Shown here: positions 1-39,516 of the stretch, piece by piece
Layout of the letters: the number at the start of each line of letters is the position of its first letter
How positions within the stretch are numbered: the first letter of the stretch is position 1
NCBI GenBank assembly: GCA_903837345.1
Contig: CAILUG010000031.1
Coordinates: 1-39,516, forward strand
DNA from: an uncultured Gammaproteobacteria bacterium
GTDB taxonomy: Bacteria; Pseudomonadota; Gammaproteobacteria; Pseudomonadales; Pseudohongiellaceae
DNA: 39,516 bases
Direction: 5' to 3'
Position numbers and translations under genes: made by a program
The notes under the pieces: generated by a model
Told to the model about the DNA's origin: nothing
Seen by the model: the letters and a program-made list of their open reading frames with translations, nothing else
Databases searched by the model: none

Positions 1-64
1 AGTGTAACGCTATCAAGTGTCTAGAATATCGGGGGCTTGCCACAGACCCCTTTGATCTAGCCAA

Positions 65-100
65 ACAACAAAGGGGCCGGATGTTCTCGGCCCCTGTTGT
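65..100 (-). terminator. Rho-independent terminator after the exported hydrolase pair
   Basis: Read on the minus strand, this is a GC-rich stem (AGGGGCCG pairing with CGGCCCCT, extended by ACAAC/GTTGT) with a short loop. A T-rich stretch follows, and the hairpin begins 16 bases after the stop codon of the hydrolase ending at 117. Position and shape fit an intrinsic terminator of the two-gene hydrolase operon. Bases 1-64 before it show nothing I can identify. Confidence 0.75.
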
Positions 101-116
101 CAATCACGGTAAAGCT

Positions 117-986
117 TCAAGCCAGCGCAGGCTTGAAGATGGCCAGCATGCGGCTCCAGGCTTTTTCGGCCATGGCTTCGTTGTAGGCATTCCCACCGGG
201 CGGGCACCAGCCGTGCTGGGCTTCGTACACTTCCACTTCGTTCTTGAGTTTGGCGGCTGCAAAGGTAGTCTTCAGGGTTTCCTTCACGGTGGGGTCCTGC
301 ATGTCATCGTTGACGGCCACTGCTACCAGGAAGCTGGCTTTCATTTGCGGGATCAGCAGATGCGGGCTTAGGGCATCCTTGGTGGCAAGGCCGTTGCCAC
401 CGTGGAAGATGCCGGCTGCGCCGATGCGGTCAGGTATGGCAGCGGCAGTGCGCATAACCATCGGGCCGCCCATGCAATAGCCGGTGGTGCCGATCTTGCG
501 TTTCTTGTCGACGGCGGCTTGTGAATCGAGCCATGCAACAAAGGCCTTGGCATCGCTTACGTGCGTGGTGGCACTGAGTGCGGCGGCAAGCGGTCGGAAG
601 GTGTTGAAGTCGGACGATGTGGGTGTGTTATCGCCCAGCTTCGGCGCTTTCATGCCACGGTAGAACGGGTTGACTACCAACACGGCATAGCCGGATTGCG
701 CGAGGCGCTTGCCCATTGCATAGAACGCCGGGCGCAGGCCGAAGATGTCGGGCCATACCAGCACGGCGGCGCTGGCACCTTTGCTTGGATGTGCGAAGTA
801 GCAATCGGCTTCGCCATCGGGTGTTTTGATCAATACGTTGCTTTCAGTGACATCCTGCGCATCGGCCACTGGCGGCAGCATCATGGTCAAGCCAACACCA
901 GCAGCAATGGTGCCGAAATGACGGCGGCTGATGGGTTGGGTCTTCAGGTATTCCTGTAAATCGCGGTCGGTATCTTGGTCACACAT
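117..986 (-). CDS. Tat-exported dienelactone hydrolase family protein (copy A)
   Basis: This is an alpha/beta hydrolase of the dienelactone hydrolase family, 289 aa. The nucleophile elbow GYCMGG places the catalytic Cys at 171; Asp227/228 and His258 complete the expected Cys-Asp-His triad. The N-terminus has a twin-arginine-like signal (SRRHFG at 20-25, then a hydrophobic stretch ending ADAQ near 44), so the protein is probably exported, whereas classical dienelactone hydrolases are cytoplasmic. The family hydrolyses dienelactones and other small esters or lactones; the substrate here is unknown. It lies 34 bases downstream of a close paralogue (1021-1902), so the two are probably one operon from a tandem duplication. 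A GAGGGG Shine-Dalgarno precedes the ATG at 986. Confidence 0.85.
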   Translation of the reverse strand: MCDQDTDRDLQEYLKTQPISRRHFGTIAAGVGLTMMLPPVADAQDVTESNVLIKTPDGEADCYFAHPSKGASAAVLVWPDIFGLRPAFYAMGKRLAQSGYAVLVVNPFYRGMKAPKLGDNTPTSSDFNTFRPLAAALSATTHVSDAKAFVAWLDSQAAVDKKRKIGTTGYCMGGPMVMRTAAAIPDRIGAAGIFHGGNGLATKDALSPHLLIPQMKASFLVAVAVNDDMQDPTVKETLKTTFAAAKLKNEVEVYEAQHGWCPPGGNAYNEAMAEKAWSRMLAIFKPALA

Positions 987-1020
987 GGTTCATCCCCTCG
1001 TTGTTTCGTTATGTGGAATA

Positions 1021-1902
1021 TCAGGCGAGCGATGTCTTGAACAGGTCCAGCATGGCAGCCCAGGCTTTTTCGGCACCTTCTTTGTTGTACACAGGGAAAT
1101 CCGGCACCGTCCAGCCGTGCGCGCAACCGGTGTACACCTCCACCGTGGCTTTCTGGCCGTTTTTGGCGAAGGTTTCTTTCAGGATGTCTTTGGCTTTCGG
1201 ATCGGTCTTGTCGTCACTGTCGGCAATGGCGATCAGGAAGCTGGCCTTGGTTTTTGACAGCAACAAATGCGGGCTGTCGGGTTTGTCGTTGGCCAGCGCA
1301 GCGCCGTGGAAAGTGGCACCGGCGCCAATGCGGTCAGAGACGCTGGCGGTGCGTATCACCAGTGGGCCGCCCATGCAGTAGCCGGAAGTGCCGATCTTTT
1401 TCTTCTTGTCGACGGCTGCTTGCTGGTCGAGCCAGCTGATGAAGGCTTTGGCGTCGGTGAAGGTGCCGTCGGCGGTGAGCCCTTGCATCAGCGGGAATAC
1501 GACGCCGCTGACTTTTGGATCCTGCAATGAGGCACCATCGGGCACTACCGGTGCTTTCATCTTGCGGTAGAAGGGGTTGACTACCAAAACCGCGTAGCCG
1601 TTTTCGGCGAGGCGTTTGCCCATGGCGCGGAAGGCGGGGCGCAGGCCGAGTACGTCGGGCCACACCAGAATGGCGGCGCTGGCGCCTTTGGCAGGATGCA
1701 CGAAGTAGCAGTCGGCAGTGCCGTCGGGGGTCTTGATCATCACTTCGCTTTCGGTGACGTCAGCGGCATTGGCAGCGGCCGGGAACAACGCAAGCAGATT
1801 GGCCATGCTGAGGCCGGCGGTGAGGGCCACAAAGTGACGGCGGCTGAGCGGGTTGGCGTTGATGTGGTCGGCGAAGTCTTGCGGGGTATCCTGGTCACAC
1901 AT
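1021..1902 (-). CDS. Tat-exported dienelactone hydrolase family protein (copy B)
   Basis: This paralogue of the downstream gene has 293 aa and the same architecture. A Tat-like signal (SRRHFV at 20-25, hydrophobic to about 45, ending ANAA) precedes an alpha/beta-hydrolase domain with Cys176 in GYCMGG, Asp230/231 and His262. I chose the ATG at 1902 over an upstream ATG at 1992. It has a strong GAGGAGG ribosome site, and its protein aligns from residue 1 (MCDQDT) with copy A, which puts the Tat motif at the normal distance. It is divergent from the carotenoid-oxygenase-family gene at 2128. The nearby aromatic ring-cleavage genes make a role in lactone or ester hydrolysis during aromatic breakdown plausible, but this is inferred. 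Confidence 0.85.
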   Translation of the reverse strand: MCDQDTPQDFADHINANPLSRRHFVALTAGLSMANLLALFPAAANAADVTESEVMIKTPDGTADCYFVHPAKGASAAILVWPDVLGLRPAFRAMGKRLAENGYAVLVVNPFYRKMKAPVVPDGASLQDPKVSGVVFPLMQGLTADGTFTDAKAFISWLDQQAAVDKKKKIGTSGYCMGGPLVIRTASVSDRIGAGATFHGAALANDKPDSPHLLLSKTKASFLIAIADSDDKTDPKAKDILKETFAKNGQKATVEVYTGCAHGWTVPDFPVYNKEGAEKAWAAMLDLFKTSLA

Positions 1903-2072
1903 GGGGTTTCCTCCTCGAAAGGCCGGGGTGGCCGTTGCTGTTATTGGTCTTGCCCGATTATAGCCACACAATTTTGGATTTGTCCGCATCAAGACCGCTT
2001 GGTTCGGCGGCTTATTTCAATGATCTGGATCAGCCCAAGCTGCCGGCCCGATGATAGACTTGCCACCGAAGC

Positions 2073-2101
2073 TGAGGCAGGCCGTATGGGCGTCTGCCTC
2101 A
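2073..2101 (+). promoter_or_regulatory. 8-bp inverted repeat in the leader of the carotenoid oxygenase gene
   Basis: TGAGGCAG at 2073-2080 is matched by CTGCCTCA at 2094-2101, 13 bases apart. It ends about 26 bases before the ATG at 2128 and just ahead of the GAGGAG ribosome site. It could be an operator or an mRNA hairpin. There is no T-run, so it is not a normal terminator. Confidence 0.4.
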
Positions 2102-2127
2102 ATTCTTAATCCAGAGAGGAGAGCTCC

Positions 2128-3729
2128 ATGTCAGACAACAATAATGAGAACACTATAGACAGAAGAAAATTCCTGGGCGGCGCCATGGGCGTTGCCGCAG
2201 CCGGTGTGGGCGCCTCCTTGCTGGGTGCGGCCTCCACAGCTGAAGCGCAGCCGCCAGCGGGTGGTCCGCCGCCTGCTGGTGCTGGTGGTCCCCCTCCCGG
2301 TGGCCCGCCGGCAGCTGGCACCGGTCCGCGCACGTTCAAGGCCGAGGTCGAAGTACGCAATTGCGAAATCGATGGCAAGATTCCTTCTGATCTGAATGGC
2401 GCGTTCTACCGGGTTGGGCCCGATGCGCAATTCCCGCTGCGTCCCGGCAACATCCCGTTCGATGGCGAAGGCCATGTTGGCATGTTCCGCATCAAGAACG
2501 GCCGCGTGGATTACAAGACCCGCTTTGTGCGCAACCAGCGCTGGGAAGCGCAGGACAAGGCTGGCAAGTTGCTGTTCCCGATGTATCGCAATCCGTCGGT
2601 GGATGATCCGAGCGTGAAAGGCCTCAGCCGCAGCACCGCCAACACCCACATCATGAACCACAAGAACATGCTGCTGTGCTTCAAGGAAGACAGCCCGCCG
2701 AGTGCGATCAACCTCAATACGCTGGAAATGATGGACCCGGTTTACCGCTTTGATGGTCAGCTCAACAGCGCCACCTTTACTGCGCATCCGAAGATCGATT
2801 CCAAGACCGGCAATATTGTGGCGTTCGGTTATGAATCCGAAGGTTTCGGCAGCGACATCGTCACCGCGTTCGAGATCACCCAGGCCGGCAAGAAAGTGTG
2901 GGAAGCCAAAGTAAAAGTGCCATATGTGGGCATGCTGCACGATTTTGCGGTGACGGATCACTATGTGATTCTGTATGTGATTCCAATGGCGATGGATAAA
3001 GAGCAATTGGCCAGGGGCGGCATCCACTGGTCGTGGGATCCGAAACTCACCACCTTCTTCGGCGCGTTCCGCCGCGACGGCGATGGCAAGGATGTGCGCT
3101 GGTTTGAAGGTCCGCATCGCAGTGCCACCCACGTGATGGGCGCGTGGGACGACAAGGGCAAGATCTATGTGGATGTGGAAATGTCGATGTCGAATCCGTT
3201 CCCGTTCATGCCGATGAAAGACGGCTCCAAGTGGGATCCGGTCAAGGGCAGCAGTCATATCACCCGCTTGTCGGCTGACATGAACAGCAAGACCGTCAAG
3301 GATTACAAGATCGAGCAGTTGGCACCGTGGGTGGGTGCATTGCCGCGCCAGGATGATCGTTACAACACGCAGCATTACCGTTACGGTTTTCTCGGTTCCA
3401 GCAACATCAATGCGCCGCAAGGGACGCGCGGCAACGCCTGCTACGTGCGCTTCGATCATCAAACCGGCAAGCAGGATTTCTGGGATGCCGGCCCCGGTGC
3501 GCAACTGGCCGAGTGCTGCTTTGCGCCGAAGTCGAAGGATTCAGCGGAAGGTGAAGGCTATCTGGTGGGCGTCGTTACCCGTGCCAACGAGAATGGCCGC
3601 ACTGATTTCGTGATTCTTGATGCTCAGCGGCTGAGCGATGGCCCGCTGGCCACCGTGAAACTGCCAGTGCGCAACCCCGGCCAGATCCATGGCTGGTGGG
3701 TAAGAGAAGACCAAATGCCGCAGGCTTGA
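2128..3729 (+). CDS. Tat-exported carotenoid oxygenase / lignostilbene dioxygenase family protein
   Basis: This 533-aa protein belongs to the RPE65/carotenoid cleavage oxygenase family, non-haem Fe(II) enzymes that split alkene double bonds. Four histidines sit where the iron ligands are expected: H220 (FTAHPK), H271 (MLHDFAVT), H335 (SATHVMG) and H521 near the C-terminus (GQIHGWW). The N-terminus carries a twin-arginine motif (DRRKFLGG, 11-18), a hydrophobic stretch to about 40, and a Pro/Gly-rich linker (41-66). Export is therefore likely, which is unusual for a family that is mostly cytoplasmic. Substrates cannot be read from sequence. Stilbenes such as lignostilbene fit the aromatic-catabolism context, and apocarotenoids remain possible. 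The ATG follows AGAGAGGAGAG, and the gene ends at a strong terminator. Confidence 0.88.
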   Translation: MSDNNNENTIDRRKFLGGAMGVAAAGVGASLLGAASTAEAQPPAGGPPPAGAGGPPPGGPPAAGTGPRTFKAEVEVRNCEIDGKIPSDLNGAFYRVGPDAQFPLRPGNIPFDGEGHVGMFRIKNGRVDYKTRFVRNQRWEAQDKAGKLLFPMYRNPSVDDPSVKGLSRSTANTHIMNHKNMLLCFKEDSPPSAINLNTLEMMDPVYRFDGQLNSATFTAHPKIDSKTGNIVAFGYESEGFGSDIVTAFEITQAGKKVWEAKVKVPYVGMLHDFAVTDHYVILYVIPMAMDKEQLARGGIHWSWDPKLTTFFGAFRRDGDGKDVRWFEGPHRSATHVMGAWDDKGKIYVDVEMSMSNPFPFMPMKDGSKWDPVKGSSHITRLSADMNSKTVKDYKIEQLAPWVGALPRQDDRYNTQHYRYGFLGSSNINAPQGTRGNACYVRFDHQTGKQDFWDAGPGAQLAECCFAPKSKDSAEGEGYLVGVVTRANENGRTDFVILDAQRLSDGPLATVKLPVRNPGQIHGWWVREDQMPQA

Positions 3730-3743
3730 AAACTGCTGGCCAA

Positions 3744-3782
3744 ACAGCCCGCATCTGCATAAGGTGCGGGCTGTTTTTTTTT
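3744..3782 (+). terminator. Rho-independent terminator of the carotenoid oxygenase gene
   Basis: A 10-bp stem (ACAGCCCGCA with TGCGGGCTGT) is followed directly by nine T residues. It starts 14 bases after the stop codon at 3729. This isolates the oxygenase gene from the transporter downstream. Confidence 0.92.
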
Positions 3783-3858
3783 ATGAATCGGCCGTTTTGC
3801 CACTGGCAAACCCAAGGCGCGGTGCTTGGGCAATGGCTGCGAACGCCGCAGGCGCTGT

Positions 3859-5244
3859 ATGGAAAAATCAATGCAAGACAAGTCGCAAACCAAACAGCTG
3901 GTATTCTGGCTGACCTATCTCATTTTCTTCGCGGTGCTCAACGAAACGGTGTTCAACGTTTCGATTCCGAAAATTGCCGAAGAATTCCAGCTCAATGCCG
4001 CCACTGTCAGCTGGGTGATGACCATCTTCATGGTGTTCTTCGGCATCGGCTCGGTGATCTACGGCAAGTTGGCTGATCTGTTTTCGCTGCGGCGCCTGAT
4101 TGAAATCGGCACGTGGATTTACTGTGTAGCCTCGGTGCTGGGATTTGTCGCCCAGCACAACTACTGGCTGGTGGTGGTGGCGCGCGGGCTGCAGGCGATG
4201 GGGGCTTCGGCGATTCCGGCACTGATCTTCGTGGTGATTGCGCGCTATGTGCCGGAAGCGGGGCGCGGCAAGGTATTTGGTTTCATTACATCAATGATCT
4301 CGGTGAGCATCGGCATCGGGCCGGTGATAGGCGGTTTTGTTTCGGCTCATTGGCACTGGTCAATGCTGTTCGTGATTCCGTTGCCCACCCTGATTGCGTT
4401 GCCGTATTTGCGGCGCTATATCCCGGAGGAAACTTCCAGGCCCGGCACGGTCGATGTGATTGGCGCGTTGCTGGTGTCGCTGACCGTGGGTTTGCTGGTG
4501 CTGTGCCTGAACCTGATGCTGAAGGGCTTGATGGTGGCATTGCTGATTTCTTCGGTGGTGATGGTAGTGTGGATGCTCAAGGCCAGCAATCCGTTTATCG
4601 ATGCCAAAGTGTTCGCCAACCGTCGTTTCTGCAACGGTATCTTTGTGGGCATGACCATGTTCTCGGTGGTGATGGGGGTGTTCTTCCTGATTCCACTGAT
4701 GCTGACTGACGTGCATGGGCTCGGCACCGAACAAATAGGTTATCTGTTGTTTCCTGGTGCGATCAGTGCGGTGTTCATGGGCCCCAAAGCCGGCGAGATC
4801 GCCGACAAGAAAGGCAACGCCTATGTGGCCAGCATCGGCGTGCTGCTGCTGGCTGGCAGCATGCTGTTGATGTCGGCACTGTTCGCGTTGAATTACTGGG
4901 TGGTGCTGGTGGCGATGCTGGGCAACTACGTGGGCTTCACGATGTTCCAGACCGCGATGATCAATTCAGTGTCGCAAACACTGGAGCCGGAACAAAGTGG
5001 TATTGGAATGGGCATTTTCAATCTGATCAGCATCGTGTCGGGCGCGCTCGGCACCACGCTGGTGGGCAGAACCCTGGATGGACGCTGGCTGCATACCGGC
5101 TTGCTGTCGTTTTCCGGCAATGCCCTCAGTTTTGTTTACAGCGACATCCTGGCGCTGCTGGCGGTGATCGTGCTGGCCAGTGGCTGGGTGTTTCATTTCA
5201 CGTTTTCCGCGAAACAGACCGCATTTTCGCAGCCTTCTCATTGA
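3859..5244 (+). CDS. MFS drug/proton antiporter, DHA2 family, TetK/TetL-like (14 TM)
   Basis: This is a highly hydrophobic 461-aa protein of the major facilitator superfamily. Motif A is GKLADLFSLRRL (69-80), the conserved arginine of motif B is in ARGLQAMGA (from 108), and the antiporter motif C is GIGPVIGG (152-159). Length and N-terminal pattern (VLNETVFNVSIPKIAEEF, then a motif-A loop) strongly recall the Gram-positive TetL/TetK group of 14-TM antiporters rather than the 12-TM TetA group. Family members export tetracyclines or monovalent cations by proton antiport; in this locus an aromatic acid or toxic intermediate is equally plausible. The start is uncertain: ATG at 3859 or, with slightly better ribosome-site spacing, ATG at 3871 (457 aa). 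Confidence 0.85.
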   Translation: MEKSMQDKSQTKQLVFWLTYLIFFAVLNETVFNVSIPKIAEEFQLNAATVSWVMTIFMVFFGIGSVIYGKLADLFSLRRLIEIGTWIYCVASVLGFVAQHNYWLVVVARGLQAMGASAIPALIFVVIARYVPEAGRGKVFGFITSMISVSIGIGPVIGGFVSAHWHWSMLFVIPLPTLIALPYLRRYIPEETSRPGTVDVIGALLVSLTVGLLVLCLNLMLKGLMVALLISSVVMVVWMLKASNPFIDAKVFANRRFCNGIFVGMTMFSVVMGVFFLIPLMLTDVHGLGTEQIGYLLFPGAISAVFMGPKAGEIADKKGNAYVASIGVLLLAGSMLLMSALFALNYWVVLVAMLGNYVGFTMFQTAMINSVSQTLEPEQSGIGMGIFNLISIVSGALGTTLVGRTLDGRWLHTGLLSFSGNALSFVYSDILALLAVIVLASGWVFHFTFSAKQTAFSQPSH

Positions 5245-5399
5245 TCCTGTTTGTGCAATCGTGTTGATATCACATCAAGGCAGCGTGTAAAAAATGTGTT
5301 CCAGCCCGCACATTTTGATTATGCTCGGTCAGTTTCAACGCAAACCGTCGTAGTACCTCTACAACCAATGACGTCATTTTCCTGGCTTGACGTCTTTCA

Positions 5400-6512
5400 A
5401 TGAGTGCAACTGTGGCAGATAGAGATCTTGAAATTTCCACGGAGCCGCTCTGGACGATACCGGCTCCGATTCAGGACCGGCTTAAGGCAAGCCTGAAAGA
5501 CCGCGAGTACCAGCATTTCCTGATGTGTGGTCTTTACAGCGTGGTCGCCATCACTTTTCTGGTGCTGTTTGGACTGGCAGCGTATTCTCGTGGCGAGTTG
5601 GGCTATGCCTATGTGATATTCGGCTTTGCGGTGGCTACTTCACTGGTCTACACCACCGCCTGGTATTCGCAACACTACGGCTTCACCAAGCATCTGCTGA
5701 CATTGCTGATGGGGCTGCTGTGTCTGTATCTGTTCTATACCGGCGGCACCGAGGGCACCGGTCCGCTGTTCTATTTTGTGTTTCCGCTGGTAGCCATTTT
5801 TCTGCAGGGCCTGAACTTCGGGCTGGGCTCGGTGACGGTGTTGCTGGGGCTGACCCTGGCGGTGGATGCCGGCGCGTTCGGATTCCAGACTGAGCGGTAC
5901 AGCCCGATATTTTTTGAACGGATCGTGGCGGTGTATTGCATCGTGGCCATGCTGACAGTGATGTTCGAATATTTCCGGGTCAAGGCCGAACGTGAATTGC
6001 TGGTCAGCATTGATGATCTCAACCAGCTGGTTTATGGCGATCTCACCACCAGTCTGGCCAATCGCCGCTTGCTGGAAAAATTGCTGGTGGCGGAACTGGC
6101 GCGCATCAAGCGTTATCAGACCGGGTTCTGCATCATGTTCATGGAGCCCGATTATCAGCGTGTGCAGGCTGCACGCCTCGGCAGCGGTTATGCCAAGATG
6201 ATGTATTTGAAACTGGCCAGCCTGCTGCAGGCTCATCTGCGTGAAACCGATATTGCCGGCTGCTGGGACGATCAGCGTTTTCTGGTGCTGATGCCGCAAA
6301 CCACGCCTGAAGGCTCCAAAGTCCTGGCTGAGCGCATCATCGCGGAATGCAACAAACTCACGTTTAATTACCAGGGCACTACATTGAAATTCACAATAAG
6401 CGTTGGTGTAGCCATCTACAGTGAGATGACAGCTGATGCCTTCATTACCAAAGCTGCCGCCAATCTGTCGCTGGCACGCCGCGATGGCGGTGACCGGCTG
6501 GTGATGGACTGA
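5400..6512 (+). CDS. Membrane protein with degenerate GGDEF domain
   Basis: This 370-aa protein has about six transmembrane helices (roughly 43-60, 67-85, 98-115, 123-137, 140-160, 173-191). A C-terminal domain (about 205-370) keeps the outline of a diguanylate cyclase domain: a DLTTSLANRR start (214-223), an SVGVA strand (334-338) and a final GGDRL. The active-site signature GGDEF is replaced by WDDQRF (289-294), and the metal-site region reads FMEPDY (247-252). It is therefore unlikely to make cyclic-di-GMP. Inactive GGDEF domains often act as GTP or c-di-GMP sensors or as scaffolds, but which applies here is unknown. The ribosome site before the ATG is weak. The convergent TPR gene ends 20 bases away. 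Confidence 0.75.
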   Translation: MSATVADRDLEISTEPLWTIPAPIQDRLKASLKDREYQHFLMCGLYSVVAITFLVLFGLAAYSRGELGYAYVIFGFAVATSLVYTTAWYSQHYGFTKHLLTLLMGLLCLYLFYTGGTEGTGPLFYFVFPLVAIFLQGLNFGLGSVTVLLGLTLAVDAGAFGFQTERYSPIFFERIVAVYCIVAMLTVMFEYFRVKAERELLVSIDDLNQLVYGDLTTSLANRRLLEKLLVAELARIKRYQTGFCIMFMEPDYQRVQAARLGSGYAKMMYLKLASLLQAHLRETDIAGCWDDQRFLVLMPQTTPEGSKVLAERIIAECNKLTFNYQGTTLKFTISVGVAIYSEMTADAFITKAAANLSLARRDGGDRLVMD

Positions 6513-6531
6513 CACTGGTTGCAGCCCGCTA

Positions 6532-7164
6532 TTACTGCGCGGGTGGCTTGCCTAGAATGTCCAGCCGGTCCAGGGCTTGTTTGAAATCAGGCGCCAGTTT
6601 CAGCGCTTCCCGGTAATCCGCCATGGCCTCCTCACGCTTGCCCAGATTCTCGTTGGCAAGGCCGCGGTTGTAATAGGCAATGTGCATGCGGGAAAAATCC
6701 ATCTGCATGGCCTGGGTATATTCACTGACTGCGCGCTGGTATTTCTCGGCCAAAAACCACAGATTGCCGCGGCTGATGAAGGCTTCCGGCATGTCGGGTA
6801 CCAGGTTTGATGCGGCATTGTAGTCGGCCAGTGCATCCTGGTATTTCTCGAGTGCTGTCTGCACGATGCCGCGGTTGATATAGGTGCGGGCCTGGTCGTT
6901 GCGGGTGAGATTTTCGTATTCCAGCGCCCGCGTGCAGGTGGCGAGGTCATCGCGGCTGGCGGAAAGTTTGAGAGCGGTGGCAGCAGCGGCCCGGTAACAA
7001 TCCTGGGCATAACTGCTGTTGCTGATGACGGTAACTGCCTGGGCGCCGGCATTGGCGGCTGCCAGAATTGCCAGCGTTGCAACCAACCAGCTTGCGGCCA
7101 GCTTCTGCAAATCGTTTGCGGTTTGCAGGGCTCTATTCAGGGCACTAATCATGGCAGTTTTCAT
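6532..7164 (-). CDS. Periplasmic TPR repeat protein
   Basis: This 210-aa protein starts with a long signal peptide (1-43, hydrophobic core WLVATLAILAAANAGAQA). Three tetratricopeptide repeats follow at about 92-125, 126-159 and 161-194, the last reading YNRGLANENLGKREEAMADYREALKLAP. TPRs mediate protein-protein contacts; no partner is evident. The ATG at 7164 was chosen over an upstream in-frame start at 7281 because GGAG lies 7 bases before it and the signal peptide starts there. C58 and C77 flank the segment before the repeats and could form a disulfide. It lies 79 bases downstream of the reductase gene on the same strand and may be a trailing operon member. Confidence 0.8.
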   Translation of the reverse strand: MKTAMISALNRALQTANDLQKLAASWLVATLAILAAANAGAQAVTVISNSSYAQDCYRAAAATALKLSASRDDLATCTRALEYENLTRNDQARTYINRGIVQTALEKYQDALADYNAASNLVPDMPEAFISRGNLWFLAEKYQRAVSEYTQAMQMDFSRMHIAYYNRGLANENLGKREEAMADYREALKLAPDFKQALDRLDILGKPPAQ

Positions 7165-7243
7165 GACACTACTCCGTGCAGAGAGTACGTGTTCAGGGTA
7201 GTTCAGCCTCGTGGCAAACTCAAGCGGCCACGCACGGCTGTAC

Positions 7244-8242
7244 TCAGGCGCTGGCAGTCGAACGTTCGATGAACGGATCACAATAGATATTGGCAGACCT
7301 GACGCCTTTCAGAAATGCCAGTTTGCGCAGCGTTTGCACGAAGGCCGGATTTCCGCACAGATAAACCCTGGTGTCGGCAGCGGGCAGGGCAGCAAGTTGA
7401 GCCAGTGCAATCTGTATCGCATCGCCTTGCTGGCAACTGCTGTCGGCAGTGGCTTCACGCACAACTGCTGTGTAGCTGAAATTGGGGTAAGTGGCGGCCA
7501 GCGAGCGCAATTCCTGCCGGTAGTACAGCTGCTCGGCAGTGCTGCCGGCATGCAACAGGGAAATCGGGCCTTGATGCCCCTGGTCAAGGGCATCGTTGAG
7601 GATGCCGTATAGCGGCGCCAGACCGGTGCCACCACCGACCAGCAACATCGGCTGCAGCTGGCTGGTTTCTTTCAGATAGAAGCAATTGCCGGCCGGACCG
7701 CGCAGCTGCACACTGTCGCCAATCTTCGCCTCATTGAACAGCCAGTTGCTGAACAGCCCCTGCGCAGTGGCAGCAATGTGGAATTCGGCACAGCCATCGG
7801 CGCGACAATCATTGGCCATGGAATAGCTGCGCATGATGCCGGCTGGATTGACCACATTCAGATATTGGCCGGGCCGGCATTCTGCCAATGCCTTGCTGTC
7901 ATCAGCTCGTACCACCAGTTTCATCACCGCCGGATTCAGCAATTGCAACGCATGAATGCTGCCATGCACAGACACGGCAGCGTCATCCGGCAGTCGCACG
8001 CTCACATCGGCTTCTGGCTGCCATTGGCAGGCGAGAGCGTGACGGGTTTGCTGGAGCGTGGATTTCAGCCCCTGCATCGCGCGCGAGGTGGGCTGGCAAT
8101 CCACCGCCTGTACCAGGCAGGCCTGGCACAAACCGGATTTGCAGGAGTAAGACACCGCCTGCCCATTTCGCAACAGGCAATCAAGCACGCTTTCTCCCGG
8201 CTCCAACAGGTAGTGTTCATGCTGGAAGCTAAGCAATGACAT
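7244..8242 (-). CDS. 2Fe-2S ferredoxin / ferredoxin-NAD(P)H reductase (oxygenase- or globin-type reductase)
   Basis: This 332-aa electron-transfer protein has an N-terminal plant-type 2Fe-2S domain with cysteines 34, 39, 42 and 72 (CKSGLCQAC then ACQ). A ferredoxin-NADP reductase module follows: flavin motif RSYS (138-141), pyridine-nucleotide loop GGGTGLAP (203-210) and the C-terminal LCGNP (295-299). This order matches reductases of phenol or benzoate oxygenases and CDP-glucoseen-type reductases. It lies 15 bases downstream of a truncated haemoglobin gene and near nsrR. The likely role is to reduce the globin from NAD(P)H for nitric oxide dioxygenation, in effect a two-gene flavohaemoglobin. 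Supplying an aromatic oxygenase elsewhere is the alternative. No strong Shine-Dalgarno is visible, so translation may be coupled to the globin gene. Confidence 0.87.
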   Translation of the reverse strand: MSLLSFQHEHYLLEPGESVLDCLLRNGQAVSYSCKSGLCQACLVQAVDCQPTSRAMQGLKSTLQQTRHALACQWQPEADVSVRLPDDAAVSVHGSIHALQLLNPAVMKLVVRADDSKALAECRPGQYLNVVNPAGIMRSYSMANDCRADGCAEFHIAATAQGLFSNWLFNEAKIGDSVQLRGPAGNCFYLKETSQLQPMLLVGGGTGLAPLYGILNDALDQGHQGPISLLHAGSTAEQLYYRQELRSLAATYPNFSYTAVVREATADSSCQQGDAIQIALAQLAALPAADTRVYLCGNPAFVQTLRKLAFLKGVRSANIYCDPFIERSTASA

Positions 8243-8257
8243 GGGGGTTGCCGGCGA

Positions 8258-8614
8258 TCAGACGTTCAGGACATCGTCATGAGTGCTGGCAGCAATGCTC
8301 ATCACGCTGTCGATCAGGTGTTGCGGGACTTTCAGTTCCTGCAAGGTAGATTGCAGATGGCCAGCCACGGCATTGAAATGGGCTTCGGTCAATTTCATGT
8401 GTTTGTGGGCATTGCGCATGTCCTTGCCGGTGTAATGGTTGGGACCACCGAACGCCATGGTCAGGAAGGCTTTCTGTTTGCCGATCTGCCGGTCCATGTC
8501 GACCGCATCAAAAAAGTGGCTGATAAGCGGATCACCCAGTACTTTGCGGTAAAAGATGTCAACTGCAGCATTGACGGCGGCGGCTCCGCCGATTTGTTCG
8601 AATACACTGGCCAT
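8258..8614 (-). CDS. glbN: Group I truncated haemoglobin
   Basis: This 118-aa protein matches TrHb group I over its whole length. It opens with FEQIGG, carries the B10 tyrosine in FYRKV (Y22), the glycine-rich FGGP loop (55-58) and the proximal haem ligand H70 in RNAHKHM, and has the typical LQELKVPQHLI ending. Group I globins bind O2 and oxidise NO to nitrate when supplied with electrons. The ATG at 8614 has AAGGAG 7 bases upstream and starts where the family starts; an extended reading to 8719 would add residues unlike the family. The gene is followed by its probable reductase (15-base gap) and preceded by nsrR, with an NsrR-like operator between. Confidence 0.93.
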   Translation of the reverse strand: MASVFEQIGGAAAVNAAVDIFYRKVLGDPLISHFFDAVDMDRQIGKQKAFLTMAFGGPNHYTGKDMRNAHKHMKLTEAHFNAVAGHLQSTLQELKVPQHLIDSVMSIAASTHDDVLNV

Positions 8615-8656
8615 GCAACTACTCCTTGCTGTGGTGTAAATGAGGATTGAAGCTAA

Positions 8657-8703
8657 TTGATGTATTACGGGTACATTGTTTTTGGAATCGACCGACAAGT
8701 CAA
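8657..8703 (-). promoter_or_regulatory. Promoter of the globin-reductase genes with overlapping NsrR-like operator
   Basis: On the minus strand, TTGACT (8698-8703) and AACAAT (8675-8680) are spaced 17 bases apart as a plausible -35/-10 pair. Overlapping the -10 is an inverted repeat, ATGTA (8660-8664) and TACAT (8672-8676) with a 7-base spacer. That is the spacing of the core of the known NsrR site, whose consensus half is AAGATGYATTT. The left half GATGTATT matches well and the right half only in TACAT. Repression by NsrR, relieved by nitric oxide, would follow. Confidence 0.6.
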
Positions 8704-8726
8704 TGTACAAAAGATGCAAACAAGGT

Positions 8727-9158
8727 TCAGGCAGCAGCGTTCTTGACGAAGATCAACAGTCGTGGATTCTTCACCAAATCACTCAGATGGTATTGCCCCA
8801 GCACGTCAAGAAAACTTTTCTGGGCTTTTTGCAAAACACCTTTGAGGCCGCACATGCCGAGAATCGGACAGGTGTTGGTTTCCACATCGAAGCATTCCAC
8901 CAGATCGGCATGTTCGAAATGCAGGATGACGTCGCGGATATTGATTTTTTCTGCCGGAATGCCAAGTTTGATGCCGCCGTTGCGGCCCTGGGTGGTGTGG
9001 AGATAGCCGTGTTGAGACAACGCGTGCACTACCTTGCGCAGATGTTCCTTGGAAATGCCATAGGCGGAAGAAATGACACTGATGGTGACTGCTTCATCGG
9101 TGGCTGCCACGAACAGCAGCACGCGCAGCGCATAGTCAGTGTAACTGGTCAAACGCAT
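8727..9158 (-). CDS. nsrR: NsrR-type Rrf2 family nitric-oxide-sensing repressor
   Basis: This 143-aa protein starts MRLTSYTDYALR and has a winged-helix DNA-binding domain (about 1-65, with the GRNGGIKLG wing at 58-66). Three cysteines, C89, C97 and C103, are spaced nearly like the Fe-S ligands of NsrR. NsrR carries an iron-sulfur cluster whose nitrosylation releases DNA and induces NO-detoxifying genes. It precedes the globin and reductase genes on the same strand, and two NsrR-like inverted repeats lie in this window (near 8668 and 15917). IscR and RirA are related alternatives, but the cysteine pattern and neighbours favour NsrR. AAGGAG lies 9 bases before the ATG. Confidence 0.88.
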   Translation of the reverse strand: MRLTSYTDYALRVLLFVAATDEAVTISVISSAYGISKEHLRKVVHALSQHGYLHTTQGRNGGIKLGIPAEKINIRDVILHFEHADLVECFDVETNTCPILGMCGLKGVLQKAQKSFLDVLGQYHLSDLVKNPRLLIFVKNAAA

Positions 9159-9191
9159 GAACTGGTCTCCTTGACACTTCCTGGCCTGCTT

Positions 9192-10148
9192 TCAGGGGTC
9201 GTGCCGGTATAGTTGCACGCGCCGGTTCGACACGTCAGCTACAAAGACATCGTTTTGTGCATCAAGCACCAGATAGTGGGCTTCACCGAACTGGCCATTG
9301 GCTTTGCCGGGGCTGCCGAGCGAGCCCAGCACCTTGCCGTCCGGGTCGAGCTTGGCCCATTCGCCATCGAAGCCGCTGGTGAAGTACAGGAAGCCGTCCT
9401 TGTGCAGATACAACCCGCATACCATGGCGCCGAACTTCCATTCGCCGAGGAACTTGCCCTCGGTGTCAAAGCGTTCTATGCGCATGTTTTCACGATCAGC
9501 CACATACAGCGTGTCGTTCTTGTCGATTTCAATGGAATGGGCTGCGAAAAATTCGCCGGGACCTGTGCCTTTGTGGCCCCACTGCTTGATGAACTTGCCG
9601 TCGCGATCGAATTTCAGCACTTTGGGTTCGCCGCTGGTATGGCCTTGGGCCACATAGATATTGCCGTGGCTGTCGATCGCAGTCTCGTTGGGCTGGTTGA
9701 ACATGTGCTCGCCTTTGGCTTCATCCCAGTCGCCGGCTTTGCCGGTGCCCAGCGTCATTTGCACGTTGCCATTGGCATCCATCTTGTAAACGCTGTGGTT
9801 GCCGATATCGGTGACCCACAGCGCACCATCGGGGCCGAAGCGCAGACCATGGGCAACCCTGAACAGCTCCTTGTTGCCGAAACTGCGGATGAAGGTGCCG
9901 TCGGTGGCAAACTCGTAAAAGGGGACTTCACCGCGATTGAGCACCAGCAAATGGTTGTCGGGAGTCATGGTGACTGCGGCAACCGAGCCAAACACCACAC
10001 CTGCCGGCAAATGCAAAGCCACCGCCGCATCAACGGCGTGATAGTCGGGCAGGGAATAGGCGTTGAGTGGCAGCGAGGGACGATCAGGGCGCTGGGCCAG
10101 GGCAGACGATGAGGCCACTAGCAGGGTTAACGCAATCAAAAACCGCAT
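9192..10148 (-). CDS. Secreted six-bladed beta-propeller (NHL-repeat) protein, amidating-lyase-like
   Basis: This 318-aa protein has a cleavable signal peptide (1-18, ending ALAQ) and then NHL-type propeller repeats throughout. Examples are HGLRFGPDGALWVTDIGNHS, SIEIDKNDTLYVADRENMR and LVLDAQNDVFVADVSNRR. The repeats resemble the peptidyl-alpha-hydroxyglycine alpha-amidating lyase group common in bacterial annotation. Bacterial members have no proven lyase role, so the activity is unknown. It ends 33 bases before nsrR on the same strand and could be cotranscribed with it. A short GGA site precedes the ATG. Confidence 0.75.
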   Translation of the reverse strand: MRFLIALTLLVASSSALAQRPDRPSLPLNAYSLPDYHAVDAAVALHLPAGVVFGSVAAVTMTPDNHLLVLNRGEVPFYEFATDGTFIRSFGNKELFRVAHGLRFGPDGALWVTDIGNHSVYKMDANGNVQMTLGTGKAGDWDEAKGEHMFNQPNETAIDSHGNIYVAQGHTSGEPKVLKFDRDGKFIKQWGHKGTGPGEFFAAHSIEIDKNDTLYVADRENMRIERFDTEGKFLGEWKFGAMVCGLYLHKDGFLYFTSGFDGEWAKLDPDGKVLGSLGSPGKANGQFGEAHYLVLDAQNDVFVADVSNRRVQLYRHDP

Positions 10149-10221
10149 GGTGAATTCCGCATTCAGTAGTGGTCACTATACAAGCCGACGCTGTTGTATC
10201 AAGGCGCCTGTGCTCACAGTT

Positions 10222-11268
10222 TCAGGCGGGGAATTGTTCAGTATCTATTTCGGTTTGGGTTGGTGGGTTGTAGCGGTCACCAACCACGGTGTGATGGTTA
10301 ATGATTGCGTCGAGTTTGGCTAGCTGTGATGCATCAAGTTTCACATTGATTGCACCGAAATTCTCTTTCGCATAGTCCAGATGACGGGTGCCGGGGATGG
10401 GAATGATGTGGGGAGCCCTGGCCAGCAGCCAGGCCAGTGCCAGTTGCGCCGGGGTACATCCCGCTTCTTTGGCGATCGCGTTGTACCGGGGCAGCAGTTC
10501 GAGGTTTTTTGGATAATTCTCCGGATAGAAGCGCGGAAAGTTGTGGCGTATGTCGGTGGCTTCCAGCTGGTTCTGCGGGTCGTTGAGCTTGCCGGTGAGA
10601 AAACCGCGCGCCAGCGGGCTGAAAGCCACGAAGGCGATTTGCAATTCCTGGCAGGCCTTGAGTACGGCGATTTCAGGATTGCGGCTCCACAACGAATATT
10701 CGGTTTGCAGTGCCGTGATCGGGTGCACCTTGTGCGCCTTGCGCAGCGTTTCGGCTGAAACTTCCGACAGGCCGATGGCTTGCACCTTGCCTTCTTCCAC
10801 CAGCCGGCTCAATGCTCCCACACTGTCTTCAATCGGCACCTTGAAATCGCGGCGATGCAGGTAGTAGAGGTCTATCACATCGGTCTGCAAACGCTGCAGC
10901 GAACCTTCGCACACTGCACGTATACTGGCAGGGGTGCCATCGATCACGCGTTTGCCTTCCGGGCTTCTGACGATGCCACATTTGCTGGCCAGCACGAATT
11001 GGTGGCGACGCGGTTTCATCACGCGGCCGATCAGCTCTTCATTCTTGCCGAAGCCGTACAGATAGGCGGTATCGAGGAAGTTGTAACCGATGTCGAGCGC
11101 TGCTTCGAGTGTGCGTTCTGCTTCCGCCAGATCGGGGGTGCCATAGGCATGCGACATGCTCATGCAGCCGAGGCCGATGGCATTGACAGTGAAATGGCCT
11201 AGTTTGCGTAAATTGGTGTCAGAGTCGAATTTCCGCTGACTGGAGTTCATGGTTTTTGCGGTAGTCAT
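10222..11268 (-). CDS. Aldo/keto reductase with a repeat-encoded N-terminus
   Basis: This 348-aa NADPH-dependent aldo/keto reductase has the catalytic tetrad D66, Y71, K96 and H138 and the motifs IGLGCMSM, FLDTAYLYG and LHRRD. It belongs to the broad YakC/Tas-like group that reduces aldehydes. The normal family N-terminus begins near residue 21 (RKLGHFTVNAIGLG). Residues 12-20 are encoded by one arm of a 26-bp perfect inverted repeat. The candidate start codons (ATG at 11268 or 11250) lie in the loop between the arms, and no Shine-Dalgarno is visible for either. The repeat thus appears to have invaded or rebuilt the 5' end. Translation may depend on coupling to ligC, whose stop is 27 bases upstream. 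The true start is uncertain. Confidence 0.85.
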   Translation of the reverse strand: MTTAKTMNSSQRKFDSDTNLRKLGHFTVNAIGLGCMSMSHAYGTPDLAEAERTLEAALDIGYNFLDTAYLYGFGKNEELIGRVMKPRRHQFVLASKCGIVRSPEGKRVIDGTPASIRAVCEGSLQRLQTDVIDLYYLHRRDFKVPIEDSVGALSRLVEEGKVQAIGLSEVSAETLRKAHKVHPITALQTEYSLWSRNPEIAVLKACQELQIAFVAFSPLARGFLTGKLNDPQNQLEATDIRHNFPRFYPENYPKNLELLPRYNAIAKEAGCTPAQLALAWLLARAPHIIPIPGTRHLDYAKENFGAINVKLDASQLAKLDAIINHHTVVGDRYNPPTQTEIDTEQFPA

Positions 11269-11294
11269 GGAAATTCGACTCTGACACCAATTTA
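11209..11294. repeat. 26-bp perfect inverted repeat, REP-like palindrome
   Basis: Bases 11209-11234 and 11269-11294 are exact reverse complements (core GGTGTCAGAGTCGAATTTCC), separated by 34 bases. The element lies between the ligC stop (11296-11298) and the aldo/keto reductase coding sequence, whose two possible start codons are in the loop. It resembles the extragenic palindromes mobilised in trans by RAYT/IS200-like transposases. No such transposase is in the window, so the class is inferred. Confidence 0.85.
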
Positions 11295-11295
11295 T

Positions 11296-12261
11296 TTATT
11301 TGCTGCGGCTGAGTGACTGTTCCAGTTTGTCCAGGGTTTCCATCGCCGGCAGACATTGGGCAATGGACGCATTCGGTTCACGGCCTTCCTTGATCGCCGC
11401 AAAGAATTCACGGTCCTGCAGCTCGATGCCGTTCATCGACACGTCCACTTTCGACACATCGATCTTGTTGTCCTTGCCGTCGAACAGATCGTCATAACGG
11501 GCGAGGTAGGTGCCGTTGTCGCAGATGTAGCGGAAGAAGGTGCCAAGCGGGCCGTCGTTGTTGAATGACAGCGACAGTGTGCAGATGGCACCGCCTGCGG
11601 TCTTCATGCCGATGCTCATGTCCATCGCGATTTTGAGCTCCGGATGATGGGGACCTTCCAGCGCGTGGCAGTATTTCACCGGCTCGCCGGTCTGGTACGA
11701 GAACAGGTCTACGGTGTGGCAGGCATGATGCCAGAGCAGATGATCTGTCCAGCTGCGTGCGTTGCCGGCGGCATTGAGGTTGGTGCGGCGGAAGAAATAG
11801 GTCTGCACATCCATCTGCAGCACTTTCAGCTCGCCGGCCTTGATTTTTTTGTGTATCCACTGGTGTGAGGGATTGAAACGGCGGGTGTGGCCGGCCATGG
11901 CCACCAGTTTCCTGCCGTTCTTGTTGGCTTCCTGTTGCGCCGCCAGAATTGCACGCGAATCAGCCACGCTGTCGGCCATTGGAATTTCCACCTGCACGTG
12001 CTTGCCGGCTTGCAGACACTGGATCGTCTGCGCGGCATGCACCTGGGTAGCGGAAGTGATGATGACGGCGTCGATGTCCTGTTTGAGACATTCACCAAGA
12101 TCAGTGCCCCAATGCCTGATGCCACGTTTGTCGGCAGCAGCTTTGGTGGCATCTTCGCGACGACCGCAAATCGACACAACTTCAACGCCCGCGATGTTCT
12201 TGATCGCATCCATGTGTTTGTCGGCGAAGGCGCCATGCCCAACCATCAATACTTTCGTCAT
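11296..12261 (-). CDS. ligC: 4-carboxy-2-hydroxymuconate-6-semialdehyde dehydrogenase
   Basis: This Gfo/Idh/MocA-family oxidoreductase of 321 aa has an N-terminal Rossmann fold (MVGHGAFADKH). Long stretches match what I recall of Sphingobium LigC: GKHVQVEIPMADS, GHTRRFNPSHQ, SWTDHLLWHHACHTVDLF and FNNDGPLGTFFRYICDNGT. LigC oxidises the hemiacetal form of the protocatechuate 4,5-cleavage product to 2-pyrone-4,6-dicarboxylate with NADP+. I chose the ATG at 12261 because AAGGGG lies 8 bases upstream; a TTG at 12267 is also open. It is the last clear gene of the ligK-A-B-C operon, 18 bases after ligB, and ends at the 26-bp inverted repeat. Confidence 0.94.
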   Translation of the reverse strand: MTKVLMVGHGAFADKHMDAIKNIAGVEVVSICGRREDATKAAADKRGIRHWGTDLGECLKQDIDAVIITSATQVHAAQTIQCLQAGKHVQVEIPMADSVADSRAILAAQQEANKNGRKLVAMAGHTRRFNPSHQWIHKKIKAGELKVLQMDVQTYFFRRTNLNAAGNARSWTDHLLWHHACHTVDLFSYQTGEPVKYCHALEGPHHPELKIAMDMSIGMKTAGGAICTLSLSFNNDGPLGTFFRYICDNGTYLARYDDLFDGKDNKIDVSKVDVSMNGIELQDREFFAAIKEGREPNASIAQCLPAMETLDKLEQSLSRSK

Positions 12262-12279
12262 AAACAATTCCCCTTCAGG

Positions 12280-13392
12280 TTACTTCTTTGCTGCTTTCTT
12301 CTTGACTGCCTTCTTCGCGGTTGCTTTTTTGGCTACTTTTTTCGCGACTTTCTTCGCAACTGCTTTTCTAGCCACTGTCTTTTTCTTTACTGCGGTCTTC
12401 TTCGCCGGCTTCTTCACCACCGATTTCTTTTTCGCAGGTGTTTTCTTCGCCAGCTTCTTCTTCACGGCACTTTTCTTCACAGCGCTTTTCTTCACAGCGG
12501 ATTTCTTCACAGCAGCTTTCTTCTTCGCTGCCGCTTTTTTCTTTGGCTTCTTGTCGTCGGTTTCGATCACGATCACGGCGGCAGCGGTGTTGGACGCCGG
12601 CACGTGATAATGGCGATAGACTTCATGCACGTTGTCGCCGAGCGCGCCACGCATGGCCATCCACATCACCATTTCGATGCCTTCGGCGCCGCTGTCCTGC
12701 ACGTACTCTTCGTGCTTGATCTTGCGCAGGCGTGCAGGATTTTTGGTGAGATCGTTGAGGAACGCAGTATCAAACGGCGTGTTGATCATGCCGGAGCGTT
12801 CGCCATGAATCTGGTGTGACATGCCGCCGGTGCCGAACACTACTACTTTCAGGTCTTCCGGGAATGACTCAACCGCCTTGCGAATGGTTTCGCCCAGACG
12901 CCAGCAGCGATCGCCGCTCGGTACCGGGAACATCACGACGTTGACTGCAATCGGGATCACCGCGAACGGCCATTCGTCGACCAGGCCGCAGGTGATGTTC
13001 ATCGGGATGGTCAGACCGTGGTCGACATCCAGCTTGTTCATCACGCACATGTCGAACTCATTGATGATCAGGGTTTCGGTCAGATGCCAGGCCAGTTTGG
13101 AATGGCCTTTGACGACCGGCACCTTGCGCGGGCCCCAGCCTTCATCGGCCGGCTGGAATTCATCGGCAACGCCGATCGCGAATGTCGGGATCGTTTCCAG
13201 GGTGATGGCGCTGCCATGATCGTTGTAAACGATGATGGCGACGTCGGGTTTGTGTTTTCGCATCCACTCTTGTGCGGCCGGATAGCCGTCAAACAAGGGC
13301 TTCCAGTACGGATCCTGGGTCAAGCCCTGATCGAAGGCAGCGCCAATGGCGGGAACGTGGGAACAGCCGATACCTGCAGTAATTTTTGCCAT
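12280..13392 (-). CDS. ligB: Protocatechuate 4,5-dioxygenase beta (catalytic) subunit with lysine-rich C-terminal tail
   Basis: This extradiol dioxygenase of the LigB superfamily has 370 aa against about 302 for Sphingobium LigB. Iron ligands H12, H59 and E240 and the catalytic H193 (GGMSHQIHG) are in place, as are YNDHGSA, DEGWGPR, MRGALGD and HYHVPASNTA. It opens protocatechuate, and possibly gallate, between carbons 4 and 5 with its partner LigA. After residue 280 the protein turns into a 90-residue tail of Lys, Ala, Val, Ser, Thr, Pro and Leu with 43 lysines, one arginine and no acidic residue, including KKSAV repeats. The tail resembles histone H1 or bacterial H1-like/AlgP proteins and is unknown to me in any LigB. 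It is in frame with no gap, 7 bases after ligA. Confidence 0.95.
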   Translation of the reverse strand: MAKITAGIGCSHVPAIGAAFDQGLTQDPYWKPLFDGYPAAQEWMRKHKPDVAIIVYNDHGSAITLETIPTFAIGVADEFQPADEGWGPRKVPVVKGHSKLAWHLTETLIINEFDMCVMNKLDVDHGLTIPMNITCGLVDEWPFAVIPIAVNVVMFPVPSGDRCWRLGETIRKAVESFPEDLKVVVFGTGGMSHQIHGERSGMINTPFDTAFLNDLTKNPARLRKIKHEEYVQDSGAEGIEMVMWMAMRGALGDNVHEVYRHYHVPASNTAAAVIVIETDDKKPKKKAAAKKKAAVKKSAVKKSAVKKSAVKKKLAKKTPAKKKSVVKKPAKKTAVKKKTVARKAVAKKVAKKVAKKATAKKAVKKKAAKK

Positions 13393-13399
13393 CTGAGTC

Positions 13400-13867
13400 T
13401 TATGCCTTCTTGCTGTAGTCTTTGTGGGAAAGGTTGGAAATGCACAGCACTTTGCCGCCGTTTTCCTTCTTGTTCCGGTTGCCTTTCACAACACGGCCGC
13501 CGTCCATCATCATCGCGCGGTAGTTGTCCTGGCCCTGGCCGGTCATTTCGCCTGCCATGTACTGGAACGAGCGGCCGAGTGTCGCGCCGAATTTGCTCAT
13601 GTAGTAGATGTTGGCGCCGTTCTTGATCATGCCGAGCCAGTCGCGCTCAAGCACACAGCGGCGCTGGTCGGCGGTCAGTTTCGGAAAGCGGCTGTCGAGA
13701 TAGCCGGCTTCGTCAGCGAGGAAAGCCTTGCGGTTTTCATCCTTCGCCATCGAGGAGCAGAACATGTTGAGGAAATAACCCTGGCGGCAGCGATCTGCAT
13801 TGAACAGATAAGTGCCCGGTACTTGTTCAAACTTGGCTTTCAGAGCCTGGATTTCAGCGTAGTCCAT
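13400..13867 (-). CDS. ligA: Protocatechuate 4,5-dioxygenase alpha subunit
   Basis: This small helical subunit has 155 aa; Sphingobium LigA has about 139. Family landmarks include VPGTYLFNADRCRQGYFLN, DENRKAFLADEAGYLD, RDWLGMIKNGANIYYMSK, GRSFQYMAGEMTG and MMMDGGR. LigA caps the active site of LigB and is needed for full activity. The C-terminal extension (about 130-155, KGNRNKKENGGKVLCISNLSHKDYSKKA) is longer than in LigA and basic. The gene sits 57 bases after ligK and 7 bases before ligB in a clear operon. Confidence 0.94.
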   Translation of the reverse strand: MDYAEIQALKAKFEQVPGTYLFNADRCRQGYFLNMFCSSMAKDENRKAFLADEAGYLDSRFPKLTADQRRCVLERDWLGMIKNGANIYYMSKFGATLGRSFQYMAGEMTGQGQDNYRAMMMDGGRVVKGNRNKKENGGKVLCISNLSHKDYSKKA

Positions 13868-13924
13868 GGAAATGGCCTTTGGGAGTGGTAAAGGGGTTGT
13901 GGGTGATGGCGCGTATTTGGCCGG

Positions 13925-14623
13925 TTATTTCAGATCGTCGAGAGTATCCAGATAGACGAATCCTTCTTTCACCAGCCGCTCACGCATGCTGTAGATATCA
14001 AGGCCGAGTTCGCCTTTCTGCAATTTTTCACGCTTGGCGACTTCTGCCGCTTCGCGTTTTTTGGCGAGATCGCGTACTGCCAACGCATCCTGGCGTTTGA
14101 TGACGCAAACACCATCTTCATCGGCCACCACGACATCACCGGGTACTACATAGGCACCTGCACACACGATCGGCACGTTTACACAGCCGAGCGTTTCCTT
14201 GACGGTGCCTTTGGCATGAACCGCTTTCGACCACACCGGGAAATTCATTTCGCGCAGGTCCTTGATGTCGCGCACACCGGCGTCAATGATGAGGCCGCGC
14301 ACGCCGCGGGCCTGGCAGGAGCTGGCGAGCAGGTCACCGAAGAAGCCGTCGGTGCTGTCGGCGGTGAGACCCACCACCAGGATGTCGCCAGGTTTGCAGA
14401 GTTCGATGGCGACATGAATCATCCAGTTGTCGCCCGGCTGTGCCAGAATGGTGACAGCACTGCCGGCTATGCGAGGCGTGCCCCACACCGAGCGCATGTA
14501 GGGCGCCATCAGTCCGGTGCGGCCCTGGGCTTCATGGGTGGTGGCAACGCCCAGCAGGGCGAGATCATCGATGACGGATTGTTCGGCGCGCTGGATATTG
14601 CGGACGGCGACTGGCTTGAACAT
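13925..14623 (-). CDS. ligK: 4-carboxy-4-hydroxy-2-oxoadipate aldolase / oxaloacetate decarboxylase
   Basis: This RraA-fold class II aldolase (HMG/CHA aldolase) has 232 aa. Landmarks are [11 protein letters not shown], the pyruvate/metal-site segment GFFGDLLA (93-100), [11 protein letters not shown] with R118 and D119, and [20 protein letters not shown]. It splits 4-carboxy-4-hydroxy-2-oxoadipate to pyruvate plus oxaloacetate, the last step of the protocatechuate 4,5-cleavage and gallate routes, and decarboxylates oxaloacetate. The ATG at 14623 has AGGAAAG upstream and matches the family start, so an extension to 14668 was rejected. It is the first gene of ligK-A-B-C, with a good sigma-70 promoter just upstream. 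Confidence 0.93.
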
Positions 14624-14651
14624 GGGGCTTTCCTGACGAAAAAACTGCGGC

Positions 14652-14681
14652 ATTATATGCACTTGCACGAGGCTGGCTCAA
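14652..14681 (-). promoter_or_regulatory. Sigma-70-type promoter of the ligKABC operon
   Basis: On the minus strand, TTGAGC (14676-14681) and a perfect TATAAT (14652-14657) are 18 bases apart. Transcription would start near 14645 and leave a leader of about 22 bases before the ligK ATG. The 142-base divergent region (14624-14765) shared with galD also has AAATGCATTT and two TTGCAC elements that could bind a regulator. No regulator gene for this pathway is in the window. Confidence 0.6.
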
Positions 14682-14765
14682 ATGCATTTTTTGCTTGCAC
14701 ATTTGCGGTAAATCATCGATTTTCCAGCTTTTCCAACTTTTTGATCCATCTTGACGAGGCCAGTC

Positions 14766-15839
14766 ATGCAAGTTGCGGTTCCCTGTATGTTGATGCGCGG
14801 CGGTACTTCCAAAGGCGCCTATTTCCTGGAGAGTGATCTGCCATCTGACACCGGCAAGCGTGACCAGGCGCTGCTCGGCATCATGGGTTCGCCCGACAAG
14901 CGCCAGATTGACGGGGTGGGAGGCGCGCATCCGCTCACCAGCAAGGTCGCCATAATCAGGAAATCTGCCCGTCCTGGAATAGATGTGGACTACCTGTTTG
15001 TGCAGGTGATGGTGGAAGAAGCCAAGGTGTCGGCTTCCCAGAACTGCGGCAACATCCTGGCTGGTGTCGGTCCGTTTGCAATCGAGCAAGGGCTGGTGAA
15101 GGCCGAGGATGGCGAAACCGTGGTGACCGTGTACATGGAAAACACCGACAGTGTCGCCAAGGAACGCATCCTGACGCCGGGCCGCAAAGTGCAGTATCAC
15201 GGCGATGCCCACATCGATGGTGTGCCCGGCACCCATGCCCCGATCATGATCGAGTTTCTTGATGTGGCAGGTTCCAGCTGCGGCGCGCTGTTCCCGACCG
15301 GCAATTTCTCTGACATGGTCAACGGCCTCAGAGTAACGATGGTCGACAACGGCATGCCGGTGGTGATGATCGATGCCAGGGATCTGGGGCTGCGAGGAGA
15401 TGAGAGTATTGAAGCCCTGGAAGCCAATACCGGGCTCAAGCAGACGATTGAAGCCCTGCGCCTGGCCGTTGGGCCGCTGATGAATCTCGGCGATGTCAAA
15501 GACAAAACCGTGCCGAAAATGACCATCGTCTCGCCGCCGAAAGCCGGCGGTATCCTCAATACCCGCAGTTTCATCCCGCACCGGGTGCATGATGCAGTGG
15601 GCGTGCTGGCTGCTGCCAGTGTGGCGACTGCCGCCAACATTCCGGGCGCAGTGGGACATGACATTGCCAACCTGCCCACCGGCCAGCGTCGCGTGTGTGA
15701 AGTGGAACACCCGACTGGCACCATGGGCGTGGAAGTGGTGCTGGCGGATGATCCGAACGACAGGGTGCCCAAAAGCACTTCCATCATGCGCACCGCCCGC
15801 CTGCTGTTTGCCGGCACTGTGTACTATCTGGAAAAATAA
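14766..15839 (+). CDS. galD: 4-oxalomesaconate tautomerase (PrpF family)
   Basis: This 357-aa PrpF-family isomerase closely follows Pseudomonas GalD as I recall it: CMLMRGGTSKGAYFL, MGSPDKRQIDGVGGAHPLTSKVAII, SQNCGNILAGVGPFA, DNGMPVVM and NTRSFIPHR. GalD interconverts keto and enol tautomers of 4-oxalomesaconate so that the hydratase can act on it. The usual glycine-rich GGTSKG near residue 12 and the conserved Cys in QNCGN are present. The ATG at 14766 follows GAGG at normal spacing; an in-frame TTG at 14751 was rejected. It is divergent from ligK and completes the local pathway set. Confidence 0.93.
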   Translation: MQVAVPCMLMRGGTSKGAYFLESDLPSDTGKRDQALLGIMGSPDKRQIDGVGGAHPLTSKVAIIRKSARPGIDVDYLFVQVMVEEAKVSASQNCGNILAGVGPFAIEQGLVKAEDGETVVTVYMENTDSVAKERILTPGRKVQYHGDAHIDGVPGTHAPIMIEFLDVAGSSCGALFPTGNFSDMVNGLRVTMVDNGMPVVMIDARDLGLRGDESIEALEANTGLKQTIEALRLAVGPLMNLGDVKDKTVPKMTIVSPPKAGGILNTRSFIPHRVHDAVGVLAAASVATAANIPGAVGHDIANLPTGQRRVCEVEHPTGTMGVEVVLADDPNDRVPKSTSIMRTARLLFAGTVYYLEK

Positions 15840-15902
15840 CCTTCAGCCAGCCTCAGGCAATGCTGCATTCCTGATTTCCGGCACGCCAGCTTTTGCCGTC
15901 CC

Positions 15903-15931
15903 TTAAAGATGTATATTTTTTGCATCTTTAA
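15903..15931 (+). promoter_or_regulatory. NsrR-like operator upstream of the cytochrome c peroxidase gene
   Basis: TTAAAGATG (15903-15911) and CATCTTTAA (15923-15931) form a perfect 9-bp inverted repeat with an 11-base, T-rich spacer. The central 23 bases (15906-15928) fit the published NsrR consensus of two AAGATGYATTT-type halves around one base: 10 of 11 positions on the left and 8 of 11 on the right. It lies 77 bases before the peroxidase ATG. The nsrR gene is about 7 kb away in this window. Confidence 0.65.
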
Positions 15932-16008
15932 TTGGTAGTTTTGTTGATTGAACGCAAAATGCTGCAAGAGCCTGCAGGGTAGATTGCCCGTCAGTACAGG
16001 AGATTCCA

Positions 16009-16989
16009 ATGAAAGCCATGGTGTTGCTGTTACTGGCCGCATTATCGGCAGCAGTTGCTGCCGAAGAACCGATCCAGCCCATTGAACGTCCCAAAAATGT
16101 GAATGTTGCCAAAGTCGAGCTGGGCAAACAGCTGTTCTTCGATGCGCGTCTGTCCAAATCGGGCTGGATCAGCTGCAATTCGTGCCACAACCTCAGTCGG
16201 GGTGGTACTGATAATCTGGTGTCTTCGGTCGGTCATGGCTGGGCCAAAGGTCCGATCAATGCTCCCACTGTGCTGAATTCCAGTTACAACATTGTGCAGT
16301 TCTGGGATGGGCGCGCTGCCGATCTCAAGGCACAGGCGGGCGGGCCGATTGCCAATCCGGGCGAGATGGCGTCCACCCATGAGCTGGCTGTAAAAGTGCT
16401 GCAAACCATTCCGGGATATGTAACGTCATTTGAAAAAGTGTATGGCAAAGGTCCGGTAACCATTGACCATGCCACTGACGCCATCGCCGAATTCGAGCGC
16501 ACGCTGGTGACGCCGGATTCCCGTTTCGACCTGTGGCTGAAAGGCGACAAGCATGCCCTCACTGCGCAAGAGCTTGCCGGGTATGAGCTGTTCAAGGTGA
16601 CCGGTTGCGTGGGCTGCCATAACGGGCCCGCTGTTGGCGGCGCCACCTTGCAGCGCATGGGTTCATTCAATCCCTACGTAACCGCCAATCCTTCACTGGG
16701 CGTGGCAGGACTCAGCGGCCAGAGCGCCGATCGCTATCGCTTCAAGGTTCCTATCCTGCGCAACATTGAGCTCACTGCGCCATATTTCCATGATGGTGCT
16801 GCCAAAACGCTGGAAGAGGCGGTGGATACGATGGTGTGGGTGCAGTTGAATCGTCATTTCACGCCGGCAGGACGTGACAAAATAGTGGCATTTCTGAAGA
16901 CACTGACGGGCAAACAGCCGGATTTTCCGATACCGCAGTTGCCACCGTCGGGGCCGGATACGCCGGCGCCGCAACCGTTTGATCCCTGA
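16009..16989 (+). CDS. Periplasmic di-haem cytochrome c peroxidase (CcpA/MauG family)
   Basis: This 326-aa protein has a signal peptide (1-18, ending AVAAEE). Two haem-binding motifs, CNSCH (56-60) and CVGCH (200-204), sit in the two-domain arrangement of bacterial di-haem peroxidases. Typical segments are LGKQLFFDARLS, NAPTVLNSSYN, FWDGRAADLKAQAGGPI and PILRNIELTAPYFHDGA. The family reduces hydrogen peroxide in the periplasm using cytochrome c or azurin. The C-terminus ends in a Pro-rich tail. AGGAG precedes the ATG. A strong NsrR-like palindrome in its promoter suggests induction by nitric oxide, which is inferred. A convergent gene ends 12 bases downstream. Confidence 0.93.
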   Translation: MKAMVLLLLAALSAAVAAEEPIQPIERPKNVNVAKVELGKQLFFDARLSKSGWISCNSCHNLSRGGTDNLVSSVGHGWAKGPINAPTVLNSSYNIVQFWDGRAADLKAQAGGPIANPGEMASTHELAVKVLQTIPGYVTSFEKVYGKGPVTIDHATDAIAEFERTLVTPDSRFDLWLKGDKHALTAQELAGYELFKVTGCVGCHNGPAVGGATLQRMGSFNPYVTANPSLGVAGLSGQSADRYRFKVPILRNIELTAPYFHDGAAKTLEEAVDTMVWVQLNRHFTPAGRDKIVAFLKTLTGKQPDFPIPQLPPSGPDTPAPQPFDP

Positions 16990-17001
16990 GCAGAGCAGGG
17001 C

Positions 17002-17889
17002 CTAGAGTTGGTTGGCGGTAATCGAGCGCGCCAGTTCCAGCATGGCGACCCTGTTGGATGGCAGCAGCCGTGACAGCGGCAGCGATTCCACCGCGATATT
17101 CTTTTCTTCCAGGATATGCAGGATGCCATCGCTGGTGCGATGCAGCCTGATTTCCTTCTGCGTGCGGTCGGCGTAGTAAGTGGAATGGTAGGCCAGGGTC
17201 AGATGCAACACGGCACCCTCGCTGGTTTCATTGACCAGTTCCATGTTTTCCAGCTGCAGCTGGATCACGGCAGGCCGGATGATCTTGACAGTGCGGTCAT
17301 CCCGCCAGGCATCTGTGCTCGCCATCAAAGGCGCTTTGAATTGCGGATCGTAGTGGCTGAAATAACCGTCAAGATCCTTGTGTTGCCAGGAGTTCAGCCA
17401 GCTGCTGATGAACTGGTTAATGTTGTCGCGGTTGTTCTGCAGCCCTGACACTTCCGCATCGGGCTGGATCACCATGGGTTCGCCAATGCGAGTCGCAATT
17501 TTGACACCGGCAGCAGCAGTCTGTCGCGGTTGCGCAGCAGTAGTTTGTCGTGGTTGCGCAGCAGTTGTCGGCGCAGCAGCCGTGAGCAGGCCAGGCGGCT
17601 GCACTTCCACTACCTTGTTCAACTCACGCAGGATGCGCAGCTGACCATCGGTGTCGCGTCCCAGCACCAGTTCTTTGGTGGTGCGGTCCGAGTAGGTGGG
17701 CGACTGATAGTCCAGCCGGAAACTCACGGTCGTGCCGGTGGCATCGGTGCCTGCCACTTGCAGATCAGTGAGGCTGAGCTCAATACGTGACGGTCGTGAC
17801 AGGCTGCGGATGCGGTCTTCGCGCCAGCTGTTGCGGTTGTTGTGGTAGAGCGACGCAAAAACTTGTGTGATAAAAGCCGAGGTAGGCAT
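17002..17889 (-). CDS. C-terminal part of the frameshifted ExeA-like gene, two NTF2-like domains
   Basis: This 295-aa frame overlaps the 3' end of the ATPase frame by 110 bases and looks like its continuation, not a separate gene. It begins inside a domain interrupted in the other frame (SLYHNNRNSWREDRIRSL...TVSFRLDYQSPTYSDRTTKELVL). After a linker with near-identical repeats (TTAAQPRQ, TTAAQPRQ, TAAAG) it has a second copy of the same fold (WLNSWQHKDLDGYFSHYDPQF...LTLAYHSTYYADRTQKEIRL). These resemble SnoaL/NTF2-like modules seen at the ends of bacterial TPR and transpeptidase proteins. No convincing ribosome site precedes 17889. With one T removed from the run at 17857-17861, both frames fuse into one 753-aa protein (17002-19264). 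Confidence 0.6.
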   Translation of the reverse strand: MPTSAFITQVFASLYHNNRNSWREDRIRSLSRPSRIELSLTDLQVAGTDATGTTVSFRLDYQSPTYSDRTTKELVLGRDTDGQLRILRELNKVVEVQPPGLLTAAAPTTAAQPRQTTAAQPRQTAAAGVKIATRIGEPMVIQPDAEVSGLQNNRDNINQFISSWLNSWQHKDLDGYFSHYDPQFKAPLMASTDAWRDDRTVKIIRPAVIQLQLENMELVNETSEGAVLHLTLAYHSTYYADRTQKEIRLHRTSDGILHILEEKNIAVESLPLSRLLPSNRVAMLELARSITANQL

Positions 17890-19264
17890 TGGTGTCCTGT
17901 TGTTTCCAGGCTGCCAACCAGTTGTTCACAACCGCTTCGAGCTCGGCAGGGCTGGCAGGCGCAGTGTTAATCACCACAGCGGGAGTAGGTGTGGCTGCAA
18001 TAATGCCTGGGGCTGGAGCTGGGGCAGGTGCGGTAACGCGTGCAACAGAGGCCGGGGGAGCAACAGCAGGGGCAGTTGGTGGTTGCACTGGTGGCGCTAC
18101 TGGCGCAGCTGGTGCCTGCGCTGCAGCAGCAGGCGGGGTAAGCGTGGTTTGGGTTACTTGTGGTTGGGGTGCAGGCGGCGGTGCTGTTACAGCAGTTGCA
18201 ACCGGGGCAGCAACGGGTGCAGGTGTTGGTGCGGGTGTGGCCGGTGTTGCAGGTGCTTGGGTTGCCGGTGCTTGAGAAGCCGGTGCTTGAGAAGCCGGTG
18301 CAGGAGTCGATGCAATCTGCGCAGCACCACTGCTTGCCGGTTGGGCGCCAGGATGCATGTGTTCGTTATAGAGCGCCAGGATATTGGGGTAATAGACATA
18401 AACAGTACTTGCCGCAGCAGCCGCGAACAGTACATTTGCGGTTGGTTTGAGCCAGCGCTTGGTTTCCGGCGGGATGTTGTTGATCTGTTCGGCGATGTTG
18501 TGGATCACCTGACTTATCATTGCAGGTTCCTTTTCTGCAACTTCTGGCGGCAATTCACCGCGTGTGTTCTGGATCAGGAACAGAGGGTCTGCCATCCCCG
18601 CTTCCAGTTCAGACAGGATTGCTCCCGGCATGCCGCGGGTCCGTTCCTGCAAACCTTCCAGATAGCTCAGGTTGAGGGCGATACGGCCTTTGCCGGCCTG
18701 CTGCAACCAGGTTGAACAAAACTCACTGAGTTCTGCTTCTTCCAGTGCATTGAGGGAATAATTCAGACTGATGTCTGCCTGTAGCCCCGCCAGTTCGGGT
18801 TGCGCCAGATGGACGTTGAGGGTCTTGTCTCCGCATAACAGCAAGCTGATCAGGAGCTGGCCATTGTTGTCGAGATCGCGCAAACCATGCAGGCCTGCCA
18901 GGGCTTCGACACTCATTTGCTGGGTGTCGTCGATCACCAGTATCAGTTTTTGCAGGTCTCTGGGCTTGGTGGCGAGGTAGCGGGTCAGGGATTTTCTGAA
19001 ACTGAGGTCGGCACCCAGTTTGAACTTGCGGATCAGGGTTGCTTGCAGATCATCGACTGACTTGGGCGGGATCTTGAAATCCACCACCTCGAAATTCTCA
19101 CTGCGCAATTCCTTGCAGAGCTCCTGCAGCAAACTGGATTTGCCTGCTCCCAGCGGCCCGGTCAGCTTCACTACACCATCACTGAAAGAGAATACGGTGC
19201 TGATCCCGGAGATGATCTCCTGGTAGGGTCCAGTATTCAGATATGTGGCTGTGGGGGTGCTCAT
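17780..19264 (-). CDS. ExeA/MshM-like membrane ATPase, N-terminal part of a frameshifted gene
   Basis: This 494-aa frame starts with a AAA-type ATPase domain: Walker A GPLGAGKSS (36-44), Walker B LILVIDD (107-113), as in the ExeA/GspA/MshM group that handles peptidoglycan around secretion or pilus machines. A single transmembrane segment (about 275-292) is followed by a long Ala/Pro-rich region (about 305-455) that would span the periplasm. The beginning of an NTF2-like domain (LEAVVNNWLAAWKQQDTNAYLGFYHTSF) then shifts to unrelated residues and stops. The missing remainder is found one frame away. The start ATG at 19264 has no strong ribosome site; a GTG at 19300 is also open. Its partner and target are unknown. 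Confidence 0.7.
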   Translation of the reverse strand: MSTPTATYLNTGPYQEIISGISTVFSFSDGVVKLTGPLGAGKSSLLQELCKELRSENFEVVDFKIPPKSVDDLQATLIRKFKLGADLSFRKSLTRYLATKPRDLQKLILVIDDTQQMSVEALAGLHGLRDLDNNGQLLISLLLCGDKTLNVHLAQPELAGLQADISLNYSLNALEEAELSEFCSTWLQQAGKGRIALNLSYLEGLQERTRGMPGAILSELEAGMADPLFLIQNTRGELPPEVAEKEPAMISQVIHNIAEQINNIPPETKRWLKPTANVLFAAAAASTVYVYYPNILALYNEHMHPGAQPASSGAAQIASTPAPASQAPASQAPATQAPATPATPAPTPAPVAAPVATAVTAPPPAPQPQVTQTTLTPPAAAAQAPAAPVAPPVQPPTAPAVAPPASVARVTAPAPAPAPGIIAATPTPAVVINTAPASPAELEAVVNNWLAAWKQQDTNAYLGFYHTSFCVALPQQPQQLARRPHPQPVTTVTY

Positions 19265-19287
19265 GCGGCGGGCCCTGACCCTTAAAA

Positions 19288-19327
19288 TTAGTAAAAACAC
19301 TTATTAATCAGTGAGTAATAATACTAA
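19288..19327 (-). promoter_or_regulatory. AT-rich nested inverted repeats before the ExeA-like gene
   Basis: TTAGTA (19288-19293) pairs with TACTAA (19322-19327), and inside it TTATTA (19301-19306) pairs with TAATAA (19316-19321). The block is the most AT-rich stretch nearby and sits directly upstream of the ATPase gene, so it may be its promoter and an operator. From 19328 to 19467 I see nothing further that I can support. Confidence 0.35.
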
Positions 19328-19467
19328 ATTTAAGTAGTGCTGCAAGTACTATTAATAACACATTGTGCTATATGGGTACTTGCCCGGAAAAGACACTATA
19401 TGTAGTAGGAAAGCGCCTGAAATTATCTAGTTGTGGCTCTGAGAGCGCAGGGGTAGAAGGTGCCAAC

Positions 19468-19506
19468 AATAAAAAAGGCGAAAGCACCGAGGGTACTTTC
19501 GCCTTT
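19468..19506 (-). terminator. Rho-independent terminator of the glyoxalase-fold gene
   Basis: A perfect 11-bp stem (AAAGGCGAAAG at 19474-19484 with CTTTCGCCTTT at 19496-19506) has an 11-base loop. On the minus strand it is followed by a T-rich run. It lies about 50 bases after the stop at 19557. Confidence 0.88.
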
Positions 19507-19556
19507 GTTCTTGCAAACTTTCTGTTACAGGGAGCTACTCCCTGTAATTCAAAGCC

Positions 19557-19943
19557 TTACTCGCCGTCTTTAAAGCAGTATGCGCAGATTTTGTGACCAT
19601 CTGGATCGCGCAGATAGGCAGCATAGCTGGTAGGGGTGAAAGTACGTGGACCAGGTTGGCCTTCGTCTTTGCCACCATTGGCCAGACCTTTGGCATGGAA
19701 CTCACGCACTGCGGCGCGGGTAGGAGCTGCGAAACCGATGGTGCCGCCATTGCCGTAGGTAGCAGGCAGGCCATTGCCTGGTTTCAGAACGATGAACTCA
19801 GGGCCTTGTGCGCCGTACAGGGTGGCAGTAGGGCCGAATGCGCCAAGGTTGTTGATGCCGATTGCGCCCAGCGCAGCAGTATAGAACTTGTTGGCACGGT
19901 CCAGGTCGTTGGTCCCAACTGTTACATGAGTAAAAATTGCCAT
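19557..19943 (-). CDS. VOC-fold (glyoxalase / bleomycin-resistance family) protein
   Basis: This 128-aa vicinal-oxygen-chelate protein starts MAIFTHVTVGTNDLDRANKFYTAALGAIG and ends YAAYLRDPDGHKICAYCF, covering both halves of the fold. Possible metal ligands are H6 and E49, and H117 is conserved in the DPDGHK motif. The family includes glyoxalase I, extradiol dioxygenases and antibiotic-binding proteins; a single small domain like this is usually a dimer of unknown substrate. AAGGAAAACC precedes the ATG. Directly before that ribosome site are five tandem 14-bp repeats. Codon use (many GGT, GTA, CGT codons) hints at good expression. Confidence 0.85.
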   Translation of the reverse strand: MAIFTHVTVGTNDLDRANKFYTAALGAIGINNLGAFGPTATLYGAQGPEFIVLKPGNGLPATYGNGGTIGFAAPTRAAVREFHAKGLANGGKDEGQPGPRTFTPTSYAAYLRDPDGHKICAYCFKDGE

Positions 19944-19954
19944 GATGGTTTTCC

Positions 19955-20024
19955 TTTTGGTTGTTGATAACCGGTTATTGATAACCGGTAGTTGATTATC
20001 AGTTGTTGATTATTGCCAGTTGAT
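19955..20024 (-). repeat. Five tandem 14-bp repeats in the leader of the VOC gene
   Basis: On the minus strand the block reads as five units of exactly 14 bases: ATCAACTGGCAATA, ATCAACAACTGATA, ATCAACTACCGGTT, ATCAATAACCGGTT, ATCAACAACCAAAA. Each begins ATCAAY, and the array runs straight into the Shine-Dalgarno of the VOC gene. It may be a set of binding sites or a slippage-prone leader. The rest of the 349-base gap (20025-20292) has no gene or structure I can support apart from the GAGGGA ribosome site at its end. Confidence 0.85.
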
Positions 20025-20292
20025 GTTGCTGGAAATTCAGCGAGTAACTTGCGGCAATTCATGTAGATGCAGCAGTTGCCCGAAGGGTTGATTACTCCCT
20101 TGTCAGACCAGGAAATATTATCAAAAACATCTGACGGTCCCCCCTGGTGGACAAGGATTATGGTGTCTGTACGGGTAAAAGGATAGGGGGAGCTTCCGCG
20201 CAGAATGTGGAAATTCAGTGATTGATTGCGGCCGGTGATGTGCAGCCATATTGCCCGGCGTGTACCTTCCACCCGAACTGAGGGAATTGATT

Positions 20293-20787
20293 ATGAACAA
20301 ACGGGAATTTCTGCTGGCAGGTGCTGGCCTGGCATTGTCTGCAACCGGCAACGTGCATGCTGCCACTTCCAACCGGATCAGCCGGGAGGAATACGATGTC
20401 TACCTCAAGCGCTTCAACTCCAATGACATGACTTTCATCGACTTCTACCATCCCGAAGTGGTGCTGGAGTTGGGAGCCAAGGAGATCAAGGGCAACCTTG
20501 GCATCCGTGATTTCTATGCCAATGTCAAAAAGTACATAAAGGAAACCGTGGAGGTCACTGAGTACATTTCAGATGAAGCTGGCATTGCAGTGGAGATCCC
20601 CACCCGTTTTGAATGTATCGCCGATTGGGCTGATTCATTCTGGGGTGTTCCACTCAAGAAAGGCCAGGTGATGCGCATTGTAAGTTTCGGTTTTTACAAG
20701 GTGGTGGATCGCAAATTCAGCCACGTCAAAAGTGCGCGCTACAAAATGATCCATGACTGGCAAATGGGAGACCCCCGGAAAGTTTGA
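20293..20787 (+). CDS. Secreted SnoaL/NTF2-like protein
   Basis: This 164-aa protein has an N-terminal signal (MNKREFLLAGAGLALSATGNVHAAT; a KR pair rather than RR, so Sec or relaxed Tat). A small NTF2-like domain follows: YLKRFNSNDMTFIDFYHPEVVLELGAKEIKGNLGIRDFYANVKKYIKETVEV. SnoaL-like folds serve as small enzymes or binding proteins; the substrate is unknown. The ATG at 20293 was chosen for the GAGGGA 7 bases upstream and for the signal peptide. It is followed by the PQQ dehydrogenase after 42 bases, so the two may be cotranscribed. Confidence 0.78.
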   Translation: MNKREFLLAGAGLALSATGNVHAATSNRISREEYDVYLKRFNSNDMTFIDFYHPEVVLELGAKEIKGNLGIRDFYANVKKYIKETVEVTEYISDEAGIAVEIPTRFECIADWADSFWGVPLKKGQVMRIVSFGFYKVVDRKFSHVKSARYKMIHDWQMGDPRKV

Positions 20788-20829
20788 AGTGTATTGACCG
20801 GGAACTGGCAGACGAGCGGGACATAATTG

Positions 20830-22896
20830 ATGAATGTGGTAGCAAGGTTGTGTGGTGCAGTTCTGGTGGTGTCACTGATTTCCTGTGTGCATGCCCAGGA
20901 GGCAGCCAGCGGCGTGGAGTTGTTCAATGCAACTTGCTCGAATTGCCATGGTGCCAATGGTCAGGGTGGCCAGCTGGCTCCCTCATTGCTGAAGAAGGTG
21001 GCCAGCTCTGATGACGCCGCACTGGGTGCCTTCCTGCGCACCGGCAACCCGGTCAAGGGCATGCCACCGGCACTGGTGCCGGATGACCAGTTGCCTGCCC
21101 TGTTAAGTTATCTGCGGTTTCTGGCCAACACAGTGGCGGACTCCACGTTTTCGACAGATGACACCCGCAATCAATATGCATCGATGCCTGTCATCAAGAA
21201 CTTTGTGCCGGTTACCGACAAGATTCTCAACAACCCCAGTGCCAATGACTGGCTGTGGTTCAGTCGTACTCCGGATGCACAACGCTTCAGCCCGCTTGAC
21301 CAGATCAATCGCAACAATGTCAGGCAGTTGAGTCTGGCCTGGTCGCGCGGATTGCCCGCCGGCATTACCGAAACCATCCCTACCGTCTATAACGGTGTGC
21401 TGTATCTGACATTGCCAGGTTCAAATGTGGCGGCCTTTGATGCCACCACCGGTGACCAGATCTGGGAATACCGGCGCGAATATGTGAACAAGGGCGCTGG
21501 TGGTTCCGGCCGTTCCAAAACGATGGCGATTTACGACGACATGATTTATTTCGCCGCTCCTGATGAAACCCTGGTGGCGCTGGATGCGCGTACCGGCGCA
21601 GTGCGCTGGGAAGCTCCCACGCCTGGTCGCGGCAACACCAGCGGTGCCATCGTGGTGAAGGGCAAGGTACTCACTGGCGGCACCTGCAATCGCAAACGCG
21701 AAAATTGCTATATCTCGGCGCATGACGCCCATACCGGCAAGCTGGTGTGGAAATTCTTTACTGCACAGGCACCCACCGAGCCACCGGGTTATGACACCTG
21801 GGGCGGCGAGCCTCTGGAAAAACGGTTGGCTTCCACCTGGGGCCTGCCGGGGTCCTACGATCTGCAAAACAATATTCTGTACTGGAGTGTAGCCAATCCT
21901 TCGCCGTATACGCGACTGGAACGCCATGGCAACCCGGATGCGATCTCCGACACCGCGCCGGCAGACCTGTACAGCAACTCCACGCTGGCGCTGGATCCCG
22001 ATACCGGCAAATTGCTGTGGTATTACCAGCAACTGCCGGGCGATGACTGGGATGCCGACATGAACGAGGAGCGCGTGCTGGTGCGCACACCCTTCAATCC
22101 CGATCCGCGCCATGTGAAATGGATCAATCCGGACGTGCCCAAGGGGCAAGTGCGCGACATGGTGATCAGCGTCGGTGAGGGTGGCGGCATCTTTGCTCTC
22201 GACAAAAAAACCGGACAGTTCCTGTGGGCCAATCCCTTCCCGTTTGATGTGCCCAATTTTGCGATCAAGGACATTGATGTTCACACTGGCGCCACCCGCA
22301 TCAATCGGGATGTGGTTGCCAAGCATCCCGGTGACCACAACATTGTCTGCTTTTTCAACACCCGCAGTTATTGGCCTACTGCTTACAGCCCTGTCACCAA
22401 TTCGCTGTATGTACCCTACATCAACAACTGTCTCAACATGACAGCAGCCAGGCCTGCCTCCGAAACCATGCCGGCGATGCCGGAGAGCCGCATTGGCAGT
22501 CCTTTGCCTGGACTCGATCTGGATGAACTCAACGGTATGGCCCGTATCAACATGGAGACCGGTGAGATCACCCACTGGCCAAACGGACGCATCCCTACCA
22601 ACAGTGCAATGCTGGCCACTGCCGGCAATCTGGTGTTCTGGGGCGATATCAACCGGCGTTATCGCGCCTTTGATGCCGACAACGGACAAGTGTTGTGGGA
22701 AACCATCCTGGGCGGGCCTGTTTCCACCAGCAACATCACCTACGCAGTGAACGGCAAGCAGTACATTGCGGTGATCACTGGTGAAAATCTGGCGCATCCG
22801 GGGCTCAACACCGGCACGATGGGGCCGATTCGTCTCAATCTGAACAACGGCTCCGGCAATACCATTTACGTTTTTGCGCTGCCGGACAAAAAATAG
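20830..22896 (+). CDS. PQQ-dependent dehydrogenase with N-terminal cytochrome c domain
   Basis: This 688-aa periplasmic quinoprotein has a signal peptide (about 1-22), then a class I cytochrome c domain with CSNCH (36-40) and a GMPP methionine-ligand region. A beta-propeller with repeated tryptophan-docking motifs of the form A.D..TG...W follows: AFDATTGDQIW, ALDARTGAVRW, AHDAHTGKLVW, ALDPDTGKLLW, ALDKKTGQFLW, AFDADNGQVLW. This haem-first order differs from type II quinohaemoprotein alcohol dehydrogenases, where the haem domain is C-terminal. The adjacent-cysteine disulfide of methanol dehydrogenase is not seen; C..C in GGTCNRKRENC may replace it. It probably oxidises an alcohol or aldehyde, substrate unknown. 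The ATG at 20830 is preferred to a TTG at 20827. Confidence 0.88.
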   Translation: MNVVARLCGAVLVVSLISCVHAQEAASGVELFNATCSNCHGANGQGGQLAPSLLKKVASSDDAALGAFLRTGNPVKGMPPALVPDDQLPALLSYLRFLANTVADSTFSTDDTRNQYASMPVIKNFVPVTDKILNNPSANDWLWFSRTPDAQRFSPLDQINRNNVRQLSLAWSRGLPAGITETIPTVYNGVLYLTLPGSNVAAFDATTGDQIWEYRREYVNKGAGGSGRSKTMAIYDDMIYFAAPDETLVALDARTGAVRWEAPTPGRGNTSGAIVVKGKVLTGGTCNRKRENCYISAHDAHTGKLVWKFFTAQAPTEPPGYDTWGGEPLEKRLASTWGLPGSYDLQNNILYWSVANPSPYTRLERHGNPDAISDTAPADLYSNSTLALDPDTGKLLWYYQQLPGDDWDADMNEERVLVRTPFNPDPRHVKWINPDVPKGQVRDMVISVGEGGGIFALDKKTGQFLWANPFPFDVPNFAIKDIDVHTGATRINRDVVAKHPGDHNIVCFFNTRSYWPTAYSPVTNSLYVPYINNCLNMTAARPASETMPAMPESRIGSPLPGLDLDELNGMARINMETGEITHWPNGRIPTNSAMLATAGNLVFWGDINRRYRAFDADNGQVLWETILGGPVSTSNITYAVNGKQYIAVITGENLAHPGLNTGTMGPIRLNLNNGSGNTIYVFALPDKK

Positions 22897-22948
22897 CGTT
22901 GGGCACGTCCCTTGCATCGATCTGCCAAAACCAGGCAGATTCGGGCAA

Positions 22949-23803
22949 ATGGTCAATTCTTCAGTCAATATTCCGTCACTGCTCCGGCAAGCCAGACCGG
23001 AGGTGGTGAGTGCGATCCGGCAGGCCAGTCAGCAGACCGGGGTCGATTTTTCCTATCTTTTGCAGAATGCGGCTGCAGAGAGCAGCCTCAATCCCGCTGC
23101 CCGCAATTCCGCTTCTTCTGCCAGTGGCTTGTTCCAGTTCATCGACAGCACCTGGCTGGAAACTGTCGAGCGGCATGGCGCACAACATGGCCTCGCCAAA
23201 GCCGCCCAGGCCATCACCCATGACAGCAACGGCAAGCCGGTGGTCAATGATCCTGAGCTGCGACAGCAGATCCTGGCGCTGCGGGACAATCCGAAAATAG
23301 CAGCGCTGATGGCGGCCGAGTTCACCAAGGATAACCGGACCTCGCTGGAATCAACGCTGGGCCGCAAGGTCGATAACAGCGAGCTCTACATGGCGCATTT
23401 TCTCGGCGCCAGCGGAGCCGGCAAATTCCTCAGCAAGCTGGAAGATGCTCCTGCGAGTGCTGCTTCACAGTTGTTGCCCAAGGCTGCGTTAGCCAACCAG
23501 TCAGTATTTTATGAGGCAGGCAAAGCGTTGTCGGTCAATGAGGTGCATGGCAGGCTGGCAGGCAATTTCGCCACCGGGACTGCGTCGGCTGCACCGGCCA
23601 ACGCGTTGGCGAAGTTGCCTGCGTTGCCGCTGGCGACTGATTCACTCACGCTGGCGCTGACTGGTGCTCATCCGGTTCAACATCAGGCAATGCCCGGGGC
23701 TTCAGGTTCACCGTACAGCCTGCAGATGGCTCAACTGGAATTGATGAAGGCATTGGGCTCGCCGGATGAGGCAGAAGTGACCGGCAGGCACTGGCAGGCG
23801 TAA
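22949..23803 (+). CDS. Lytic transglycosylase (SLT domain) protein
   Basis: This 284-aa protein has an SLT-type lysozyme-like domain (about 15-165). Catalytic E44 is in AAAESSLNP, followed by SSASGLFQFIDSTWLETV, the usual GLFQF motif. The domain cleaves peptidoglycan to 1,6-anhydro products. There is no signal peptide, and the C-terminal 110 residues are Ala-rich and unremarkable. The start at 22949 is tentative because the ribosome site is weak; a longer frame open from 22874 overlaps the end of the PQQ dehydrogenase gene. Similar signal-less SLT proteins occur near flagellar or envelope genes, but none are seen here. Confidence 0.82.
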   Translation: MVNSSVNIPSLLRQARPEVVSAIRQASQQTGVDFSYLLQNAAAESSLNPAARNSASSASGLFQFIDSTWLETVERHGAQHGLAKAAQAITHDSNGKPVVNDPELRQQILALRDNPKIAALMAAEFTKDNRTSLESTLGRKVDNSELYMAHFLGASGAGKFLSKLEDAPASAASQLLPKAALANQSVFYEAGKALSVNEVHGRLAGNFATGTASAAPANALAKLPALPLATDSLTLALTGAHPVQHQAMPGASGSPYSLQMAQLELMKALGSPDEAEVTGRHWQA

Positions 23804-23805
23804 CG

Positions 23806-23830
23806 CCGGTGTGCAAGCTGTGCACACCGG
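23806..23830. terminator. Hairpin between convergent genes, possible bidirectional terminator
   Basis: CCGGTGTGC (23806-23814) and GCACACCGG (23822-23830) form a perfect 9-bp stem with a 7-base loop. It lies between the transglycosylase stop (23803) and the convergent gene ending at 23844. No T-run follows on either strand, so termination would be weak or Rho-assisted. Confidence 0.5.
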
Positions 23831-23843
23831 TGTCATCAGCCAA

Positions 23844-24872
23844 TTACTCGCGGGTGGCGTCCCGCATCTGGTCCGACATGCCCTGTTCCCAGGTGCTCCA
23901 GCCGGAATTCATGCCGTAGGGACCGCGCTGCAAAATCGCCTCGATCTCGTGCAGTTTGCCATCCTGGACTTTGAACAGTTCAGCGATCTGCCAGGTCCAG
24001 GGCTGTACCGGGCCGGCAGTGACGGTGCGGCCATCGGGAACCTGGAAGGTGCGGGTGGCACCGCCGGTATGATCAAAGAAGCCAAACGCAAACACTAGGC
24101 CACGCTCTTCATCAACCGCTACAAAACGGCGATCGCGTATCCGATGCACGAAATGCAGCAAGCCTGATTTGAACTGTTCCATGCAGCTCCAGTTGGCTGA
24201 ATAGTTGGTTGACGTTTTTGGATCCGGTCTGGTCTGGCCTTCCTTCAGCGGCGCGTTGGTGGTCTGTCCGCCGTTTTCCAGCCGGTTGCAATCGTCGGCA
24301 AACGGATAGTCACCCTTGCCGTCATTGTCCTGCATGCCGGTGAAATATTTGTTGGCGGTCTTGATCAGGTCAGCGCGTGACATGCGTGACGCAGCCGGTA
24401 CGGTTTTGAGAAACGCAGGTCTGGGTGCGCCAATCTTTTCGACATTGGCGGCGGCACTCTCGTTTCTCACCACAATCTGTTCGATCTGGGTGATGGTCTT
24501 GTTTTCGACTTTCAGGCGCAGCGCAATCAGCGCCAGCGTGCTCTTGTCGGCATCGCGATGGTCTTCAGCAATGGTGCCAACAAATGTCACCTGGCCGGCA
24601 GGCACATCAGTCACGAACAAACGGTATTTTCCTTTTGCCTTCATCGTGTTCCACAGGCCGTCACCAATCACCAGACGCTGCCCGTCTTCAGTGAATTTGG
24701 CTTTGGGGGCAATCGGTACTGCCGAGGGTTTGTGGGCAATGACAGCATCCAGATACTGGTCAACAAAACCTTCCAGACAGCTGCGATCGCAGGCTTCGGC
24801 AGCGAACACTGCGCCTGGCACTTGCACAGCCAATGCCAGTGTCAGCACTGTGAACATGGACTTCATTTGCAT
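23844..24872 (-). CDS. Secreted protein of unknown function
   Basis: This 342-aa protein has a signal peptide (about 1-24, ending AVFAAEA). I do not recognise a named family with certainty. The start of the mature region (ACDRSCLEGFVDQYLDAVIAH) and the end (WTWQIAELFKVQDGKLHEIEAILQRGPYGMNSGW) have the look of an NTF2-like or SnoaL-like fold, perhaps two copies. Conserved-looking cysteines are C28, C32, C195 and C230. AAGAGGAAG precedes the ATG. It follows the DUF6152-like gene by 67 bases on the same strand, so they are probably cotranscribed. Repeated occurrence of NTF2-like secreted proteins in this region suggests a shared periplasmic process. Confidence 0.65.
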   Translation of the reverse strand: MQMKSMFTVLTLALAVQVPGAVFAAEACDRSCLEGFVDQYLDAVIAHKPSAVPIAPKAKFTEDGQRLVIGDGLWNTMKAKGKYRLFVTDVPAGQVTFVGTIAEDHRDADKSTLALIALRLKVENKTITQIEQIVVRNESAAANVEKIGAPRPAFLKTVPAASRMSRADLIKTANKYFTGMQDNDGKGDYPFADDCNRLENGGQTTNAPLKEGQTRPDPKTSTNYSANWSCMEQFKSGLLHFVHRIRDRRFVAVDEERGLVFAFGFFDHTGGATRTFQVPDGRTVTAGPVQPWTWQIAELFKVQDGKLHEIEAILQRGPYGMNSGWSTWEQGMSDQMRDATRE

Positions 24873-24939
24873 AACGACTTCCTCTTGTTGTTATTGGAGC
24901 TGTTGTTGGATCAACAGATGCTGCTGCTCCTGCAAACGT

Positions 24940-25995
24940 TCAGCGTTTCCAGGAGCTCTCTGAACAATTGAACGGGATGATGGTTTCGCTCGGGATATAA
25001 AGCATTTTCTTGGAGAGTTCGACTGCTTTGGTGAAGTTGACCGGGTCATTCACTGTCATTGCATAGGCCAGCACACTGCCGTCTTCAGTGGCGGTGAAGC
25101 GTTCAGTGATCACCGATTTGTCACTCTGGGGAATGCCGGCCTGATTGAAATGCTGCCAGTTGACATGGTCGGTGGAAACCACCAGCGTGTTGCCCTCGAA
25201 ATGCCCCACCGAATAACCGAGTGGTGCGGGTTTCGTGCCAGCGGGTGTTGCGGTCTGGTTCATGTGGATCAGCCGGGTCAGATCATATTCTTCAATGCGA
25301 ATGGCGATGTCGTTGCCCTGCTTTTTGATTTCCATCGGCAGCGGTTGTTCCATGATCAGTGGCATGCCTTTGGGTGTGCAGTTGTTGGTGGGGTTGTCGG
25401 TGGCGGGATTGAATTTCGCCAACGCCGCCCGGGCTGCCGGCGTCATCGGGTAGTTGTTGAGATCGTAGTTGCGATTGATGGATTCCGGGAACAGGAAACC
25501 ATCAGAGCCGGTGAAGGTCCATACCCGGTACAAGCCGAGTTCCGGATGGGAGCGATCACCTTGGGTACGGAAGCGATAGGAGAAATCTCCGACCACCTTG
25601 TCCTTGAAGTGGGGTTTCACGCCGGTCTGCAGCACCAGTTCCTGCCCGCTCGGCAACAGCACATTGGTGGCAAAAGCTTCCCGGGCGGCAGTGGTGGGCG
25701 GGTAGGCCGCCACCTTGATATGGTCGCCGACCTTGATCGCATCAGCAGGAACACCGGCGCGGGTCATCAACGTGGGTGAGCCGCTTTCAAGATCCCAATC
25801 GGCAAAGCTGCCATCTGCTGCTTTCACTTTCAGGATGATATGTGCGTGCGGATTGCGCCAGGAAATCCTGGTGACTTCGCCTTCCAGTTCGAGATTACCG
25901 GTGGTATTGAAACGGCCGAAAAAACTGTGATGGGCCAGTGCCGGCAGTGAAATCAGCATCAGCAGGATGGAGGCATGGCGAAGCGGGTTGTTCAT
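24940..25995 (-). CDS. DUF6152-like secreted protein
   Basis: This 351-aa protein has a signal peptide (MNNPLRHASILLMLISLPALA) and then HHSFFGRFNTTGNLELEGEVTRISWRNPHAHIILKV. The HHSF opening and the WRNPHA block are what I associate with DUF6152. The later two thirds (PYRFRTQGDRSHPELGLYRVWTF and onward) may be a second domain, since short DUF6152 proteins stop after the first. Histidines 22-23 directly after the cleavage site could bind a metal. The start at 25995 is chosen from the signal peptide; an extension to 26058 has no support. Function is unknown. Confidence 0.65.
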   Translation of the reverse strand: MNNPLRHASILLMLISLPALAHHSFFGRFNTTGNLELEGEVTRISWRNPHAHIILKVKAADGSFADWDLESGSPTLMTRAGVPADAIKVGDHIKVAAYPPTTAAREAFATNVLLPSGQELVLQTGVKPHFKDKVVGDFSYRFRTQGDRSHPELGLYRVWTFTGSDGFLFPESINRNYDLNNYPMTPAARAALAKFNPATDNPTNNCTPKGMPLIMEQPLPMEIKKQGNDIAIRIEEYDLTRLIHMNQTATPAGTKPAPLGYSVGHFEGNTLVVSTDHVNWQHFNQAGIPQSDKSVITERFTATEDGSVLAYAMTVNDPVNFTKAVELSKKMLYIPSETIIPFNCSESSWKR

Positions 25996-26186
25996 TTTGC
26001 AGTTATCCGCATGGGCAATGATGATCACAACTTGCTGCATACGCCGGAGCAGTGCCACGGCAAGGCAAGGCGCTGAAGGATAAACGAGGCAGGTTGGCTA
26101 TTCAATGAACAACACCGGTGGACGCACCTGCCTTGGCAGCATAAGCTTGAACCGCCCATCACCATAAAACAACAAGAGGAACAGCC

Positions 26187-26690
26187 ATGAAGGTGAATTC
26201 TTTGCTAGTGAAATTGTCGGTTTTTACCTGCGGTTTGCTGCTTGGCATGGCGCCAGTGCGCGCGGATCAGGCGGAAGATCGTGAAGCCATCAAAGCCTTG
26301 ATGTGGCACTACGCCCGTGCGCTCGACAGTTTCGATCCTGATGCCTATGCAGCCTTGTATACACCCGACGGACAATTCGGCAGCGGCACCACGGCCGCCA
26401 AAGGCTCCGAGGCGTTGAAGAAAATGATTGTGGGAGTCAGGGATGGCCGCGAGAAACGCAAAGCCGAAGGTCAGGCAGTGGCCCCGATGTTCCATATGAC
26501 CACTGACAGCTGGATCGAGTTCGTTGATGCCACCCATGCGCGTCACCACAGTTACTGGCTCACCGTGTTTGGTGCGGAAGGCAAAGGCTCCAAGCCCAGC
26601 ATTGAGGCAGCCGGTCGCGGCGTTGACGAGGTGGTGAAAGTGAATGGCAAATGGCTGATCAAGGCGCGCGACGTGGCACCCAGGGATTGA
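26187..26690 (+). CDS. Secreted SnoaL-like protein
   Basis: This 167-aa protein has a signal peptide (1-26, ending VRADQA) and a SnoaL-like domain: DREAIKALMWHYARALDSFDPDAYAALYTPDGQFGSGTTAAKGSEALKKMI. The segment FHMTTDSWIEFVDATHARHHSYWLTVFG matches the second half of the fold. Enzymatic members are aldol cyclases or isomerases; many are uncharacterised. AGAGGAA precedes the ATG. Its stop codon abuts the stop of the convergent DUF3237 gene with no spacer. Confidence 0.8.
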   Translation: MKVNSLLVKLSVFTCGLLLGMAPVRADQAEDREAIKALMWHYARALDSFDPDAYAALYTPDGQFGSGTTAAKGSEALKKMIVGVRDGREKRKAEGQAVAPMFHMTTDSWIEFVDATHARHHSYWLTVFGAEGKGSKPSIEAAGRGVDEVVKVNGKWLIKARDVAPRD

Positions 26691-27152
26691 TCATTTCACC
26701 GCAAAAAACCACAGCTTGATGGAATTCCTGTAACGCGCTCCGCTGGCAACGAAGATGCTTTTGTTAAGCCAGTCATATTTGCCGATCGGTGCCGTGAAGC
26801 GCGGGTTGGTGCGGAAATAGTATTCTGCAGGATCGACATCTTCACCCGCCACCAGTCGCTGCATTACTGCGGCCGGGCCATGGCGCAAGCCGAAGTTTTC
26901 CACCTGAATGATGACGCCATCATCGGTTTTGATGGCATAGGTGGCTTCAGCCTGGGTTACGCCATCACTGCGGGTGAATTGCCAGTCGGCTGCGCCGATG
27001 CTGACAAAACTGCCGCGGATGCCGGGTCCGGCAAAGTGGCCGTCGAGAATCGGGATGATCCTGCGTACACCTTCGTGGGTCTGGCCGATCTGGATAGGAT
27101 CAGCCAGCTTGCCCTCTGCTTCAAAAACAAATTCAAGTTGAGGTACAAGCAT
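26691..27152 (-). CDS. DUF3237 family protein
   Basis: This 153-aa protein fits DUF3237 over its length: LEFVFEAEGKL, GVRRIIPILDGHFAGPGIRGSFV, GAADWQFTRSDGV, ATYAIKTDDGVIIQVENFGLRHGP, DPAEYYFRTNPRF and LNKSIFVASG. DUF3237 proteins form small beta-barrels of unknown function, often near aromatic or hydroxylated-compound catabolic genes. It has no signal peptide, so it is cytoplasmic. It is the last gene of a three-gene minus-strand group with two small membrane proteins (25- and 6-base gaps). Confidence 0.83.
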   Translation of the reverse strand: MLVPQLEFVFEAEGKLADPIQIGQTHEGVRRIIPILDGHFAGPGIRGSFVSIGAADWQFTRSDGVTQAEATYAIKTDDGVIIQVENFGLRHGPAAVMQRLVAGEDVDPAEYYFRTNPRFTAPIGKYDWLNKSIFVASGARYRNSIKLWFFAVK

Positions 27153-27177
27153 GGCACGAACTTCCAGGTTGCGGGAA

Positions 27178-27669
27178 TTACTCGAGATAGGGAATCAGGC
27201 GGCCGAAAATGATGACACCGATCCACAGGGCCAGTGACAGGCCGGCGATGACCTTGGCCTGGAAATTGGCTTGCTCACCATCAGCCAGTTGGCTGAGCTT
27301 GGCATGTTCACCCACCCAGAACCACAGGGCGTTGACGCCAGCCAGTGCCACCAGCGCCATCTTCCACTGGAATGAAAAGTTGTAGAAGAAACGGAACGGG
27401 TCACCAAAGAAGAACAGGATTCCGGTAATCAGGTTGATCGTAAAGGCGCCCAGGATCAGTGGAATCAGCGACAGTGCTCCTTTCATCGGAATGAAGCGAC
27501 AGGCGCCGATCACGCGCAGATCTATAGCAAGCAGCGGGCCGAACATCAGGCACAGCCCGATGAAGTGCAGATTCTGCATCAGTGGCCACACCCAGAAATC
27601 GTCACGCATGAAATGGCCGAGAAAAGAGTCGCGTGCCACTTGCAGAACATCATTGATAGCCATTGCCAA
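27178..27669 (-). CDS. Four-helix membrane protein (paralogue 2 of a pair)
   Basis: This 163-aa protein has about four transmembrane helices (roughly 28-50, 64-88, 101-118, 140-160). The block WPLMQNLHFIGLCLMFGPLLAIDLRVIG in its first helix contains a His that aligns with HAIGM in the neighbouring gene. The pair resembles small uncharacterised membrane proteins of the DUF6644 kind, though that name is from memory. Conserved helix histidines could bind haem or a quinone; this is speculation. It lies 6 bases after its paralogue and 25 before the DUF3237 gene. Confidence 0.65.
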   Translation of the reverse strand: MAMAINDVLQVARDSFLGHFMRDDFWVWPLMQNLHFIGLCLMFGPLLAIDLRVIGACRFIPMKGALSLIPLILGAFTINLITGILFFFGDPFRFFYNFSFQWKMALVALAGVNALWFWVGEHAKLSQLADGEQANFQAKVIAGLSLALWIGVIIFGRLIPYLE

Positions 27670-27675
27670 GTCCCC

Positions 27676-28137
27676 TTAGACGGAATAGAAATATGCCATC
27701 AGGCGGCCTGTCACGACTGCACCCAACCAGCAAGTAATACAAATGACAGAAAATATCTTGACCTTGATTTCCGCAGGTGTGGCGCGGAAGGCATCCATGG
27801 TCAGTTTCATGAAGATCCCGCCCAGGCACAGCAAGGACAGTTTCAGCATGAATATCCATTCATAGCTGTATTTCGATGCATGTGAGGAATAGAGCGCAAT
27901 GCCGGACAGGAAGTTGATGACAAAGCCGAACCAGGCAGTCCCAAACAGTGCGGTGTGGGCAAGCACCGGAATCTGTTTCACAAAGCCCAGAATACGGAAG
28001 TTGATCAGCAGGATCACACCCAGCGACAAGGCCATGCCTATTGCGTGTGAGGCCAGAGCGATAGCAAAGCCCCAGGAACTTTCGCGCACATACAAGCCAA
28101 GTGCGCTGTTTTCTATTGCCAAAAAGAGGTCAAACAT
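27676..28137 (-). CDS. Four-helix membrane protein (paralogue 1 of a pair)
   Basis: This 153-aa protein has about four transmembrane helices. The pattern SSWGFAIALASHAIGMALSLGVILLINFRILGF matches its downstream neighbour in layout: W, helix His, G, then a basic residue in a LR or FR pair. The C-terminus VVTGRLMAYFYSV parallels IIFGRLIPYLE of the paralogue. The start at 28137 was chosen from the alignment with the paralogue and a short AGGA site; an upstream extension to 28218 is unlikely. Function is unknown. It is divergent from the O-methyltransferase gene at 28338. Confidence 0.68.
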   Translation of the reverse strand: MFDLFLAIENSALGLYVRESSWGFAIALASHAIGMALSLGVILLINFRILGFVKQIPVLAHTALFGTAWFGFVINFLSGIALYSSHASKYSYEWIFMLKLSLLCLGGIFMKLTMDAFRATPAEIKVKIFSVICITCWLGAVVTGRLMAYFYSV

Positions 28138-28337
28138 CGTGAATGTCCTGCAGGTGTGAGTTAGCTGCGCAAAGTTAGCGAAAACGGACTGGAGGAACAA
28201 GACACAATCACCAGTCAAATATGTCGAAAATTTGAATGTTTTGACGTGGGATAACTCGCGCAGGGCTATTCCACACTTCTTCCTTGTTTGTGCAAGGCCA
28301 AGCTTAGTAGAGTGCGCGTTTCAAAAGGAGAATGACA

Positions 28338-29354
28338 ATGAATTCCGTATTGCCTGCAACTGATGACACCCGCGTCTGGGATATCTGGCTTTCCATGTAT
28401 CAAGTGCCTTGCCTGTCGGTGGCGCTGGAGCTGGAGTTGTTCGAATCACTGGATGCAAAGCCGGACTCCGCAGAAGGGTTGGCCGAGCGCAGAGGCTTCA
28501 ATTTGCGGGGTTTGCGTGCATTGCTGCCGATGCTGATGCAACAGGGCCTGCTGCACTTGCATGACGGCTGTTACCAGCTCAACGAAACTTCCCGCACGTA
28601 TATGCTGAAGAGCAGTCCCTTGTTCTGGGGCGGTTTGTTCAGTCGTATTGCCAAAACACAGCCTCCCCACAAGTTGTTGCTGGAAACCGTCAACAACCAG
28701 CGCGCGCTTGCTGCCAAAACCCGCGCCGCTGACGGTTGGGAAAGTGGTCATGTCGATATGGCGATGGCGCGTGAGGTTACCGCCTTCATGCACAGCCACT
28801 CGGTGGCATCTGCAGCCGGCATGACAAAAACCTTCGATTTTTCACGTACCCGCAAAGTACTGGATGTAGGCGGCGGGTCCGGATGTTTCTCGATAGCACT
28901 GGCGCGATTGCGGGCGGATATCCGTTGCACAGTGATGGAACTTCCCGCCATTTGTGAGTTGGCGCAGCAGTACATCGCGGACGCCGGTGTCAGTGCCCAG
29001 GTGGATACCGTGGTGGTCGACATGTTCCGGCAGGCATGGCCGGCGGGCTATGACACGCATTTTTTCAGCAACATCTTCCACGACTGGGGCTTCGAAACCT
29101 GTCTGGATCTGGCACAGCGCAGCCATGCAGCGCTGCCGGAAGGCGGACGCATCCTGTTGCACGAGATGCTGCTGGATGACGGCGGGCTCACACCTGCGCC
29201 AGCTGTGACTTTCTCGTTGTTGATGGCAATGGGCACCCTGGGTCAGCAGTTCACCTATGGCCAGTTGCGCGAGCTTCTGCAAACTGCCGGCTTCCGCAAT
29301 ATCAGCTGCCGCCAGACCTATGGCTATTTCTCGATAGTGTCAGCTGAAAAATGA
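28338..29354 (+). CDS. SAM-dependent O-methyltransferase (plant-type/ASMT-like family 2)
   Basis: This 338-aa methyltransferase has an N-terminal winged-helix dimerisation domain (about 12-90) and a C-terminal Rossmann domain. The SAM motif is VLDVGGGSG (174-182), the acidic region ELPAICELA follows at 201-209, and H248-D249 in NIFHDW correspond to the catalytic His region. The family methylates hydroxyl groups on small aromatics, polyketides or carotenoid precursors. In a locus with an aromatic O-demethylase it could recycle or detoxify catechols, but the substrate is unknown. The second ATG (28338) is used because AAGGAG ends 7 bases before it, whereas it is only 1 base from the ATG at 28332. 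Confidence 0.87.
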   Translation: MNSVLPATDDTRVWDIWLSMYQVPCLSVALELELFESLDAKPDSAEGLAERRGFNLRGLRALLPMLMQQGLLHLHDGCYQLNETSRTYMLKSSPLFWGGLFSRIAKTQPPHKLLLETVNNQRALAAKTRAADGWESGHVDMAMAREVTAFMHSHSVASAAGMTKTFDFSRTRKVLDVGGGSGCFSIALARLRADIRCTVMELPAICELAQQYIADAGVSAQVDTVVVDMFRQAWPAGYDTHFFSNIFHDWGFETCLDLAQRSHAALPEGGRILLHEMLLDDGGLTPAPAVTFSLLMAMGTLGQQFTYGQLRELLQTAGFRNISCRQTYGYFSIVSAEK

Positions 29355-29398
29355 GTGAAGGAGGAAACAAGCCCGGGTCAGGCCCCCTGAAATCCGGA

Positions 29399-29433
29399 AC
29401 AAAAAAAAGGGGCAGGTGATTAAGCCTGCCCCC
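29399..29433 (-). terminator. Rho-independent terminator of the TonB-dependent receptor gene
   Basis: GGGGCAGG (29409-29416) pairs with CCTGCCCC (29425-29432) across an 8-base loop. Read on the minus strand, eight T residues follow. It is 35 bases after the receptor stop codon. Confidence 0.92.
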
Positions 29434-29467
29434 AAAAACTGCTAATAGCAGCTATGTAGCGTAACGA

Positions 29468-32400
29468 TCAGAAGTTGTAATTCACACCCACTGTGTAGCG
29501 ACGGCCAAGGACGTCGTACATGGCGGACATGACGTTGCCACCAGTACCGGCACGGCCGATAGTGCTGGGGGTAACAACCGGATCACGATCAAGCAGGTTG
29601 TTGATGTTGCCGAACACTTGCATCCTGTTGTCCTTGCCAAAGGTCTTGGACACTTTCAGATCCAGATAGGTGATGGACGGAACATGGTTGTTTTCGATGG
29701 TGCAGATGTTGGTACCGCATCCAAGCAGGAGTGAACCCACCGGACGTGCCGACAGCGGAACTGCGCTGTTGCTTTCCAGGTAGGTTCTGTCCAGCAAACC
29801 ACCATCTATCCAGCGCATTTGCAGGAACCCGGAGAGAGTGCCGTAGTTGTAGTTGAAAGCAAGATTGATCTTGTTTTTGGCAAAGCCGAAACCGCCAATC
29901 TGGCCGGCACGGTCATCACGGATGGCGCCTTTGTTCTGGATCGAGTTCTCGCCCAGGTAGCTGTACAGTGCACGCACTGTCAGCGACTCGGCTTCTCCAC
30001 CTATCCAGTTGACATTGGTTTTGTAAGTAGCTTCGATATCGGCTCCTTTGATGCGCTGGTTGGCCAGGTTGATAAACAAGGCATCAACACGGTCAATCGA
30101 GCGCGGGGTGTTGCTGAGCGGATCCGTGACGCCGGTGGTGCCGGAAATCACGTATTGGCACAACGTCAGGTCACCGGTACGGCAGGAGTTGACGATGTTT
30201 TGCGCGGTCAGCTGGGCAATCGCGTCGCTGATGTCGATGTAGTAGTAATCAACCGAAGCTGACAGACCATCCATCCAGGTCGGACGATAAACCAGACCTA
30301 CAGTGGTGGTATCGGCTTTCTCTGGATTCACGTTCGGGTTGCCACCGGAGAACGATGCGGCGGAAACCACTACGTTGCCTTGCCAGGGGTTGGTGACAGT
30401 GATGCCACCACGGGTCTGGTCAAGACGTTCACGCAAGGTGGCAGCACGCACGTCACGACTTTGGGTGGCACGCAGGCGCACCTGGTCGTTGATAGTCCAG
30501 TTCAAACCGATTTTGCCTGCCCAGATGGAGCCTGAGCCGGAGTAGTCGGCCCAGCGGGCAGAAGCGTCCAGTTCAACTTCCTTGGCCATTGCCGCATCTT
30601 TGAGCAAGGGGATGCTCAACTCGCCAAAGGCTTCACTCACACTGTATTTGCCGGCGATGGCGCGCAAGCTCGAGAACAACACCGAGCTGGAGTTGGAATC
30701 ACCGGTGAAACCGGACGGTACATAGCGCAGACCGGCAATACCGTTATAACCTGGCACTGCAGTGCTGCCCTGTGGCAGCAAACCACGGATGCCGGCTGGC
30801 ATCAGGCCCTGGGCGCTGAGCAGGGTGCCATCCACCTGGGCCGGATATTCATCAGCCGGGTTGGTGGTGCGCTGATCCAGGGATTCCCCGCGATGGGAAA
30901 TACCGAGAGCGCTGCCGATCGGGCCGGCACCGAAACCTTTGAACAGGTCGCCGTTGATCACGAATTCCCATACGTGCTGGTTGGTCCATTGACGCGCATC
31001 TTTGGCGTTGCGATCCATGACGTAATCAGCTGCCGCTTTGGAAACGTTTTGTACCCCGCCGAAAAGATTGATCGGCACGCAATCACTGAACAGGCCACCG
31101 TTGCCGCCACTGGCAATCGGGCCGGTGAACTGTGGCAGGTTGACGCGGCAGATCGGTGCGCCGGTAGGACCTTTGACCGCATCCATGGCCAGGAACAGGC
31201 GGTCTACACGGGTACCGTTGGTTTCAATGAAATCCTGCACGTTTTCGCCGAACTGGAAGTAAGTGTTGTAGCGCCAGTCCTTCATGAAGCCAAAGCTGTA
31301 ATCACCTTTGGCACCAACGGTGATGGAATCCATGTGGTTGAGGGTGTTTTCACGGGATTCACCGATGGGGGAATCTGGCGTGTTGGGGGCGAAAATGCCA
31401 AAAGTCGTAAACTGCGCGTTGGCAGGTTTGTTGGCAATGATCAGGTTGGCGACAGTCGGGTTCAGGAACGGGTTCTCGGCATAGACGCGGCCGGCCCAGA
31501 TGCTGAGCAGCGGAATGCTCTGCCAGCGGTTGGACGTGAAGTTGCGGGCATACATGGCTTGCGCGAACACGTTCAAATGCTCGTTTACATCCATATCGCC
31601 ATACAGGAATGAGTTGTAGCGGCGATAGCTGTTCGTCACTGCTTCATCGCCGTTGACACCGTAAGTCGGAGTTGGTGAAGCAATACACTGACAGCCAGTG
31701 TTGACGGCGCCAACACCGGTAACGTTCAGCGGAGTTACGGTGCCATCAGGATTGAAGGCCAAACGGTTCAGCGGTGAAGACGCAGCGTCTGTCAGTATCC
31801 CGTTGTTGGTGTAGTTGGTCGGGAATACGTAAGGACGTACCAAGTCGGTCGGGCCAGTAGGATCGGGGTTGGTGACCCTGGACCAGCGTGCCAGGAAAGG
31901 ACGATCTTTCAGTGCATCAAAATCGGCGATGCCGGCCTGATCGGCCATGGAAGCCGAACCGATGACATGGATGCCATGGCCGAAATCCTTGCCGAAGGCT
32001 GCGCCCATTTCCCAGTTCTTGGCATCACCGAGTTCGGTTATGCCGGTTTGGGCGTGGGTTTTGAGGCCTTCGAATTTGGTATCGAGGATGAAGTTGACGA
32101 CACCGGCAACTGCGTCAGTACCGTAAGTGGCAGAAGCGCCACCTGTCACAGTTTCAACATTCTTCAGCAGGTCTTCCGGAATCGAGTTGACGTCTACAGA
32201 GCCAAAACGGTTGCTGGGTACAACCCGGCGTCCGTCCAGCAGCACCAGGGTACGTTGGGCGCCGGCACCGCGCAGGTTGATGTTGGAACTGCCGGAGTTC
32301 TGCCCGCCATTCTCCTGGTTGGGAGTCTGGTTGTTGTAGTACTGCGGCATTTGCACCAGCGCGTCGATCAGGCTGCCTGGTGCCATGTTGGACAATTCAT

Positions 32401-32632
32401 CGGCGGAGATGGTGGTCACCGGTGTTGGTGTGTCCATCGTGGTACGGGAAATACGGGTACCCGTGATCTGGATTTCTTCAAGCTTGTCCTGCGCGTACGC
32501 AGTCGTGATCATGCCTGCTGAAAGAGCAAGGGCCAGAACTCCTGTGGAGACTTTGACTCCTGCATGTATTTGCGAAGCGCGGATGCTTTGCGCAAGCAAC
32601 GAGCTCCTGAAAAGGCTTTTCTCTCTAAACAT
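29468..32632 (-). CDS. TonB-dependent outer-membrane receptor
   Basis: This 1054-aa protein has a long N-terminal signal (1-47, ending MITTAYAQ). A plug domain follows (about 60-190: EEIQITGTRISR, LRGAGAQRTLVLLDGRRVVPS, IPEDLLKNVETVTGGASATYGTDAVAGVVNFIL). The large beta-barrel contains LNWTINDQVRLRATQSRDVRAATLRERL and ends VGVNYNF, with the terminal Phe typical of outer-membrane proteins. Such receptors import siderophores, vitamin B12, glycans or, in aromatic-degrading bacteria, lignin-derived compounds by TonB energy. Substrate cannot be read from sequence. The ATG at 32632 follows GGGGAG; an extension to 32764 is not supported. It stands alone between a terminator and the MetE-like gene. 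Confidence 0.92.
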   Translation of the reverse strand: MFREKSLFRSSLLAQSIRASQIHAGVKVSTGVLALALSAGMITTAYAQDKLEEIQITGTRISRTTMDTPTPVTTISADELSNMAPGSLIDALVQMPQYYNNQTPNQENGGQNSGSSNINLRGAGAQRTLVLLDGRRVVPSNRFGSVDVNSIPEDLLKNVETVTGGASATYGTDAVAGVVNFILDTKFEGLKTHAQTGITELGDAKNWEMGAAFGKDFGHGIHVIGSASMADQAGIADFDALKDRPFLARWSRVTNPDPTGPTDLVRPYVFPTNYTNNGILTDAASSPLNRLAFNPDGTVTPLNVTGVGAVNTGCQCIASPTPTYGVNGDEAVTNSYRRYNSFLYGDMDVNEHLNVFAQAMYARNFTSNRWQSIPLLSIWAGRVYAENPFLNPTVANLIIANKPANAQFTTFGIFAPNTPDSPIGESRENTLNHMDSITVGAKGDYSFGFMKDWRYNTYFQFGENVQDFIETNGTRVDRLFLAMDAVKGPTGAPICRVNLPQFTGPIASGGNGGLFSDCVPINLFGGVQNVSKAAADYVMDRNAKDARQWTNQHVWEFVINGDLFKGFGAGPIGSALGISHRGESLDQRTTNPADEYPAQVDGTLLSAQGLMPAGIRGLLPQGSTAVPGYNGIAGLRYVPSGFTGDSNSSSVLFSSLRAIAGKYSVSEAFGELSIPLLKDAAMAKEVELDASARWADYSGSGSIWAGKIGLNWTINDQVRLRATQSRDVRAATLRERLDQTRGGITVTNPWQGNVVVSAASFSGGNPNVNPEKADTTTVGLVYRPTWMDGLSASVDYYYIDISDAIAQLTAQNIVNSCRTGDLTLCQYVISGTTGVTDPLSNTPRSIDRVDALFINLANQRIKGADIEATYKTNVNWIGGEAESLTVRALYSYLGENSIQNKGAIRDDRAGQIGGFGFAKNKINLAFNYNYGTLSGFLQMRWIDGGLLDRTYLESNSAVPLSARPVGSLLLGCGTNICTIENNHVPSITYLDLKVSKTFGKDNRMQVFGNINNLLDRDPVVTPSTIGRAGTGGNVMSAMYDVLGRRYTVGVNYNF

Positions 32633-32830
32633 TTTTACTCCCCATGCTATCGAAGGTTGACTGAAACAGTATTGGTAGGATTGTCCGATAGGCGAACCGA
32701 ATGGTCTCACAGCGTCAAGAACGCTGTATATGAGACGAATATTTATTCCAGAATGTTTGACCAATGCGAATGGCGATTCTGGTGTTCCAGAATCGCAACT
32801 GCATGTTTACATGGTGGAAAAGCTGGAGGG

Positions 32831-33874
32831 TCAGATAAGACCCAATTCTTTATTCACAATTGCTGCACCTTTTGCCAGGGCTTGCAATTTGGCGCGGGCG
32901 GATTCCCGCGGCAGATATTTCAAGCCGCAATCCGGAGCTGCAATCAGACGCTCCGGCGGGATGAATTTGAGGGCTTTGCGGATGCGATCCGCGACGATTT
33001 CGGGGGTCTCGGGGGTTTCATCACCGAGGTTGATGACTCCTACCATGATGGTTTTGTTGCCAAGCGCTTTCAGGGCTGCTCCCAGGTCGAGTGCCTGTGG
33101 TTGCGCGGCTTCGATAGACACCTGATCAACATTGATTTGTGCTACCAGCGGCAGGCAGGAATAGCCATTGGCACTTTTGTCGCTCACCATGGATGCATAA
33201 CCGAAGCAGACATGCAGGGCCGTGGTGCCTTTGACACCCTCAAGCGCACGATTGACAGCTTTCACTCCAAATTTTTCGGCTTCTTCTATCTTGGCCTGCA
33301 AGTAAGGTTCATCCAGCTGCACGATGTCGGCACCTGCTGCAAACAAGTCCTTGATTTCGGCATTCACACATTCGGCATAGCCCATCGCCAGTTCTTCCTG
33401 GTTCTGGTAGTAGTCGGACAAGGCGAGCTGTGACAGGGTGAAGGGACCGGGGATGGTGACTTTGATGATGCGTTTGGTATGCGCGCGCAGGAATTTGACA
33501 TCCTCAACATGCACCGGCGTGAGACGTTTGAGCGGGGCGGAAACCAGTGGCACCTTGTTGGGCTTGCCGGCACGGCCGACCAGGATCTCGTATTTGTCGC
33601 GGTTCACACCTTCCGGTGCATTGGCCATGGGGGCGGAGTAGCTTTCACGCCTGACTTCGCCATCGGTAACGATATCGATGCCGGCTGCTTCCTGGTCCCA
33701 CAGTACGCTCAAGACGGCATCGTCCTGGGCTTCCTTCAGCAATTCAGGCGGAACCCGCCACATCTCATTGCTGATGATGCGGGCAGGCAAACGGGTCTTC
33801 AGCGCATGGCGGTCAATCAACCATTCAGGTTGCACATAGCTGCCGACCAGGGCTGTTCTTATTCTTTTACTCAT
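32831..33874 (-). CDS. MetE-like cobalamin-independent methionine synthase, core domain only
   Basis: This 347-aa protein corresponds to the catalytic (C-terminal) half of MetE. Zinc ligands are in place: H221 and C223 in LHVCFGY, E255 in SIEAAQP, and C316 in APDCGLKYL. D188-E189 sit in QLDEP. Single-domain MetE-like proteins lack the N-terminal folate half. Many accept methyl groups from other donors or act on other thiols, so the donor is uncertain. The ATG at 33874 was chosen because GGAGG is 9 bases upstream, while the ATG at 33883 touches it. It is divergent from the homocitrate-synthase-like gene, and ligM lies 1.5 kb away. Consuming the methyl-folate made by LigM is an attractive but unproven role. 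Confidence 0.85.
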   Translation of the reverse strand: MSKRIRTALVGSYVQPEWLIDRHALKTRLPARIISNEMWRVPPELLKEAQDDAVLSVLWDQEAAGIDIVTDGEVRRESYSAPMANAPEGVNRDKYEILVGRAGKPNKVPLVSAPLKRLTPVHVEDVKFLRAHTKRIIKVTIPGPFTLSQLALSDYYQNQEELAMGYAECVNAEIKDLFAAGADIVQLDEPYLQAKIEEAEKFGVKAVNRALEGVKGTTALHVCFGYASMVSDKSANGYSCLPLVAQINVDQVSIEAAQPQALDLGAALKALGNKTIMVGVINLGDETPETPEIVADRIRKALKFIPPERLIAAPDCGLKYLPRESARAKLQALAKGAAIVNKELGLI

Positions 33875-34039
33875 GGAAAACATCCTCCGACGAAAGATGC
33901 GCGAGTAAAGCAGAGGCTTGAGGGTTATTCAACCAGCTTTGCAGTGGTCTTTTCGGCAAGCATGAAGCCGGCTTGCGTTGACTCGGCTCGGGCCGGCCCC
34001 GTATTCTGCCCGTCTGATTTTTCCCGGAGTGTGGTAAAC

Positions 34040-35245
34040 ATGACTGCGCAATATCACAAAGAAGGCGAATGGTGGGTCAGTCCTTTCAACGTCAAACCTG
34101 AAGTGCTGGCCAAATTCGATCTGCCCGAAAAAGTGGAAATCCACGATGCCACTTTGCGTGATGGTGAGCAGACCCCCGGTGTGGTGTTCAGCCCGGAAGA
34201 CAAGGTGGCAATGGCGGAGATGATGAGCGATGTCGGCATCGACCGCATCGAGGCCGGCATGCCGGCGGTATCGCCGGATGACTATAAAGCCATCAAGACC
34301 ATCTGCGGCCTCGGCCTCAAATCCAAAATCTTCACCTTTGCACGAGCAATGCAGGCTGACATGGATGCAGCGGTGGAGTGCGGCGCCCACGGAGTCATCA
34401 TCGAAGTACCGATAGGTTATCCCAAACTCAAGTACCAGTTCGGCTGGACCTGGGAAGATGTGTTCAAGAAAAGCCGCGATGCCATCAAATATGCGAAAGA
34501 GCGCGGCCTGTACACCGTATTCTTTCCTTATGACACTACGCGTGCGCGTGAAGAAGATCTGGTAAATCTGCTCAATGCGATCATGAATGAATCGCCACCG
34601 GATTCCGTGGGTGTGGTCGACACCATGGGCTGCGCGCTGCCGGAAGCGATCAAATACATGGTGCGGCTGGTGAAGGGGCTCACCCAGTTGCCGGTTGAAA
34701 TCCACACCCATAATGATTTCGGTCTGGGTGTTGCTACCGAGCTGGCTGCGGTTGAAGCCGGTGCCACAGTGGTGCATAGCTGCGTCAATGGCCTCGGCGA
34801 ACGTACCGGCAATGCGGCGATGGAAGAACTGGTGCTGGCGCTGGAAGTGCTTTATGGCATTCCGATGAACTACAACATGAAGAAGTTTCCGGAACTGTTT
34901 GCGCTGGTATCGAAAATGTCCAATATCCCGATTGCCGTCAACAAACCGGTGGGCGGCTCGCGCAACTTCACGCGCGAATCCGGCATCGGTGTCGATCTGG
35001 TCATCAAGGAGCCGCTGGCAATGTTCGGTACCCATCCGGCACTGACCGGCCGCGTTGGCGACATCGTGCTTGGCAAGAAGAGTGGCAAGCGGTCAGTCAC
35101 CTTCAGTCTCGAACTGATGGGCATCAACGACACGCCGGATGACAAGGTGGCGGAAATCCTGAGCCGGGTAAAAGCCCTGGGGATCAAGAAAAAAACCATC
35201 ATCACGGACGACGAGTTCAAAACGATAGTCAAGGAAGTTCTGTAA
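34040..35245 (+). CDS. Homocitrate/isopropylmalate synthase-like DRE-TIM enzyme
   Basis: This 401-aa acyl-CoA-condensing enzyme family member carries DATLRDGEQTPGVVF (36-50; R40, D41 and E43 of the metal/catalytic site), the metal-binding HTH of EIHTHNDFGLG (H222, H224) and NGLGERTGNA (250-259). The sequence around TPGVVF is closest in feel to homocitrate or (R)-citramalate synthases. There is no C-terminal regulatory domain, so leucine-type feedback is unlikely. It condenses an acyl-CoA with a 2-oxo acid; which pair is unknown. An upstream in-frame extension to 33479 runs antisense through the MetE-like gene and was rejected. The ATG at 34040 has GGAG upstream, at a longer-than-usual distance. 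Confidence 0.82.
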   Translation: MTAQYHKEGEWWVSPFNVKPEVLAKFDLPEKVEIHDATLRDGEQTPGVVFSPEDKVAMAEMMSDVGIDRIEAGMPAVSPDDYKAIKTICGLGLKSKIFTFARAMQADMDAAVECGAHGVIIEVPIGYPKLKYQFGWTWEDVFKKSRDAIKYAKERGLYTVFFPYDTTRAREEDLVNLLNAIMNESPPDSVGVVDTMGCALPEAIKYMVRLVKGLTQLPVEIHTHNDFGLGVATELAAVEAGATVVHSCVNGLGERTGNAAMEELVLALEVLYGIPMNYNMKKFPELFALVSKMSNIPIAVNKPVGGSRNFTRESGIGVDLVIKEPLAMFGTHPALTGRVGDIVLGKKSGKRSVTFSLELMGINDTPDDKVAEILSRVKALGIKKKTIITDDEFKTIVKEVL

Positions 35246-35256
35246 ACGGTCGTAGA

Positions 35257-35277
35257 AAGGGGGCGATTTGCCCCCTT
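35257..35277 (+). terminator. Short GC hairpin after the synthase gene
   Basis: AAGGGGGC (35257-35264) pairs with GCCCCCTT (35270-35277) across 5 bases, 11 bases after the synthase stop. It lacks a T-run, so it may only attenuate transcription. Confidence 0.5.
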
Positions 35278-35284
35278 ACTCCCG

Positions 35285-35324
35285 GGAAGTCTCCACTTCG
35301 GCTAGCCGAACCACCTGGTCTTCC
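35285..35324 (+). promoter_or_regulatory. 14-bp palindrome in the region before ligM
   Basis: TTCGGCTAGCCGAA (35297-35310) is a perfect palindrome, framed by GGAAG (35285-35289) and CTTCC (35320-35324). It lies about 80 bases before the ligM start. An operator for a dimeric regulator is the simplest reading; an mRNA structure is the alternative. Confidence 0.45.
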
Positions 35325-35388
35325 TATCGTTTCCTGATCGTGGCATCATGCGCGCCCCACTTATAAGAGCTTAGGAGTCTTACTTAAG

Positions 35389-36795
35389 ATGATCAAAAAT
35401 AGTCTTTCTTCCGCTATGGAAGCCGCCGGCGGTGCCGTCAATTTGTTGCGCAATTCCAAAGCCGGTATCTACGTATACCCGGTGGTTGCGCCTGAATTCT
35501 CCAACTGGCGTTCAGAGCAGATGGCCTGGCGCAATTCCGCAGTACTTTTCGATCAGACCCATCACATGGATGAGCTGACCGTTGAAGGCCCGGATGCAGA
35601 AAAATTCCTGAGCTATGTGGGTATCAACAGCTTCGCCAACTTCAAACTGAATCTTGCCAAGCACTTTGTACCGGTTACTCCCCAAGGTCACGTGATCGGT
35701 GACATGATCATCTTCCGTGAAACCGAAACCAAATTTGTACTGGTTGGCCGCGCTCCTACTGCCAACTGGGTAATGTTCCAGGCTTCGATCGGCAACTACA
35801 ACGTGCGTCTGAAACACGATCCACGTTCCGACAGCCGCCCCGATGGCAAAGCCATCTACCGCACCCACTACCGCTTCCAGATCCAGGGCCCTGAAGCCAA
35901 CAAGATCTTTGAAGTAATGAACGGCGGCCCGATTCCTGACGTGAAATTCTTCCACGTAGATACCGTCAATATCGGTTCACGCAAAGTACAAGCCCTGCGT
36001 CACGGCATGGCAGGCGCCCCCGGCCTTGAAATCTGGGGTCCCTATGCCGACAAGAGCTACATCCAGACCACAATCGCCGAAGCTGCCAAAAAAGCCGGCG
36101 TTGATCTGCGTTTCGTCGGTGCGCGCGCCTACTCTTCCAACACGCTGGAATCCGGCTGGATCCCGTCCCCGCTGCCAGGCATCTACACCGGCGACGGCAT
36201 GATGCAGCAGTATCGCGACTGGTTGGGCGCTGACAGCTATGAAGCCATGGGCTCCATCGGTGGTTCGCTGGTCAGCAACAACATCGAAGACTACTACGTT
36301 ACTCCGTTCGAACTCGGTTACGACTTCTACATCGGCTGGAAGAAAGAAGACTTCATCGGCAAAGCCGCTCTCGAAGCCATGAAAGCCAAAGCCAACCGCA
36401 AGAAAGTCACCATCGAGTGGAACCGTGAAGACGTGATGAAAGTCATCGCTTCCTGCTTCGAGCCTGGCCTGGCATTCAAATGGATCGACTTCCCGCAGCC
36501 AAACTACTCGTCCAGCAACGCAGATGCGCTGATGAAAGACGGCAAGCGCGTCGGCATGTCAATGTTCAATGGCTACTCCTACAACGAGCGTTGCCTGTTG
36601 TCGCTGGCAGTGGTTGATGCTGACGTGCAGGTCGGCGACGTGCTGACCCTCCTGTGGGGCGAGCCGGAACTGACTGGCAAAACCTCGATCGAGCCGCACA
36701 AACAGGCACAGATCCGCGTTAAAGTCGCTCCGACTCCTTACGCTGCTGATGCCCGCGAAAACTATGCAGACAGCTGGAGAACCAAAGCCAAGTAA
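35389..36795 (+). CDS. ligM: Tetrahydrofolate-dependent aromatic O-demethylase (vanillate / 3-O-methylgallate / syringate type)
   Basis: This 468-aa protein of the GcvT (aminomethyltransferase) family closely follows Sphingobium LigM as I recall it: YVYPVVAPEFSNWR, WRNSAVLFDQTHHM, HVIGDMIIF, LRHGMAGAPGLEIWGPY, SNTLESGWIPSPLP, SSNIEDYYV-like SNNIEDYYV and GMSMFNGYSYNE. LigM and DesA move the methoxy methyl group of vanillate, 3-O-methylgallate or syringate to tetrahydrofolate; which of these is the substrate here is open. The products, protocatechuate or gallate, are LigAB substrates, which links this gene to the cluster at 11-16 kb. Lysine is mostly AAA and Asn/Tyr almost always AAC/TAC, unlike the neighbours, suggesting strong expression. 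AGGAG lies 12 bases before the ATG. A strong terminator follows. Confidence 0.92.
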   Translation: MIKNSLSSAMEAAGGAVNLLRNSKAGIYVYPVVAPEFSNWRSEQMAWRNSAVLFDQTHHMDELTVEGPDAEKFLSYVGINSFANFKLNLAKHFVPVTPQGHVIGDMIIFRETETKFVLVGRAPTANWVMFQASIGNYNVRLKHDPRSDSRPDGKAIYRTHYRFQIQGPEANKIFEVMNGGPIPDVKFFHVDTVNIGSRKVQALRHGMAGAPGLEIWGPYADKSYIQTTIAEAAKKAGVDLRFVGARAYSSNTLESGWIPSPLPGIYTGDGMMQQYRDWLGADSYEAMGSIGGSLVSNNIEDYYVTPFELGYDFYIGWKKEDFIGKAALEAMKAKANRKKVTIEWNREDVMKVIASCFEPGLAFKWIDFPQPNYSSSNADALMKDGKRVGMSMFNGYSYNERCLLSLAVVDADVQVGDVLTLLWGEPELTGKTSIEPHKQAQIRVKVAPTPYAADARENYADSWRTKAK

Positions 36796-36822
36796 TTTGG
36801 CTCAAGTTCCAACGCAACAACG

Positions 36823-36860
36823 AAACGGCGCAGCCTCAAAACTGCGCCGTTTTGCTTTTT
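36823..36860 (+). terminator. Rho-independent terminator of ligM
   Basis: A perfect 11-bp stem (AAACGGCGCAG at 36823-36833 with CTGCGCCGTTT at 36842-36852) is followed by a T-rich run. It lies 27 bases after the ligM stop. Confidence 0.93.
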
Positions 36861-37027
36861 GGGGGTGACCTGGACGAAACGTGTAGCCACTTGGATGGTG
36901 AGTTCTCTTATGAACCCACATCAAGGAGAATCCCTGATGCGGTTTGCCGGTTGAAGGCCACCTACCTGATAATCACCCCAGCTTCCCCAGTACGGCTATA
37001 AAAATAATCAAGCACAGGAGTTCTGCC

Positions 37028-39516
37028 ATGCGCACTCTTCACAAAAGAAGTCACAGCGTTTCGTTGTTTCTTTCCTTGCTTGTTACCTGCTGTTTCGCCA
37101 TCAGCGCTCATGCTGAAACTGCCGCAACAAAAAGCGGAAAGTGGTCGGCTCTTTCCACCTGGGCTGATGGTGCAGTTCCTGCGCAGGGTGACATCGTCAC
37201 CATTGCCGCTGGCAAGGACGTTGTACTCGACGTCAGTCCGCCAGCACTGAACGGCATGACGATCAATGGCAAACTCAGTTTTGCCGACAAATCCGATTTG
37301 GCACTGAGCACCGAGTGGATCATGGTGCATGGGGAGCTGGCGATCGGCACTGCAGCCAAACCCTTTACACATAACGCGACCATTACTCTCACCGACAATG
37401 TCAAAGACGAACAGATGATGGGCATGGGTGACCGCGGCATCATGCTGTCGGGCGGCACGCTGAACCTGCACGGTAACCGAACCAACACGTGGACCAAGCT
37501 GGCCAAGACTGCTGAGGCAGGCGCCACGTCGATCGACGTGCTGAACGCGGCGCAATGGAAAGCCGGTGACGAGATTGTGCTGGCTTCGACGGACTACGAC
37601 CCGAGGCAGGCCGAGCGCCGTACTATTGCTGCAATCAAGGGCAACACCATCACGCTGGACAAGAAGCTCGACAACATGCACTTCGGCAAGACCACCTTCA
37701 ACGTGGATGAACGCGGCGAAGTGGGCCTGCTGACCCGCAACATCAAGGTGCAGGCGTCAGAAGATGCGGAGCAAACTTCCTTTGGCGGCCACATCATGGC
37801 GATGGTGACGAGCAAGATGTTCGTCGAGGGCGTCGAGCTCAATCGCATGGGCCAGCACCTGGAGCTCGCGCGTTATCCGATTCACTGGCATCTGGTGGGC
37901 GATGCCGGCAAAGGCCAGTACATCAAGAACGCTTCCATTCACGACACCTACAACCGCTGCGTGACCGTGCACGGCACCAACGACGTGCGCGTCGAAAACA
38001 ACGTGACCTACAACATCGTCGGCCACTGCTTCTTCCTCGAAGACGGCATCGAGCACGGCAATGAGTTCGTGCACAACCTGGCCATTCAGATCAAGTGCCA
38101 TCCCACCAAGGAATGCGCGCCGACCAATCTCGCCGCCAATGGAGAGAACACTTTTGCGCCCGAGAATCGCCAGGCCTACCGGCAGATCAGCATGTCAGGC
38201 AAGGACACCCTGCTGCCTTCGGACAACACAGTGTCGGCTTACTGGATCACCAACCCGGACAACACCTTCATCGACAATGTGGCCGCCGGTTCCGACGAGA
38301 ACGGCTTCTGGTTGTCGTTGCCGGAGCACCCGCAAGGCGCGTTCCTGGACTCGGACATCGCCAAGGCCACCTGGCCACGCCGCACCAGGTTCCGTGAATT
38401 CAGGAACAACACGGCCCACTCCAACTTCGACGGGTTCATGTTCGACCGCAACATCAATGTGGAAAACGTGTTCGGGTTGGCCGGCCCCTCGTACATGCCC
38501 AAGGCTTACCCTGCTGACCCGAACAGCAAGAGCGTGGAGACACACTTCGAGAATCTCATCACCTACAAGAACCGCAATGGCGGTATATGGGGCCGCGGTG
38601 AGATGCATGTCTTCAGGAATCTGAAGTCGGCCGACAATGCCATTGGTTTCACGAGTTCAACCGGCTCCTTCGGCGATGACTTGTTTACTTCACTGGTGGT
38701 TGATTCGCTGTTCGTGGGCGAAACCGAGAACATCGGCAACCCGGTAACGCCGGAGGAAAGAGCCTACGGCCGCAGCCTGCCGAAACGCCTGATTCCCGAC
38801 TTCCCGATCCACGCCTATGAGTACTACGACTACCGTCATGACGTGGTGAATACCACCTTCGTGAATTTCCAGGACAACAAACAGCGCGGATCAGGCGCGC
38901 TTACATGGCTGTTGTTTACGGGCGCCGGGGTTACCACTGAAAACACCGTCAAGGGTGCGAAGTTCGTCAATGCCAAGCCCGTGTACTTTCCGCTTATCGA
39001 CCCCAGGTTCGACAATGACAACCGGGGTGGTTCGGCCTACCGGACTGCGGCGATCCACGATCTGGACGGCTCGACCACCGGCATCCCTGACTCTTATGTG
39101 CTGATCCACGACGGCGAGAACGACAGCGTCGCCACCGACGACACCTGCAAGATCCAGCCGACCTGGAACGCCGCTGTGTGCACCGGTGATATCGGACGCA
39201 TTCAGTTCGCCATCAGGAGGCCCGGCCCCACAAGAGGGGCTGGTCTTGCGCTGAAAGATGTTGCTGTGCGGTCAGCTGCGCGTGCACCTGCATCTGCACC
39301 TACGCCTACTCCTGCGCCTGCGCGGGCGGCTACTCCTCAACAACCAATTACGCTGAGCCGCAATGGCAAGGACTTCAAGATCACGGCCAACCAGAGCACT
39401 GTGCGCGCCGGTACCGAGATCCGTGTGAAGACCGAAAGACCGGAACTTGCCATCAGTTTGAGTGAAATGGCCAAAGACTCATGGGTCGTGTTCGAGCTGC
39501 CGGGTTTCGCCAACGC
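37028..39516 (+). CDS. Secreted G8-domain protein, CEMIP/TMEM2-like, partial at the window end
   Basis: An open frame runs from the ATG at 37028 without a stop to the end of the window (at least 829 codons). AGGAG precedes the start. Residues 1-29 form a signal peptide (ending ISAHA). A G8 domain follows from about 37 (GKWSALSTWADGAVPAQGD, LDVSPPALNGMTINGKL). Then comes a right-handed beta-helix region with RYPIHWHLVGDAGKGQYIK, RCVTVHGTNDVRVENN and HCFFLEDGIEHGNEFVHN, as in animal CEMIP and TMEM2 that depolymerise hyaluronan. Near residue 740 a short Ala/Pro-rich linker (APASAPTPTPAPARAA) leads to another domain that is cut off. The natural substrate in a bacterium is unknown; an extracellular polysaccharide is likely. 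A second start upstream was not found. Confidence 0.85.
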   Translation, partial: MRTLHKRSHSVSLFLSLLVTCCFAISAHAETAATKSGKWSALSTWADGAVPAQGDIVTIAAGKDVVLDVSPPALNGMTINGKLSFADKSDLALSTEWIMVHGELAIGTAAKPFTHNATITLTDNVKDEQMMGMGDRGIMLSGGTLNLHGNRTNTWTKLAKTAEAGATSIDVLNAAQWKAGDEIVLASTDYDPRQAERRTIAAIKGNTITLDKKLDNMHFGKTTFNVDERGEVGLLTRNIKVQASEDAEQTSFGGHIMAMVTSKMFVEGVELNRMGQHLELARYPIHWHLVGDAGKGQYIKNASIHDTYNRCVTVHGTNDVRVENNVTYNIVGHCFFLEDGIEHGNEFVHNLAIQIKCHPTKECAPTNLAANGENTFAPENRQAYRQISMSGKDTLLPSDNTVSAYWITNPDNTFIDNVAAGSDENGFWLSLPEHPQGAFLDSDIAKATWPRRTRFREFRNNTAHSNFDGFMFDRNINVENVFGLAGPSYMPKAYPADPNSKSVETHFENLITYKNRNGGIWGRGEMHVFRNLKSADNAIGFTSSTGSFGDDLFTSLVVDSLFVGETENIGNPVTPEERAYGRSLPKRLIPDFPIHAYEYYDYRHDVVNTTFVNFQDNKQRGSGALTWLLFTGAGVTTENTVKGAKFVNAKPVYFPLIDPRFDNDNRGGSAYRTAAIHDLDGSTTGIPDSYVLIHDGENDSVATDDTCKIQPTWNAAVCTGDIGRIQFAIRRPGPTRGAGLALKDVAVRSAARAPASAPTPTPAPARAATPQQPITLSRNGKDFKITANQSTVRAGTEIRVKTERPELAISLSEMAKDSWVVFELPGFAN

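Follow-up and report, generated by a model that had tools for sequence, protein, structure and literature searches.

A histone H1-like lysine-rich tail on a gammaproteobacterial protocatechuate 4,5-dioxygenase, a possible polyanion tether

A protocatechuate (PCA) 4,5-dioxygenase from an uncultured gammaproteobacterium of the Pseudohongiellaceae carries a long lysine-rich extension on its beta subunit, LigB. Its sequence marks this LigB as an ordinary PCA 4,5-dioxygenase beta subunit with a disordered, repeat-built polycation at its C-terminus. With a probability of about one half, this tail would act as a polyanion tether without sequence specificity, placing LigAB on nucleic acid or polyphosphate (polyP). 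Both the enzyme and the type of tail are known; what seems new is their combination, the apparent recurrence of this in a second lineage, and the form in which both subunits are tailed.

The gene lies on a contig of 39,516 nucleotides (CAILUG010000031.1), the whole of which was analysed and is called the window here. It is a single open frame of 370 amino acids with no internal stop (12280-13392, minus strand), and sits inside a PCA 4,5-cleavage cluster comprising ligK, ligA, ligB, a probable ligC, and a divergent tautomerase gene. The features by window position are as follows.

7244-8242: ferredoxin-reductase-like gene (best NCBIfam models PRK05713, MmoC and BenC, all below cut-offs)
11296-12261, minus strand: Gfo/Idh/MocA-type oxidoreductase, probably ligC (CHMS dehydrogenase; PF01408, PF19858; name inferred from context)
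12280-12282, minus strand: stop codon TAA of the tailed ligB
12283-12552, minus strand: Lys/Ala/Val tail of 90 residues (281-370), net +44, predicted to be disordered, built of pentamer repeats
12553-13392, minus strand: LigB catalytic core, PCA 4,5-dioxygenase beta subunit (residues 1-280; profiles, structure, invariant residues)
13400-13867, minus strand: ligA, encoding an alpha subunit of 155 aa that has a mildly basic extension at its C-terminus, net +8 (PF07746, E=1.6e-27; TIGR02792, 142.1 bits over 108.6)
13925-14668, minus strand: ligK, 4-carboxy-4-hydroxy-2-oxoadipate aldolase (TIGR02798 and NF006731, above cut-off)
14751-15839, plus strand: divergent 4-oxalomesaconate tautomerase (NF033377, above cut-off)
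35389-36795: vanillate/3-O-methylgallate O-demethylase (above profile cut-off)

The probable ligC is directly downstream of ligB and starts 18 bp beyond its stop. Three other repeat-bearing places were seen in the window. A perfect 22-bp inverted repeat (11211-11232 and 11271-11292, arms 38 bp apart; chance expectation 0) surrounds the start of an aldo/keto reductase gene, and among 241 loci its exact copies occur only in the four that hold that place of the window. The overlapping frames at 17780-19300 and 17002-17889 are P/A-rich, of low complexity, and contain 15- and 24-bp tandem repeats (18246-18301, 17510-17569); PADLOC gave no match for them, and a 506-aa frame among them resembles, by reading, an AAA ATPase containing a linker of repeats. 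Finally, a 14-bp tandem repeat, GGTTGTTGATAACC, is present in 3.7 copies at 19959-20010, between listed ORFs of at least 150 aa.

The catalytic core is complete, as the first-pass annotation of this DNA had claimed. It scores 231.7 bits against Pfam PF02900 (E=1.1e-68, cut-off 26.3) and 417.3 bits against NCBIfam NF009903 (cut-off 317), and phmmer matches it to chain 1b4u_B at E=3e-109. In the AF2 model, the ten-residue blocks of residues 1-280 have a pLDDT of 75-98, and the best solved Foldseek match of the model is 1bou_B of LigAB (E=6e-41, TM-score by target 0.90). Residues H12, H59, H125, H193, and E240 are invariant in an alignment of 25 rows (A1). H12, H59, E240, and H193 align with His12, His61, Glu242, and His195 of 1b4u_B (SYK-6 numbering), which we take to be the iron ligands and the base of LigAB. 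Thus, the window shares with the SYK-6 enzyme (PDB 1b4u, 1bou) the core over residues 1-280, the catalytic residues, and an adjoining separate LigA gene. SYK-6 LigB is 302 aa long and is aligned up to its residue 282, so that the remaining 20 residues leave no room for a long polycation.

Five LigB family matches are encoded in the genome, and the lysine tail is found on the window's copy only. A paralogue on contig C48 (58% identical) and the match on C23 end at the core, while that on C54 also ends without a lysine tail. The C24 match (L003, G000:C24) runs into a LigA-like part, forming a gallate-dioxygenase-like LigB-LigA fusion whose LigA part begins where the window's tail sits.

The tail is composed of 43 lysines, 22 alanines, 12 valines, four serines, four threonines, three prolines, one leucine, and one arginine, with no aspartate or glutamate; the coordinates and counts given at first pass are right. 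Its pLDDT is below 50 throughout residues 281-370, which predicts disorder. Tandem 15-bp units were detected in its DNA at 12396-12463, 12451-12523, and 12451-12543, and four consecutive 15-mers encode KKAAV/KKSAV units that differ from one another by synonymous changes, bearing out the description of KKSAV-type repeats made by 15-bp DNA units. The spacing of lysines has a period of five (lag-5 z = 4.9 against shuffled order). This period is found in the tails of the related genomes G007 (7.2), G009 (4.2), and G004 (3.3), and is absent in G002 (0.1) and G003 (0.2).

The genus was sampled with 11 genomes, including the window's own, and an orthologue was defined by an identity of at least 75%. 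Eight of the 11 genomes have one, and in six of these eight it is tailed. Counted from residue 281, the tails measure 90 residues in the window's genome, 120 in G007, 91 in G002, 99 in G009, and 103 in G003, as well as 50 in G004, where the contig ends; their net charge ranges from +24 (the partial one) to +54. Charge and composition are common to all six tails, and residue order is not. The G008 and G006 orthologues, at 86-89% identity to the window's LigB, stop at the core. A tail produced by frameshift, chimera, or contamination has next to no chance of being the explanation, and no support for any of the three was found. The same architecture, with divergent sequence, is repeated in five other genomes of the genus; four of the five have a contig that continues, and in all four the downstream gene start is the same; the window's locus lies within an assembly rated 100% complete and 0.18% contaminated. 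The tail is therefore one real frame, as had been proposed. Programmed frameshifting was also dropped, since slippery AAAAAAG motifs are not conserved across the tailed genomes (three in the window's tail, one in G004, five in G009, none in G007, G002, and G003).

In a midpoint-rooted maximum-likelihood tree of 26 cores, the six tailed rows form one clade (93/95); G008 and G006 fall outside it and untailed relatives lie further out. This branching fits a single gain of the tail in the genus, after which none of the sampled rows lost it. No tail remnant was seen after the stops of the tail-less loci L011 (65 bases to the contig end) and L013 (327 bases), and hence there is no sign of recent tail loss.

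The genus is not the only place where tailed LigBs occur. Here, a cationic tail is defined as at least 20 residues with K+R of at least 25% and a net charge of at least +6. All fetched loci together contain 186 distinct LigB ORFs at least 50% identical to the core, and 23 of them have such a tail, six in the genus and 17 elsewhere. The sample is biased, since the window was its starting point and two of the six search peptides derive from the tail. None of 86 non-window LigBs is tailed in the loci that were fetched from samples of the phylum, the f82 family, the order, and two classes, covering part of the matches; one of the 86 is the C48 paralogue of this genome. The f82 family was first assumed to be kin to the family of locus L079; no tail was found in it or in its order, and both serve as untailed samples only. 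The end of L055, by reading, has no cationic tail either. The earlier claim, that the known LigB proteins stop shortly beyond the core, thus holds for most of the LigBs sampled here and fails for 17 K/R-tailed ones. Plasmid records gave 92 matches, none covering 80% of the query, in a search that masked low complexity and is uninformative on tails.

All 17 tailed LigBs outside the genus come from records titled as MAGs; the titles name Hyphomicrobiales, Rhizobiales, or Xanthobacteraceae in 16 cases and Proteobacteria in one. Their tails extend 25-49 residues from the core end, are rich in K, R, and A, and in 16 cases contain, to varying degree, a KRAAAR-like stretch; the tail of L079 is H1-like instead. 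Since the five LigBs of this group that were placed in the tree lie far from the window's genus, the tail is likely to have arisen at least twice, the second lineage being apparently independent as far as the core phylogeny goes. With L079 and an untailed Rhizobium row, the tree does not fix the number of origins within the Hyphomicrobiales. For the 16 LigBs sharing the KRAAAR-like stretch, the median pN and pS are 0.37 and 0.60 in the tail, and 0.08 and 0.42 in the core (120 non-independent pairs, no shuffle control), and constraint on these tails is weaker than on their cores.

In this second lineage, the alpha subunit is tailed as well. Of the 16 loci that hold ligA, 15 encode a LigA with a low-complexity, K/R-rich C-terminal tail (L045, L049, L050, L052-L054, L056-L060, L062, L064, L070, and L086), the exception being L079; LigA was not found on L071. 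Pfam confirms LigA in all four cases tested. Beside the tailed LigBs of the window's genus, four of six LigAs pass the rule, although their basic ends are short, at 36 residues, and are not long tails. Elsewhere, one of 167 LigAs passes; this count left out 12 rows with low coverage, identity below 35%, or an over-long tail. Basic ends on other ORFs are found in three of 130 in the 17 loci, all Arg-rich and perhaps not genes; LigB and LigA are excluded from this figure, and the simple ORF picker behind it recovered just nine LigBs and ten LigAs. Given that both subunits are tailed and other ORFs so rarely have basic ends, the tail belongs to the enzyme and not to the neighbourhood.

Repeats of this kind might also arise with little help from selection. 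Between the window's and the G007 tails, there are 35.8 synonymous and 22.2 nonsynonymous changes, giving a dN/dS of 0.09 (0.03 in the core). Because the alignment of repetitive sequence can flatter dN/dS, a comparison with shuffled codons was run (100 order-shuffled codon sets per pair) on six of the possible tail pairs. In three, pN lies under all 100 shuffles: own-G007 at 0.114 (shuffle minimum 0.258), own-G009 at 0.238 (0.268), and G007-G009 at 0.151 (0.278). In own-G002 (0.341, minimum 0.328), own-G003 (0.436, 0.409), and G009-G003 (0.449, 0.377) it does not, and only tail composition is kept. Neutral change was simulated on the tail DNA by substitution only (kappa 2, no indels). At 0.64 substitutions per site, which is near the core dS of the own-G007 pair, the simulated tails have a mean of 7.3 acidic residues and 3.2 stops, and at 0.32 or more, none of 5000 runs is free of both. 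As simulated neutral change brings in acids and stops, the charge of the tail is not what drift would leave.

These results bear on the possibility that the tail grew in a nearly neutral manner, by expansion of 15-bp slippage units at a tolerant C-terminus, and drifts in frame without a specific role. The near-identity of the 15-bp units and the difference in length between the window's and G007 tails (90 and 120 residues) are what such growth would produce; two orthologues do without a tail, the order of residues is free in G002 and G003, and Hc2, too, changes its length by gain and loss of repeats (PMC2848022). However, the real tails lack the acids and stops of simulated drift, the closer pairs have a synonymous excess, and a second lineage bears tails on the same enzyme, which together make neutral growth improbable.

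The reading as a polyanion tether gives the charge a use. The tail turns an acidic enzyme (core net charge -11) into a strongly basic one (+31 for the full chain), and the LigAB complex is an alpha2beta2 assembly, which at these charges would be a multivalent polycation. From the charge of the tail alone, polyanion binding in vitro is very likely. In the cell, the tail would hold LigAB on nucleic acid (the nucleoid or RNA) or on polyP, and this would set the location, clustering, or activity of the enzyme. Binding and localisation as the selected benefit, that is, the biological use of the tail, are the parts that we infer. In favour of the tether are the charge kept throughout one clade and the reappearance of tails in a distant lineage, where both subunits have them. 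Against it are the tail-less orthologues in G008 and G006, the unconserved order in some pairs, and the lack of the pentamer period in G002 and G003.

Hc2 consists of pentamers with two basic residues and Ala, Val, Thr, or Pro, in a variable number of repeats (PMC2848022), and the window's tail has this Hc2-type lysine-rich pentamer periodicity. Its score against Pfam HC2 (PF07382) is 26.2 bits, below the cut-off of 40, and that of the G007 tail (L007) is 45.5, above it; L009, L010, and L012 (G002, G009, and G003) have no match at E up to 0.01, so that G007 alone reaches the cut-off and the four others tested do not, which also counts against the tether. The NCBIfam H1-like profile NF038053 gives 24.2 bits to the window's tail, below its cut-off, and 34.3 bits to that of L007. 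The window's tail may thus be called H1/Hc2-like by composition and is not an HC2 member by score. Hc2 and BpH1 are free DNA-binding polycations, whereas the polycation described here forms part of an enzyme.

Among the functions proposed for the tail, the best precedents exist for polyanion binding, in AlgP, a Trypanosoma cruzi histidine ammonia-lyase, and YihI. Spacing of polyP granules requires the C-terminal domain of AlgP, and peptides of its repeats bind DNA (PMC9239181). Like the tailed LigB, the Pseudomonas proteins AlgP and PhaF combine a structured part with disordered lysine-rich C-terminal repeats (PMC9239181), but they are non-catalytic granule or nucleoid proteins, with KPAA units in place of KKxxx. 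The T. cruzi histidine ammonia-lyase is a catabolic enzyme whose lysine-rich disordered C-terminus binds polyP, and this inhibits the enzyme (PMC8561398); its tail, unlike that of LigB, is 13 residues long and belongs to a eukaryote and its acidocalcisome. A lysine-rich disordered region of Escherichia coli YihI binds polyP as well (PMC12345225). The polyP-binding PASK motif, a 20-residue stretch with at least 75% D/E/S/K (PMC12345225), is absent from the window's tail, where the best stretch reaches 12 of 20, and this is a further point against the tether. The mostly unordered basic C-terminus of Cobetia PhaC2 matches the HC2 model (PMC8686332), but that extension has 380 residues and sits on a PHA polymerase unrelated to LigB. 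Actinobacterial topoisomerase I has C-terminal lysine repeats (PMC7398561); it acts on DNA, and its repeats, unlike those of LigB, therefore have an obvious target.

Both a target and a model for such binding are available in these genomes. All ten genomes tested have a polyP kinase gene (PF02503), and ten of 12 have a free lysine-rich H1-like protein of varying length (E 3e-19 to 0.6). Neither tracks the tail, since both occur in tail-less members, the free protein in G008. In the window's own genome, this protein has 76 aa with 37 lysines (G000:C17:9504-9731; L117:2005-2232, minus strand), gives no Pfam or NCBIfam match, and lies beside an AlgP-like Ala/Lys/Arg-rich ORF of 236 aa. The longest DNA match between its gene and the tail is 68% over 185 bases, in many alternative registers, which is what shared codons would give, and it does not settle whether the tail is a copy of the H1-like gene. 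K-codon pattern matches number 13+40 against 16+34 in the reversed control, with two clusters used. When the own genome was searched with the tail at E up to 10, the tail itself was the only match; the H1-like gene was missed, and so this search gives no evidence of uniqueness.

Other uses of the charge place its target closer to the active site or to the pathway. Cationic tails near the LigA/LigB cleft might gather protocatechuate electrostatically, or hold the product for LigC. LigA forms the lid of the active site. In LigB-LigA fusions (L003 of this genome, 3wku), the C-terminus of LigB runs straight into the LigA part, and thus the tail probably leaves the enzyme near LigA; tails on both subunits in the second lineage would suit the same role. 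However, the same catalytic core is found without a tail in the C48 paralogue and in two orthologues, and a chain of +44 would presumably be neutralised by cellular polyanions, so that substrate gathering has only a slim chance. Docking to a partner has odds just as slender: here, the tail would bind an acidic protein, such as a ferredoxin re-reducing the iron or another pathway enzyme, or would drive a condensate. Recurrent tails, on two subunits in the second lineage, favour multivalent contacts, and the window holds the ferredoxin-reductase-like gene with its sub-threshold models. Yet none of the pathway neighbours tested has a strong negative charge (LigK -2, LigC 0, the aldo/keto reductase +1, the tautomerase -6), and the core charge is alike with and without a tail (-6 to -12 in five of six tailed cores measured; -10 and -12 in tail-less ones). 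Compensation for the tail by the charge of the core was looked for in this comparison and not seen.

Polybasic tails can bind acidic membranes, and this general ability would allow the tail to anchor LigAB on anionic phospholipid. Against this, the window's tail is nearly devoid of hydrophobic and aromatic residues (one F/W/Y/L/I/M/C in 90), G002 being the exception with eight in 91, and the AF2 model has it as a low-confidence coil with no amphipathic helix; a membrane anchor is very unlikely.

A broader version of the tether would have polycationic tails gained independently, on the beta subunit alone in the gammaproteobacterial genus and on alpha and beta in the Hyphomicrobiales, gather PCA 4,5-dioxygenase on nucleic acid or polyP into a condensate that organises or regulates the catabolism of lignin-derived aromatics. 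This is a tentative proposal and, on present sequence comparisons, rather doubtful.

Among the papers listed for open-access PMC, none links a tail of lysine-rich or H1-like type to protocatechuate or to ring-cleavage dioxygenases, in agreement with the first-pass annotation, which knew of no such tail on a ring-cleavage dioxygenase. In the available text of PMC6880040, class II extradiol enzymes have tails of 12 and five residues and the word 'lysine' is absent; in that of PMC8431788, a characterisation of a PCA 4,5-dioxygenase, neither 'tail' nor 'lysine' occurs.

Histone-like polycationic tails were previously known on proteins associated with DNA, granules, or polyP, and here one is found on a soluble catabolic enzyme. 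That such tails occur in two lineages, and on alpha as well as beta in one of the two, points to a spatial or charge control of aromatic ring cleavage that has gone unrecognised. The existence of tail-less orthologues at 86-89% identity within the genus provides a clean natural comparison. Such control would have a bearing on the use of lignin-derived carbon, and on the immobilisation of enzymes by charge.
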